Shown here piece after piece: positions 1 through 37,799 of a stretch of DNA of 37,799 bases. The stretch comes from a virus. The notes beneath the pieces were generated by a model. That model searched no databases. It was given only the letters and a program-made list of their open reading frames with translations, and was not told the origin of the DNA. Positions within the stretch are counted from its first letter, which is position 1; every line of letters starts with the position of its first letter. The stretch spans positions 1 to 37,799 of the IMG/VR virus record IMGVR_UViG_3300035703_000212. One strand, 5' to 3'. The translations under genes were made by a program, and so were the position numbers.

Positions 1-12
1 CCACAATGGACC
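1..12. repeat. 12-bp terminal direct repeat, left copy
   Basis: The 12-mer CCACAATGGACC opens the window and also closes it (37788-37799). An exact match of this length at both ends is very unlikely by chance, so the contig is circular or has 12 bases of terminal redundancy. The repeat lies about 30 bp upstream of the terminase small-subunit gene, where lambda-like phages carry cos. Lambda cohesive ends are also 12 nt, so a filled-in cos overhang is an attractive inference. An assembly overlap cannot be excluded. Confidence 0.75.
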
Positions 13-47
13 CGCGAGGTCAACCCCTGGAAAGGACCCGTCGACTT

Positions 48-800
48 TCATCCTCTGCGCCTCAGCGATGCGATGCGCTTGTCGACCGCAAGCGCTATCG
101 CTTTAGGAAGCTCGGCATAGGCCAGCCGCTGACCCAGATCGAGCAACCGCGTGCGCTTCTTGTATCGGGTCGACCGCACGAAGAAGAACACCGGCTTCAG
201 GCCAGTGTCGCCCACCTCGTAGATGCCTGCTGCGCGCCTATCGCCAGCGCCTATGGCCACATACCTGCGCCCACTCCTGGCCGCGATCTGGCTGCGCCTG
301 CTCGATGTGCGACCCGTCACCTGACCGTAGCCCTTGGTCAGCGCACCGCCCAGCTGACCCAGCACGGCGATGATCTGCGACCTCGACACGTTACCGAACT
401 GATCCAGCTGCGCATATTCCCCAGGCACAGCCTTGTGCCCTGCAGGCATGGCACCAGACGACACCAGGGCCTGCTCGAACCTGCGCAGCCTGCGATCAGC
501 AGCGCCTGTCTCCTGCGTGGCCAGATACTCGGCTGGCTGCACATAGGCATTGCTGTCGTTGCGGATCGACACCACGGCCTGCAGGCGACCCACGTCAGCC
601 CGCTCGCTGATCCTTGCGGCGCGGTAGGTCAGCGGTGTGGGCTGATCCAGCCGGGTGTAAAGCTCGCCACCCCAAGCATCGGAAACCTTGCGCGCCGTGC
701 GGTTGATGGCCTCGGCGATCGCCGACTGAAACCGCCGGTCGCTGAACTCGGAAAGCAGATCGCGCAGCGGCTCCAGACCCTCGACTTTCACGCTGATCAT
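48..800 (-). CDS. Minor tail protein Z-like (gpZ family)
   Basis: This is a 250-residue protein resembling phage minor tail protein Z, which in lambda helps complete the tail terminus. The N-terminus (MISVKVEGLEPLRDLL) followed by an alanine/asparagine helix (AIAEAINRTARKV) is typical of the family. The middle and C-terminus are basic. I chose the ATG at 800 because GGAGGTG stands just upstream; the reading frame stays open further upstream without a better ribosome site. The gene follows the helicase after a 166-bp palindrome-rich gap. Across the contig junction it is the last gene before terminase. That is odd, because Z genes normally sit among the tail genes, between the FII-like and U-like genes (27.2-27.9 kb here), where no Z homologue is seen. 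The family call is by eye and moderately sure. Confidence 0.6.
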   Translation of the reverse strand: MISVKVEGLEPLRDLLSEFSDRRFQSAIAEAINRTARKVSDAWGGELYTRLDQPTPLTYRAARISERADVGRLQAVVSIRNDSNAYVQPAEYLATQETGAADRRLRRFEQALVSSGAMPAGHKAVPGEYAQLDQFGNVSRSQIIAVLGQLGGALTKGYGQVTGRTSSRRSQIAARSGRRYVAIGAGDRRAAGIYEVGDTGLKPVFFFVRSTRYKKRTRLLDLGQRLAYAELPKAIALAVDKRIASLRRRG

Positions 801-966
801 GCACACCTCCGAGACACCCCACCGGGACACCGGGGGGACGTAACCGGGACGGGAAACGGGACGGGACAATGTCCCGATTCCCTTACGCGCGCGCGAGTCC
901 CGTCCCGGTGCTTTTGTCCCGCCAAACGGGACAAAACAGCCGCAAAACGGGACACGAAAACCGCGC
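801..966. repeat. Cluster of CGGGAC repeats and palindromes
   Basis: The gap between the helicase and the tail gene is packed with CGGGAC and its complement. It includes a perfect 15-bp palindrome, CGGGACAATGTCCCG (862-876), and a perfect 10-bp inverted repeat, TTTTGTCCCG / CGGGACAAAA, around CCAAA (912-936). Such clusters next to a replicative helicase can be origin iterons, and they can also be operators or RNA hairpins. The CGGGACA core recurs in two hairpin elements near 32.2 and 34.9 kb. No long T-run follows the hairpins, so they are not ordinary terminators. Confidence 0.6.
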
Positions 967-2463
967 TCATTTACCCGCCCTTTTGTCGATCACGTAGCCC
1001 TGCGCCACGTCCATGTAGCCAGCCTCAATGGCCCACGCGCGTGCTCTTTGGTATGCCTTCTTCTTGGCATCCTGGTCCAGATCTCCCAGCAGCTCGTAGT
1101 ACGCGCGACGCAGGCTCTTTTCCTCGGTGCAGCTGCCCAGCAGCCCCAGAAACGCCTGATTGCGACCGCCGCGGCCTGCGCTGGCTTCCTCGGCCCTGGC
1201 GGCCTCGCGCTCGGATTGCGTGCCCAGATGCCACGCCACCAGCGACGTGACATCGTCGCCATCGTCATCCTTGCCCAGCGACATTACGTTGAGCTTGAAC
1301 TCCGCATCCTTGAACAGTTCGCCGTCCTTCTGCTTCTTGCACTGCAGCGTGGCGATCATCTCCTTCTCGTCGCGGAAGGCTCCGATCAGGTAGTCGATAT
1401 TCCCGCGGATGGCCGAACTGCCGCGCGGCCGCTCCGTCGCTTCGTGTCCCGAATGGTGGATCAGCAGCACAGAGCAGTCCCATAGCGCGCGGAAGCGCAG
1501 CCCGATCTCGCGCAGGTAAGCCGCCATCTCGTTGGCGCTGTTTTCCTCGCCGCTGTAGGTCTGGCTCAACGTGTCCACGATCACCAGCCTCGGCTGCGCG
1601 CCGATCGCCTGCGCTGCGTCCACCACCCGCCACGCATCGACCGACAGGTTGACCGCCTGCGGCACCACGTACAGCGGCGCGGCCTCCCATGCCATATTGC
1701 GCGCCTTGTGCCACGCCTCCACCCGACCCCATAGGCCGGCACCGCCCTCGGCGGCGATGTAGAGCACCTGGCCGGCATCGGTGCGCCGGCCCATCCACGG
1801 CAGGCCGTGCGCCACGTGCAGCGCTAGGTCGATGGCGATGAAGCTCTTGAACGTGCCAGACCCGCCAAACAGCATGCCGATGCTGGCCGCCGGGATCACG
1901 TGCTTGACCGTCCAGGTGACCGACTGCGACGCCTCGCGCAGCGCGCCAAGCTTCAGCACCGGCACCCTTCGGCCCGGCCCCTTGCGCTGCTGTTCCACGC
2001 GCGCCAGGATGCCGGCCACGCGCTCCAGGCGATCGGCCATCGGCATGTCGGGCAGCCAGCTGGTGCTGACCACCTCGTCGGCGGCTGCGATCAGTGCGCG
2101 CTCGATGCTGCGCTCGGCCACGATCTCGGCATAGTGCCTGGCGTTGCGCGCGCTGGCCACAGCCTGCTCCAGCTGCAGCAGGTAGGCCAGCCCACCCACT
2201 GCGTCGCTTTTGCCATCGGCCTGCAGCCGCTCGTGGACAGTGATCGGGTCGGCCGGCACGCGCGCCGCCAGCAGGCCGACGATGGCCTGGTAGATCCACT
2301 GGTGCGGTTGCAGGTAGAAGCTGCCCGGCTCCACCAGGTCGCCCACCACCGCCAGCGCGGTGTTGTCCTGCAGCAGCGAGCCCAGCACGCCGTGCTCGGC
2401 CTCCAGCGAGTGCGGCGGCGTGCGCTGCTGCTCATCGAAATACGGAACCTCGTCACGCAGCAT
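967..2463 (-). CDS. Replicative helicase: DnaB-like N-domain fused to RepA-type ATPase
   Basis: This 498-residue protein probably unwinds phage DNA at replication initiation. Residues about 15-120 resemble the DnaB N-terminal domain (PPHSLEAEHGVLGSLLQD). Residues about 180-400 resemble the hexameric RepA/AAA_25 ATPase fold. Walker A is GGSGTFKS (200-207), Walker B is LVIVDTLS (293-300), and LLIHHSGH plus RGSSAIRG fit the later RecA-fold motifs. Full DnaB proteins have GxxxxGKT-type P-loops, whereas this loop is of the RepA kind, so the protein is a hybrid. The C-terminal 80 residues are charged and may form a winged helix or partner-binding tail. The gene overlaps the preceding small zinc-finger gene by 11 bp in the minus-strand operon. 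The ATPase call is firm; the exact loading mechanism is unknown. Confidence 0.88.
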   Translation of the reverse strand: MLRDEVPYFDEQQRTPPHSLEAEHGVLGSLLQDNTALAVVGDLVEPGSFYLQPHQWIYQAIVGLLAARVPADPITVHERLQADGKSDAVGGLAYLLQLEQAVASARNARHYAEIVAERSIERALIAAADEVVSTSWLPDMPMADRLERVAGILARVEQQRKGPGRRVPVLKLGALREASQSVTWTVKHVIPAASIGMLFGGSGTFKSFIAIDLALHVAHGLPWMGRRTDAGQVLYIAAEGGAGLWGRVEAWHKARNMAWEAAPLYVVPQAVNLSVDAWRVVDAAQAIGAQPRLVIVDTLSQTYSGEENSANEMAAYLREIGLRFRALWDCSVLLIHHSGHEATERPRGSSAIRGNIDYLIGAFRDEKEMIATLQCKKQKDGELFKDAEFKLNVMSLGKDDDGDDVTSLVAWHLGTQSEREAARAEEASAGRGGRNQAFLGLLGSCTEEKSLRRAYYELLGDLDQDAKKKAYQRARAWAIEAGYMDVAQGYVIDKRAGK

Positions 2464-2698
2464 CTTTTCCCTTGATCTTCTTGGACCACGCGCGCACGCG
2501 TTCGTGGCCTTGCTGCCATTGCTTGCCGAACACCGCCTTCAGCGCTGCCGCATAGCGTGGCGTGAACTGCGACACCGCCATCGCTTCCCAGTGCTCGGGG
2601 CCTTGCGCCAGCATGCGCGCGCTGCACTCCATGCAGCCGGCGTGGTAGTAGCCGCTCTGCGGGTTCGCTGCCGCTTCCATGCAGGCCGGGCAACTCAT
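2453..2698 (-). CDS. Small zinc-finger-like protein
   Basis: This 81-residue protein carries CPAC near the N-terminus and CMEC about 20 residues later, with histidine in between (CPACMEAA...HAGCMEC). That pattern suits a small zinc-binding fold. The rest is helical and basic and ends in lysines. The start at 2698 overlaps the stop of the upstream gene (ATGA), so translation is probably coupled. It lies just before the helicase, overlapping it by 11 bp, so a role in replication is possible. I do not recognise a named family. Confidence 0.65.
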   Translation of the reverse strand: MSCPACMEAAANPQSGYYHAGCMECSARMLAQGPEHWEAMAVSQFTPRYAAALKAVFGKQWQQGHERVRAWSKKIKGKDAA

Positions 2699-2892
2699 CG
2701 GGACGCCACGCGCAGAATGCGCAGGTTCGCGCTGCGCAGCGTGAATCCCTCGTTGCGCTTGTCCAGGTAGCTGAACTCGTACTCGTCGGCGACGCGCCGG
2801 TCGCCGTGCAGCAGGCTGCATAGTCGGCCGCGCGGCGTCACGTAGACCACTTGCCGGCCCAGCGTGCGCAGGTTCACTTCGCGCGTGCTCAT
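2695..2892 (-). CDS. Hypothetical 65-residue protein
   Basis: This is a short basic protein (MSTREVNLRTLGRQVVYVTPRG...) with alternating hydrophobic residues that suggest a small beta-rich fold. Its start overlaps the stop of the HNH-like gene upstream (ATGA) and its own stop overlaps the next start, so it is embedded in the operon. The length, codon use and couplings support a real gene. No family is recognised. Confidence 0.6.
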   Translation of the reverse strand: MSTREVNLRTLGRQVVYVTPRGRLCSLLHGDRRVADEYEFSYLDKRNEGFTLRSANLRILRVASR

Positions 2893-3440
2893 GCTGCAAG
2901 CCTCCACACACTGCTGACCGGGTCGCGGTAGGTTTTGCCGTCGCGGATGGCCTGCAGTGCGGTGCGCGAAACACCCCACTTGCGCGCCAGCGCCGCCACC
3001 GACTCCGTGCCCAGGCGTACCTCGAGCACCTGCTGCGACGTGAACTTGCGCCTCGATCGCTGGATGCGTTCCAGGTTGGCACGCCGGCGCGGCGTCATCT
3101 CGTGCCACTTGCCCACAATGCGCCGTTGCGCGTCCGCATGCGACAGCGCGCGGATGTGCTCCGGGTTGGCGCAGTCGTAGCTGCCACACACCCGCACTGC
3201 GCGGCGGCCGCGCGGCAGCGGAGCTTCGTGCGCCAACTCCCATACAGCCCTGGTAGCGCTGACGCTGCCGCGGCCGTGCACCCAGATGCGCTGCACCCGG
3301 CCCAGCGGCTGCGGCTTACCGTGCCCGGTACGCAAGTGCCAGCAGCCGGAATCGGCGTCCAGCACGCAGCGCAGTCGCACGTCGGCCACGCTGCGCACGC
3401 CGCCCAAATAGGCGCCCGGCTGGTGGCTCACTTGATCCAC
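2889..3440 (-). CDS. HNH-endonuclease-like protein with C-terminal helix-turn-helix
   Basis: This is a 183-residue protein with a GTG start. Residues about 60-115 match the core of small phage HNH endonucleases: a helix around AVWELAHEAPLP, then VCGSYDCANPEHI, which is the usual C-x4-C-x-NPxH zinc/HNH turn. In active members a histidine normally comes shortly before the first cysteine; here that position reads AVRVC, so catalysis is doubtful. The last 45 residues (ALARKWGVSRTALQAIRDG) look like a helix-turn-helix that positions the protein on DNA. It could be a homing-type nuclease or a decayed DNA-binding protein. It overlaps the upstream gene by 13 bp. Confidence 0.65.
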   Translation of the reverse strand: MDQVSHQPGAYLGGVRSVADVRLRCVLDADSGCWHLRTGHGKPQPLGRVQRIWVHGRGSVSATRAVWELAHEAPLPRGRRAVRVCGSYDCANPEHIRALSHADAQRRIVGKWHEMTPRRRANLERIQRSRRKFTSQQVLEVRLGTESVAALARKWGVSRTALQAIRDGKTYRDPVSSVWRLAA

Positions 3441-3799
3441 CCCAGCGGCTGCGCCAGCAATGGCGTGCGCGTCAGCGGGATCGTGCCGCTGGCGTAGCCC
3501 CGGCCCTGCGCCCGTCCGCGCTCGATCAGCGCGCTGGCCTGCTCCGACAGCGTCATGCCGCTGGCCAGCAGTGACGACACATGCTGCATCGGCTCAAAGC
3601 TCGGCGGCCAATCGTGCCGGCGAATCAGCTCGGTGAAGTAGCCCGGCGGGTAGGCCGGCGACACCGGCTCAGGTTCTGCCTTCTTGCGGTACTTGGCATT
3701 GGGCCGCTTGTTGCGCGCCGCGAGCTTGGCTTCGCGGATCTCGGGCGGGTCCGGCGACCGGCCGGGCCGGGCGCGATGCATTGCTGTGCCCGGCTTCAT
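3428..3799 (-). CDS. Hypothetical basic protein
   Basis: This 123-residue protein has a strongly basic N-terminal half (arginine and lysine in a proline-rich context), a YPPGYFTELIRRHDW segment, and a helical C-terminus with the pattern GMTLSEQASALIERGRA. The basic character suggests nucleic-acid contact, but no family is recognised. The start overlaps the stop of the RHH-like gene. It belongs to the leftward operon. Confidence 0.55.
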   Translation of the reverse strand: MKPGTAMHRARPGRSPDPPEIREAKLAARNKRPNAKYRKKAEPEPVSPAYPPGYFTELIRRHDWPPSFEPMQHVSSLLASGMTLSEQASALIERGRAQGRGYASGTIPLTRTPLLAQPLGWIK

Positions 3800-3993
3800 T
3801 TGCGCGCCTCCTCGTCGGCCGGCAGCATGGCCGCATGGCCGAGCGCGTGACGCATCGGCACCAGGCGGATGTCTTCGGACAAGCTGCGGTCATCCCGCGC
3901 CGCCAAACGCATCAGCGTGCGCTCCAGCGTTTCACTGACGCGCACCGGCGGCAGGTTGCGGATGCACTTTTCGGCCATGGTATCGTCTGACAT
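3796..3993 (-). CDS. Small ribbon-helix-helix-like protein
   Basis: This 65-residue protein contains LPPVRVSETLERTLMRLA followed by ARDDRSLSEDIR. That order of a short strand and two helices is typical of ribbon-helix-helix (CopG/Arc-like) DNA-binding proteins. I chose the ATG at 3993 because the upstream extension of this frame runs back through the terminator hairpin at 4026-4066 and looks non-coding. It lies first in the leftward operon after the Cro-like gene and may regulate it. The fold assignment is by eye. Confidence 0.55.
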   Translation of the reverse strand: MSDDTMAEKCIRNLPPVRVSETLERTLMRLAARDDRSLSEDIRLVPMRHALGHAAMLPADEEARK

Positions 3994-4025
3994 GGTTCCG
4001 CTTCTTGTCGGTTGTTGCGGTACTG

Positions 4026-4066
4026 CGAAAAAGACAAAGCCCGGCCCACCTTGCGATGGACCGGGC
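4026..4066 (-). terminator. Rho-independent terminator after the Cro-like gene
   Basis: On the minus strand a stem of ten pairs (GCCCGGTCCA / TGGGCCGGGC, one mismatch) is followed by TTTGTCTTTTT. It would end the short regulator transcript about 80 bp past its stop. The main leftward operon therefore needs read-through, antitermination or another promoter downstream. Confidence 0.7.
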
Positions 4067-4144
4067 AACACCCACGGCGTCAGAGGAGAAACCCGCCCCC
4101 GGATAGGCCGGGACCAGTATGGGTGCACTGGAGACAACCTGCAC

Positions 4145-4354
4145 TCAGGACACCTCTTGCGCGCGCTCGGCCGCGTCCTCGCCGATCAGCTCGGGCGGCA
4201 GGTGCTTGCGCGCCAGCGCGGCCAGCACACGATCCACCAAGCGCGGCGGCAGTTGGTCCGGCCATTGGCTGATGGCCGAAGAGGTGACGCCGATCTCGGC
4301 CGCGGCCGAACCCACCGTACCCCCCAGCAACCTGACCGCAGTTTCCTTGTCCAT
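4145..4354 (-). CDS. Cro/YdaS-family transcriptional regulator
   Basis: This 69-residue protein has a single helix-turn-helix: VGSAAAEIGVTSSAISQWPDQLP. The AISQWP signature is typical of phage Cro-like regulators of the YdaS family. It should bind the dyads in the adjacent divergent control region and repress one or both promoters. A probable promoter ends only about 6 bp before the ATG (TTGCGT, 16 bp, TAACAT), so the transcript may be leaderless, as known for lambda cI from PRM. A terminator follows. No larger CI-type repressor with a protease or dimerisation domain is seen anywhere in the window. Confidence 0.8.
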   Translation of the reverse strand: MDKETAVRLLGGTVGSAAAEIGVTSSAISQWPDQLPPRLVDRVLAALARKHLPPELIGEDAAERAQEVS

Positions 4355-4360
4355 CCCGCC

Positions 4361-4388
4361 ATGTTAGCCGGTTAATGCTTAAACGCAA
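4361..4388 (-). promoter_or_regulatory. Leftward promoter for the Cro-like gene
   Basis: On the minus strand the hexamers TTGCGT (4383-4388) and TAACAT (4361-4366) are spaced by 16 bp. The start codon is at 4354, so the predicted transcript start coincides with or nearly touches the ATG. The quasi-palindrome TTAGCCGGTTAA (4364-4375) lies inside the spacer as a likely operator. Confidence 0.5.
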
Positions 4389-4455
4389 GCCCGCCTCGGC
4401 GGGTTTTTTGCATCTTTTCGATTAGCCCGCTTGACATCTGGCGTTAGCGGGTTAA
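4364..4455. promoter_or_regulatory. Putative regulator operators (TTAGCC/GGTTAA dyads)
   Basis: Three related elements are seen: TTAGCCGGTTAA (4364-4375), TTAGCCCGC (4422-4430) and GCGGGTTAA (4447-4455). The last two form an inverted repeat flanking the -35 box of the rightward promoter. Their placement over both promoters is typical of Cro-type operators. Binding is inferred, not shown. Confidence 0.5.
4389..4410 (+). terminator. Plus-strand terminator between the divergent promoters
   Basis: A short GC-rich hairpin (CCCGC, loop CTCG, GCGGG) is followed by six T residues. It faces rightward and lies upstream of the rightward promoter, so it would insulate the early operon from transcripts coming antisense through the regulator. 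Confidence 0.6.
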
Positions 4456-4458
4456 CAT
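4431..4458 (+). promoter_or_regulatory. Rightward early promoter
   Basis: A perfect -35 hexamer TTGACA (4431-4436) is followed after 16 bp by TAACAT (4453-4458). The first good start codon is at 4499, behind AAAGGAG. This is the only strong promoter seen for the plus-strand block, so it may drive everything from 4.5 kb into the cassette array. Confidence 0.6.
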
Positions 4459-4498
4459 GCGCGCATTGCAACCGAAAGCCTGCAGCAAAGGAGCCCAG

Positions 4499-4657
4499 AT
4501 GCACACCTTCATTGCCTGGATCACACCGCGAGACGGCATCGCGCGGCGCTACGCGCTGACAGCTGCCGAGCGCTGCGAGGCCATCGCCAAGGCCCACGCG
4601 CTGGGGCGCGCGCTGCACGGCGCGAATTTCAGTTTTAGCGTGCGCGAGGCGGCGTGA
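4499..4657 (+). CDS. Hypothetical 52-residue early protein
   Basis: First gene of the rightward operon. The ATG at 4499 has AAAGGAG 7 bases upstream; the in-frame ATG at 4457 overlaps the promoter's -10 box and is discarded. The product (MHTFIAWITPRDG...) is a small alpha/beta protein with a central alanine-rich helix. First lytic genes are often host-takeover or regulatory proteins, but no family is recognised. The stop overlaps the next start. Confidence 0.6.
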   Translation: MHTFIAWITPRDGIARRYALTAAERCEAIAKAHALGRALHGANFSFSVREAA

Positions 4658-4920
4658 TGAAGCACAGCCCCGCCACCATCGCCATCCAGCGCAAGCTCGA
4701 CCGCTGGGAACTTGAACACCTGCGCCTGCTGGCCGCGCAGCAGGCCGAGCAGATCGAAGAACTGCAGCGCCGCCTGGCATGGGCCGAAGACTGCGCCGAA
4801 CGCTGGCGCGACGATGCGCTGGATCTGCAGGCGCAGCTGGCCGACAGCGTCGGCGGCGTGCCCGGCCTGACGCGCGACGGCCAGCTGGTTGTCGTTGGGG
4901 GTGCTGAGGTGCAGGCATGA
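4657..4920 (+). CDS. Small coiled-coil protein
   Basis: This 87-residue protein is dominated by one long amphipathic helix (LEHLRLLAAQQAEQIEELQ and on to about residue 65) with heptad-like leucines, so it is probably a coiled-coil oligomer. The ATG at 4657 overlaps the previous TGA; a GTG one codon earlier is possible. No function is recognised. Confidence 0.6.
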   Translation: MKHSPATIAIQRKLDRWELEHLRLLAAQQAEQIEELQRRLAWAEDCAERWRDDALDLQAQLADSVGGVPGLTRDGQLVVVGGAEVQA

Positions 4921-5132
4921 GGATTTTTACTTGGCCTGAAGGTGTCGCCGCCGCGGTCGGCGTGAGCGAACCGCACTTGCAACACCTGCGCAGCCGCGGC
5001 GATGCGCCTCAGCTTTATGCGGTCACAGAGCGCCGGCTTGTGACAACGGAAGCAGACCTTATCGAATGGATCACGGCGAAGGCTGTGCCTGTTGATTACA
5101 AGTGCCGCCCGGCGACAAGGAGCAAGGCATGA
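4917..5132 (+). CDS. AlpA/excisionase-like helix-turn-helix protein
   Basis: This 71-residue protein reads WPEGVAAAVGVSEPHLQHLR followed by a strand-turn and ITEADLIEWI-like end (VTTEADLIEWI). That layout resembles the winged-helix MerR/AlpA/Xis group, which bind DNA as regulators or recombination directionality factors. No integrase is present in the window, so an excisionase role would need a partner from elsewhere. Its start and stop both overlap its neighbours. Confidence 0.55.
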   Translation: MRIFTWPEGVAAAVGVSEPHLQHLRSRGDAPQLYAVTERRLVTTEADLIEWITAKAVPVDYKCRPATRSKA

Positions 5133-5296
5133 CCCGCTACCCACGGTCCACCCGCGAGGCATTCGCCTGCGAGCGCTATCCGGCCATCGAGGTTTACCGC
5201 GCGCCGCCGCTGTCGCGCTGGGCTCGGCCGCTGTCGTGGCTGGTCACTCTGGGGCTGCTGGCCGGGATTGGCGCGATGTTGGCGTGGAGGGGGTGA
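5129..5296 (+). CDS. Small single-pass membrane protein
   Basis: This 55-residue protein has a polar N-terminus and one hydrophobic segment near the C-terminus (LSWLVTLGLLAGIGAMLAW), probably an inner-membrane helix. The ATG at 5129 is preceded by AGGAG and overlaps the previous TGA. Function unknown. Confidence 0.6.
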   Translation: MTRYPRSTREAFACERYPAIEVYRAPPLSRWARPLSWLVTLGLLAGIGAMLAWRG

Positions 5297-6696
5297 TGGA
5301 CTACGTGGCTTACGTTGCAGCCAAGTTGTCGCGCGTTCCGCCAACAGGCATGCCACATACAGCGCATATCCCGCACGATGGTTTGTTCGATCACCAGCGC
5401 GCTCTCGTTCGCTGGGCCTGCACGCGAGGTCGCGCCGCCATCTTTGCGGACACCGGGCTGGGCAAGAGCCGCATGCAACTGGCATGGGCTGAGGCCGTGC
5501 GCCTGCATACCGGCAAGCCAGTGCTGATTTTGGCGCCGCTGGCAGTAGCGCCGCAGACGGCAGCTGAAGGGCTGGAGATCGGCGTGCAGGTGATGCACTG
5601 CCGCGACGGCAGCGACTATGACCAGGCCGAAGGCTCTGGCATTGTCATCACCAACTATGACCGACTGCACCGCTTTGATCCGTCGATCTTTGGTGCGGTA
5701 GTGCTGGATGAATCGAGCTGCATCAAGCATCACGATGCCAAGACGCTGCGCACGCTGCTGGAGGCCTTTCGAGATACGCCTTTTAAGCTATGCGCCACTG
5801 CCACACCGGCACCAAACGACTGGACAGAGCTAGGCACGCATGCCGAGTTTCTGGGCATTTGCACCAGGCAGGAAATGCTGGCCGAATACTTCACCCATGA
5901 CGGTGGCGACACCAGCGTATGGCGCCTGAAGGGCCACGCGCGGCAGGTGTTCTGGCGCTGGGTCAGCCAATGGGGCGCGATGGTACGCAGGCCATCTGAT
6001 CTAGGGTTCGATGACTCGGCCTATGTGCTGCCGAACCTGCACCTGCACGAGCACACCGTCGATACAGAAATGCCGTTCAACGGCATGCTGTTTGCCGTTG
6101 AAGCACAGACTCTCAGCGAGCGCCGTGACGCGCGCCGATTGTCTACTGCCGATCGTGTGCACGACTGTGCTGCGATCGTCAACGGCGAGGCCGCCGAGCC
6201 CTGGGTGGTCTGGTGCGACCTTAACGCCGAAGGCGACGCGCTGACGGCCGCCATCAATGGCGCGGTGCAGATCGCCGGCGCCGACCCTGCCGAAGTGAAA
6301 GAGCAGCGCCTTGCCGACTTTGCCGCCGGGAAATTCCGCGTGCTGGTCAGCAAGCCGTCGATCTGCGGGTTTGGGTTGAACTGGCAGCACGCCGCACGCA
6401 TGGCCTTTGTCGGCGTAACCGACAGCTTCGAGGCGTACTACCAGGCCGTGCGCCGGTGCTGGCGCTTTGGCCAGACGCGCGACGTGCATGTGCATGTGTT
6501 CGCATCCAGCAGCGAGGGCGCCGTGGTTGCGAACCTGAAGCGCAAAGAGCGCGACGCGAAGGCCATGGCCGAAAGCCTTAGCGCCGAGACGCGCGACGCT
6601 GTGATGCAGGAAGTCACCGGCTTGACACGGCAGACAAACATCTACAACGCCGGGCAGCGCGTGGCTGTTCCGGAATTCTTGAAGGACGCCGCATGA
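5296..6696 (+). CDS. SNF2-like superfamily 2 DNA helicase/translocase
   Basis: This 466-residue phage-type SF2 ATPase probably translocates on double-stranded DNA. Residues 52-58 give Walker A (DTGLGKS). The DEAH-box equivalent is VVLDESS near residue 135, followed by ATATPAPN (motif III). The second RecA domain holds VVWCDLNAEGDAL, SKPSICGFGLNWQ and motif VI in AVRRCWRFGQTRD, the Snf2-type QxxxRxxRxGQ pattern. The ATG at 5296 is chosen for GGAGGGGG upstream and its TGATG overlap; the frame extends upstream but looks like a shadow. It overlaps the DNA methyltransferase start, and such pairs are common in phages, where they may aid modification or replication. Confidence 0.85.
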   Translation: MDYVAYVAAKLSRVPPTGMPHTAHIPHDGLFDHQRALVRWACTRGRAAIFADTGLGKSRMQLAWAEAVRLHTGKPVLILAPLAVAPQTAAEGLEIGVQVMHCRDGSDYDQAEGSGIVITNYDRLHRFDPSIFGAVVLDESSCIKHHDAKTLRTLLEAFRDTPFKLCATATPAPNDWTELGTHAEFLGICTRQEMLAEYFTHDGGDTSVWRLKGHARQVFWRWVSQWGAMVRRPSDLGFDDSAYVLPNLHLHEHTVDTEMPFNGMLFAVEAQTLSERRDARRLSTADRVHDCAAIVNGEAAEPWVVWCDLNAEGDALTAAINGAVQIAGADPAEVKEQRLADFAAGKFRVLVSKPSICGFGLNWQHAARMAFVGVTDSFEAYYQAVRRCWRFGQTRDVHVHVFASSSEGAVVANLKRKERDAKAMAESLSAETRDAVMQEVTGLTRQTNIYNAGQRVAVPEFLKDAA

Positions 6697-7562
6697 ACTG
6701 CATCGACCAAGTGGTAACTGATCGCTATGCCGCGTATCACGGCGACTGCGTTGAAGTGCTTAATGGCCTGCCCGACGCCAGCGTGGGTTATTCGATTTTC
6801 TCGCCGCCATTTGCCAGCCTGTACACCTACAGCAATAGCCCGCGAGACATGGGCAACGTGCGCGACGATGCCGAATTCTTCGCGCATTTCGATTTCCTGA
6901 TTGCCGAGCTGCGCCGCGTGATGAAGCCCGGCCGAAACATCAGCTTTCACTGCATGGACATGCCCAGCAGCAAAGAGCGCGACGGCGTCATCGGGCTGAA
7001 GGATTTTCCTGGCGACCTGCTGCGCGCTTTCCAGAAGCACGGCTTCATCTTCCACGCGAAGGTGACGATCTGGAAAGACCCTGTTACTGCCATGCAGCGC
7101 ACCAAGGCGCTGGGCCTGCTGCACAAGACCGTGCGCGAAAACGCTGCCATGTGCCGGATGGGCATCCCCGACTACCTTATCACCGTGCGGGCGCCTGGCG
7201 AGTGCGAGCGCGTCACGCACGGCGCCGAGTTTCCCGTCGATCTTTGGCAAAAGGTTGCTAGTCCTGTCTGGATGGATATCAACCCGTCAGACACCTTGCA
7301 ATACCGGAGCGCGAGAGAGCACGACGACGAGCGCCATATATGCCCGCTTCAGCTTGATGTGATTCGGCGCGGCGTGATGCTTTGGACGAACCCGGATGAC
7401 ATCGTGTTGTCGCCTTTCATGGGCATCGGCAGCGAGGGCTACGTGGCTTTGGAGATGCAAAGGCGCTTCATAGGGGCAGAGCTGAAGGCCAGTTATTACC
7501 AGCAGGCGATTGCCAACTTGGCAGCAGCCACCTTCAAGACGCAGGATTTGTTCGCAGCATGA
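6693..7562 (+). CDS. DNA methyltransferase, beta class (N4-cytosine or N6-adenine)
   Basis: This 289-residue protein is a SAM-dependent DNA methyltransferase. Motif IV SPPF (37-40) comes early, and motif I, SPFMGIGSEG, comes near residue 245. This permuted order defines the beta class. SPPF/SPPY is more usual in N4-cytosine enzymes, so N4-methylcytosine is the likelier product, though N6-adenine is possible. The last part (EMQRRFIGAELKASYYQQA) is the usual motif X/I helix. No cognate endonuclease is seen, so it is probably an orphan that protects phage DNA from restriction. It is coupled to the helicase upstream (ATGA). Confidence 0.88.
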   Translation: MNCIDQVVTDRYAAYHGDCVEVLNGLPDASVGYSIFSPPFASLYTYSNSPRDMGNVRDDAEFFAHFDFLIAELRRVMKPGRNISFHCMDMPSSKERDGVIGLKDFPGDLLRAFQKHGFIFHAKVTIWKDPVTAMQRTKALGLLHKTVRENAAMCRMGIPDYLITVRAPGECERVTHGAEFPVDLWQKVASPVWMDINPSDTLQYRSAREHDDERHICPLQLDVIRRGVMLWTNPDDIVLSPFMGIGSEGYVALEMQRRFIGAELKASYYQQAIANLAAATFKTQDLFAA

Positions 7563-7795
7563 CCACCCCCCGCCACTTCCCCGACATGCCCGCCGCCCCA
7601 CCGCCGCGCCGGCAGCTGCAGGGCCTGGACTACCAGGGCCGGCACCCCGAGGCCGCGCACGCCGCCACCGACATGGGCGTGGACCGCGACGATCTGGCCT
7701 GCGCCGCCGGCATCGTGCGCGCCGTCATCTGGGCGCTGCTGCTGTGGCTGGCCGGCACGCTCACCACGCTGGCTTTGCTGTGGGGTGCACCATGA
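7559..7795 (+). CDS. Membrane protein with one C-terminal helix
   Basis: This is a 78-residue protein with a proline-rich N-terminus and a hydrophobic stretch at about 50-76 (VIWALLLWLAGTLTTLALLW), probably one or two membrane passes. Start and stop overlap the neighbouring genes. No family recognised. Confidence 0.6.
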   Translation: MTTPRHFPDMPAAPPPRRQLQGLDYQGRHPEAAHAATDMGVDRDDLACAAGIVRAVIWALLLWLAGTLTTLALLWGAP

Positions 7796-8049
7796 CGCCC
7801 GACGAGCTGGCCGGCATCGAGCGGCAGATCGCCATGGACGCCGTGCGCTGCGACATCGAATGCCACGCGCTGCCCACCGTCTGCGGCGGGCAGAAGTGGT
7901 GGGACACCAGCGCCATGCTCAACGTGCGCGAACACGCGCCAGAGATCATCGACATGATGGTGCTGGCCCTGCGCTACGCCGACGAGATCGGGCTGATCCA
8001 ACGACACACATTTTGGCCCCACCTGGTGCGCTTCAAGGAGCCCGCATGA
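7792..8049 (+). CDS. Hypothetical 85-residue early protein
   Basis: Mostly helical acidic protein (MTPDELAGIERQIAMDAVRC...) with several cysteines and histidines in the first half (CDIECHALPTVC) that could bind metal. Translation is coupled on both sides by ATGA overlaps. No family recognised. Confidence 0.6.
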   Translation: MTPDELAGIERQIAMDAVRCDIECHALPTVCGGQKWWDTSAMLNVREHAPEIIDMMVLALRYADEIGLIQRHTFWPHLVRFKEPA

Positions 8050-8273
8050 AACGCGACACATGCCCGCCGGTGCTGACGGCGCTGCCGGATGACCCGGCCG
8101 ATGTCACCTACGTGGAGTGCCTGCTGCTCGGCCGGCCCGACCCGCTGGCGCGCGGCGCCGCTCTTGGACGCGCGCTCATCACGCCGTGCCATGCGGCCGA
8201 AGACGGCCTGGACGAGCTGCAGCGCCTGCGCCTGTATGCGGCGCTGATCGCCTTTTTTGCTCGGCGTGGCTGA
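8046..8273 (+). CDS. Hypothetical 75-residue early protein
   Basis: A small protein (MKRDTCPPVLTALPDD...) whose second half is a helical pair ending in LYAALIAFFARRG. Overlapping start and stop codons place it firmly in the early operon. No function recognised. Confidence 0.55.
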   Translation: MKRDTCPPVLTALPDDPADVTYVECLLLGRPDPLARGAALGRALITPCHAAEDGLDELQRLRLYAALIAFFARRG

Positions 8274-8361
8274 AAACAGCCTTGGGCCCGACGGCCGCGA
8301 AGCCATCGTCCAGACCATGCGCAACACGCCCGCCGCACGGGATCTGCTGCGGGTGCATTGA
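8266..8361 (+). CDS. Possible 31-residue peptide gene
   Basis: A GTG-started frame overlapping the end of the previous gene encodes a compact polar peptide (AENSLGPDGREAIVQTMRN...). It ends just before the next ATG and would fill the only gap in this otherwise gap-free operon. There is no clear ribosome site and no homology call, so this is tentative. Confidence 0.3.
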   Translation: MAENSLGPDGREAIVQTMRNTPAARDLLRVH

Positions 8362-8362
8362 T

Positions 8363-8734
8363 ATGGAGCTTCCGCACATCACGGTTGACTTGCTCAACAT
8401 CAAGCAGGTAAGACGCCTAGTACGCGAGCACAAGTCGCTACAGGACGCGCTGTTTCAGTCGCAAGAGGCTGCCAAGCGGCTGGCGGTGGCCAACGCCCTG
8501 CGCGACAACGTCATGGGCCGCATTGCCGTGGCCTGCTTCGGCGACGCCAACAACGTGCCCGACGAGCAGTGCGTGGCCGCCGTCGAGCGCCTGGCGCGCG
8601 TGGCCATTGCTGCGCGCGCCCTGGCTGCGCAGGCCGAGGAATACGAGCTGGACTGCGGCCTGGGCCGCGGCGCCCCCAACAGCTGGTGGGAAGACCTGGA
8701 CGAAGCACTGGACGAAGACGAGGCCACGTCATGA
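8363..8734 (+). CDS. Hypothetical 123-residue helical early protein
   Basis: A mainly alpha-helical protein with long alanine/leucine helices (VEKLARVAIAARALAA-like) and a very acidic C-terminus (WWEDLDEALDEDEATS). Acidic tails of this kind are seen in DNA-mimic or partner-binding phage proteins, but no family is recognised. The ATG at 8363 follows a TGA by one base, and the next gene overlaps by four. Confidence 0.55.
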   Translation: MELPHITVDLLNIKQVRRLVREHKSLQDALFQSQEAAKRLAVANALRDNVMGRIAVACFGDANNVPDEQCVAAVERLARVAIAARALAAQAEEYELDCGLGRGAPNSWWEDLDEALDEDEATS

Positions 8735-9009
8735 CCACAGACACCACACTCCCGCGGCACGCCAAGCCGGTGCGGCTGGAGATCAACAACAGCGGCTCCT
8801 GGAAGGTGCTGGGCCGCTTCGACGCCGCCGACGAGCTGCAGGCGAGCCTGGTGCTGGACGCCGCCGACGACATGGTGCGCGCGCTGCACAACAGCGAAGA
8901 CCCGAAGAACTGCCCTGCGCTGCGCGTGTCGGTGGACCCCATCACCGTGCTGCTGCGCTGGGACTTGGCCCGCGGCTGGCATGACGCGGCCAGCGGAAGG
9001 TCTGTCTGA
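8731..9009 (+). CDS. Hypothetical 92-residue early protein
   Basis: An alpha/beta protein with strand-like VRLEINNSGSWKVLGRF at the start, then a helix and a second strand pair (ALRVSVDPITVLLRWDL). Start and stop both overlap the neighbours. The repeated beta layout could be a small DNA- or protein-binding domain, but the family is not recognised. Confidence 0.55.
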   Translation: MTTDTTLPRHAKPVRLEINNSGSWKVLGRFDAADELQASLVLDAADDMVRALHNSEDPKNCPALRVSVDPITVLLRWDLARGWHDAASGRSV

Positions 9010-9440
9010 TGACCCGCAAGCGCTGCCACCGCCGCATCACCCTGCCCATGCCGCCGCGCGGCCTGAGGCCCAAGCTCGACCGCAGCCAGCTGCTCGACCT
9101 GAGCCTGGTGCATCTGCAGAACCTGGACGCGCTGGCCCGCGGCGGCGCCAACAGCGGCACGTTGTGGGAATGCGTGGCCGGCGCGCTCACGTGGTCGCGC
9201 GTGGCCCAGCTGCTGCAAGTGGGCGAGCCCGAGATGGCCGAGCAGCTGCACATGCTCGATGGCGTGGTGCAGCGCTTCCAGCGCACTGGGCGCATTGGGC
9301 TGTCGGGACCGGAGTATCAGCTGGCGCGGCTGGGCGTGGAGGTGATGGACGAGCTGGCGCGCATCACCGACCTGGCCACCGCCCAGGCCGCGGCGAATTG
9401 GAGTGAGGCGCGGATTGCAGCAATGGTGGGTAACGTTTGA
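9009..9440 (+). CDS. Hypothetical protein, last gene before the cassette array
   Basis: A 143-residue protein with a basic N-terminus and a long helical core (LLDLSLVHLQNLDALARGG; QLLQVGEPEMAEQLHMLDG). It is the last tightly coupled gene of the early operon. Its final codons and TGA lie inside the first attC-like site (9428-9488), so the cassette array begins exactly at the end of this gene. The true C-terminus may have been replaced when the array formed. No family is recognised; similar small helical proteins occur at the end of phage early operons. Confidence 0.6.
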   Translation: MTRKRCHRRITLPMPPRGLRPKLDRSQLLDLSLVHLQNLDALARGGANSGTLWECVAGALTWSRVAQLLQVGEPEMAEQLHMLDGVVQRFQRTGRIGLSGPEYQLARLGVEVMDELARITDLATAQAAANWSEARIAAMVGNV

Positions 9441-9488
9441 GCTGAGGGGCGCCGCCGTGCGGCGTCCCGCTCAAGCGAAGGGTTGGGC
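9428..9488 (-). repeat. attC-like site 1 (61 bp)
   Basis: Outer boxes are GGGTAAC (9428-9434) and GTTGGGC (9482-9488). The inner stem pairs GGGGCGCCGC with GCGGCGTCCC. The right arm has the extra base, as in the other sites. It overlaps the stop of the last phage early gene and belongs to the cassette to its right. Confidence 0.75.
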
Positions 9489-9516
9489 GCGGGTGAACGA
9501 AGCAAAGGACAGACGA

Positions 9517-9951
9517 ATGCTGAACTTGGAAGACCTGATGGCGCGCGGCAACTGCGCCAGCACGACGGCCACGACAGGCCCGACGCTGACCGCGAGCGGC
9601 CTGATTAAGCAGATGCAGCGCGTGCGCCGGATGATTGACCTGGCCGAAGCCGGGCGCATTGCTCCGAGCGGCCCGCTGCAAGTGCGCGAGAGCCCGATGG
9701 CGTTGCAGGCGGTGCCGGTGAAACGCCACAAGAAGCGGCGCAACCAGACCGAGGCGTACCACCGGCGCGTGCAGAAGAAATGGACCAAGCGCCACGGCAC
9801 GAAGCAGGTTCCCGCCGCGTACATGATCGACAACAGCGTGATCGGCGGCTATGGGCAGACGCTGGTGGCGCACCCTTCAATCGTGGCCCGCCTGAAGCGC
9901 CCTAACGCCAGGTTAGCCGCCACCCCACACTGGCGGCATGCAAAGGATTGA
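9517..9951 (+). CDS. Cassette ORF 1, hypothetical basic protein
   Basis: A 144-residue protein with a helical first half and a strongly basic middle (KRHKKRRNQTEAYHRRVQKKW). It probably binds nucleic acid. The tail resembles a short phage structural or DNA-binding protein (AAYMIDNSVIGGYG). I chose the ATG at 9517 because AAAGGAC stands upstream; an in-frame GTG at 9493 is possible. The frame runs through the degenerate attC-like site 2 and stops in its loop, overlapping the next start by one base. No family recognised. Confidence 0.6.
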   Translation: MLNLEDLMARGNCASTTATTGPTLTASGLIKQMQRVRRMIDLAEAGRIAPSGPLQVRESPMALQAVPVKRHKKRRNQTEAYHRRVQKKWTKRHGTKQVPAAYMIDNSVIGGYGQTLVAHPSIVARLKRPNARLAATPHWRHAKD

Positions 9952-9972
9952 TGATGGACAACCAAGTTACTG
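9900..9972 (-). repeat. Degenerate attC-like site 2
   Basis: The left arm (CCCTAACGCCAGGTTAGCC) closely matches the left arm of site 5. The right arm (CAACCAAGTTACTG) has only a weak outer box. A stem GCCGCCA / TGGCGGC lies inside. The following start codon is in the loop, as in sites 4-7 and 9-11. It may be inactive. Confidence 0.4.
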
Positions 9973-10268
9973 TTCTGCCGGATGGCAGCGCGTTTGCCAC
10001 CGCAAGCTGGCCGCTGCCGAAAGACCACTGGCTGTATGCGCCGCGTGGCGATTGGGACAGCGCCCGCGATGAGTACGCGGAATGCCCGCTGCCGATCTTG
10101 ACCAACGCACAGCGCCAGGCCGTGACCGCTGCCGCGCGCTACGCCATCCGGGGCGCGACGATGTGCGGGCAGGAACAGGACTTCGACCCGGACGCGCTGG
10201 TGCTGAACCTGTGCTACGCCCTGTGCGGGCCGGCTGGTGGCGCGCTGCTGCCGGCTGATGGCGGCTAA
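9951..10268 (+). CDS. Cassette ORF 2, hypothetical protein
   Basis: A 105-residue acidic alpha/beta protein (MMDNQVTVLPDGSAFATASWPLPKDHWLYAP...) with a cysteine-containing C-terminal half. AAAGG precedes the tandem ATGs. The stop TAA is supplied by the left R box of attC site 3 (GGCTAAC), a feature shared by seven cassettes here. No function recognised; it resembles phage-borne proteins more than resistance cassettes. Confidence 0.65.
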   Translation: MMDNQVTVLPDGSAFATASWPLPKDHWLYAPRGDWDSARDEYAECPLPILTNAQRQAVTAAARYAIRGATMCGQEQDFDPDALVLNLCYALCGPAGGALLPADGG

Positions 10269-10331
10269 CGTTGGAGCTAAGCGGGGCGGCACGGTACTCC
10301 GTGACGACTCCGCTTGAGCGAACAGTTAGGC
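10263..10331 (-). repeat. attC-like site 3 (69 bp)
   Basis: Boxes are GGCTAAC (10263-10269) and GTTAGGC (10325-10331). L boxes are GCTAAGCGG on the left and CCGCTTGAGC on the right; the right arm has the extra base. The loop is short and holds no start codon. Confidence 0.85.
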
Positions 10332-10442
10332 GTGGTTTCGAAGCGTGACACTGCGGCGCGGACTGGAAGCGGATGCCGTACCCGGCATGCGCGTTGTGTG
10401 TTGGAGCCTCTGCGCAGCAGGGGCGCTTAAAGGAGAGCAAGC

Positions 10443-10634
10443 ATGTACGAAGACTGGAACACCGAAGAGTTCTTCAAGCGCTTCAAGATCATCTGCCTGA
10501 AGTGCGGCAGCGATGACGTGAAGATCAGCGGCGACCAAGGGTGGGGCGGCACCGATGTGACGGCGGGCGACCCGGCCACGCTGGCGATTGGCTGCAACGC
10601 CTGCAAGCAGAACGACTTTGACTTCAGCGCCTAA
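10443..10634 (+). CDS. Cassette ORF 3, small zinc-ribbon protein
   Basis: A 63-residue protein with two CxxC knuckles (CLKCGSDD near residue 18 and CNACKQ near residue 53) forming a probable zinc ribbon, with an acidic N-terminus. AAAGGAGAGC gives a strong ribosome site 5-12 bases before the ATG. The stop TAA lies in the R box of attC site 4. About 110 bp of apparently non-coding leader separate it from site 3; this could hold a promoter, but I see no clear hexamers. Confidence 0.75.
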   Translation: MYEDWNTEEFFKRFKIICLKCGSDDVKISGDQGWGGTDVTAGDPATLAIGCNACKQNDFDFSA

Positions 10635-10724
10635 CGTCGGCGTTGAGCCGACCGCGCGGCAAAGGAAAGACGATGGACGATGACGCAACGCCGCGCGAGG
10701 TCGGCTCGAACGGCCCGGTTAGGC
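10629..10724 (-). repeat. attC-like site 4 (96 bp), start codon in loop
   Basis: Boxes are GCCTAAC (10629-10635) and GTTAGGC (10718-10724). Arms pair GTTGAGCCGACC with GGTCGGCTCGAAC, the right having an extra base. The loop carries AAAGGAAAG and the ATG of the next gene (10673). Confidence 0.85.
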
Positions 10725-11014
10725 CGCTTCGGTGGTTGTGCCAGTCGTGCGACTGGACAGGCGACGACGGCGAACTGCTGCGAGCGCCGAGTCCGTTTGA
10801 CGCCAGCGACACGATTGTCGGATGCCCGAAGTGCAAGGCGGTGGAGGACATCGCCAATGCTTGCGACGAGCCCGGCTGCACGCGCGAGGCAACGTGCGGA
10901 TTTCCAGATCCAGGCGGCTACCGCAGGACGTGCGGCGAACACTTCAAGTGGTGGGATGAGCGGCCTAACGCTAGGTTGAGCCGACAAGGAGGCGCAGATG
11001 ACGACCGCAAATGA
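10673..11014 (+). CDS. Cassette ORF 4, multi-cysteine zinc-binding protein
   Basis: A 113-residue protein whose first 15 residues are encoded by the loop and right arm of its own attC. The body has several cysteine pairs (CQSCDWTGDDGE, CPKCKAVE, CDEPGCTREATC and TCGEHF), consistent with two small zinc fingers. AAAGGAAAG lies upstream of the ATG. The frame does not use the TAA in the next R box; it crosses site 5 and stops at 11014, overlapping the next gene by 17 bp. No named family. Confidence 0.7.
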   Translation: MDDDATPREVGSNGPVRPLRWLCQSCDWTGDDGELLRAPSPFDASDTIVGCPKCKAVEDIANACDEPGCTREATCGFPDPGGYRRTCGEHFKWWDERPNARLSRQGGADDDRK

Positions 11015-11061
11015 GACAACGCAGCCAGCCGACGAAGGTCGGCTCGAACCGACAGTTAGGC
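10963..11061 (-). repeat. attC-like site 5 (99 bp), start codon in loop
   Basis: Boxes are GCCTAAC (10963-10969) and GTTAGGC (11055-11061). Arms pair GTTGAGCCGAC with GTCGGCTCGAAC, the extra base being on the right. AAGGAGG and the ATG at 10998 lie in the loop. It is identical to site 10. Confidence 0.85.
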
Positions 11062-11384
11062 CGCAGATTGTGCTGCCTGACATGTGCAAGACACACCAGA
11101 CGCTACTGGTGCGACAGTGCGGCTATGGCCCGGAAGACCCGTGGCGGGCGCTACTGATTGCGACCCAAATCGCGCTCTTCCAGGGCGCCACGGCAGACCC
11201 GAAGGTGCATGCCGAGACGAGCGGGCAAGTCGAAAACCTGAGCGGCCTCGGCTGCCTTGCGTGCCGCAAGCCCGACCTGTTCGGCGCGCTGGTGGACAAG
11301 GTACAGAAGACGTTCCCACGCGATGCGCACATCGGCGTCATCAAGTCGCTGGGCGAGCGCTGGGTGGCTGATGCTGCTGCCTAA
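10998..11384 (+). CDS. Cassette ORF 5, hypothetical protein (copy 1)
   Basis: A 128-residue protein. The first 22 residues (MTTANETTQPADEGRLEPTV) come from the attC loop and right arm. The folded part probably begins at PQIVLPDMCKTHQTLLVRQC and continues as a mixed helix protein with a CxxC-like LGCLACRKPD. A strong AAGGAGG precedes the ATG. The TAA stop is in the R box of site 6. An identical second copy lies at 13739. The cysteine and histidine pattern suggests metal binding; function unknown. Confidence 0.75.
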   Translation: MTTANETTQPADEGRLEPTVRPQIVLPDMCKTHQTLLVRQCGYGPEDPWRALLIATQIALFQGATADPKVHAETSGQVENLSGLGCLACRKPDLFGALVDKVQKTFPRDAHIGVIKSLGERWVADAAA

Positions 11385-11481
11385 CGTTCGAGCTAACCGG
11401 GAGCCAACAGCGTGAGCGAACCTGTAAGAAAAGCTGAGGAGTTGCCCGCTGTTGGCTCTCCGGTTGAGCGAGGGGTTGGGC
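11379..11481 (-). repeat. attC-like site 6 (103 bp), start codon in loop
   Basis: Boxes are GCCTAAC (11379-11385) and GTTGGGC (11475-11481). Arms are GCTAACCGGGAGCCAACAG and CTGTTGGCTCTCCGGTTGAG; the right arm has two extra bases. The GTG of the next gene (11412) is in the loop. Confidence 0.85.
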
Positions 11482-11804
11482 GGCTGGAGCCGGAGCGCGC
11501 AAGTGCTTGCGGACTGACAGAGTGCCAGGGCAAGCCCATGTGCCCGCGATGCGAGCGCTGGAAAGCCCGCGACGACGGCATGCCGGGCGACCCCGACGAA
11601 CGCCACTTGCGCCGGCTGCTGGCGCTGTACGTCGCTATGCCGCTGACCTACTTTGACGACGGCGAGGCAAGCGGCTGGGAGAAGGGCATCAGCATTGACT
11701 TCATGCGCGAACCCGTGGTAGACATTGACGCCAAGCTGCACGCGCTGGGTGTTGCACGGGCCGAGCGCCTGAAGACGCCCAACGTTCGAGGTAAGCAGCC
11801 ATGA
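11412..11804 (+). CDS. Cassette ORF 6, hypothetical protein
   Basis: A 130-residue protein with a GTG start in the attC loop. The first part is attC-encoded (EELPAVGSPVERGVGRLEPE). A cysteine pair follows (CQGKPMCPRCERW), then a conserved-looking helical region (PDERHLRRLLALYVAMPLTYFDDGE). Ribosome binding is weak (GGAG 9 bases upstream). An internal start cannot be excluded. It crosses the left box of site 7, which lacks TAA, and stops overlapping the next ATG. No family recognised. Confidence 0.6.
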   Translation: MSEPVRKAEELPAVGSPVERGVGRLEPERASACGLTECQGKPMCPRCERWKARDDGMPGDPDERHLRRLLALYVAMPLTYFDDGEASGWEKGISIDFMREPVVDIDAKLHALGVARAERLKTPNVRGKQP

Positions 11805-11876
11805 CCGGCGAGACACTGTTTGCAGACGCCCAGGCGCAGGCCGCCGGGCATGGTCTGCTTGACCGAGGGGTTGTGC
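11777..11876 (-). repeat. attC-like site 7 (100 bp), start codon in loop
   Basis: Boxes are GCCCAAC (11777-11783) and GTTGTGC (11870-11876). Arms GGTAAGCAGCCATG and CATGGTCTGCTTGACC pair, the right arm with two extra bases. Unusually, the ATG at 11801 lies in the paired arm. Confidence 0.8.
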
Positions 11877-12520
11877 CGCCGGTGGAGGTGGCGGTGCTGT
11901 TTGCGCGCCAGGACAGCGTATACAAGACGCTGCCGGGATGCGAGGTGTACGACATGGAGCGCGACGCCCGCACCTACGATGGCCCGTGGCCGGTGGTGGC
12001 GCACCCGCCCTGCCGCGCGTGGGGAAGGCTGCGGCAGTTTGCGAACCCACGCCCCGATGAGCGCAACCTTGCACGCTTGGCTGTGGCCCTGGTGCGTGAG
12101 TTTGGCGGCGTGCTGGAACACCCGGTGGGCAGCACGCTATGGCCGGCGCAGAGGCTTCCGCGACCTGGTGAACGCGACCAGTGGGGCGGCTGGACGCTTG
12201 CCGCGCCGCAGCAGTGGTGGGGGCACAAGGCCGAGAAGGCGACGTGGTTCTACGTGGTGGGCTGCGAGCCGCGCGACCAGCCGACGATGCCACTGGTGCT
12301 GGGCGAAGCCGAGTACGTGGTGCAGAGCCGAAAGCGCCAGGACTACCGCCCGCACATCACGAAGGCCGAACGCGAGCACACCCCCCCCGAGCTGGCTGAA
12401 TGGCTGGTGCGCCTTGCGTTGGCGTGCGGCAAGCGGCACAACGTTCGAGCTAAGCGGGCCGCCGAAGGCGGTCCGCTTGAGCGACCAGTTATGCCCGCGT
12501 TGAACGAAGCCAAGGAATGA
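11801..12520 (+). CDS. Cassette ORF 7, conserved phage-type hypothetical protein
   Basis: A 239-residue protein with motifs I recognise from hypothetical proteins of many phages and prophages: VAVLFARQDSVYKTLPG, PVVAHPPCRAWGRLRQFA, GGVLEHPVGSTLW, GGWTLAAPQQWWGH and ITKAEREHTPPELAEWLV. Function is not established. VAHPPCRAWG faintly recalls the PPC loop of cytosine methyltransferases, but no SAM motif is evident. The first 25 residues come from attC site 7, and the last 28 are read through site 8 to a stop at 12520. Its presence as a cassette links the array to phage cargo rather than antibiotic resistance. Confidence 0.8.
   Translation: MTGETLFADAQAQAAGHGLLDRGVVPPVEVAVLFARQDSVYKTLPGCEVYDMERDARTYDGPWPVVAHPPCRAWGRLRQFANPRPDERNLARLAVALVREFGGVLEHPVGSTLWPAQRLPRPGERDQWGGWTLAAPQQWWGHKAEKATWFYVVGCEPRDQPTMPLVLGEAEYVVQSRKRQDYRPHITKAEREHTPPELAEWLVRLALACGKRHNVRAKRAAEGGPLERPVMPALNEAKE
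12436..12494 (-). repeat. attC-like site 8 (59 bp)
   Basis: Boxes are GCACAAC (12436-12442) and GTTATGC (12488-12494). L boxes are GCTAAGCGG and CCGCTTGAGC with an inner GCCGCC stem. It is a compact, classical site of 59-base-element length. Confidence 0.9.
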
Positions 12521-12524
12521 CGCT

Positions 12525-13355
12525 GTGGAAACCTACAAATTTGGGACCAAGAACAACTGGCGCAAGTGGCTGTGGAACCGCATCACAGAGCGACTTCATG
12601 TGCCGGTGAGGAATGCGCTTGTTTTGTACATGGGCGCCGCAGAAGACCTGGACCGCGCCGAAGCGCTGCGCAGAGGCTTTACCAATACGAACCTGATTCA
12701 TGTGGACAGAGACGCGAAGGTGACGGCTGCGGTTCGGCGTGCCGGCGGCCTGGGCGTGACCGGCGACTTCTTCGAGGTGGTTCGATGCTGGCCGCAGCGT
12801 CACAGCATCGACGTTGTTCTCGGAGACTTTTGCAATGGCCTCACCGCCAACAATTGGACGGGCGTGGTGCAGCTTCCGCTGTGGCGCCAATGCAGAGAGT
12901 CTGTGTTTGCTTTCAACTTGCTCAGGGGCCGCGACCCAGCGACAAACGAGTGGCGGGCGATGTGGCAGAAAGGGCATGAGAAGGACACCAAGCACCGCGT
13001 CCAGATTTGCGCGACAGAGCAGGTTGTCGTTTGTCGAGGGCTGGTGACCGGGGCTTACGCCATGGCGGCCGGCGGCAAACTCGCGCAGAGCGAAGATCCC
13101 TTGCGGTTGGCGGCGCACGCTGCCGACCTGGCGAAGTCATGGCCGGCGGCCAAGTACAGCGAACGCGACTACCGCAGCACTGCTTTTCAGACCTTCGACT
13201 CCGGCGTGTGGATCTCCCCCTATCGCGGCTTGGACGGCCTTGACTGGACGCACGTTGACCAGTCTCTGGCTGAAACGGTGGAGCAGAACCCACTGCGCCG
13301 GCAGATCGCCGCGGTGCGAGCGCACCACACGCGCCGCACACACCTTAGGGCATAA
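12525..13355 (+). CDS. Cassette ORF 8, Rossmann/methyltransferase-like protein, paralogue A
   Basis: A 276-residue protein with a GTG start behind AAGGA. It is clearly related to cassette ORF 12. Shared blocks are W-R-x-x-LWN near the start, ALVLYMGAAEDLDRAEAL, GFTNTNLIHVDRD, VTGDFFEV, DVVLGDFCNGLT, FNLLRGRDPA, YRSTAFQTFDS, and a C-terminal RQIAAVRAHHTRR. A hydrophobic strand-glycine loop, an acidic residue at the end of the next strand, then GD and a strand ending in D match the order of motifs I-IV in class I SAM methyltransferases. The enzyme call is inference only. The TAA stop is in the R box of site 9. Confidence 0.7.
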   Translation: METYKFGTKNNWRKWLWNRITERLHVPVRNALVLYMGAAEDLDRAEALRRGFTNTNLIHVDRDAKVTAAVRRAGGLGVTGDFFEVVRCWPQRHSIDVVLGDFCNGLTANNWTGVVQLPLWRQCRESVFAFNLLRGRDPATNEWRAMWQKGHEKDTKHRVQICATEQVVVCRGLVTGAYAMAAGGKLAQSEDPLRLAAHAADLAKSWPAAKYSERDYRSTAFQTFDSGVWISPYRGLDGLDWTHVDQSLAETVEQNPLRRQIAAVRAHHTRRTHLRA

Positions 13356-13470
13356 CCGGTCGAGCTAACCTGGACCTAACAGCGCGAGGACCACATGAGT
13401 GACGACAACGTACCGCACGACCCCAACAACCGGCCCGCTGTTGGGGATCAGGTTGAGCGCCGTGTTAGGC
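13350..13470 (-). repeat. attC-like site 9 (121 bp), start codon in loop
   Basis: Boxes are GCATAAC (13350-13356) and GTTAGGC (13464-13470). Arms GCTAACCTGGACCTAACAG and CTGTTGGGGATCAGGTTGAG pair, the right arm with the extra base. The loop contains GAGGA and the ATG at 13395. Confidence 0.85.
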
Positions 13471-13709
13471 GCTCGGTTCCGAAGCGCGCAACGGCTCGCA
13501 TGACGCTGAAAGACTTTGCCACGATGGCGGGCGTAACCGTGGAGCGCTGCGACAAGGAGTGGGGCGGGACGTGGGCATACAAGACCGCCGACAACCCGCG
13601 CTGCACATTCTGCGGCCACCGCACAGAGAAAGCACTGTACCGGGCTTGGGCCGAAGACACATTCGGCAAGGCGGCATGCAAGGCGCTGGCCAAACTGTTG
13701 AGCGCCTAA
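13395..13709 (+). CDS. Cassette ORF 9, small protein with CxxC motif
   Basis: A 104-residue protein. The first 25 residues are attC-encoded (PAVGDQVERRVRR). The body reads MTLKDFATMAGVTVERCDKEWGG and then CTFCGHRTEKALYRAW, a helix plus a one-knuckle metal site. An internal ATG at 13500 could be the original start, but GAGGA favours 13395. The TAA stop is in the R box of site 10. No family recognised. Confidence 0.65.
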   Translation: MSDDNVPHDPNNRPAVGDQVERRVRRSVPKRATARMTLKDFATMAGVTVERCDKEWGGTWAYKTADNPRCTFCGHRTEKALYRAWAEDTFGKAACKALAKLLSA

Positions 13710-13802
13710 CGCTAGGTTGAGCCGACAAGGAGGCGCAGATGACGACCGCAAATGAGACAACGCAGCCAGCCGACGAAGGTCGGCTCGAACCGACAGTTAG
13801 GC
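13704..13802 (-). repeat. attC-like site 10 (99 bp), identical to site 5
   Basis: Boxes are GCCTAAC (13704-13710) and GTTAGGC (13796-13802). It forms the left part of the duplicated cassette and carries AAGGAGG and an ATG in the loop. Confidence 0.85.
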
Positions 13803-14125
13803 CGCAGATTGTGCTGCCTGACATGTGCAAGACACACCAGACGCTACTGGTGCGACAGTGCGGCTATGGCCCGGAAGACCCGTGGCGGGCGCTACTGATT
13901 GCGACCCAAATCGCGCTCTTCCAGGGCGCCACGGCAGACCCGAAGGTGCATGCCGAGACGAGCGGGCAAGTCGAAAACCTGAGCGGCCTCGGCTGCCTTG
14001 CGTGCCGCAAGCCCGACCTGTTCGGCGCGCTGGTGGACAAGGTACAGAAGACGTTCCCACGCGATGCGCACATCGGCGTCATCAAGTCGCTGGGCGAGCG
14101 CTGGGTGGCTGATGCTGCTGCCTAA
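13739..14125 (+). CDS. Cassette ORF 10, hypothetical protein (copy 2)
   Basis: Identical 128-residue product to the ORF at 10998, with the same AAGGAGG, an attC-encoded N-terminus and a TAA in the next R box (site 11). The perfect conservation of both copies, including synonymous sites, implies a recent duplication or ongoing homogenisation. Confidence 0.75.
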   Translation: MTTANETTQPADEGRLEPTVRPQIVLPDMCKTHQTLLVRQCGYGPEDPWRALLIATQIALFQGATADPKVHAETSGQVENLSGLGCLACRKPDLFGALVDKVQKTFPRDAHIGVIKSLGERWVADAAA

Positions 14126-14215
14126 CGTCGAAGCTAAGCGGGCGCTGCCCGCACAGGAGGATTGATGGACAACGACAGGACGCCGGCAGCGCTCCGCTTG
14201 AGCGACCAGTTAGGC
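14120..14215 (-). repeat. attC-like site 11 (96 bp), start codon in loop
   Basis: Boxes are GCCTAAC (14120-14126) and GTTAGGC (14209-14215). Arms GCTAAGCGGGCGCTGCC and GGCAGCGCTCCGCTTGAGC pair, the right arm with two extra bases. AGGAGG and the ATG at 14165 are in the loop. Confidence 0.85.
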
Positions 14216-14536
14216 CTGGAGACGGAGCGCGCTGAGTTCGCCCGCTGGTGCCGCGAGAACGGCCAGGGCGAACTGGACGACATGCTGACGCCGCTGTACC
14301 GAAGCCTTCGCGCGCTGATGTGGCCCGTTTGGTTGGGCGCCGTGGCCGCGGAGCGCGAGCGGTGCGCTGCGTTGTGCGAACAGTGGAACACGACGCCAGG
14401 TTCAAGGCTCGCTCGCGAGATTCGCGGAGAGCATCCAAAGCCGCGCGTCAAGACGGCGGCAGAGATGCGCTACGACGCGGCGCACGACACAAGCTGCGTG
14501 GGCGCCTTTGCCCGTGCGCGACCGGGTCGAACTTGA
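14165..14536 (+). CDS. Cassette ORF 11, hypothetical helical protein
   Basis: A 123-residue protein. The ATG sits 5 bases after AGGAGG inside attC site 11, so the start is well supported. The first 17 residues come from the attC arm (LRLSDQLGL). The rest is helical with arginines and cysteines (ERERCAALCEQWNTTPGSRLAREIRG), a pattern common in phage hypothetical proteins. The TGA ends two bases before the left box of site 12. Here the R box crosses the reading frame in a different phase from the other cassettes. Confidence 0.65.
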   Translation: MDNDRTPAALRLSDQLGLETERAEFARWCRENGQGELDDMLTPLYRSLRALMWPVWLGAVAAERERCAALCEQWNTTPGSRLAREIRGEHPKPRVKTAAEMRYDAAHDTSCVGAFARARPGRT

Positions 14537-14537
14537 T

Positions 14538-14596
14538 GCCTAACGTTGGAGCTAACCTGGCCGCCGAAGGCGGTCCGGTTGAGCGACCAGTTAGGG
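14538..14596 (-). repeat. attC-like site 12 (59 bp)
   Basis: Boxes are GCCTAAC (14538-14544) and GTTAGGG (14590-14596). L boxes are GCTAACCTGG and CCGGTTGAGC, around a GCCGCC / GGCGGT stem with a GAA loop. It is a compact classical site. Confidence 0.9.
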
Positions 14597-14642
14597 CCGC
14601 GGTGGAAGCCACGAAGACCAACGCGAACAACACAGGACAACG

Positions 14643-15569
14643 ATGAACTACGACTTCTCCCAGAAACGCCACTGGCGCCGCTCTTTGTGGAACTGCATTG
14701 GCGACCGTGTGCAAACCGCGAAGCGCGACGCCCTTGTCTTGTATTTGGCCGGCGGGCTGGATGAAGACCGACCCGTAGCGCTGGCCAAGGGCTTCAGAAG
14801 CCAGAACCTCATTGCCATTGAGCATGATGAAGAAACCGCGCAGCACTTGCGCCAACGCGGAACATTGACATTGGTCGGTGATGCGTTTGCACACGCCCTA
14901 GCATGGAACCCTAAGCGACACATCGACGTGTGCGTCTTGGACTTGTGCGGTGGGCTGACGCAACGCACCGCCGAGAGCATTGAAACCATGCTGGCGCTGC
15001 CGCACTTTGCCAACGCCGTGGTAGCCGTGAATATGCTTCGGGGCCGTGATGCAGCAGGAAATGAACTGCGTAACGCCCTGGCCACAAGCCAACGCAATCT
15101 GCTGCAAGAAAGCCTGGGTGTTGAATCTCGCGCAGTTCGGCTCGGAGTGGTGAGCCAAGAGGAGTTTTCCGCCATGTTATTCAAGGCGTTGGGCGGCGAC
15201 CCAATGAAGCACCGCGGCTCCCTGCTGCAGTCTTTAATTATGCGCAACTGGATGGCGCACTGCCTGCTGGCGGAAGGCGCTGTAGACGAACGCCTGCAGC
15301 CGACCGAGCTGGATGGACGCTCAAACTCCGCAGCAGGCAACCGGTTCGTTGCAGCCATCCAGCGCGCCAAGTTTCAGACTTTGAGCTACCGCTCGACGGC
15401 GCACCAAACCTTCGACACGCTCGTCTTCTGCAATTCTTTGGCCGCTGGGAACGTGCACTTTTCTCTTGAAGCTACGGCCATTGAGCGCAGCGACCCAGGG
15501 CTAGTGCGACACCGGCAGCAACAGGCGGCGATCTTGGCGCACCGGACGCGCCGCGCTGGAAGGCCCTAA
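14643..15569 (+). CDS. Cassette ORF 12, Rossmann/methyltransferase-like protein, paralogue B
   Basis: A 308-residue paralogue of the ORF at 12525. Shared blocks: HWRRSLWN, ALVLYLAGGLDEDRPVAL, SQNLIAIEHDEE, LVGDAFAHA, VCVLDLCGGLT, VNMLRGRDAAG, YRSTAHQTFDT and RQQQAAILAHRTRR. The order of a glycine loop, an acidic strand end (IEHD), GDAF and a strand ending in LDLCG suits a SAM-dependent methyltransferase fold, but the substrate is unknown. The TAA stop is in the R-like box of the attI-like core at the array end. In the canonical orientation it would be the first cassette. Confidence 0.7.
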   Translation: MNYDFSQKRHWRRSLWNCIGDRVQTAKRDALVLYLAGGLDEDRPVALAKGFRSQNLIAIEHDEETAQHLRQRGTLTLVGDAFAHALAWNPKRHIDVCVLDLCGGLTQRTAESIETMLALPHFANAVVAVNMLRGRDAAGNELRNALATSQRNLLQESLGVESRAVRLGVVSQEEFSAMLFKALGGDPMKHRGSLLQSLIMRNWMAHCLLAEGAVDERLQPTELDGRSNSAAGNRFVAAIQRAKFQTLSYRSTAHQTFDTLVFCNSLAAGNVHFSLEATAIERSDPGLVRHRQQQAAILAHRTRRAGRP

Positions 15570-15595
15570 CTATGCAAGTAGGGCAATAGTTAATG
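15564..15595 (-). promoter_or_regulatory. attI-like core at the array end
   Basis: Read on the minus strand this 32-bp segment contains GCCCTA, 8 bases, then GTTAGGG. This resembles the simple L/R core of integron attI sites; as I recall, class 1 attI has GCCCTA, 7 bases, GTTAGGC. It also has TAACTAT / ATAGTTA as an inverted repeat. It lacks attC arms. It is where the canonical integron layout would place the insertion site, immediately before the first cassette. Confidence 0.5.
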
Positions 15596-15654
15596 AATGA
15601 CACGACCGCTTATGCGCTGCGCGAGTGGCGCGACATCCCCGGAGCCGCCGGCTA
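15593..15654 (+). pseudogene. Possible truncated 5' end of a gene, cut by the tRNA fragment
   Basis: An ATG-started frame encodes MNDTTAYALREWRDIPGAAGY and then passes into the tRNA-Leu sequence, where the translation becomes meaningless. REWRDIPG resembles the start of NUMOD4 motifs in HNH homing-type endonucleases. It may be the stump of a gene interrupted by site-specific recombination. Evidence is slight. Confidence 0.3.
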
Positions 15655-15707
15655 CTCAAAATCCCCCGCCGCAAGGCGTGCCGGTTCGAGTCCGGCCCCG
15701 GGCACCA
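15655..15707 (+). tRNA. tRNA-Leu(CAA) 3' fragment (probable attP core)
   Basis: The segment contains the anticodon loop CTCAAAA (anticodon CAA), the 3' anticodon strand TCCCC, a long variable arm CGCC-GCAA-GGCG, a perfect T-arm (GCCGG TTCGAGT CCGGC), the acceptor strand CCCGGGC, a discriminator A and CCA. The 5' half is missing: no GCCCGGG acceptor strand or D-arm precedes it, and the 5' anticodon strand does not pair. Fragments like this are typical attP cores of phages that integrate into tRNA genes and restore the host gene. No integrase gene accompanies it here. Confidence 0.8.
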
Positions 15708-15722
15708 GCCCCCTAGCGGGGC
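15708..15722. other. Short inverted repeat after the tRNA fragment
   Basis: GCCCCCTAGCGGGGC forms a 5-bp stem directly after the CCA end, at the convergence of plus-strand and minus-strand transcription. It lacks a T-run. It may be a leftover of the host tRNA terminator or part of the attachment core. Confidence 0.4.
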
Positions 15723-15895
15723 ACTTCGGCAGGGTGGGCAGTGTGGGAAGGTTCTGCCCGCACCAGGGGCACCAGCACCCCATGCAGATCCCGCGCGGCC
15801 TGCTCGGCCCGAGCGCGTTCCAGGAATAGCGCCACCCGCCCTGCGTACTCCACCGCCCAGGCGTAGGGTTTGGCCGCGCAGGCCGGCTCGGGCAT
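15713..15895 (-). CDS. Hypothetical 60-residue protein at the end of the late operon
   Basis: A short, alanine- and arginine-rich helical protein (MPEPACAAKPYAWAVEYAG...). Its start is 8 bases after the previous stop with no strong ribosome site. It would be the last gene of the long minus-strand operon. Codon pattern and placement suggest it is real, but no function is recognised. Confidence 0.45.
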   Translation of the reverse strand: MPEPACAAKPYAWAVEYAGRVALFLERARAEQAARDLHGVLVPLVRAEPSHTAHPAEVPR

Positions 15896-15903
15896 GTCGC
15901 GCG

Positions 15904-16245
15904 CTACTTGAACACGCTGGCGGCGGCACCCATCAGCGCATGCTGGATCTCGTCGGCGTCGGCGGCCGAGATGCCGGTATAGGCCAACGACACCTCGGAG
16001 GTGCCGCCGCCGTGGTCGGCGCGCAGCTCCATCTTCAGGTCGCATTCGCCGCCCGGCTTGCGCGTCTTGCGTCCGTCCGCGATGGCGGCGGCGCGGATGG
16101 CTCCCCACGCCTGCAGCATCGACAAGACGCTGGCCAGCGATGCCTGCAGCGCGACGAAGGTCTGATAGCTGAGCTTTTCGTAGTTGACGACGTCGGTCTT
16201 GCCGTCGCGGGTGACGACGACGGTGGCGTTGACGGTTTTTGCCAT
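15904..16245 (-). CDS. Hypothetical 113-residue protein
   Basis: An alpha/beta protein beginning MAKTVNATVVVTRDGKTDVV, with a middle helical part and a strand-rich C-terminus (CDLKMELRADHGGGTSEVSLAY). It is well formed in composition. It overlaps in another frame the end of the TTG-started frame upstream, which raises the possibility of a frameshift relation between the two. No family recognised. Confidence 0.6.
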   Translation of the reverse strand: MAKTVNATVVVTRDGKTDVVNYEKLSYQTFVALQASLASVLSMLQAWGAIRAAAIADGRKTRKPGGECDLKMELRADHGGGTSEVSLAYTGISAADADEIQHALMGAAASVFK

Positions 16246-16367
16246 GTTGGAAACTCCGGTATCTGTGCCACGAGCGCGTCAATCATCGCGTCGTAGCGTT
16301 GCTGGTCTGCCAGGGCCAACATCAAGCGTGCGACAGTCTCGTCGTCCACGCGCTTGATGCCGACCAA
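16035..16367 (-). CDS. Possible TTG-started frame, credible only in its first 41 codons
   Basis: The first 41 codons (VGIKRVDDETVARLMLALAD...) look like a genuine helical protein, but the frame then runs into the next gene in another phase and turns into low-complexity sequence. It is either a short real gene with a trailing overlap, or a 5' part fused to the next gene by a -1 shift near the A-rich GGCAAAAACC. That stretch is not a textbook slippery heptamer in this frame. Low confidence. Confidence 0.3.
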   Translation of the reverse strand: MVGIKRVDDETVARLMLALADQQRYDAMIDALVAQIPEFPTWQKPSTPPSSSPATARPTSSTTKSSAIRPSSRCRHRWPASCRCCRRGEPSAPPPSRTDARRASRAANAT

Positions 16368-16378
16368 GCTAGCTCACT

Positions 16379-16906
16379 TCAGACGCCCATCTTGCCGCGG
16401 GGCTGCACCTGCTCGCGGGGCGAAGATTCCGGGTTGTCCACCGGCGTCACCTTGAGCACGTGCTCGTTCATGAACACGCGCACGTCTTCGATGTACTTCT
16501 GCACGCGCGGCAGGTCGGGCTTCCACCAGCCATTCGGCTGGCGGCTCGATGCCGACTGGCCGACCTCGATGCGCATGGTGTCCAGCATCTGCGCCAGCAG
16601 CCACATGCTGTCGTTCTCGATGCGCGGCAGCGCCACCGGCGCGTCGAACTGCACCGGCAGCGGGTGGCTCTTCGGCGTGTCCGTTTCGGGCAGCCGCGAG
16701 GAGAAGCGCACGAACGATTCCATCTCGTCCATGTACGAGGAGATGCGCTCGGCGTCGGCTTGGCGCACGCCGCTTCCAGGCGCGGACTGCGACTTGGTGA
16801 CTTCGATGATGGCGCGGTCGATCAGGCGCACCAGCATGGCGATGTGCACGTTGTAACTTCCGTTTTCCAGGATCGGCAGCGAACCGCCGTTGACTTCAGT
16901 GGCCAT
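16379..16906 (-). CDS. Hypothetical 175-residue protein
   Basis: A mixed protein (MATEVNGGSLPILENGSYN...) with several helices and a tryptophan-rich turn (QPNGWWKPDLPRVQKY). The ATG at 16906 has AAAGGAGCC upstream. It follows the lysis genes and is not obviously structural; late-operon distal genes like this are often accessory. No family recognised. Confidence 0.6.
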   Translation of the reverse strand: MATEVNGGSLPILENGSYNVHIAMLVRLIDRAIIEVTKSQSAPGSGVRQADAERISSYMDEMESFVRFSSRLPETDTPKSHPLPVQFDAPVALPRIENDSMWLLAQMLDTMRIEVGQSASSRQPNGWWKPDLPRVQKYIEDVRVFMNEHVLKVTPVDNPESSPREQVQPRGKMGV

Positions 16907-16931
16907 GGTGTGGCTCCTTTGGGTTGAGAAA

Positions 16932-17387
16932 CTAGCGGCTTTGGGCAACGCCCTTGACCTTTTCCACGGTTCGCGCCGCTCCGATGCCCAGGATGGCCCC
17001 GAGCAGCACGATCAGCGCTTCGACATCAAGCAGCGGCGGGGGCCGCATTTCCAGCGGCACCCAGCCCCATGCCTGAAACAGACTCCACCCCCAAATGAGC
17101 AACGGGTAGAGCGCAAACTGATAGAACAACCCCAGCACGCCGACCCAGCCCACGGCGGGACGCCAGCCAGCGACGAACACCGATGCGTGCTTGGCTTCGG
17201 CCTCGTTGATCGCCATCTGGCCTTGCAGCAGATTGGCGCTGATCTTCTGTTCTTCGATGCCGAGCTTCTGCGCCTCGATGGCCGCTTGCAGCTTCTCCTC
17301 GTCGGAGGTGTGGACGCTGTCGATGATGTCGGCAATGGTCGACGCGATGGTGCCGATGGCCGGCGCGAGGATGGCAGCGGGCAGCAT
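16932..17387 (-). CDS. Holin of the 3TM (GTA-type) family
   Basis: A 151-residue protein with an N-terminal hydrophobic segment (AAILAPAIGTIASTIADII), a charged helix (EEKLQAAIEAQKLGIEEQK), the motif FVAGWRPAVGWVGVLGLFYQF and a last membrane helix (IVLLGAILGIGAARTVEKV). This order, in particular AGWRPAVGW, is characteristic of the three-helix phage holin family also found in gene transfer agents. It should form pores for endolysin release. It overlaps the endolysin stop. Confidence 0.75.
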   Translation of the reverse strand: MLPAAILAPAIGTIASTIADIIDSVHTSDEEKLQAAIEAQKLGIEEQKISANLLQGQMAINEAEAKHASVFVAGWRPAVGWVGVLGLFYQFALYPLLIWGWSLFQAWGWVPLEMRPPPLLDVEALIVLLGAILGIGAARTVEKVKGVAQSR

Positions 17388-17893
17388 TACGGAGCCTCCT
17401 TCAACACACGGTTCAACCAGCCCAAAAGGAACCCTTCCTGCGAGCGATCATTCTTGACGATCTCCGCGTACCGGGCCACCTTGGCGATGCTGAACCGGGC
17501 CAGGAACAGCGCGGGGTTGAATGCGTTCAGCGCCGACAACGTGCGAGGCCCGAAATCGCCGTCTGGCGTGGTGCCGACAACCACCTGCGTCAGCCGCGTC
17601 GCCACCTTCACGCCCATGTTCACGGCGCATGAGTAGATGCTGGCCGCGACGTCCTGGTCGGCAATCTCATCGCCGTGGATCTGGTTCCAAAAGTGCTCGC
17701 GGTAGAACTCCCGAACCAGTGGAGTCGGGGGTACTTCGTTGCGGTCGATGTACCCCCAGCCCTCCCATGCCGGCCAGTGCTTGCGCGCGATGCCAGCGTA
17801 GGTCCACCCACCACGGTCGTTCTTCACCTTGTGCAGCACGTAGCCGCCCTCCAGCACGATCACGCGCTCATACGCAGGCAGGAAGTTCGCCAT
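17387..17893 (-). CDS. Endolysin, glycoside hydrolase family 108 (N-acetylmuramidase type)
   Basis: A 168-residue peptidoglycan hydrolase. The catalytic segment is VLEGGYVLHKVKNDRGGWTY with E15 as the likely acid; the family usually has EGG-Y-x-N/D-x-x-DxGGxT-x-GI. The C-terminal part (TPDGDFGPRTLSALNA) matches the family's peptidoglycan-binding region. I chose the ATG at 17893; the upstream extension is a shadow. There is no signal peptide, so release depends on a holin. It lies within the lysis cluster beside several membrane proteins. Confidence 0.85.
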   Translation of the reverse strand: MANFLPAYERVIVLEGGYVLHKVKNDRGGWTYAGIARKHWPAWEGWGYIDRNEVPPTPLVREFYREHFWNQIHGDEIADQDVAASIYSCAVNMGVKVATRLTQVVVGTTPDGDFGPRTLSALNAFNPALFLARFSIAKVARYAEIVKNDRSQEGFLLGWLNRVLKEAP

Positions 17894-17894
17894 G

Positions 17895-18173
17895 TCAGAC
17901 GAACCAAAGCACCGCGCCGCCCGCCGCAGTGGCAATGGCGTCGGGGATGGACACGGTGTGTGGGGCGGGCAGGCCAGCCTTCGCGGCGCGCTTGTTCAGC
18001 AGCCAGTCGAGTCCTTCCTTGGCTGCGCCGACCACCGCAGCGGCCAGGAACCCGATGACGACGGCGTAGCCGGTGAACCCGAACTTCAGCGCAACGTTGT
18101 ATGCCACGATGGACACGGCCAGCCCGTAGATGAAGTGCAGGGCCTTGTCGTGCGGAATGATCAAGCGGTTCAT
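17895..18173 (-). CDS. Small membrane protein of the lysis cluster
   Basis: A 92-residue protein with IPHDKALHFIYGLAVSIVAYN at the start, a central membrane helix (VVIGFLAAAVVGAAKEGLDWL) and a final one (IATAAGGAVLWFV). The HDKALHF motif resembles small YfiM/VanZ-like membrane proteins that occur in phage lysis cassettes. Precise role unknown. It overlaps the upstream gene by 4 bp. Confidence 0.6.
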   Translation of the reverse strand: MNRLIIPHDKALHFIYGLAVSIVAYNVALKFGFTGYAVVIGFLAAAVVGAAKEGLDWLLNKRAAKAGLPAPHTVSIPDAIATAAGGAVLWFV

Positions 18174-18577
18174 GAGTCACCTTTCCGAAGCGCGATGCGC
18201 TCCACCAGAACAGACAGCGCCTGTGTACCTGCATACCCTGAGAGGATTAGTACAAGTGCCACCAATGCAGGGGAGCTTCCATGCGACATGCCGATCCAGT
18301 ACCCTGCCAGGCCGATGACGGCAGACACGGCACTGTCGCGAGCGAACTCGTGCACCACGCGAAAGGGGCGGTTGTCATAGGCTGCGGTGACCATGCGGTT
18401 CAGGCTGGCGGCGAACCCGCCGATCCACGCCACGCCCACGCCCACGCACGCCTGCAGCCACGGCAGCGACAGCAGATCGGGACCGGCCGCCACCATGCTG
18501 GCCCAGGCGGTCGCCCAGCCAGACACCAGATAGACCGCCAGGATGCGCCTCAAGCGCTGTCGGAGTCGGTAGGGCAT
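18170..18577 (-). CDS. LydA-like holin
   Basis: A 135-residue protein with hydrophobic stretches at about 10-30, 38-57, 85-97 and 105-122. The order of LPWLQACVGVGVAWIGGFAASLNR, FARDSAVSAVIGLAGYWIG and GYAGTQAL matches the LydA/phage holin family of P1 and related phages. It is the second holin-type protein in this cluster, so one of the two may act as an antiholin or regulator. Confidence 0.6.
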   Translation of the reverse strand: MPYRLRQRLRRILAVYLVSGWATAWASMVAAGPDLLSLPWLQACVGVGVAWIGGFAASLNRMVTAAYDNRPFRVVHEFARDSAVSAVIGLAGYWIGMSHGSSPALVALVLILSGYAGTQALSVLVERIALRKGDS

Positions 18578-18990
18578 TGTTCTTCTCTTTGCTCGAAGGC
18601 CATGGCCGCCGCCTCGATGGCGATGCCGGCCGTGAACAGCACGTAATACGCGCCCACCTGCAGCGCGATTTCTGAATCACCGGGCACGATGAAGGCGCGG
18701 ATGCCGAAGGCACCGGCCAGCATGGCGTAGACGGCCACGCACGCCTGGTGCCGCTGGCGCATCGGGAAACTGGGCCAGATGAGCCCGCGGCGCAGGATGT
18801 CGTGCCACACCAAGTCCGCGGCACCCACTGCGGCGATGATCAGCACCGCGATGTTGATGACGTCGATCAGCCAGCCGTCGCCCGCGGCGCGATAGGCCAG
18901 CGAGGTGCTGGAGAACAGCTGCAGGCACGCCGTGTAGGCCGAACCCACCACGATCAGGAAGCGCGCCGCCGTGCCGTGCAGCCTCACCAT
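18550..18990 (-). CDS. Multi-pass membrane protein
   Basis: A 146-residue protein with about four membrane helices (FLIVVGSAYTACLQLF, LIDVINIAVLIIAAVGAADLV, ACVAVYAMLAGAFGIRAFIV, AYYVLFTAGIAIEAAAMAF). It lies between the tail-fibre-like gene and the holin, overlapping both. It could be a third lysis component or a membrane exclusion protein. No family recognised. Confidence 0.6.
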   Translation of the reverse strand: MVRLHGTAARFLIVVGSAYTACLQLFSSTSLAYRAAGDGWLIDVINIAVLIIAAVGAADLVWHDILRRGLIWPSFPMRQRHQACVAVYAMLAGAFGIRAFIVPGDSEIALQVGAYYVLFTAGIAIEAAAMAFEQREEQCPTDSDSA

Positions 18991-19652
18991 GTCACTGCCT
19001 CGACTTGTGCCTGAGTGGTGGCTGCGTTGATCGCGTCCACCCGGTCCCGCAGCCGGCCCAGCAGGTCGCGCTCCATCTGCTTCAGTGCCGTCCAAAGTTG
19101 GCCAGCCTGCGCCTGCGTCAGCAGGTGGAAAGACCCGTCCATCAGCGGGATCGGAACGTCGATCCAGCCGCCGTCGCCGGCCATTGCCTTGATGGCGAGG
19201 TAGCGGGTCCATGAGTCGGCGTCGGTCGGGGCCACCTTGCCGCCGATGGTGACGCCGGCCTGCCGCGCCTTGTTCCATTCGCCGGCCATGCGCTGCTTCG
19301 CGTTCCGCTTGTGCGCTGCCAACGTCGGCGTGCTGACCCATCGCTTGGTGCCAGTGTCCCATGCCCACGTCCGCCACTGATCGTTCGCCGGCTGCGGCGG
19401 GATGTAGTCGATGACGGGCGGATACCACGGCGGGCTGATGTCCTGGCCCGTCTGCGGGTCGATCACGGGCGGCGGCGGCTGGACGGTGATGTCAACGCGC
19501 TGACTCAGCGGGTCGAAGTTGCCATTGATGACAGCGAACCCTGCCGGCGTGTTTCGTTTGACCAGACGCTTAGGCCCGACAAATTCGCGGCGCAGCATCA
19601 CGCCGGTTGCCGGATCGTAGAAGCGCCACTGCCGACTAAGTGCCTCACTCAT
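18984..19652 (-). CDS. Tail-fibre-associated protein (DUF4376-like)
   Basis: A 222-residue protein following the tail-tip gene. The N-terminal half is proline-rich and strand-like. The C-terminal half (AHKRNAKQRMAGEWNKARQ..., ...MERDLLGRLRDRVDAINAA) resembles the DUF4376 domain found in small phage tail proteins and fibre chaperones. It may cap or help assemble the tail tip. It overlaps its neighbours at both ends. Confidence 0.6.
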   Translation of the reverse strand: MSEALSRQWRFYDPATGVMLRREFVGPKRLVKRNTPAGFAVINGNFDPLSQRVDITVQPPPPVIDPQTGQDISPPWYPPVIDYIPPQPANDQWRTWAWDTGTKRWVSTPTLAAHKRNAKQRMAGEWNKARQAGVTIGGKVAPTDADSWTRYLAIKAMAGDGGWIDVPIPLMDGSFHLLTQAQAGQLWTALKQMERDLLGRLRDRVDAINAATTQAQVEAVTW

Positions 19653-22600
19653 CGTTTCGTCACCAATATTTCTAGCTCGGTGTAGTCGGCGGTGATCGTT
19701 TCAGTGCATCCCACGCCAGCCCTTACCGCCACGGCTCCATAGATGTCGTCGCCAGGATCGCAGGTAGTGGAAAACGACACGATGTAATACTGGTATTGGC
19801 CGGACGTATGCAAAACGTCCTGCGCCTTTGATCCCGCAACGGTGGAACCCCCATCGTAGGAATACGAAAGGAAGATGTATGGCGGCGTCGCCCCGGAGCC
19901 CGAGCGCTTGACACTGATGAAGGCGCGCACCGTCAAGTCATACGCCCCATCCATAACGCCCGCCGATGCGTTGAGCGCTTCGGTCGAGACAACGCCAGTG
20001 CCCGTGCCGGTTACCGCGGCGTCGGTTGCCGTAATTGAAAATACGCGAGTCGTCGCGGCCTCGACCACCAGCCCACTCGTTGTTACGCCGTCAATCGGCA
20101 CTTCTGCGCCTGGCCGCCACGGCGACACGCCGCTCGATGCCGTCGCCTCTTCCAGCATCAGGCGCGTGACCCATAGATAACTGTTTGGGGTAACGGTTGT
20201 ATCGCCTTTGCGCCAAATCACCTTCACATACGCCGCCGTGGGGCCGGTGGTGAATGCGCTGCTTACGCGCGTAAACTTGTCCAGGCTGTTGGCGTTGGCC
20301 TGCGAGTTGTCGCCTGTTGGTCCACCGCCTTGCGCATCTGCTATTAATGTTCCTGCAGAGTTGTAGACGCGGCAAAACAAAGAACCCGTGCAGCGATTTG
20401 GTTGCAGATACCCGCTCAATATGTAGCGGGTATTGGGTTTTACGAAAATCTTGTTCGACACCCGCCCCCAGTAATGGCTGTCGTTTGTGCCGTTGTTTTC
20501 CTGCTGGACAAAAGCTACGCTAGTCCAGGGCGCATCTTTGGGCAACAAGCGCCATGTATCGTTGAAGTTGACGCCGACATGTGCTTCCGGACCAAAACTT
20601 TCAACTTCTGACCAGCCGTTAAGACCCGACTCAAACGCGCTGTTGTAGATCAGATTAATGCCGAGCGGGATCGTCGCCGCGCCGCTGACGGTGTGATAGA
20701 CATACGAAGACGGCCCGACCGCCTGCAGGCTGTTCCTGGCATTGACCCGAATCACAATCGGCTCACCGTGCGCCGGCCCGGTGATGTAGACGCTGGTCTG
20801 GTCACCCGGCACAGACTGCTGCACCCATTGCCCGCCGGGTCGAATCCATGCGACATCCACATACCCGCCGGCGTTGACGATGTAGGCATCGGTCAGTGCA
20901 GACCACGACACCAGCACGCGCGGGATGATGGCGTTGGTGTCCGACTTGAGCACGGTGCTGGTGCTGCTGGTCACCGTCACGTTGGTGACTGCGGCCACCA
21001 CCCACGGATTAGGCAACGCGGTATTCGGTGCCGGGTCTGCCGTCGCCGCATCGGCCAGGTCATAGACGCTGGCGACATCTTCCTGCAGCGTGAGTTGCAC
21101 CGCCGTCGATGCGCCGAACTGCCAATCTGTGACGCGGAAAGTTTTGGAACTGAACCTGTATTCGGTGCTGTTCACCGTCACCCGGTCACCGATCTGCAAC
21201 GGCCACGCGCGCAGCTTGGCCGGGTAGCGGATTACCAGACCCTGCCGCGCCCTCTCGACAAAGATGCGCGCCAGGTTGCGAGCGCGATATTTGTTGTTCG
21301 TGAAAGGCAGCGTCAGATCAGACCATAGCGCCTGGCCGTCTGCCGTGACGAAGGTGCTGTTTTGATAGCTGTCGAAGTCCGATGGCGTGGACTTATCGAC
21401 CGTGATGTACTGGCCGCGCACCCCGTTAAAGATGCCGTCCATGCCGGCCCCGGCCTGCACCACTTCGATCTGCCCGTCCAGATCGTCGTCCGTGAGCGTC
21501 ATCACGCTGGCCGTCCAGACGCCGGCCACGATGCCCCAGGTTGCCCCGTAGGTAGCAAAGCCGGCCATCGACTCGCACAGATCTTCGAGGATGGCTTCGC
21601 GGCTGTCTGCCGTCGAGAATGCGCCGTTGCAGGTGTACTTCGGCTGATTGGCCGTGGTCACGCCACCCACGTTGAGAGTGATCAACGCATCGCACGCATT
21701 CGCCGCGGCGTTGCACAATGTTTCGTCAATGTCGGTGCTTGCGCACTGATAGCCCCACTGGCTCACCAGGAAGTCCCTGATGATCAATGCCGGGTTTTGA
21801 CTCCAGGCCGTTGTCGCCGTGCGCGTGTCATAGATCAATTTGCCGGATACGTCGAACGTCAGATTAGGCGGCCCACCCTGGAAGCGCGTTTCTTCCAGAT
21901 CCAGCGTGACGACGCAGTAAGTCAGGCCGCGCAGCCGGCAGTTGCTGTCCCACTGCGACGGCACGACGCTGTTCAGGTACGTGTCTACCGTCTGCGTCGA
22001 TGCGCCGAGCGCCTTGCTGACGCGCACGCGGGCCGCGCTGGTGCTGATGGTGAACTCGACCACAACGGAATAGGAGTTCCCGTTATTGATGATCGTATTG
22101 CCGCTGGTGAGCGTGACGGTGGCCGGCGTCCACAACGTTTCGATGCCGCTGCCCGTTTCCAGATACGCCCCGAGCACAGTCACCGCCGTGCCGGCGTTGT
22201 AGGCGCCGCCTGCTGCGATGGTGCGGAATTGCCGCGTGGTCTGTCCCGACTTGTAGAACTCGCCGGTGGTCACCCAGCCGTTACCGTCAAGCGCCCCCAG
22301 CGCCACGCCGTCGATGTAGACCTCGTGGATCGCCTGGCATTGATGCGCGGCCAGCACCACCACCAAGTGCTTCAGACAATCCGGCTTCGTGTAGCTGGAG
22401 CCATCCTCGCGCGTGGCCGTCTTGTCGCTGGTGAAGATCGCCACGATGTCGCCGCCAGTGATGCAGCGCCCGTAGATCACGCGCCACGGTGGGTTTGCCG
22501 TCAGCGTGGTGATGCTTCTGTCTTGCAGGCTCGCGTTGTATTCGGCGCGCTGCCGTGCGGCTTCCTTGCGTGCCTTGCGCCTGGCGCTTGAGGCACCGTA

Positions 22601-22762
22601 GACCTGATAACCGACATTGGCGGCGGCAATCGTCACCGCCGCCAGCGTCGGCACCGTCATGCCGACCGCCGAGGCCACACTGGCGACCGCAGCGAAGATG
22701 CTGACCGGATCGGCCAGCGCATGCAGCGGCGCAAACAACAACGCAGCGACTAGTGCCCGCAT
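19649..22762 (-). CDS. Tail tip / host-specificity protein (gpJ-like)
   Basis: A 1037-residue protein, the largest in the phage. Residues 1-60 are hydrophobic and alanine-rich. Residues about 70-600 carry the baseplate-hub-like region of tail-tip proteins (TLTANPPWRVIYGRCITGGD; IIRDFLVSQWGYQ; IGDRVTVNSTEYRF). This is followed by fibronectin-like beta domains and a C-terminal carbohydrate-binding-like beta region (INLIYNSAFESGLNGW). By position and size it is the J analogue that contacts the host receptor. It is encoded after the NlpC-like gene, as in lambda-type tails. The host range cannot be read from the sequence. Confidence 0.8.
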   Translation of the reverse strand: MRALVAALLFAPLHALADPVSIFAAVASVASAVGMTVPTLAAVTIAAANVGYQVYGASSARRKARKEAARQRAEYNASLQDRSITTLTANPPWRVIYGRCITGGDIVAIFTSDKTATREDGSSYTKPDCLKHLVVVLAAHQCQAIHEVYIDGVALGALDGNGWVTTGEFYKSGQTTRQFRTIAAGGAYNAGTAVTVLGAYLETGSGIETLWTPATVTLTSGNTIINNGNSYSVVVEFTISTSAARVRVSKALGASTQTVDTYLNSVVPSQWDSNCRLRGLTYCVVTLDLEETRFQGGPPNLTFDVSGKLIYDTRTATTAWSQNPALIIRDFLVSQWGYQCASTDIDETLCNAAANACDALITLNVGGVTTANQPKYTCNGAFSTADSREAILEDLCESMAGFATYGATWGIVAGVWTASVMTLTDDDLDGQIEVVQAGAGMDGIFNGVRGQYITVDKSTPSDFDSYQNSTFVTADGQALWSDLTLPFTNNKYRARNLARIFVERARQGLVIRYPAKLRAWPLQIGDRVTVNSTEYRFSSKTFRVTDWQFGASTAVQLTLQEDVASVYDLADAATADPAPNTALPNPWVVAAVTNVTVTSSTSTVLKSDTNAIIPRVLVSWSALTDAYIVNAGGYVDVAWIRPGGQWVQQSVPGDQTSVYITGPAHGEPIVIRVNARNSLQAVGPSSYVYHTVSGAATIPLGINLIYNSAFESGLNGWSEVESFGPEAHVGVNFNDTWRLLPKDAPWTSVAFVQQENNGTNDSHYWGRVSNKIFVKPNTRYILSGYLQPNRCTGSLFCRVYNSAGTLIADAQGGGPTGDNSQANANSLDKFTRVSSAFTTGPTAAYVKVIWRKGDTTVTPNSYLWVTRLMLEEATASSGVSPWRPGAEVPIDGVTTSGLVVEAATTRVFSITATDAAVTGTGTGVVSTEALNASAGVMDGAYDLTVRAFISVKRSGSGATPPYIFLSYSYDGGSTVAGSKAQDVLHTSGQYQYYIVSFSTTCDPGDDIYGAVAVRAGVGCTETITADYTELEILVTKR

Positions 22763-23154
22763 TCAAGTCTCCATGCCGCCGTCGCGTCGTTCATGTCAAG
22801 ATAGCCAACTCCGTGCGCCTCCGTTAGCACCGCCACCAGGCGCCCGGTGCAGATGCCGACAAGCTCCACACCCTCGCACTCCACCAGCACGATGTCCCCG
22901 GCTTGAGCTAATCGCGGGTTGATCGGCTCGCGCCCGAGTTGCTTTGTCCACGCAGCACCCAGCCCACCGAACTGCCCGAGCAGGCGATAAGCGGTGACCT
23001 TGCTGCGCACTGACGGCAAGCCTTGCATTGGGTTGAACCCGGTGGCACGCCGCACCCAATCGCTTGCAAAGTTGCAGCAGTTCCAGCCCTCCCAGCGGAA
23101 TGCGTCGAGGGCGTGTTCGTGCAGGTACTGCGCCAATCGTTGCTCGCGCAGCAT
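22750..23154 (-). CDS. DUF6950-type tail assembly protein (NlpC/P60-like)
   Basis: A 134-residue protein. FRWEGWNCCNFASDWVRRATG resembles the cysteine-containing start of small phage NlpC/P60-related proteins (W-G-x-x-C-x-x-F). The middle reads GGLGAAW and AGDIVLVE, and the end has a late H/D-containing part (HGVGYLDMND). It may cleave peptidoglycan at infection or just help tip assembly. The ATG at 23154 overlaps the upstream stop and has GGAG before it. Confidence 0.65.
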   Translation of the reverse strand: MLREQRLAQYLHEHALDAFRWEGWNCCNFASDWVRRATGFNPMQGLPSVRSKVTAYRLLGQFGGLGAAWTKQLGREPINPRLAQAGDIVLVECEGVELVGICTGRLVAVLTEAHGVGYLDMNDATAAWRLECGH

Positions 23155-23750
23155 CAGGGCAACTCCTGAAACCGTGTCGAGAGCCACAACGTCGGCTTCT
23201 CGACCAGGGTCTGCACGTACTGCAGGCCGGTGTCGCCTGCAAAGCGTTGCAGCTGCTGCGCGTGGCTCAGGCGCAAGCCTTCCGCGTTGCGCGACCGGGC
23301 CATGCCGGATCGGCTGCAGATCAGTTCGATGCGGCCGGTGCTCGGGCCGTCCTGGCTGCGCTCACGGCTGATCTGCACCCGATCCATCACGCCCGACCAC
23401 CGCTTGATTGGTGCGCCGGCCGGCTGGAACTGTTCATCGAAAAGCTGTAGCCACAAACCCGCCGGCTTGCCGCGGTAGTGCTCGACGTTGCCCAGCGTCA
23501 GCGACAGCACGGCGGTATCGACCACGAAGCCCAGCGTCAGCGTTTCGGCGTTGGCGTTTTCGGATTCGCTGACCGCCGACACGTCCACGGCCTTACCGCC
23601 TGTCCACGTATACGTCAGCGCGGTGATGTCCACCGGGGCGGTGGTGTAGCGCAGAGTGCCGCTGGTAAATTGAAGCTCCACCAGCCACGCCACGCCGCGG
23701 ACGGTGGCGGCAATGCGTGCACTAGCGGTGCCGTCCAGCGTGAGGCTCAT
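23154..23750 (-). CDS. Tail hub protein (phage BR0599/DUF2163-like)
   Basis: A 198-residue beta-rich protein (AWLVELQFTSGTLRYTTAPVDIT...) with a late region RWSGVMDRVQISRERSQD. Similar proteins lie between the tape measure and tail-tip genes in many siphoviruses and form the distal-tail/hub ring. Start and stop overlap the neighbours. Assignment by pattern and position. Confidence 0.6.
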   Translation of the reverse strand: MSLTLDGTASARIAATVRGVAWLVELQFTSGTLRYTTAPVDITALTYTWTGGKAVDVSAVSESENANAETLTLGFVVDTAVLSLTLGNVEHYRGKPAGLWLQLFDEQFQPAGAPIKRWSGVMDRVQISRERSQDGPSTGRIELICSRSGMARSRNAEGLRLSHAQQLQRFAGDTGLQYVQTLVEKPTLWLSTRFQELP

Positions 23751-24367
23751 GTCCAGCTTTCGAGCAGATCAAGCGCAAAGCTGCCCTGCGTCTGCGCTTC
23801 GGCATAGCTCCATTGCGGCGCACCGACTGCCTTGAAGTGCGCAATGGGCGAACTCCACGCCACGGCGGTGCTGCTGGCGAAGGTAGCGCGCACCGGCGGC
23901 TCGACGGTGACGCTGATCACGCCAGACCCGTTCGCCGTGGCGTCGGTGACCACCTTGAACAGTTGCGCCGATAACCCCGTGCCGACCTGCAGCCAATCGC
24001 CGGCAAGTAGCGTCTTGCTGGCCTGGCCCGCGCCGCCTGTGATCGACAGGGTAGTCTCGCCGGCGGCAGCCTGCGCACTCAAAGTCAGCGTGCCGCGCAT
24101 CGTGCCGCGTGGCACCTTGCGCACCGGGTCACCGATTGCCAGGTGATTGATGCCGCCACGCAGGCGCAGCACCAGCGATTCCCAGATCACCGCGTCGGCC
24201 TGCGTCATGGCCGGGTGTGACGTGATCGACATGCGCCAGCGCGCCGGCCCGAACAGACGCGCGGCCTGGTGGCCGGTGGCGTCGCTGGTTTCCATCATGT
24301 CGTAGCGCACCTGCCCGATGGTGCAGGATGCGATGCGCAGGCCGGTCGGTAGCGTGATGATTGCCAT
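23747..24367 (-). CDS. Distal tail protein
   Basis: A 206-residue beta-rich protein. The first third includes the segment RMSITSHPAMTQADAVIWE and the middle reads RGTLTLSAQAAAGETTLSI. Proteins of this layout commonly follow the tape measure gene in siphoviruses, and it is probably the Dit-like ring protein that joins the tube to the tip. The family call is by position and general look. Confidence 0.6.
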   Translation of the reverse strand: MAIITLPTGLRIASCTIGQVRYDMMETSDATGHQAARLFGPARWRMSITSHPAMTQADAVIWESLVLRLRGGINHLAIGDPVRKVPRGTMRGTLTLSAQAAAGETTLSITGGAGQASKTLLAGDWLQVGTGLSAQLFKVVTDATANGSGVISVTVEPPVRATFASSTAVAWSSPIAHFKAVGAPQWSYAEAQTQGSFALDLLESWT

Positions 24368-25947
24368 CAGGCAATCCCCTGCGCGCGCTGCATCCGCGCA
24401 TAAGCCTGCAGACCCTGCTGCACACCCGCGGCGACCATCTGCGCCACTTGCGCCTGATCAGCACGCGCGTCGATGTTGTTGATGATGGTGGCACCTGCCG
24501 CGCCGTTGTTTTGCGCAGCAGGCACTACCCGTTCACCACGGTGAATCAGTGCCAGCATGTCGCGCGGCACGTAGTCGATGCCGCTGGCGAAGCTGCCGCC
24601 GAACAGCGAGCCAATGCCCTTTAGGATGTCCACGCCGTCCAGCGCAGCGCCAAGCGACTTCTCAAGCGGCTTCGTGACCAGTTGCCGGATGGTGATCTGC
24701 GCGATGTCAGCGAGCACGCCCTTCAGCACCGAGCGCAAATCCTTGAAGTTGGAGATGGCCTCGCCGGCTGCGCTGCTGAAGACAAGAGCCAATTCGTCGC
24801 CCACCGTCTTGCCGGTCTTTCCAAGCGAATCGAGGTAAGCCTTGCCTTCCTGTATGGCGCGCTCCTGCTCTTCGTCAATCTCATCGAAGACCTGCTTCCA
24901 CTGCTTCTGGAAAGCCTCGGCGCGAGCCTTGCTGTCGCGCATCTGTATGTCTTCCCAGACCTTCCACGCTTCGGCGGTGTCTTTGGCGGCCTGCTCTTCG
25001 ATGTCAACAATCGCCTTCGCCGCATCCTCGCGCAGCTTCAAGCGCTCGGCGGAGGCCTTCTTGTAGCCGTCGCCGGTTTTCTTGACGGATGCAGGGTCAG
25101 GCAAATCCGGCAGGCTCGGCTTGGATTCCGGCTCGCCGAAGTCGCCCGTAGCGCCGCCCGTCCTGGCGGTCGGCACTTTGGCAAGCGGCCCGAGCAGCAG
25201 TTGGTTCAGTAACTGCCCCTCCTGCTTGGCGACCCTGAAACCCTCGATCAGCCGATTCAGGCCGCGCACCACCGGGCCGGATAGCTCGCGCGCCAGGTCG
25301 GTCGCGTTCTTCTGGAGCTTGAAGAATTCTTTGTTGAGCTTTTCGGCTTCTTCGGCCTGCTGCCGGGTTAGCGTGGCCTGCAGTTTCTGCGCCTCGGCCA
25401 GATCCTTGAGCAGCGGCGCGACCTGCTTCAGAGACTTGCCAAACAGTTCCTGAACGATGCGCGCCTTGTTGCCATCGTCGGCAAACCCGGCCAGCGCCTT
25501 CGCCACCTGCTGCAGCGCCTCGACGGGATCAAGCTTCTTCAGCTCGGCCACCTGCAGGCCGAGCGCCTTGAATGCCTGCTCGGCACCGCTGCCAGGTTTT
25601 GCGTCGCCCAGCGCCTTGTTGAGTTTGACCACGGCATCACCTGCCGTGTCCATGCTGGTGCCGGTGCGGACAGCCACATCCTCGAGCGCGCTCAGATTCT
25701 CGATGCTGGCCCCGGTGGCATCGGCCCAATCGTTCAGTTTGTCGATGCCATCGACCACCGAGCGCGTAAAGGCCGCGATGCCGGCCACGCTGAACGCGCC
25801 GACCAGTGCCGGCGATATGCCCGACAGCACACCCTTCAGCCCGCCCGCTGCCTTCTCGATGCCGCCGAGCTGGCCGCGCACATCACGCAGGATCGCGCTG
25901 GCCTTGTCCTGCGCGGTGATGACGACATTCAATTTCGAGTCAGCCAC
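24367..25947 (-). CDS. Tail tape measure protein
   Basis: A 526-residue protein with a GTG start. The N-terminus (LNVVITAQDKASAILRDVRG) and the following GLKGVLSGISPALVGAFSVAG hydrophobic part are typical of tape measure proteins, which set tail length. A helical centre follows, then AISNFKDLRSVLKGVLADIAQ and a C-terminus with IDYVPRDMLALIHRGERVVPA, the familiar end of this family. It is short, so the tail is probably near 80 nm if about 1.5 angstrom per residue holds. It follows the tail chaperone pair, as expected. Confidence 0.88.
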   Translation of the reverse strand: MADSKLNVVITAQDKASAILRDVRGQLGGIEKAAGGLKGVLSGISPALVGAFSVAGIAAFTRSVVDGIDKLNDWADATGASIENLSALEDVAVRTGTSMDTAGDAVVKLNKALGDAKPGSGAEQAFKALGLQVAELKKLDPVEALQQVAKALAGFADDGNKARIVQELFGKSLKQVAPLLKDLAEAQKLQATLTRQQAEEAEKLNKEFFKLQKNATDLARELSGPVVRGLNRLIEGFRVAKQEGQLLNQLLLGPLAKVPTARTGGATGDFGEPESKPSLPDLPDPASVKKTGDGYKKASAERLKLREDAAKAIVDIEEQAAKDTAEAWKVWEDIQMRDSKARAEAFQKQWKQVFDEIDEEQERAIQEGKAYLDSLGKTGKTVGDELALVFSSAAGEAISNFKDLRSVLKGVLADIAQITIRQLVTKPLEKSLGAALDGVDILKGIGSLFGGSFASGIDYVPRDMLALIHRGERVVPAAQNNGAAGATIINNIDARADQAQVAQMVAAGVQQGLQAYARMQRAQGIA

Positions 25948-26586
25948 GCCGTTCCCCTTCCCGCTGCTCGTCGCGGATCGCTCGCATCAATTCCGACATC
26001 GCCTCCCAGTCGTCCACGGGATACAGTGCCGCATAGACCGGCCAGCGCTCGGGATGCCAGCCGTCCGACCATGCGTAGCAGTGGATAGCCCGCTCGGCCA
26101 TCAGCGACAACTCGGGCAACGGCCCGAGCACATCGACGCCAACACCCAGCGCGGCCAGGGCATCACGCGCACCGCGCTGGCCTCGCGCGATGTGCTCCGT
26201 TAGTTTTTTGCTTCTGCGTCCAGCCGGTCGGTGCGCTGGTTCAGATGCGACAGCAGCGACGCGCCGAGCTTGTCGGCCGCGTCCGGGTTCGCCTCTAGCC
26301 AAAGCTCTACGGCTTCGGCGCTCCACGGCAACGGGGCCTGATCCTCGACCGGCGCAACGTGACAGGCGCGCACGCCGATCCAGCCGACGATGGCCTGCCT
26401 CAGCAGTGTGTGCTGCAGCAGTGCCAGCACGATGCCGCCATCGGTTGAGTCCAGCTTCTCGGCACGCACTGCGGCGCGTACTTCCTGCCGCGTCGGGATG
26501 CGTAACCGGAAAGTGCATTTGCCGATCTCTTGCTCGTACTCGCGCGCCTTTAGTGCCGCCTCGCGCAGATGCTCCAGGCTGTCCAT
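25940..26586 (-). CDS. Tail assembly chaperone, frameshifted long form (gpGT-like)
   Basis: A 215-residue fusion made by a -1 ribosomal frameshift at A-AAA-AAC (26203-26209). The 0-frame part is the short chaperone; the second part reads KKLTEHIARGQRGARDALAA and then LPELSLMAERAIHCYAWSDGW. As with lambda gpG/gpGT, the T part should contact tail tube subunits while the G part binds the tape measure. The second frame lacks a start of its own at the right place and fits the fusion exactly. It ends overlapping the tape measure start. Confidence 0.8.
26200..26586 (-). CDS. Tail assembly chaperone, short form (gpG-like)
   Basis: A 128-residue protein starting MDSLEHLREAALKAREYEQE. It is mostly helical with a GKCTFRLRIPTRQEV strand, and its 0-frame stop TAA comes immediately after AAC of the slippery site. 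It sits between the tail tube and tape measure genes, the standard chaperone position. It is made in excess over the long form in known systems. Confidence 0.8.
   Translation of the reverse strand: MDSLEHLREAALKAREYEQEIGKCTFRLRIPTRQEVRAAVRAEKLDSTDGGIVLALLQHTLLRQAIVGWIGVRACHVAPVEDQAPLPWSAEAVELWLEANPDAADKLGASLLSHLNQRTDRLDAEAKN
26203..26209 (-). promoter_or_regulatory. Programmed -1 frameshift site A-AAA-AAC
   Basis: The in-frame codons are GCA AAA AAC TAA, so the heptamer fits X-XXY-YYZ perfectly and is followed at once by the 0-frame stop. Slipping by -1 joins the second open frame. GC-rich sequence downstream may form a stimulatory structure. Confidence 0.85.
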
Positions 26587-27236
26587 CAGGTGCTGTAGAC
26601 GGTCGGCGTGCCCACAAACGACAGGTCGATGGAGTCGCGCAAGGTGCCGTCTTCACTGGTCGGCACACCGCGCAGCGACCAGTAGGCACCGACCACCAAG
26701 CGGCTGTTGTTCGGGAAGATCATGCGGAAGGCATAGGGAGTGCCGGCAGACGACGCGGCCTGCACGGTGCTGAACCATGCCAGCGTGGGATCGTAGAAGA
26801 ATGGCAGAGTCACGCTGATCGGGTTGCGGTCGGTCGGGATCTGCGTCCGAATCACGTTGCTGACAAACGTGGTATCTGCAAAGTTTTGATCGCCGCCCGA
26901 CACCGCAAAGGCCGGCGTGATCTGCGACAGGGTGGTCCAGGCGGTAATCTCTCGCCCGGTGCCGGTGCCGGTGCCCGCCGGATACTTCGTCGTGTCGGTG
27001 GTGTTGATGCCCTCCAACGTCACATCGTTCGTGCTGACGGCAGACACTCGCACCACGCGGCCATTCAGCAGATCCCAGCCGCTGGAGATTTCGATGAAGT
27101 CGCCAACGATGACGCCGTGCGATGCCGACAACGTGGCGACTGCAGATGCCGCATTGCTGATTGCGGTGATCGTGAACTGCGTGCCATAGGTGCTGCCGAT
27201 GGCGAACTGCGTGCCGGGGGTCTTGGTGATTGCCAT
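26586..27236 (-). CDS. Major tail tube protein
   Basis: A 216-residue beta-rich protein (MAITKTPGTQFAIGSTYGTQ...) with the repeated strand pattern of siphovirus tube subunits and a C-terminal segment VVGAYWSLRGVPTSEDGTLR. It polymerises into the tail tube. Placement between the tail terminator and the chaperone pair is standard. The stop overlaps the chaperone ATG. Confidence 0.8.
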   Translation of the reverse strand: MAITKTPGTQFAIGSTYGTQFTITAISNAASAVATLSASHGVIVGDFIEISSGWDLLNGRVVRVSAVSTNDVTLEGINTTDTTKYPAGTGTGTGREITAWTTLSQITPAFAVSGGDQNFADTTFVSNVIRTQIPTDRNPISVTLPFFYDPTLAWFSTVQAASSAGTPYAFRMIFPNNSRLVVGAYWSLRGVPTSEDGTLRDSIDLSFVGTPTVYST

Positions 27237-27247
27237 GATGGCGCTCC

Positions 27248-27670
27248 TTAACTGATGATCGTTTCGGGTGTGGTCGGATCGACCCAGAAGATGCAGCGCA
27301 GCCGCAAGGTCAGGATGCCGGTCGTGGCCTCGCCGTCCTCGGTCATCTGCCTGCGGATGCCGGTCAGTTGCAGCCCGTAAGGCACAGTCGGCGCAAACAG
27401 CAGCGCCAGGCCCGTGGCCGCAAGTGCGTGCATGGCGTCGTCAAGGTTCGACGCCGCGCGTGTGTAGGCGCTGGCTGCAATCTCCAGCGTATGCAGGTTG
27501 AACGGCTCGACGGCGGCAGGCTCGACGGATTCATCCTCGGCCACCACGCGCCACGCCGGCAGCGTCGTGATCGGCCAGCCGCGGCTGGTGTAGACCCGCC
27601 CGCCGGTGGCGACCATCGGCGTCAGCTTGGCCGCTACTGCGTCGATCACTTGTGCCGCAGCCAGTGCCAT
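27248..27670 (-). CDS. Tail terminator protein (gpU-like)
   Basis: A 140-residue protein with LAAAQVIDAVAAKLTPM, then a strand with WPITTLPAWRVVAEDE, and a C-terminal RLRCIFWVDP. The layout agrees with gpU-like tail terminators, which cap the tube and join it to the head. It overlaps the head-tail joining gene by one base. Assigned by pattern and position. Confidence 0.65.
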   Translation of the reverse strand: MALAAAQVIDAVAAKLTPMVATGGRVYTSRGWPITTLPAWRVVAEDESVEPAAVEPFNLHTLEIAASAYTRAASNLDDAMHALAATGLALLFAPTVPYGLQLTGIRRQMTEDGEATTGILTLRLRCIFWVDPTTPETIIS

Positions 27671-27942
27671 TACGCCCTCGCCAGCACCAGTGTGCGCAGC
27701 GCGCCGTCAGGCGGCTGATCCAGCACCTGACGAATCACGTAGTTGGTGCCGCGCACCACCACCGCGCCGCCTTCGGCTGCAGTGACGGTGGCCGGCACCT
27801 CGAGCGTGATGTCGGAACCGAGCACTTCGCCAAGTTCCATCATCGTCGCCGCATTGAAGATGCCCGTCACGGAAGCACCCTGCACGGTGACGCCTTCGCC
27901 GAAGTCGGCGAAGAAAGGCACCAGGGATTCTGTGAAGGGCAT
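27670..27942 (-). CDS. Head-tail joining protein (gpFII-like)
   Basis: A 90-residue beta protein (MPFTESLVPFFADFGEGVTVQ ... VTGIFNAATMMELGEV ... YVIRQVLDQPPDGALRTLVL). The F-x-DFGE and G-IF patterns plus a final strand set resemble lambda FII-type head-tail connectors. It lies at the expected point between capsid and tail terminator genes. Confidence 0.65.
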   Translation of the reverse strand: MPFTESLVPFFADFGEGVTVQGASVTGIFNAATMMELGEVLGSDITLEVPATVTAAEGGAVVVRGTNYVIRQVLDQPPDGALRTLVLARA

Positions 27943-27952
27943 GGATTAGGCC

Positions 27953-28105
27953 GTGGTGTTAGGCCGCGCCAGCAGAACTACGGAAGTCAGCACCGGGCCG
28001 GTGGTGCCGGCCACCACCAGCACCGACGCCTGCGTGGCGCTGGCGGCGCTGGCCGCGGCCACGCTCGGCGGTGTTGAAGAACGGGGTCAGGTCTTCGGTG
28101 AACAT
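27953..28105 (-). pseudogene. Disrupted head-tail-joining-like gene
   Basis: A coupled ATG at 28105 starts MFTEDLTPFFNTAE, nearly the same opening as the gpFII-like protein next door. The frame then becomes arginine/glycine-rich nonsense to a stop at 27959. Shifting by one base instead gives VAAASAASATQASVLVVAG and on to LLARPNTTA, ending at 27953, which looks protein-like. A single-base indel, a larger deletion or a sequencing error would explain it. It may be a decayed duplicate of the joining protein. Confidence 0.5.
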
Positions 28106-28476
28106 CAGACGATGCCCGGATGCCCGCCGACCACTGCGCTGGCAAACACCGGCCCGGTGGTGACGGTGGCCACGACGCGAATCCATCCGCGCACCGTGCC
28201 CGAAGGAACCACCAGCTTGGCCACGCCGTTGGCAGAACTGATGCTGGCCGTGGCCACTGCCGGCGACAAGTCGCCCGAGCCGGTGCCGCTGCCATCGGTG
28301 GCGTCCTGCAGCTTGAAGATGACGGAGCCCGTGACGGCGCCGACAGAGATGGCGACCAGAATCTCGCCCTCGATCGCGCGCACGTCCAGCCAGCCGCCGT
28401 TGTTGGCGCCGGCCGCATAGCTGGCGGGCGCAAGCCCGAGCTGCGGCGACAGCGCGCTTCCGAACGAATGGATCAT
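28105..28476 (-). CDS. Hypothetical structural protein
   Basis: A 123-residue beta-rich protein (MIHSFGSALSPQLGLAPASYAA...; GEILVAISVGAVTGSVIFKLQ; GWIRVVATVTTGPVFASAVV). It lies between the capsid fusion and head-tail genes, where decoration or stabilisation proteins occur, and its jelly-roll-like strand pattern would suit a capsid decoration protein. This is inference. Confidence 0.55.
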   Translation of the reverse strand: MIHSFGSALSPQLGLAPASYAAGANNGGWLDVRAIEGEILVAISVGAVTGSVIFKLQDATDGSGTGSGDLSPAVATASISSANGVAKLVVPSGTVRGWIRVVATVTTGPVFASAVVGGHPGIV

Positions 28477-28694
28477 TTCTTGCCCTTCCTTCCGGCCACG
28501 GGCTCGACGACGATGGCTTCGCCGTCTGTCTCGGGCCGGTTGATGATGGAGCCCTTGTTCATGGATTCCAGCCCGCGAGCCTCGACGTAGTTGACCTCGA
28601 TGACATCGCCTGGCTGACGCCACTCGCCGCCGAACCAGATGACGCGGGAAAGCGTCACCTGGACCGGCGGGTTCTTGGTGCTGACCGCCTGCAT
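28473..28694 (-). CDS. Small head-associated protein
   Basis: A 73-residue protein (VQVTLSRVIWFGGEWRQPGDVIEV ... basic lysine end). The strand-rich fold and its location directly after the capsid gene suggest a role in the head, but no family is recognised. Translation is coupled to the next gene by ATGA. Confidence 0.55.
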   Translation of the reverse strand: MQAVSTKNPPVQVTLSRVIWFGGEWRQPGDVIEVNYVEARGLESMNKGSIINRPETDGEAIVVEPVAGRKGKK

Positions 28695-28695
28695 G

Positions 28696-30570
28696 TCAGG
28701 TCACGTTGTTGGACGCATAGCTGAACGCGCCCGCGTAACGCACGCCGATGTCGATGCTGTACATCGCGCGGACGCCGATGATGCCGGCCAGGAAGTTTTC
28801 TACCGGGTTGACGGCCAGTTCCAGCACGCCCCACTCGGCGATCACGCACTGGGCGAAGTCGCCGAACAGCAGCCGCGAGCTGGGCATCTGGTTGGACGAC
28901 ATGGCGCGGAAACCGACGCAGCGGCCATCGAGCATGTTGCCTTCCCACAGCGGCGTGTCGGTGCTGCTGAAGCGCTGCCGCGTCATCAGGATGCTGGTGG
29001 CAGCCGGATGCGAGACATAGCCGCAGTTCGCGTTCAGGGTGTTCGCCAGCGCAAGGTCTTCCTGCGAGTTGAGCAGCAGCGCGTAGGTGATCGACGTGCC
29101 GGTGAAGCCGCCAATCGAGCCCGTGTTGATGATGCCGGTGGGCTGGCCCGATGCACCGCTGCCGCTCAAGCCGGCAGAGTCCACCGCCAGCGCCACCTGC
29201 GCGGCCAGGTCCATCATGACCAGGCTTTCGGCAGACGGGTCGGACTGCAGTTGCAGTTGGCGGCTGATCTTGGTGCCGGCCACCACGGTCTTCGGCGACA
29301 GCGCGAGCTGGCCAAAGGTCTGGTCGCTGTAGGCGGCGCCGGTGCCGGCTTCCGCCGACATCCAGTTTGCGGTCGCGGCGCCGGTCTGGCGCGGCACTGC
29401 CACGTTGCCGACCAGGCCCTGCATGCGGGTCGCGCCCATGTTCATGAGCACGCTGCGGTTGCGCAGCAGCTCGATGAAGCTCATGTTCTGCGTCTCGACC
29501 AGATAGCCGCCGCCCGAAGCGGACGCGGCGGTCAGGTCGCGCCGCTGGACATCGCGGCGGGCCTTCAGCAGCTCGGCCGGGACGAAGATGTTGTTCTCGG
29601 CCTGCGCACCGCGGCCGAGCGACTTCATCACGTTGGCGGCCACGGCTTCGTGGCAGCGCTTCTCGAAGCCGGCCTTCGTGAAGTCCCCCGACTGCACGGC
29701 GGCCAGCATGCGGAACAGGCTGTACTGCTGCACTTCGCGGTCGGTTAGGCCGATCTCGGCCACCGCTGCCGGGTTCTCGCGGCCACGCTCTTCCAGAACC
29801 TTCAGGATCTCGTCTGCCACCTTTTCGAGCGAGGCGCCGCCGCTGATCCAGCGCGAGGCGAAGCGCACGTCCAGATTGTTGGCCTTGCACAGGTTCTCGA
29901 TGGCCTTGCGGCGGTTGGTTTCCAGCTCGACCACGGACACGTCGGCTTGGGGCTTGGCTTCCACGCTTGCGCCCGTGGCGGCAACTTGATCGGACATTCC
30001 GATACTCCCTACAGAAGTGGCAAATGCCACGGGTTCAGATTCGGCGCGCATGACACGCACCGGCTTCGGTTCAAACTCAGCAGACCGTCCCACGCCGACA
30101 GATGCGTCGGCAGGCACAGTGACGATGGAAACCTCCAGCGGCAGCCAGCGGGTAGCGACAAAGCGCTTGCCCTTGTCCTGCTCTTCCATCTCTTCAATTT
30201 CGTAGCCGATAGACACGTTGCGCAGGCCGCCTTCGATCATCTTGGCGACCTCGCCCGCACGCTGCGTGGCGAACAGTTGCGCGTCCACCCACAGCCGGCC
30301 ATCCTTGATGCGGCCTGCCGTCACCATGCCGACCGGATCACTCCAGTCGTGGTTAAACAGCAGCGGCGCAGCGCCGCCGGCAATGCGCTCCATCCGCACC
30401 GCCTTGTCATCGTGGCGCAGCACTTCGGTTCCGAACCAGCGCTCCACCTCGGCCTCGCTGCTGGCCGGGAAGCTCAGGCGCAGCGGGTCGGCCTCGGCGG
30501 CACGGGTCAGCGTGATGTCTGCGCGCTGGTAGTCGCGCAGCAGCCGGCCAACTTTGATCTCGTCACTCAT
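28696..30570 (-). CDS. Fused prohead protease and major capsid protein (HK97 type)
   Basis: A 624-residue protein combining a U9/S78-type prohead protease (residues about 1-180) and an HK97-fold major capsid protein (about 330-624). The protease part has PLLFNHDWSDPVG with H74 and WLPLEVSIVTVPAD with S148, the expected catalytic His and Ser. The linker (about 180-330) is helical like a scaffold delta domain. The capsid part has ERKGYLVE-like SASGGGYLVETQ, LLRNRSVLMNMGATRM and a C-terminal IIGVRAMYSIDIGVRY. Maturation presumably releases the mature capsid from the fusion. It overlaps the portal stop. Confidence 0.88.
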   Translation of the reverse strand: MSDEIKVGRLLRDYQRADITLTRAAEADPLRLSFPASSEAEVERWFGTEVLRHDDKAVRMERIAGGAAPLLFNHDWSDPVGMVTAGRIKDGRLWVDAQLFATQRAGEVAKMIEGGLRNVSIGYEIEEMEEQDKGKRFVATRWLPLEVSIVTVPADASVGVGRSAEFEPKPVRVMRAESEPVAFATSVGSIGMSDQVAATGASVEAKPQADVSVVELETNRRKAIENLCKANNLDVRFASRWISGGASLEKVADEILKVLEERGRENPAAVAEIGLTDREVQQYSLFRMLAAVQSGDFTKAGFEKRCHEAVAANVMKSLGRGAQAENNIFVPAELLKARRDVQRRDLTAASASGGGYLVETQNMSFIELLRNRSVLMNMGATRMQGLVGNVAVPRQTGAATANWMSAEAGTGAAYSDQTFGQLALSPKTVVAGTKISRQLQLQSDPSAESLVMMDLAAQVALAVDSAGLSGSGASGQPTGIINTGSIGGFTGTSITYALLLNSQEDLALANTLNANCGYVSHPAATSILMTRQRFSSTDTPLWEGNMLDGRCVGFRAMSSNQMPSSRLLFGDFAQCVIAEWGVLELAVNPVENFLAGIIGVRAMYSIDIGVRYAGAFSYASNNVT

Positions 30571-32159
30571 GCGGTTTTCCTCAGCGGCATGACGCGCGCC
30601 GGCTCTTCGTCGTCTTCCGGCTCTTCCGGCTCTTCCGGCTCTTCCGGTTGCGCGGCGACAGGCGCAGCAGGCGCGACAGGTTCCTGCGGTTCCTCGACGG
30701 TGGTATCGACGTCGATGCCCGCCGCCTCGAACATCTCAAGCTCACGCTTGCGCGTGCTCACTACATCCTCGATGTCCATGCCGCCCGCCGTCTGCGCGAT
30801 GACATCGGTTACGGTGGTGAAGCCGGCTTTGACGGCCTCTTTGTAGGCGTTGACTTCCTTGGTCGGATCGACCCAGGACCAGCCGCGCAGCTTCCACAAC
30901 ACCGCGCGATACCGCTCCATATCTGCCGCGTAGGCATCGACCGGCACGGCAGTAATGGCGCGTGAGAAGATTGCCTGCTGCAGCCAGATGTGATACAGCG
31001 GCTCGCGGAAGCTGCGCACCCACCACTGCTGCAGCGCCTTGTAGCCGTCGCGGTCGTCCAGCAGCGCCAGGCGGCTGCTGCTGTAGTTGCTCTGGCTGTA
31101 GTCGCGGCTCAGGCTTTCGTAGCTGGTGCCGACACCGGCCGCAATTTCGCGCAGCATGGCGCGCATGAATTCGGAGAAGGCACCATTCGGCCTGTTGGGT
31201 GTGTGGAAATCAAGCTCTTCGCCTGGCCGCAGTTCCTGAATAGTCAGCGGCTCGATGTCCATCATCCCCTGGCCGGTTTCGTCGTCGCCGTCGTTCAGCG
31301 GGTTGTCGGCTTCGGGCGTCTTGATGGTGGCGAAGTAAGCCGCCGACGCGCGTGCTGCGCTGATTTCATGCTGGCTGTATTCGTTCACATCGTCCAGCTT
31401 GCGCACCGCGGTGTGGAACCACGGCTCGCCGCGGGTCTGCGGCCAGCGGGTGGTGCACTTCAGGTGCAGGATTTGGTCGGCCGGCACGCGCTCTGCGCGG
31501 TCGGTTCCCGTCAAGCCGCCGCGGATGTCGCCGGGGTGCTTCTGGCGCAGCCAGTAGGCCACCGGGCGGACGTAGCGGTCCACCTCGACGCCCATGCGCA
31601 CTTCGTTGCCGGCCTCGAGCGGGCCGGGCTCGGCCAGGCTGTCTGCAATGCGCTCGGCCTCGATCAGTTCCAGCGCCAGCGGCACGCTGCTGCTGCCGAA
31701 CTTGCGAAGGTGCAGGCGGATGAACACCTCGCCGGCCTCGACCACTTCGCCGCACAGTGCGCGCTCCAGATCGGAGAAGTGCAGCGCGCCGCCGGTGTGG
31801 CAGTTCTCGGCGCGCGACCACTCGCGGTGTGCGCGCTCGATGTCATCATTGACGCGCGTATTCAACTCGCCGCGCACGCCCAGCACCTGCGCCTGAAAAC
31901 CCACGCCGGTGCCGATGATGTTGTTCACCAGGATGGCCTTTGCCCTCTTGGCATAGCCACTGTCGCGCACCATCTGCCGGCTGCGGCTGCGCAGCGCGGC
32001 AAGGCTGCTGTTCAACTCGGCGTCGGCGCTGCTGGTGCTGGCCCCGAAGTAGCCGGTCGTCTTGGTGGTGCGGGCGCCGCCGTACAAGCGCAGGCCGGTG
32101 CGCTTGGGCGCAGCCGGCGCGATCAGTCGGGCGATGCGAGTCCGCAGGTTTGCGAGCAT
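30567..32159 (-). CDS. Portal protein (lambda gpB-like)
   Basis: A 530-residue protein forming the dodecameric DNA entry ring. It shows the lambda-type portal pattern: ARTTKTTGYFGAS, LRSRSRQMVRDSGYAKRAKA, GTGVGFQAQV, LIEAERIADSL, a middle with ILHLKCTTRWPQTRGEPW, and GVGTSYESLSRDYSQSNYSSSR before the crown. The C-terminus has a proline/glutamate tandem repeat (EEPEEPEEPED). The gene precedes and overlaps the capsid fusion, the standard order. Confidence 0.9.
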   Translation of the reverse strand: MLANLRTRIARLIAPAAPKRTGLRLYGGARTTKTTGYFGASTSSADAELNSSLAALRSRSRQMVRDSGYAKRAKAILVNNIIGTGVGFQAQVLGVRGELNTRVNDDIERAHREWSRAENCHTGGALHFSDLERALCGEVVEAGEVFIRLHLRKFGSSSVPLALELIEAERIADSLAEPGPLEAGNEVRMGVEVDRYVRPVAYWLRQKHPGDIRGGLTGTDRAERVPADQILHLKCTTRWPQTRGEPWFHTAVRKLDDVNEYSQHEISAARASAAYFATIKTPEADNPLNDGDDETGQGMMDIEPLTIQELRPGEELDFHTPNRPNGAFSEFMRAMLREIAAGVGTSYESLSRDYSQSNYSSSRLALLDDRDGYKALQQWWVRSFREPLYHIWLQQAIFSRAITAVPVDAYAADMERYRAVLWKLRGWSWVDPTKEVNAYKEAVKAGFTTVTDVIAQTAGGMDIEDVVSTRKRELEMFEAAGIDVDTTVEEPQEPVAPAAPVAAQPEEPEEPEEPEDDEEPARVMPLRKTA

Positions 32160-32182
32160 GGCGCGGATAATCGCGCCATCAG

Positions 32183-32211
32183 GCGGGACAGTTAAGGCCG
32201 AATCGTCCCGC
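32183..32211. repeat. Repeated 29-bp hairpin element, copy A
   Basis: GCGGGAC, then AGTTAAGGCC-AAT-type spacer, then GTCCCGC: an inverted repeat that matches 28 of 29 bases of the element at 34915. It lies between the upstream gene's stop and the portal start. It could be a transcript processing or translation-control hairpin, or a protein site; it shares CGGGACA with the cluster at 801-966. Confidence 0.7.
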
Positions 32212-32765
32212 TATGCGCGGCCCATGCGGACATGCAACTTGCGCGGATTCGGGCGGCCGGATGCCATGCTCGCGGCTGCACGCTCGGCCTTTACCGCCGT
32301 TTCCCAGTGAGAGATAACGGCGATGATGTCGGCCGGCGCATTGAACTCCATTTCACGCCCGCCGATGCGATAGCGGCGCGTGGTGGGCGACCAGGCCGCA
32401 AGTGCCGCCCTCGCATCGTCCAGCGCCTTCTCGGCTTGCGTCCGGGTGTCGATGCCGGCCGCTGCGCCGATCAGGCCAGGCACAACGTCCAGTTGTCCCG
32501 CTTCCAGCCGGTAGCGTTCGCCGTCTTTGGCTGCCCAGGTTTCCCAGCCCCACGCGCCCGCCGCCCAATTCTGCGTGGTGCCTGCGCCGACCTGCAGCAG
32601 GTGATCATCGCCACTGGCAACGCCGGCAACGCTGGTCGCGGTGCCGCCGGCCCGCGGGTTCAGGTACAGGGTAACCACCCAGCCGGCACTGGCAGGGTAG
32701 TCCGGCGTCACGGCGCGATAGTTGAGCGTTTCGCCCGCGACAATTTGATTCTGCATCGCAGACAT
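32211..32765 (-). CDS. Hypothetical head protein
   Basis: A 184-residue protein. The first 90 residues are strand-rich (LNYRAVTPDYPASAGWVVTLYL; WGWETWAAKDGERYRLEAGQL). The C-terminal half is helical (TQAEKALDDARAALAAW; VISHWETAVKAERAA). Proteins of this two-part look recur just before the portal gene in related phages, but I do not know their role. The stop overlaps the hairpin element. Confidence 0.6.
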   Translation of the reverse strand: MSAMQNQIVAGETLNYRAVTPDYPASAGWVVTLYLNPRAGGTATSVAGVASGDDHLLQVGAGTTQNWAAGAWGWETWAAKDGERYRLEAGQLDVVPGLIGAAAGIDTRTQAEKALDDARAALAAWSPTTRRYRIGGREMEFNAPADIIAVISHWETAVKAERAAASMASGRPNPRKLHVRMGRA

Positions 32766-32767
32766 GT

Positions 32768-34036
32768 CTAGCCTTTCAGTAGTGCGCCGATCTGCCGCGC
32801 TGGCTTGCTCAATGTGACGGTGCGCGATGAAGGCACGCCGAGCAGCGTGAACGCGATAGGCTCGCGCGTGAACACATCCAGCGCGCCCGCCGTCAGCGCC
32901 GCGCTCGAGGTGGCCGCCGCCTGCGCGAGCGCCGCCAGCCGGATCGCCGTGGTCAGCGCCGCGCTGGTTTGCGCCTGCGCGATCACGGCAGAGGCCAGGG
33001 CAGCCGCTGCGGTGCTCAGTGTGGCCGATACCGTCGCCGAACCGGATGCTGCCGCCTGGAGTGCCGCCGCCGCGCCGGCCAGCGATGCCGACACGGTGGC
33101 ACTGGCCTGCAAAGCGGCATTCAGCCGGATGGCCGTGGTCAGTGCGGCCGACACGCTGGCCGACGCCGACACTGCCGCCTCCAGGCCACCCGCGCCTGCC
33201 GTCAGCGCCGCCGATGTCGTGGCCGATGCGGATACCGACGCCGCGCATCTGATCGAAGTGGTCAGCGCCGCCGATACCGTGGACGCACCGCTGACGCCCG
33301 CCGCGAGTGCTGCTGCGCCGCTTGCCAGTGTGGCCGATACCGTGGCCGATGCGGATACCGCAGCGGCGCAGGTGATCGAAGTTGTCAGCGCAGCGGATAC
33401 GCTGGCCGATGCCGACAACGCGGACGCAAGCGCAGCCGCGCCGCCCCCCGCACTGCTCGGCGCAGTGTCGCCATTGGTGCCGACGCCGCACGCAGACCAG
33501 GTATGCGTCGCGGTGTTGGCCGTGCCATGCAGGCCCGCGTATCCGTCGCCGCTGATGTCGCTGTTGGTGGCGTCGCAGTCCCAAGTGCCGGGTTCGCTAC
33601 CTCCGTCCGCCCAGGATCGCGTCTGTAGGGTGGTACTGTTGATGCGCAGCCGCACCCAGTAGTCGGTGTTGGCGGAGTGCGTCTTGCCGGTCTGCTCGCT
33701 GATCTGCGTGATCGTGCCGTTGACCTTCTTGAAGGTACGAATGGCCGTAGACCGCAGCGCGACCAGATAACCGTTTGCCGTGGAAATGGAGCCGCCGTCC
33801 GTGCCGCGCACGATGGCGACGTAATGCGTGGTGCTGACTGAACTGATATTGACCTTGACCAGCACCTCGCAATCTTGGCGCTCGGCGTCGCTGTCCACTG
33901 CGGACAGCTTGAGCATGTCCAGATTGGACGCGCTCTTGACGATTGCGCCGCCAGAGATGGAGTAATCCGTCCCGGCGACGACGCCGACTTCTGCCCACGC
34001 AGAAAGCGAGCTGCAATCGTCAAAATACGTGGACAC
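32768..34036 (-). CDS. Repeat-rich structural protein with lectin-like N-terminus
   Basis: A 422-residue protein with a GTG start. The first 190 residues (CSSLSAWAEVGVVAGTDYSIS ... WADGGSEPGTWDCDATNSD) resemble a concanavalin/LamG-type beta sandwich that could bind sugars. Residues about 200-385 are a long run of alanine/serine/threonine repeats of the kind SASASVSAALTTSI. The last 35 residues are different (REPIAFTLLGVPSSRTVTL). It may be a fibre, whisker or head decoration that touches cell surfaces or mucus. Its place between portal and terminase is unusual for a tail fibre. Family unknown. Confidence 0.6.
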   Translation of the reverse strand: MSTYFDDCSSLSAWAEVGVVAGTDYSISGGAIVKSASNLDMLKLSAVDSDAERQDCEVLVKVNISSVSTTHYVAIVRGTDGGSISTANGYLVALRSTAIRTFKKVNGTITQISEQTGKTHSANTDYWVRLRINSTTLQTRSWADGGSEPGTWDCDATNSDISGDGYAGLHGTANTATHTWSACGVGTNGDTAPSSAGGGAAALASALSASASVSAALTTSITCAAAVSASATVSATLASGAAALAAGVSGASTVSAALTTSIRCAASVSASATTSAALTAGAGGLEAAVSASASVSAALTTAIRLNAALQASATVSASLAGAAAALQAAASGSATVSATLSTAAAALASAVIAQAQTSAALTTAIRLAALAQAAATSSAALTAGALDVFTREPIAFTLLGVPSSRTVTLSKPARQIGALLKG

Positions 34037-34039
34037 TGC

Positions 34040-34423
34040 TTAGCCCAGGTCGCGCACGTCGCCCGATTCGATGTCGTCGTCGGTTTGAAGCTGCAATTTG
34101 AGATGCTTCAGCAATTGCCGGATGCTCCAAGAGCCTTTGACCGCAGAAACGTCGAACCCGGCCTCCGTCAGGTTGACGATCATGGCGCTGCGCACCGCTG
34201 CCGGGATCGTGGTTAGCAGATTGTCCAGCGCGGCATCGGGAATCAGCTTGATGTCCGGGTCGTTGTTGATGCCGACTAGGCTCGCCGCGCCAAGCTGCCC
34301 AAGACAGAAGTCGATCCCAGGCTTCGACCAGATGCGCGTGTTGGCCACGTACTTGTTGGTGGCGGGCACAACCGTGCCCTCGCCGTCGTAGTTGCCCATG
34401 CGGGCGATAAACCAGCGCTTCAT
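34040..34423 (-). CDS. Hypothetical structural protein
   Basis: A 127-residue protein (MKRWFIARMGNYDGEGTVVP...). The middle has PDIKLIPDAALDNLLTTIPAAVRSAMI and the end is acidic. It may be a structural or assembly partner of the next gene. It overlaps the preceding gene by 4 bp. No family is recognised. Confidence 0.55.
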   Translation of the reverse strand: MKRWFIARMGNYDGEGTVVPATNKYVANTRIWSKPGIDFCLGQLGAASLVGINNDPDIKLIPDAALDNLLTTIPAAVRSAMIVNLTEAGFDVSAVKGSWSIRQLLKHLKLQLQTDDDIESGDVRDLG

Positions 34424-34860
34424 GCCAGCGTAATCCCCAGCGCATTGACCGCGAAGCTCGGTGCCGCGTCGCCGTTGTTGATCGTCTTGCTGGCCGTCAA
34501 TGCACCGTGCACCAGCAGATTGCCGCCGCTGCCTGCGTCGAAGATGCCGAAATGAGTGACGGTGCCCCAGTTGGCCGTGGGCGATGCGAAGGTGATCGCG
34601 CTGTTGTTCGACGTTGCGCCGGTGGTGCCAGAGCTGGGGTTGGTGGTCGCGCCGACGCTGTTGGTGGCCGACCAGTTCGTGGTGCTCGGCGCGAGGTTCA
34701 CCCGCGCGTAGCTGCCGCCCGACACCTCGGTGCCGCCGCCGGAATCGCTCGGCGCGGCGGTGAACAGCGCCACGTGAAGCGCCGTGGGGGCGGTGAAGCT
34801 GACGCCGCGAAAAATGTGGTCTATCAGCTTGTTTTCGAGATAGTCGGACATTGCGGACAT
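34420..34860 (-). CDS. Phage fibre-like structural protein
   Basis: A 146-residue protein beginning MSAMSDYLENKLIDHIFRG and continuing PTALHVALFTAAPSDSGGGTEV. I recognise this opening from a widespread family of small phage proteins annotated as tail-fibre or structural proteins. The rest is beta-rich and serine/threonine-rich, ending GDAAPSFAVNALGITLA. It may act with the repeat-rich protein downstream. GGGAGCC precedes the first ATG. Confidence 0.7.
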   Translation of the reverse strand: MSAMSDYLENKLIDHIFRGVSFTAPTALHVALFTAAPSDSGGGTEVSGGSYARVNLAPSTTNWSATNSVGATTNPSSGTTGATSNNSAITFASPTANWGTVTHFGIFDAGSGGNLLVHGALTASKTINNGDAAPSFAVNALGITLA

Positions 34861-34914
34861 GCTGCGGCTCCCAGGTTGGACGGATTAACCCGCCCATGAT
34901 GGTGGCCGCGCACG

Positions 34915-34943
34915 GCGGGACAGTTAAGGCCTAATCGTCCCGC
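34915..34943. repeat. Repeated 29-bp hairpin element, copy B
   Basis: It has the same inverted repeat as at 32183 with one difference in the centre. It overlaps the end of the gene at 34924 and precedes the fibre-like gene. In both places the element stands between two late genes. Confidence 0.7.
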
Positions 34944-35232
34944 GCCGCCGGATGCGCCGAACCAGGCTAGGGTCCACTCCCTCTCGCTTGGCAATCAACG
35001 ACGAGGGCTCGCCGGCCTGGATGGCCTGGGCAATCCGCAGCCTGGCCTGCTCGCGCTCGACTTGGTTGGTGCGCGGGCCGTATATGCGCTCGCCGCCGAA
35101 CACGGATGCCGCCTGCGCATATATCAGGCTGACCATCGTCAGGTATTCGGCCTCGCGGTTCAGTGCGTTCCGCGTCAGCCGGTCGGCCAGCGCGCAGGCG
35201 AAGGTATGGAATAGGCCGGTATCGCGCGCCAT
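34924..35232 (-). CDS. Small protein with helix-turn-helix, after terminase
   Basis: A 102-residue protein. The C-terminal AQAIQAGEPSSLIAKREGVDPSLVRRIRRRG has a resolvase/Mor-like helix-turn-helix. The first half is helical (FHTFACALADRLTRNALNRE). By position it could be a gpW-like head completion protein, but the HTH argues for DNA binding or late regulation. The ATG at 35232 overlaps the terminase stop. Confidence 0.6.
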   Translation of the reverse strand: MARDTGLFHTFACALADRLTRNALNREAEYLTMVSLIYAQAASVFGGERIYGPRTNQVEREQARLRIAQAIQAGEPSSLIAKREGVDPSLVRRIRRRGTIRP

Positions 35233-37235
35233 CAGCGGAACACCCCGCGGCGGCGGCGCTGCATGGTGCGGCGCGGTTTCTGATCGGACTGCGTTGGGGT
35301 GGTAGGGATGTCCTCGGCGGCCTTGTCTTCCGGCAGCGGCGGCGCGTCGAACAGGTCGCGCGCCTCGACGCGGTGGGCCCACTTCTGCCAATCACCCTCT
35401 TTCCAGCGGTCGATGTGCATCATGTGCGCTCCGGCCAGCGCGTAGACGGCGCAGTCCAACGCCTCGTTGCGCCGTCCCGGCGGCTTAATCCACTCCAGCC
35501 GCGGGTGCCCCTTGACGTAGCGCGTCACCAGGCGCTCGGCAGTGAGCTGGTCGAACACCTCGCCGGGCAGGTGCTTGCTCAGGTGGACAAATCCAGGCCC
35601 CGGCTCAGACTGCCGCAAGCGACCGTAGATTTCCGCCTTGGCGGTGTCGGTGCCGATCGGCCACAGCTTGACGCCGCGCTTGTAGCGCTGGCCGCGCCAT
35701 GTGATGTCCTGGTCGGTGGGCTTGCCGAGCACCGCCTTACCCGACTGACTCATACCCTTGACGGCGCGCACATGCGCGTGCTGGTGCTCGCGGGCATAGT
35801 TGTATACCGCCTGCGTGTGGTGGCCGCCGCTGTCGACCATGCAGGCCAGCAGCGGCGACGCCCGCCCACTGGCGTGCAGGATGGGCGTGCGCCGGTATTC
35901 GGTCAGCGCGGCCCACGGGCTTCCCGGCTCGGTTTCCGGCAGCGCCGGGTCACCATAGAACACGGCGCGGTCAACCAGCTGGCGCTCCATGCCGCGTCCC
36001 CACGCCCAGACGTACACCTCAAGGCGATCGCCCTGCACATCCACCCCGGCGGTGCAGACGAACAGTCGCCAATTGACCACCCGCAGCGGGATGTCGGCGG
36101 CACGCCGGCGCAGGGCGTGCTCGTCGGCCCGGTCGCCCTGTTCCTCAAAGGTTTCAGCCAAGCGGGTGTTGATGAAAACCCGCAGCAAACTTGCGTCTCC
36201 TGTCCTGGCCGCGTCGGTGGCGCGCTGCCACTCGTCAACCAACGTTGACCAGCTCAGCCATCCCAGCGGGCTGTAGAGGCTGGAAAGCTGAAACCCTCGC
36301 ACGCGCCCGGCCTGCGCGCCGGAGTTTTCCGGCACCCACTGCCCGCCGGCCAGCATCGCCGGCTTGTGGTGCTCCAGAACCTCGGCCCCGCAGTGTTTGC
36401 AGACGTAGCGGACCGTCTCGGGCTTGGCCTTGCCGTCCGGGTCGCGGTCCCACTTGATGCCGTGCTCTGCGGTGGCACCCCACTCCAGCGGCTGCAGGGT
36501 CTGGCAGTGCGGGCACGGCACGTGATAGCGGCAGCGATCGCTGGCAAGGTAGGCCGACTCGATGCGGCTGTAGTCCTTGGTGGTTGGCGTGCTGGTCTTC
36601 AGGCGCTTGCGACGCGCGAAGGTGGTTTGCCGCGCCTCGGCCAGCTTGATCGGATCGCCCTCGCCGTCCACGTCCATCGGGTAACCGTCGATTTCGTCGA
36701 GGAACAGATCGCGCACCGGCATCGACCGCAGGCCGGCGGCGCTGTTCGCCCCGGCCACCGCCAGGAACCCGCCGGCAAATTCCTTCAGCAGCGTGGTGTT
36801 GGCCTCGTCGCGGCTGCGGTTCTCGCGCACCTTGCGGCGCAGCGCAGGCGATTCCTCGATCATCGGCACCAGGCGCTGGCGGCTGTATCGCTTCGCCATG
36901 TCGATGGTCGGCTGCACGATCATCACCGGGCCGGGGTTCGTGTCCACCAAGTAGCCCAGCCAGTTGCTGCCGACCGTGGTCTTGCTGGTCTGCGCTCCCC
37001 ACATCAGCACCACCTCTTCGCAGGTGGTGTTCTGGCTCAGGCAATCCATCGGCTCCCGCGCGTAGGGAGTGCGTCCGACGCGATAAGGGCCGGGTTCGCT
37101 GCTGTCCTTGCCAGACAGAATGCGATGTCTTTCGGCCCACTCCGTGACGCTGATCAGTGGAGGCGGCGCCAGGAACTCGCGCAACACCTCAGCAACCAGA
37201 GTTTCGGCGTCCAGCGTATCGTGCCCCGCAAGCAT
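35232..37235 (-). CDS. Terminase large subunit (GpA family)
   Basis: A 667-residue packaging ATPase and nuclease. The ATPase has the GpA-type P-loop in MWGAQTSKTTVG (80-86) and a Walker B LFLDEIDGYPMD. A CPHC...CKHC zinc-finger region follows, and then a nuclease-like half with CTAGVDVQGDRLEVYVWAWG and CMVDSGGHHTQAVYNY. GpA-type terminases usually cut at cos, which fits the 12-bp terminal repeat. The ATG at 37235 overlaps the small-subunit stop; a GTG lies one codon earlier. Confidence 0.92.
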   Translation of the reverse strand: MLAGHDTLDAETLVAEVLREFLAPPPLISVTEWAERHRILSGKDSSEPGPYRVGRTPYAREPMDCLSQNTTCEEVVLMWGAQTSKTTVGSNWLGYLVDTNPGPVMIVQPTIDMAKRYSRQRLVPMIEESPALRRKVRENRSRDEANTTLLKEFAGGFLAVAGANSAAGLRSMPVRDLFLDEIDGYPMDVDGEGDPIKLAEARQTTFARRKRLKTSTPTTKDYSRIESAYLASDRCRYHVPCPHCQTLQPLEWGATAEHGIKWDRDPDGKAKPETVRYVCKHCGAEVLEHHKPAMLAGGQWVPENSGAQAGRVRGFQLSSLYSPLGWLSWSTLVDEWQRATDAARTGDASLLRVFINTRLAETFEEQGDRADEHALRRRAADIPLRVVNWRLFVCTAGVDVQGDRLEVYVWAWGRGMERQLVDRAVFYGDPALPETEPGSPWAALTEYRRTPILHASGRASPLLACMVDSGGHHTQAVYNYAREHQHAHVRAVKGMSQSGKAVLGKPTDQDITWRGQRYKRGVKLWPIGTDTAKAEIYGRLRQSEPGPGFVHLSKHLPGEVFDQLTAERLVTRYVKGHPRLEWIKPPGRRNEALDCAVYALAGAHMMHIDRWKEGDWQKWAHRVEARDLFDAPPLPEDKAAEDIPTTPTQSDQKPRRTMQRRRRGVFR

Positions 37236-37756
37236 CACTCGGCGTTCTCCGTGAGCTGCGCCAGCGCGACGACGATCTCGGCGCGCAGGATCTTGTCCAT
37301 GCTCGCCGCATCAGGGCTTGCCACCAGCATCGGAACCACCCGGGCCGGCAGCTGCAGCAGCGCTTCGCGCAGGCCGGCCGCGCGCTTCGCTACCGCGGCG
37401 CGCACGACAGACGCGCGCACCAGGTCGCCGCGCTCTTCGGCCAGCCGCAGTTCGGCCAGCTGCGCCTCGGCGGCCTCGCGCCTCGCGCGGCTGGTGTTGT
37501 AGTCCGGCGCGGCTTGATAAGCGCCCTCTCCCAGCGCCGGCGGCTGCGGTGCTGGCGCGGTGTAGTGTGGCATTGATGTCCTTTCGCGCTTACGGCGTGC
37601 CACGCTCTGCCGCTCCAGGCGCCAGGCGCGCGCCGCATCGACGGAATGCACCGGCATGCCCTGCTGCTTGAGTTTGGTGATGGCCGGCGGCGACAGGTCC
37701 AGCGCTCGGCCAAGCGCCGACTGACTGATCCCTTCACGCTTCACGATTTCACCCAT
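37235..37756 (-). CDS. Terminase small subunit (Nu1-like)
   Basis: A 173-residue protein. Residues 5-45 form a winged-helix-like DNA-recognition domain (EGISQSALGRALDLSPPAITKLKQQGMP) as in Nu1-type subunits. The C-terminal half is a helical large-subunit-binding part (REAAEAQLAELRLAEERGDLV ... VVALAQLTENAE). It should bind the packaging site, probably the region around the contig junction just upstream. It is first of the head gene block. Confidence 0.8.
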   Translation of the reverse strand: MGEIVKREGISQSALGRALDLSPPAITKLKQQGMPVHSVDAARAWRLERQSVARRKRERTSMPHYTAPAPQPPALGEGAYQAAPDYNTSRARREAAEAQLAELRLAEERGDLVRASVVRAAVAKRAAGLREALLQLPARVVPMLVASPDAASMDKILRAEIVVALAQLTENAE

Positions 37757-37787
37757 TCACCACTTCACCGACTAGCGCAAGCGCGCG

Positions 37788-37799
37788 CCACAATGGACC
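37788..37799. repeat. 12-bp terminal direct repeat, right copy
   Basis: CCACAATGGACC, the same as bases 1-12. It lies about 30 bp upstream of the terminase small-subunit start codon on the minus strand. See the left copy for interpretation. Confidence 0.75.

Follow-up and report, generated by a model that had tools for sequence, protein, structure and literature searches.

The window, by which we mean the whole analysed stretch of 37,799 nucleotides (IMG/VR virus record IMGVR_UViG_3300035703_000212), was found to contain an array of 11 intact attC sites with paired RYYYAAC and GTTRRRY cores, inner L boxes and the one-base asymmetry typical of integron cassette arrays (Table 1). Sites were called with a relaxed finder, and at equal score none were detected in shuffled windows. 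Four sites were compact (59–69 bp) and seven were long (96–121 bp), the same lengths as in the initial annotation. A conserved phage gene adjoins the array upstream, with homologues in contigs L121–L124 and in L302, L325, and L326, which carry an integron integrase (IntI). The left core GCCTAAC was seen to contain the stop codons of several genes, as in ordinary cassettes. The window itself showed no tyrosine recombinase domain or IntI and no recognisable attI motif, and is thus an attC array rather than a complete integron (intI, attI, and attC). Pfam and PHROGs searches assigned no confident function to the cassette proteins, except for a PHROG of unknown function matching 11801–12520. The search for related isolate phages gave no hits beyond a tRNA-Leu fragment, a single methylase match and some short pieces, and the window cassette genes used as query recovered a single relative, L125. 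Besides, the window has cassette genes and neighbouring genes in common with IntI-bearing phages.

Table 1. Features of the attC array, in window coordinates.
Feature	Position	Strand	Gene start and remarks
Conserved phage gene	9009..9440	+	adjoins array upstream
attC 1, compact (61 bp)	9428..9488	+	downstream, 9517
Collapsed attC ("site 2"), CCCTAACGCCAGGTTAGCC	about 9904..9922	+	downstream, near 9951; left and right cores, middle deleted
attC 3, compact (69 bp)	10263..10331	+	downstream, 10443
attC 4, long (96 bp)	10629..10724	+	built-in, AAGGA, ATG 10673; 17 attC-encoded codons
attC 5, long (99 bp)	10963..11061	+	built-in, AAGGAGG, ATG 10998
425-bp duplication, copy 1 (attC and gene)	10963..11387	+	perfect; edges are left cores
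attC 6, long (103 bp)	11379..11481	+	built-in, GGAG, GTG 11412
attC 7, long (100 bp)	11777..11876	+	built-in, GAGGT, ATG 11801
attC 8, compact (59 bp)	12436..12494	+	downstream, GTG 12525
attC 9, long (121 bp)	13350..13470	+	built-in, GAGG, ATG 13395
attC 10, long, identical to attC 5	13704..13802	+	built-in, AAGGAGG, ATG 13739
425-bp duplication, copy 2	13704..14128	+	perfect; edges are left cores
attC 11, long (96 bp)	14120..14215	+	built-in, AGGAGG, ATG 14165
attC 12, compact (59 bp)	14538..14596	+	downstream, 14643
Last left-type core, CCCTAAC	15565..15571	+	3′ end of array
tRNA-Leu 3′ fragment	15654..15707		after last left-type core

In all seven long sites an ATG or GTG with a Shine-Dalgarno (SD) motif was located within the variable loop, although the GAGGT of attC 7 is weak and widely spaced from its ATG. 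The predicted N-termini, for example TTANETTQPADEGRLEPTVRP, would include 17–25 attC-encoded residues. As attC 10 lies in a perfect copy of the attC 5 unit, these amount to six independent cases, one of them duplicated. The genes behind all four compact sites start downstream of the attC. The initial annotation had placed the start of eight out of 12 cassette genes inside their own attC; this was borne out for the seven long sites, but not for the degenerate "site 2". A homologous gene in L316 (88% at the amino acid level) starts downstream of an intact 54-bp attC (7390–7443), and alignment with that site showed "site 2" to be a collapsed attC. The corrected count is therefore seven of 11 intact sites.

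Starts built into the loop were shown to be widespread and strand-specific in phage attCs. Among IMG/VR phage contigs, 78 of 166 long attCs carried an SD motif and a start in the gene direction, compared to nine on the opposite strand and to 13.1 ± 3.3 (maximum 20) after shuffling of the loops, a six-fold excess; the remaining 88 long sites had no built-in start under the criteria used. Clustering of similar sites gave the same picture (69 of 141 vs. 8 of 141 on the opposite strand). None of 101 short phage sites had a start in the loop, so that attC length predicts the position of the start across phage arrays. Long attCs with the same arms in bacterial integrons were near background (7 of 86), and loop starts can thus be dismissed as a general trait of long attCs.

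From these sequence patterns, the variable region of long sites appears to double as a translation initiation region, as first suggested, and the loop starts are probably used in translation. Translation could instead begin at codons within the gene, beyond the attC, the loop ORFs being chance extensions in GC-rich DNA, where long open frames are common; indeed, 23 of the 78 start-bearing sites also have an SD motif and ATG/GTG within 30 codons downstream. We regard this as improbable, since it accounts neither for the excess over shuffled loops and the strand asymmetry nor for the near-background level in bacterial long loops. Moreover, pairing was lower at the SD motif and at the start than elsewhere in the loop (p = 0.003 and 2e-6, respectively), and in each of two pairs of contigs (L113/L278 and L043/L296) a shared gene body was found in frame behind different attC heads, in the latter pair by means of an extra G that preserves the reading frame.

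In an ordinary integron, an attC ahead of a gene is part of the previous cassette. The polarity of the sites was determined from the extra L-box base, using an arm-pairing score of our own rather than a published attC model. In the intact window sites the extra base was located in the right arm; for attC 1 this was read by eye from a manual alignment (left GCT-GAG, right GCTTGAG) and not from an automatic call. The controls, namely class 1 attCs (cmlA1 and arr), a Vibrio site and phage TJE1, had it in the gene-side left arm. All nine window cassettes that were called for direction were inverted. By folded-arm asymmetry, 158 unique phage cassettes from 60 loci were inverted, one was canonical and 17 were unresolved, whereas integrons from GTDB that share the arm motif gave 41 canonical and 8 inverted calls. 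A scan of IMG/VR for a different attC subtype, made as a check of generality, gave a mixed result from few arrays; its canonical calls came from one contig, L427, so the method is able to pick up canonical direction. Canonical direction was seen in a few other IMG/VR contigs (L427 and L454). The organization of an ordinary gene cassette, with the gene upstream of its own attC, canonical polarity and expression from Pc, was not found in the window array.

IntI was found in 28 loci, and the relatives encode it immediately behind the array, on the strand of the cassette genes. The family assignment was made for the L111 IntI only, which scored 428 bits (TIGR02249 cut-off 265) and aligned to VchIntIA (2A3V) over 310 residues through the catalytic region, and is thus VchIntIA-like. 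In the IntI loci inspected, an attI-like segment was present just upstream of the intI start, with intI reading away from it; this conserved attI begins at the same left-type core, about 48 bp before intI. L454 is an exception-like record as regards the direction of intI and attI. Complete integrons were found in L111 and several of L301–L322. All 14 callable cassettes were co-directional with intI and, as intI follows directly downstream with attI about 48 bp before it, cassettes and intI probably form one operon. In a phylogenetic comparison, 21 of 23 phage IntIs fell into one clade (support 99/98), with chromosomal IntIs of Rubrivivax, Ideonella, and Dechloromonas as sister group.

The boundaries of the mobile units were identified from homology breakpoints between arrays. 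At the 3′ side, 41 breakpoints fell in a left core and one in a right core. Whole units extending from left core to left core were found in L006/L075, L120/L269, L271/L307, and as a tandem in L315, and sharing bounded by cores between different phages reached 99.5% identity. The 425-bp duplication, like the shared cassettes, has its edges at GCCTAA^C. The unit edge thus lies at the left core, and the attC forms the 5′ head of its own cassette. At the 5′ side, core-located breakpoints were not exclusive to one core (11 left and 8 right), which suggests occasional exchange of heads at the right core. The earlier statement that attC and gene travel together was thus upheld, for a reason that the initial annotation did not contain and that is the main result here: it holds because the cassettes are inverted, and in an ordinary integron it would not.

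The opposite reading is that these are ordinary cassettes, each a gene followed by its own attC, so that a start in the upstream attC belongs to the previous cassette and is separated from its gene at recombination, loop starts being by-products of packing. The integron-type cores and arms, the gene stops in the left core and the eight right-core positions among the 19 core-located 5′ breakpoints would fit such cassettes. This reading is, however, already contradicted by the unit boundaries, namely the 3′ breakpoints and the left-core-to-left-core duplication, as well as by the arm asymmetry opposite to that of the controls and the left-type core at which the attI beside intI begins, and we hold it to be very unlikely. 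Just as little weight is given to the hairpins being mainly RNA elements of the phage operon (e.g., translational switches or intercistronic processing sites) that no longer recombine. The lack of IntI in the window and the location of the SD motif where the hairpin loop is more accessible agree with this, but the nearly identical core-bounded sharing between phages and the perfect duplicate pair in one window point to recent mobility, and relatives carry IntI with attI.

We conclude that the window array is likely an integrase-less attC cluster derived from a class of phage integrons in which every cassette is inverted, a class that looks undescribed. The anatomy, strand bias, unit boundaries and co-directional intI can be read from the sequences themselves. 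The excised or inserted unit would be a gene preceded, on its 5′ side, by its attC; the canonical R′ crossover, G^TTRRRY, would then appear on the coding strand as GCCTAA^C in the left arm, and the minus strand would be the one that recombines. At long sites, the variable terminal loop may have been co-opted as a translation head displaying SD motif and start codon; the ORF crosses the right arm and continues into the body of the gene, where an SD-preceded start is often lacking. The compact sites would be devoid of this head, their genes carrying SD motif and start just downstream but still within the unit. Since these phage cassettes are back to front compared to those of bacterial integrons, the start often lies inside the attC ahead of the gene. 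The window cassettes were presumably mobilised by a helper IntI or one since lost, and the probable operon of cassettes and intI would be read from upstream and not from a Pc promoter. On balance, we favour the view that a phage-specific integron lineage reversed the cassette, so that the hairpin became a 5′ gene head with ribosome-binding site, start codon and N-terminal peptide, and that the integrase, with occasional right-core exchange, shuffles self-starting genes, sometimes with interchangeable heads and bodies, within a phage operon without cassette promoter.

Cassettes of known integrons have the recombination site as their last part, the platform supplies expression, and attC hairpins have been reported to hinder translation of the downstream gene (PMC4670013, PMC8876359). 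In the phage arrays the hairpin appears to start the gene and to supply its ribosome site, and a captured gene should therefore work anywhere in a transcribed phage operon. A single DNA segment would at once be the substrate of recombination, the leader of the mRNA and coding sequence. The arrays also suggest an integron lineage owned by phages, in which small accessory genes continue to be swapped. Where software or analyses presume that cassettes are canonically oriented, genes of such arrays may be assigned to the wrong attC.

Phage attC clusters and integrons have been described previously, with cassettes in phage genomes that are often without integrase, and IntI1 recombined five of six tested phage attCs with attI1 (Qi et al., 2023; PMC9892861). 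TJE1 and PH101 were described there with typical cassette orientation, and for TJE1 our re-reading of the polarity confirmed this; inverted arrays, start codons in attC or a phage IntI clade were not described. The reverse integrons of Treponema (PMC3607928, PMC6557892) are similar in that intI and cassette genes are co-directional, but their intI precedes the cassettes and is transcribed in the direction of attI. The phage IntI loci inspected are not of this type: they keep the ordinary arrangement of an intI beginning at attI, and it is the cassette genes that are turned round. ORF-11 in the class 1 attI1 (PMC8876359) likewise places an SD motif and a start in a recombination site to the benefit of the following gene; it belongs to the fixed attI platform, however, extends across the crossover point and works through coupling by a short peptide, whereas in the phage arrays every mobile cassette brings a start that forms an in-frame fusion with its gene. 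The chromosomal integrons of Rubrivivax, Ideonella, and Dechloromonas share the attC arm motif with the phage arrays, but differ in their mostly canonical gene direction and the lack of a clear excess of loop starts.

The cassette array of the window is bordered by a conserved phage gene and a tRNA-Leu fragment (table below), and all of its cassette genes lie on the + strand with attC-like sites between them. Among the 37,799 bases of this IMG/VR virus record, 11 intact attC-like sites were found, four compact (59–69 bp) and seven long (96–121 bp), in agreement with the site lengths in the initial annotation, and after block shuffling of the window no site reached an equal score. The loops of all seven long sites (one a perfect copy of another) contained a Shine-Dalgarno (SD) motif and an ATG or GTG, and the ORFs begun there cross the right arm and continue into the gene; at the compact sites the gene starts downstream of attC. 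The degenerate site 2, previously counted as holding the start of its gene, turned out to be a collapsed version of the kind of attC found intact (54 bp) in L316, a phage locus with an integron integrase (IntI); the same gene follows both, and in L316 it starts downstream. Several window ORFs terminate in the next attC, and a swap of the downstream cassette would alter their C-termini. The tRNA-Leu fragment gave matches to tRNA-Leu genes (3′ half) in several phages and prophages, and no whole tRNA was called there by ARAGORN; it lies directly behind the array and is possibly a phage attachment site.

Features of the window and of comparison loci (IMG/VR contigs unless stated)
Record	Coordinates	Feature	Remark
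Window	5092–7562	Helicase and DNA methylase genes	Homologous to genes of L308 and L321
Window	9009–9440	Conserved phage gene	Borders array upstream
Window	10673; stop 11014	Cassette gene	Stop in loop of next attC, past that site's ATG
Window	11412; 11801–11804	Cassette gene	End overlaps ATG 11801 as ATGA
Window	12436–12520	59-bp attC	attC (12436–12494) read through entirely by 11801 gene, which ends at 12520
Window	12525–13355	Cassette protein, 276 aa	By eye, distant paralogue of 308-aa protein; no Pfam match
Window	14643–15569	Cassette protein, 308 aa	By eye, distant paralogue of 276-aa protein
Window	15654–15707	tRNA-Leu 3′ fragment	Borders array downstream
L006	2975–3059	Gene behind attC	98.5% identity to L048 gene, unrelated attC; own downstream SD and start; breakpoint at right core
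L048	11692–11760	Gene behind attC	As for L006
L308	1546–3815	Helicase and DNA methylase genes	Between cassettes and attI/intI
L321	5655–7924	Helicase and DNA methylase genes	Between cassettes and attI/intI
L315	6594–7928	Perfect 669-bp tandem duplication	Edge at attC left core, upstream of phage intI
L368 (KX853513, Virus Rctr41k)	4680–5678	IntI-like gene annotated xerD	46.6% identity; neighbours on same strand
L454	8001–8957; 9471–10839	IntI; attC pair and gene	IntI read toward attC pair of opposite polarity and canonical gene; Treponema-like layout

IMG/VR loci were gathered with two short patterns matching the arms and through homology, and 281 unique sites were scored. For a start to count as built in, its ATG or GTG had to lie in the loop behind a sensibly spaced SD match (4 bases or more), and its ORF had to continue for 40 codons or more past the site. 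About half of the long phage sites had such a start in the gene direction (78/166) compared to 9/166 on the opposite strand (Fisher, 5e-19), and loop-only shuffles of the 166 sites gave 13.1 ± 3.3. No built-in start was found in the 101 compact phage sites (long versus short, 8e-21), and among long sites from bacterial genomes, retrieved with the same pattern, 7 of 86 had one (shuffles 3.6; phage versus bacteria, 8e-11). The sites are partly kin by descent, which clustering only lessens; merging of similar sites left 69/141 in the gene direction versus 8/141 on the opposite strand. These counts refer to the one attC type to which the site finder was fitted and, for the phage sites, to IMG/VR contigs predicted to be viral. 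The proposal that attC length predicts the position of the start across many phage arrays holds insofar as built-in starts were confined to long sites.

L113 and L278 carry one gene body behind different long attCs. Either attC supplies an SD and start of its own, and the reading frame on entry to the body is identical for both heads. L043 and L296 likewise share a body behind differing attC heads, the frame being kept by an extra G in one arm. A stop in the exit arm blocks one frame in 68 of the 78 sites with a built-in start, and the starts use the two other frames (51 and 26). In predicted RNA structures, the SD and start were modestly more accessible than the remaining loop. An in-frame ATG, GTG or TTG was absent from the first 20 codons after attC in 20/78 genes; an SD-preceded start was present within 30 codons in 23/78, so that for individual genes internal initiation is possible.

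The class 1 attCs of cmlA1 and arr carry the extra L-box base on the gene-side (left) arm, which is the canonical polarity, and the same was found for a Vibrio anguillarum phage site and phage TJE1. The intact window sites have it in the right arm (site 1 by manual alignment), meaning that the arrays are canonical on the strand opposite the genes. With coding strands called by a codon-usage score, the unique phage cassettes from 60 loci comprised 158 inverted (attC 5′ of its gene), one canonical and 17 unresolved; bacterial loci with the same arm motif had 41 canonical, 8 inverted and 19 unresolved cassettes. This picture was unaffected by the choice of score margin. Other attC types in IMG/VR yielded few arrays, with mixed results that include a canonical contig (L427) and the IntI locus L454 with its canonical pair downstream.

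Canonical integron recombination cuts at G^TTRRRY. This corresponds to GCCTAA^C at the left arm on the coding strand, and the expected mobile unit is therefore an attC plus the downstream gene. That attC and gene travel together, as first suggested, is supported by three concordant boundary tests (duplication, 3′ homology ends and change upstream of attI). A perfect 425-bp duplication in the window extends from one GCCTAAC to the next plus two bases. The 3′ ends of homology blocks between phage loci fell at the left core in 41 cases and at the right core in one, each core type being expected by chance at about 3% of positions. Whole units from left core to left core were found in L006/L075 (99.5%), L120/L269 (97%) and L271/L307 (89%) and in the L315 tandem, and among phages that encode IntI, the segment before attI diverges exactly at the GCCTAA^C core. 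The 5′ breakpoints were mixed (11 left core, 8 right core), those at the right core representing gene bodies behind different attCs.

Neither IntI nor attI was found on searching the window. One of 31 array-bearing records searched, L111, contained a full IntI (TIGR02249, 428 bits) that aligns to VchIntIA 2A3V over 310 residues; by inspection, a small excisionase-like ORF and then a phage integrase follow its intI. Relatives of this IntI were present in 28 IMG/VR loci, and all callable cassettes (14/14) were co-directional with intI. In the IntI loci inspected, a conserved attI starts at the GCCTAA^C core and precedes intI by about 48 bp. A maximum-likelihood tree placed 21 of 23 phage IntIs in one clade (support 99/98), with the IntIs of Rubrivivax, Ideonella and Dechloromonas as its sister group; the divergent IntIs of L322 and L323 fell elsewhere on long branches. 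No member closer than 57% was found in 50,697 phage records. The virus of L368 has been published and stems from a methane-oxidising enrichment; the site finder gave no clear attC array near its IntI-like gene. The window has one cassette gene in common with L316, its upstream gene in common with the IntI loci L302, L325 and L326, and its helicase-methylase pair in common with the IntI loci L308 and L321 (88–93% amino acid identity). In the latter two, the location of this pair brings core phage genes next to the integron platform.

We suggest that the cassettes are transcribed from the upstream phage operon and that each supplies the ribosome site for its gene, located in the attC loop at long sites and directly after attC at compact sites. 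Judging from polarity and boundaries, IntI probably uses the minus strand for excision and insertion at GCCTAA^C, and the window cassettes may have been mobilised by an IntI since lost or acting in trans.

Integrons and attC clusters of typical orientation have already been reported in phages (PMC9892861). Literature chiefly outside subscription journals and bioRxiv gave no account of inverted phage cassettes or of attC start codons. The phage arrays differ from the reverse integrons of Treponema, in which it is intI that is transcribed toward attI (PMC3607928). For a recombination site that contains an SD and start, the closest precedent is ORF-11 in attI1 (PMC8876359), which, however, belongs to the platform.
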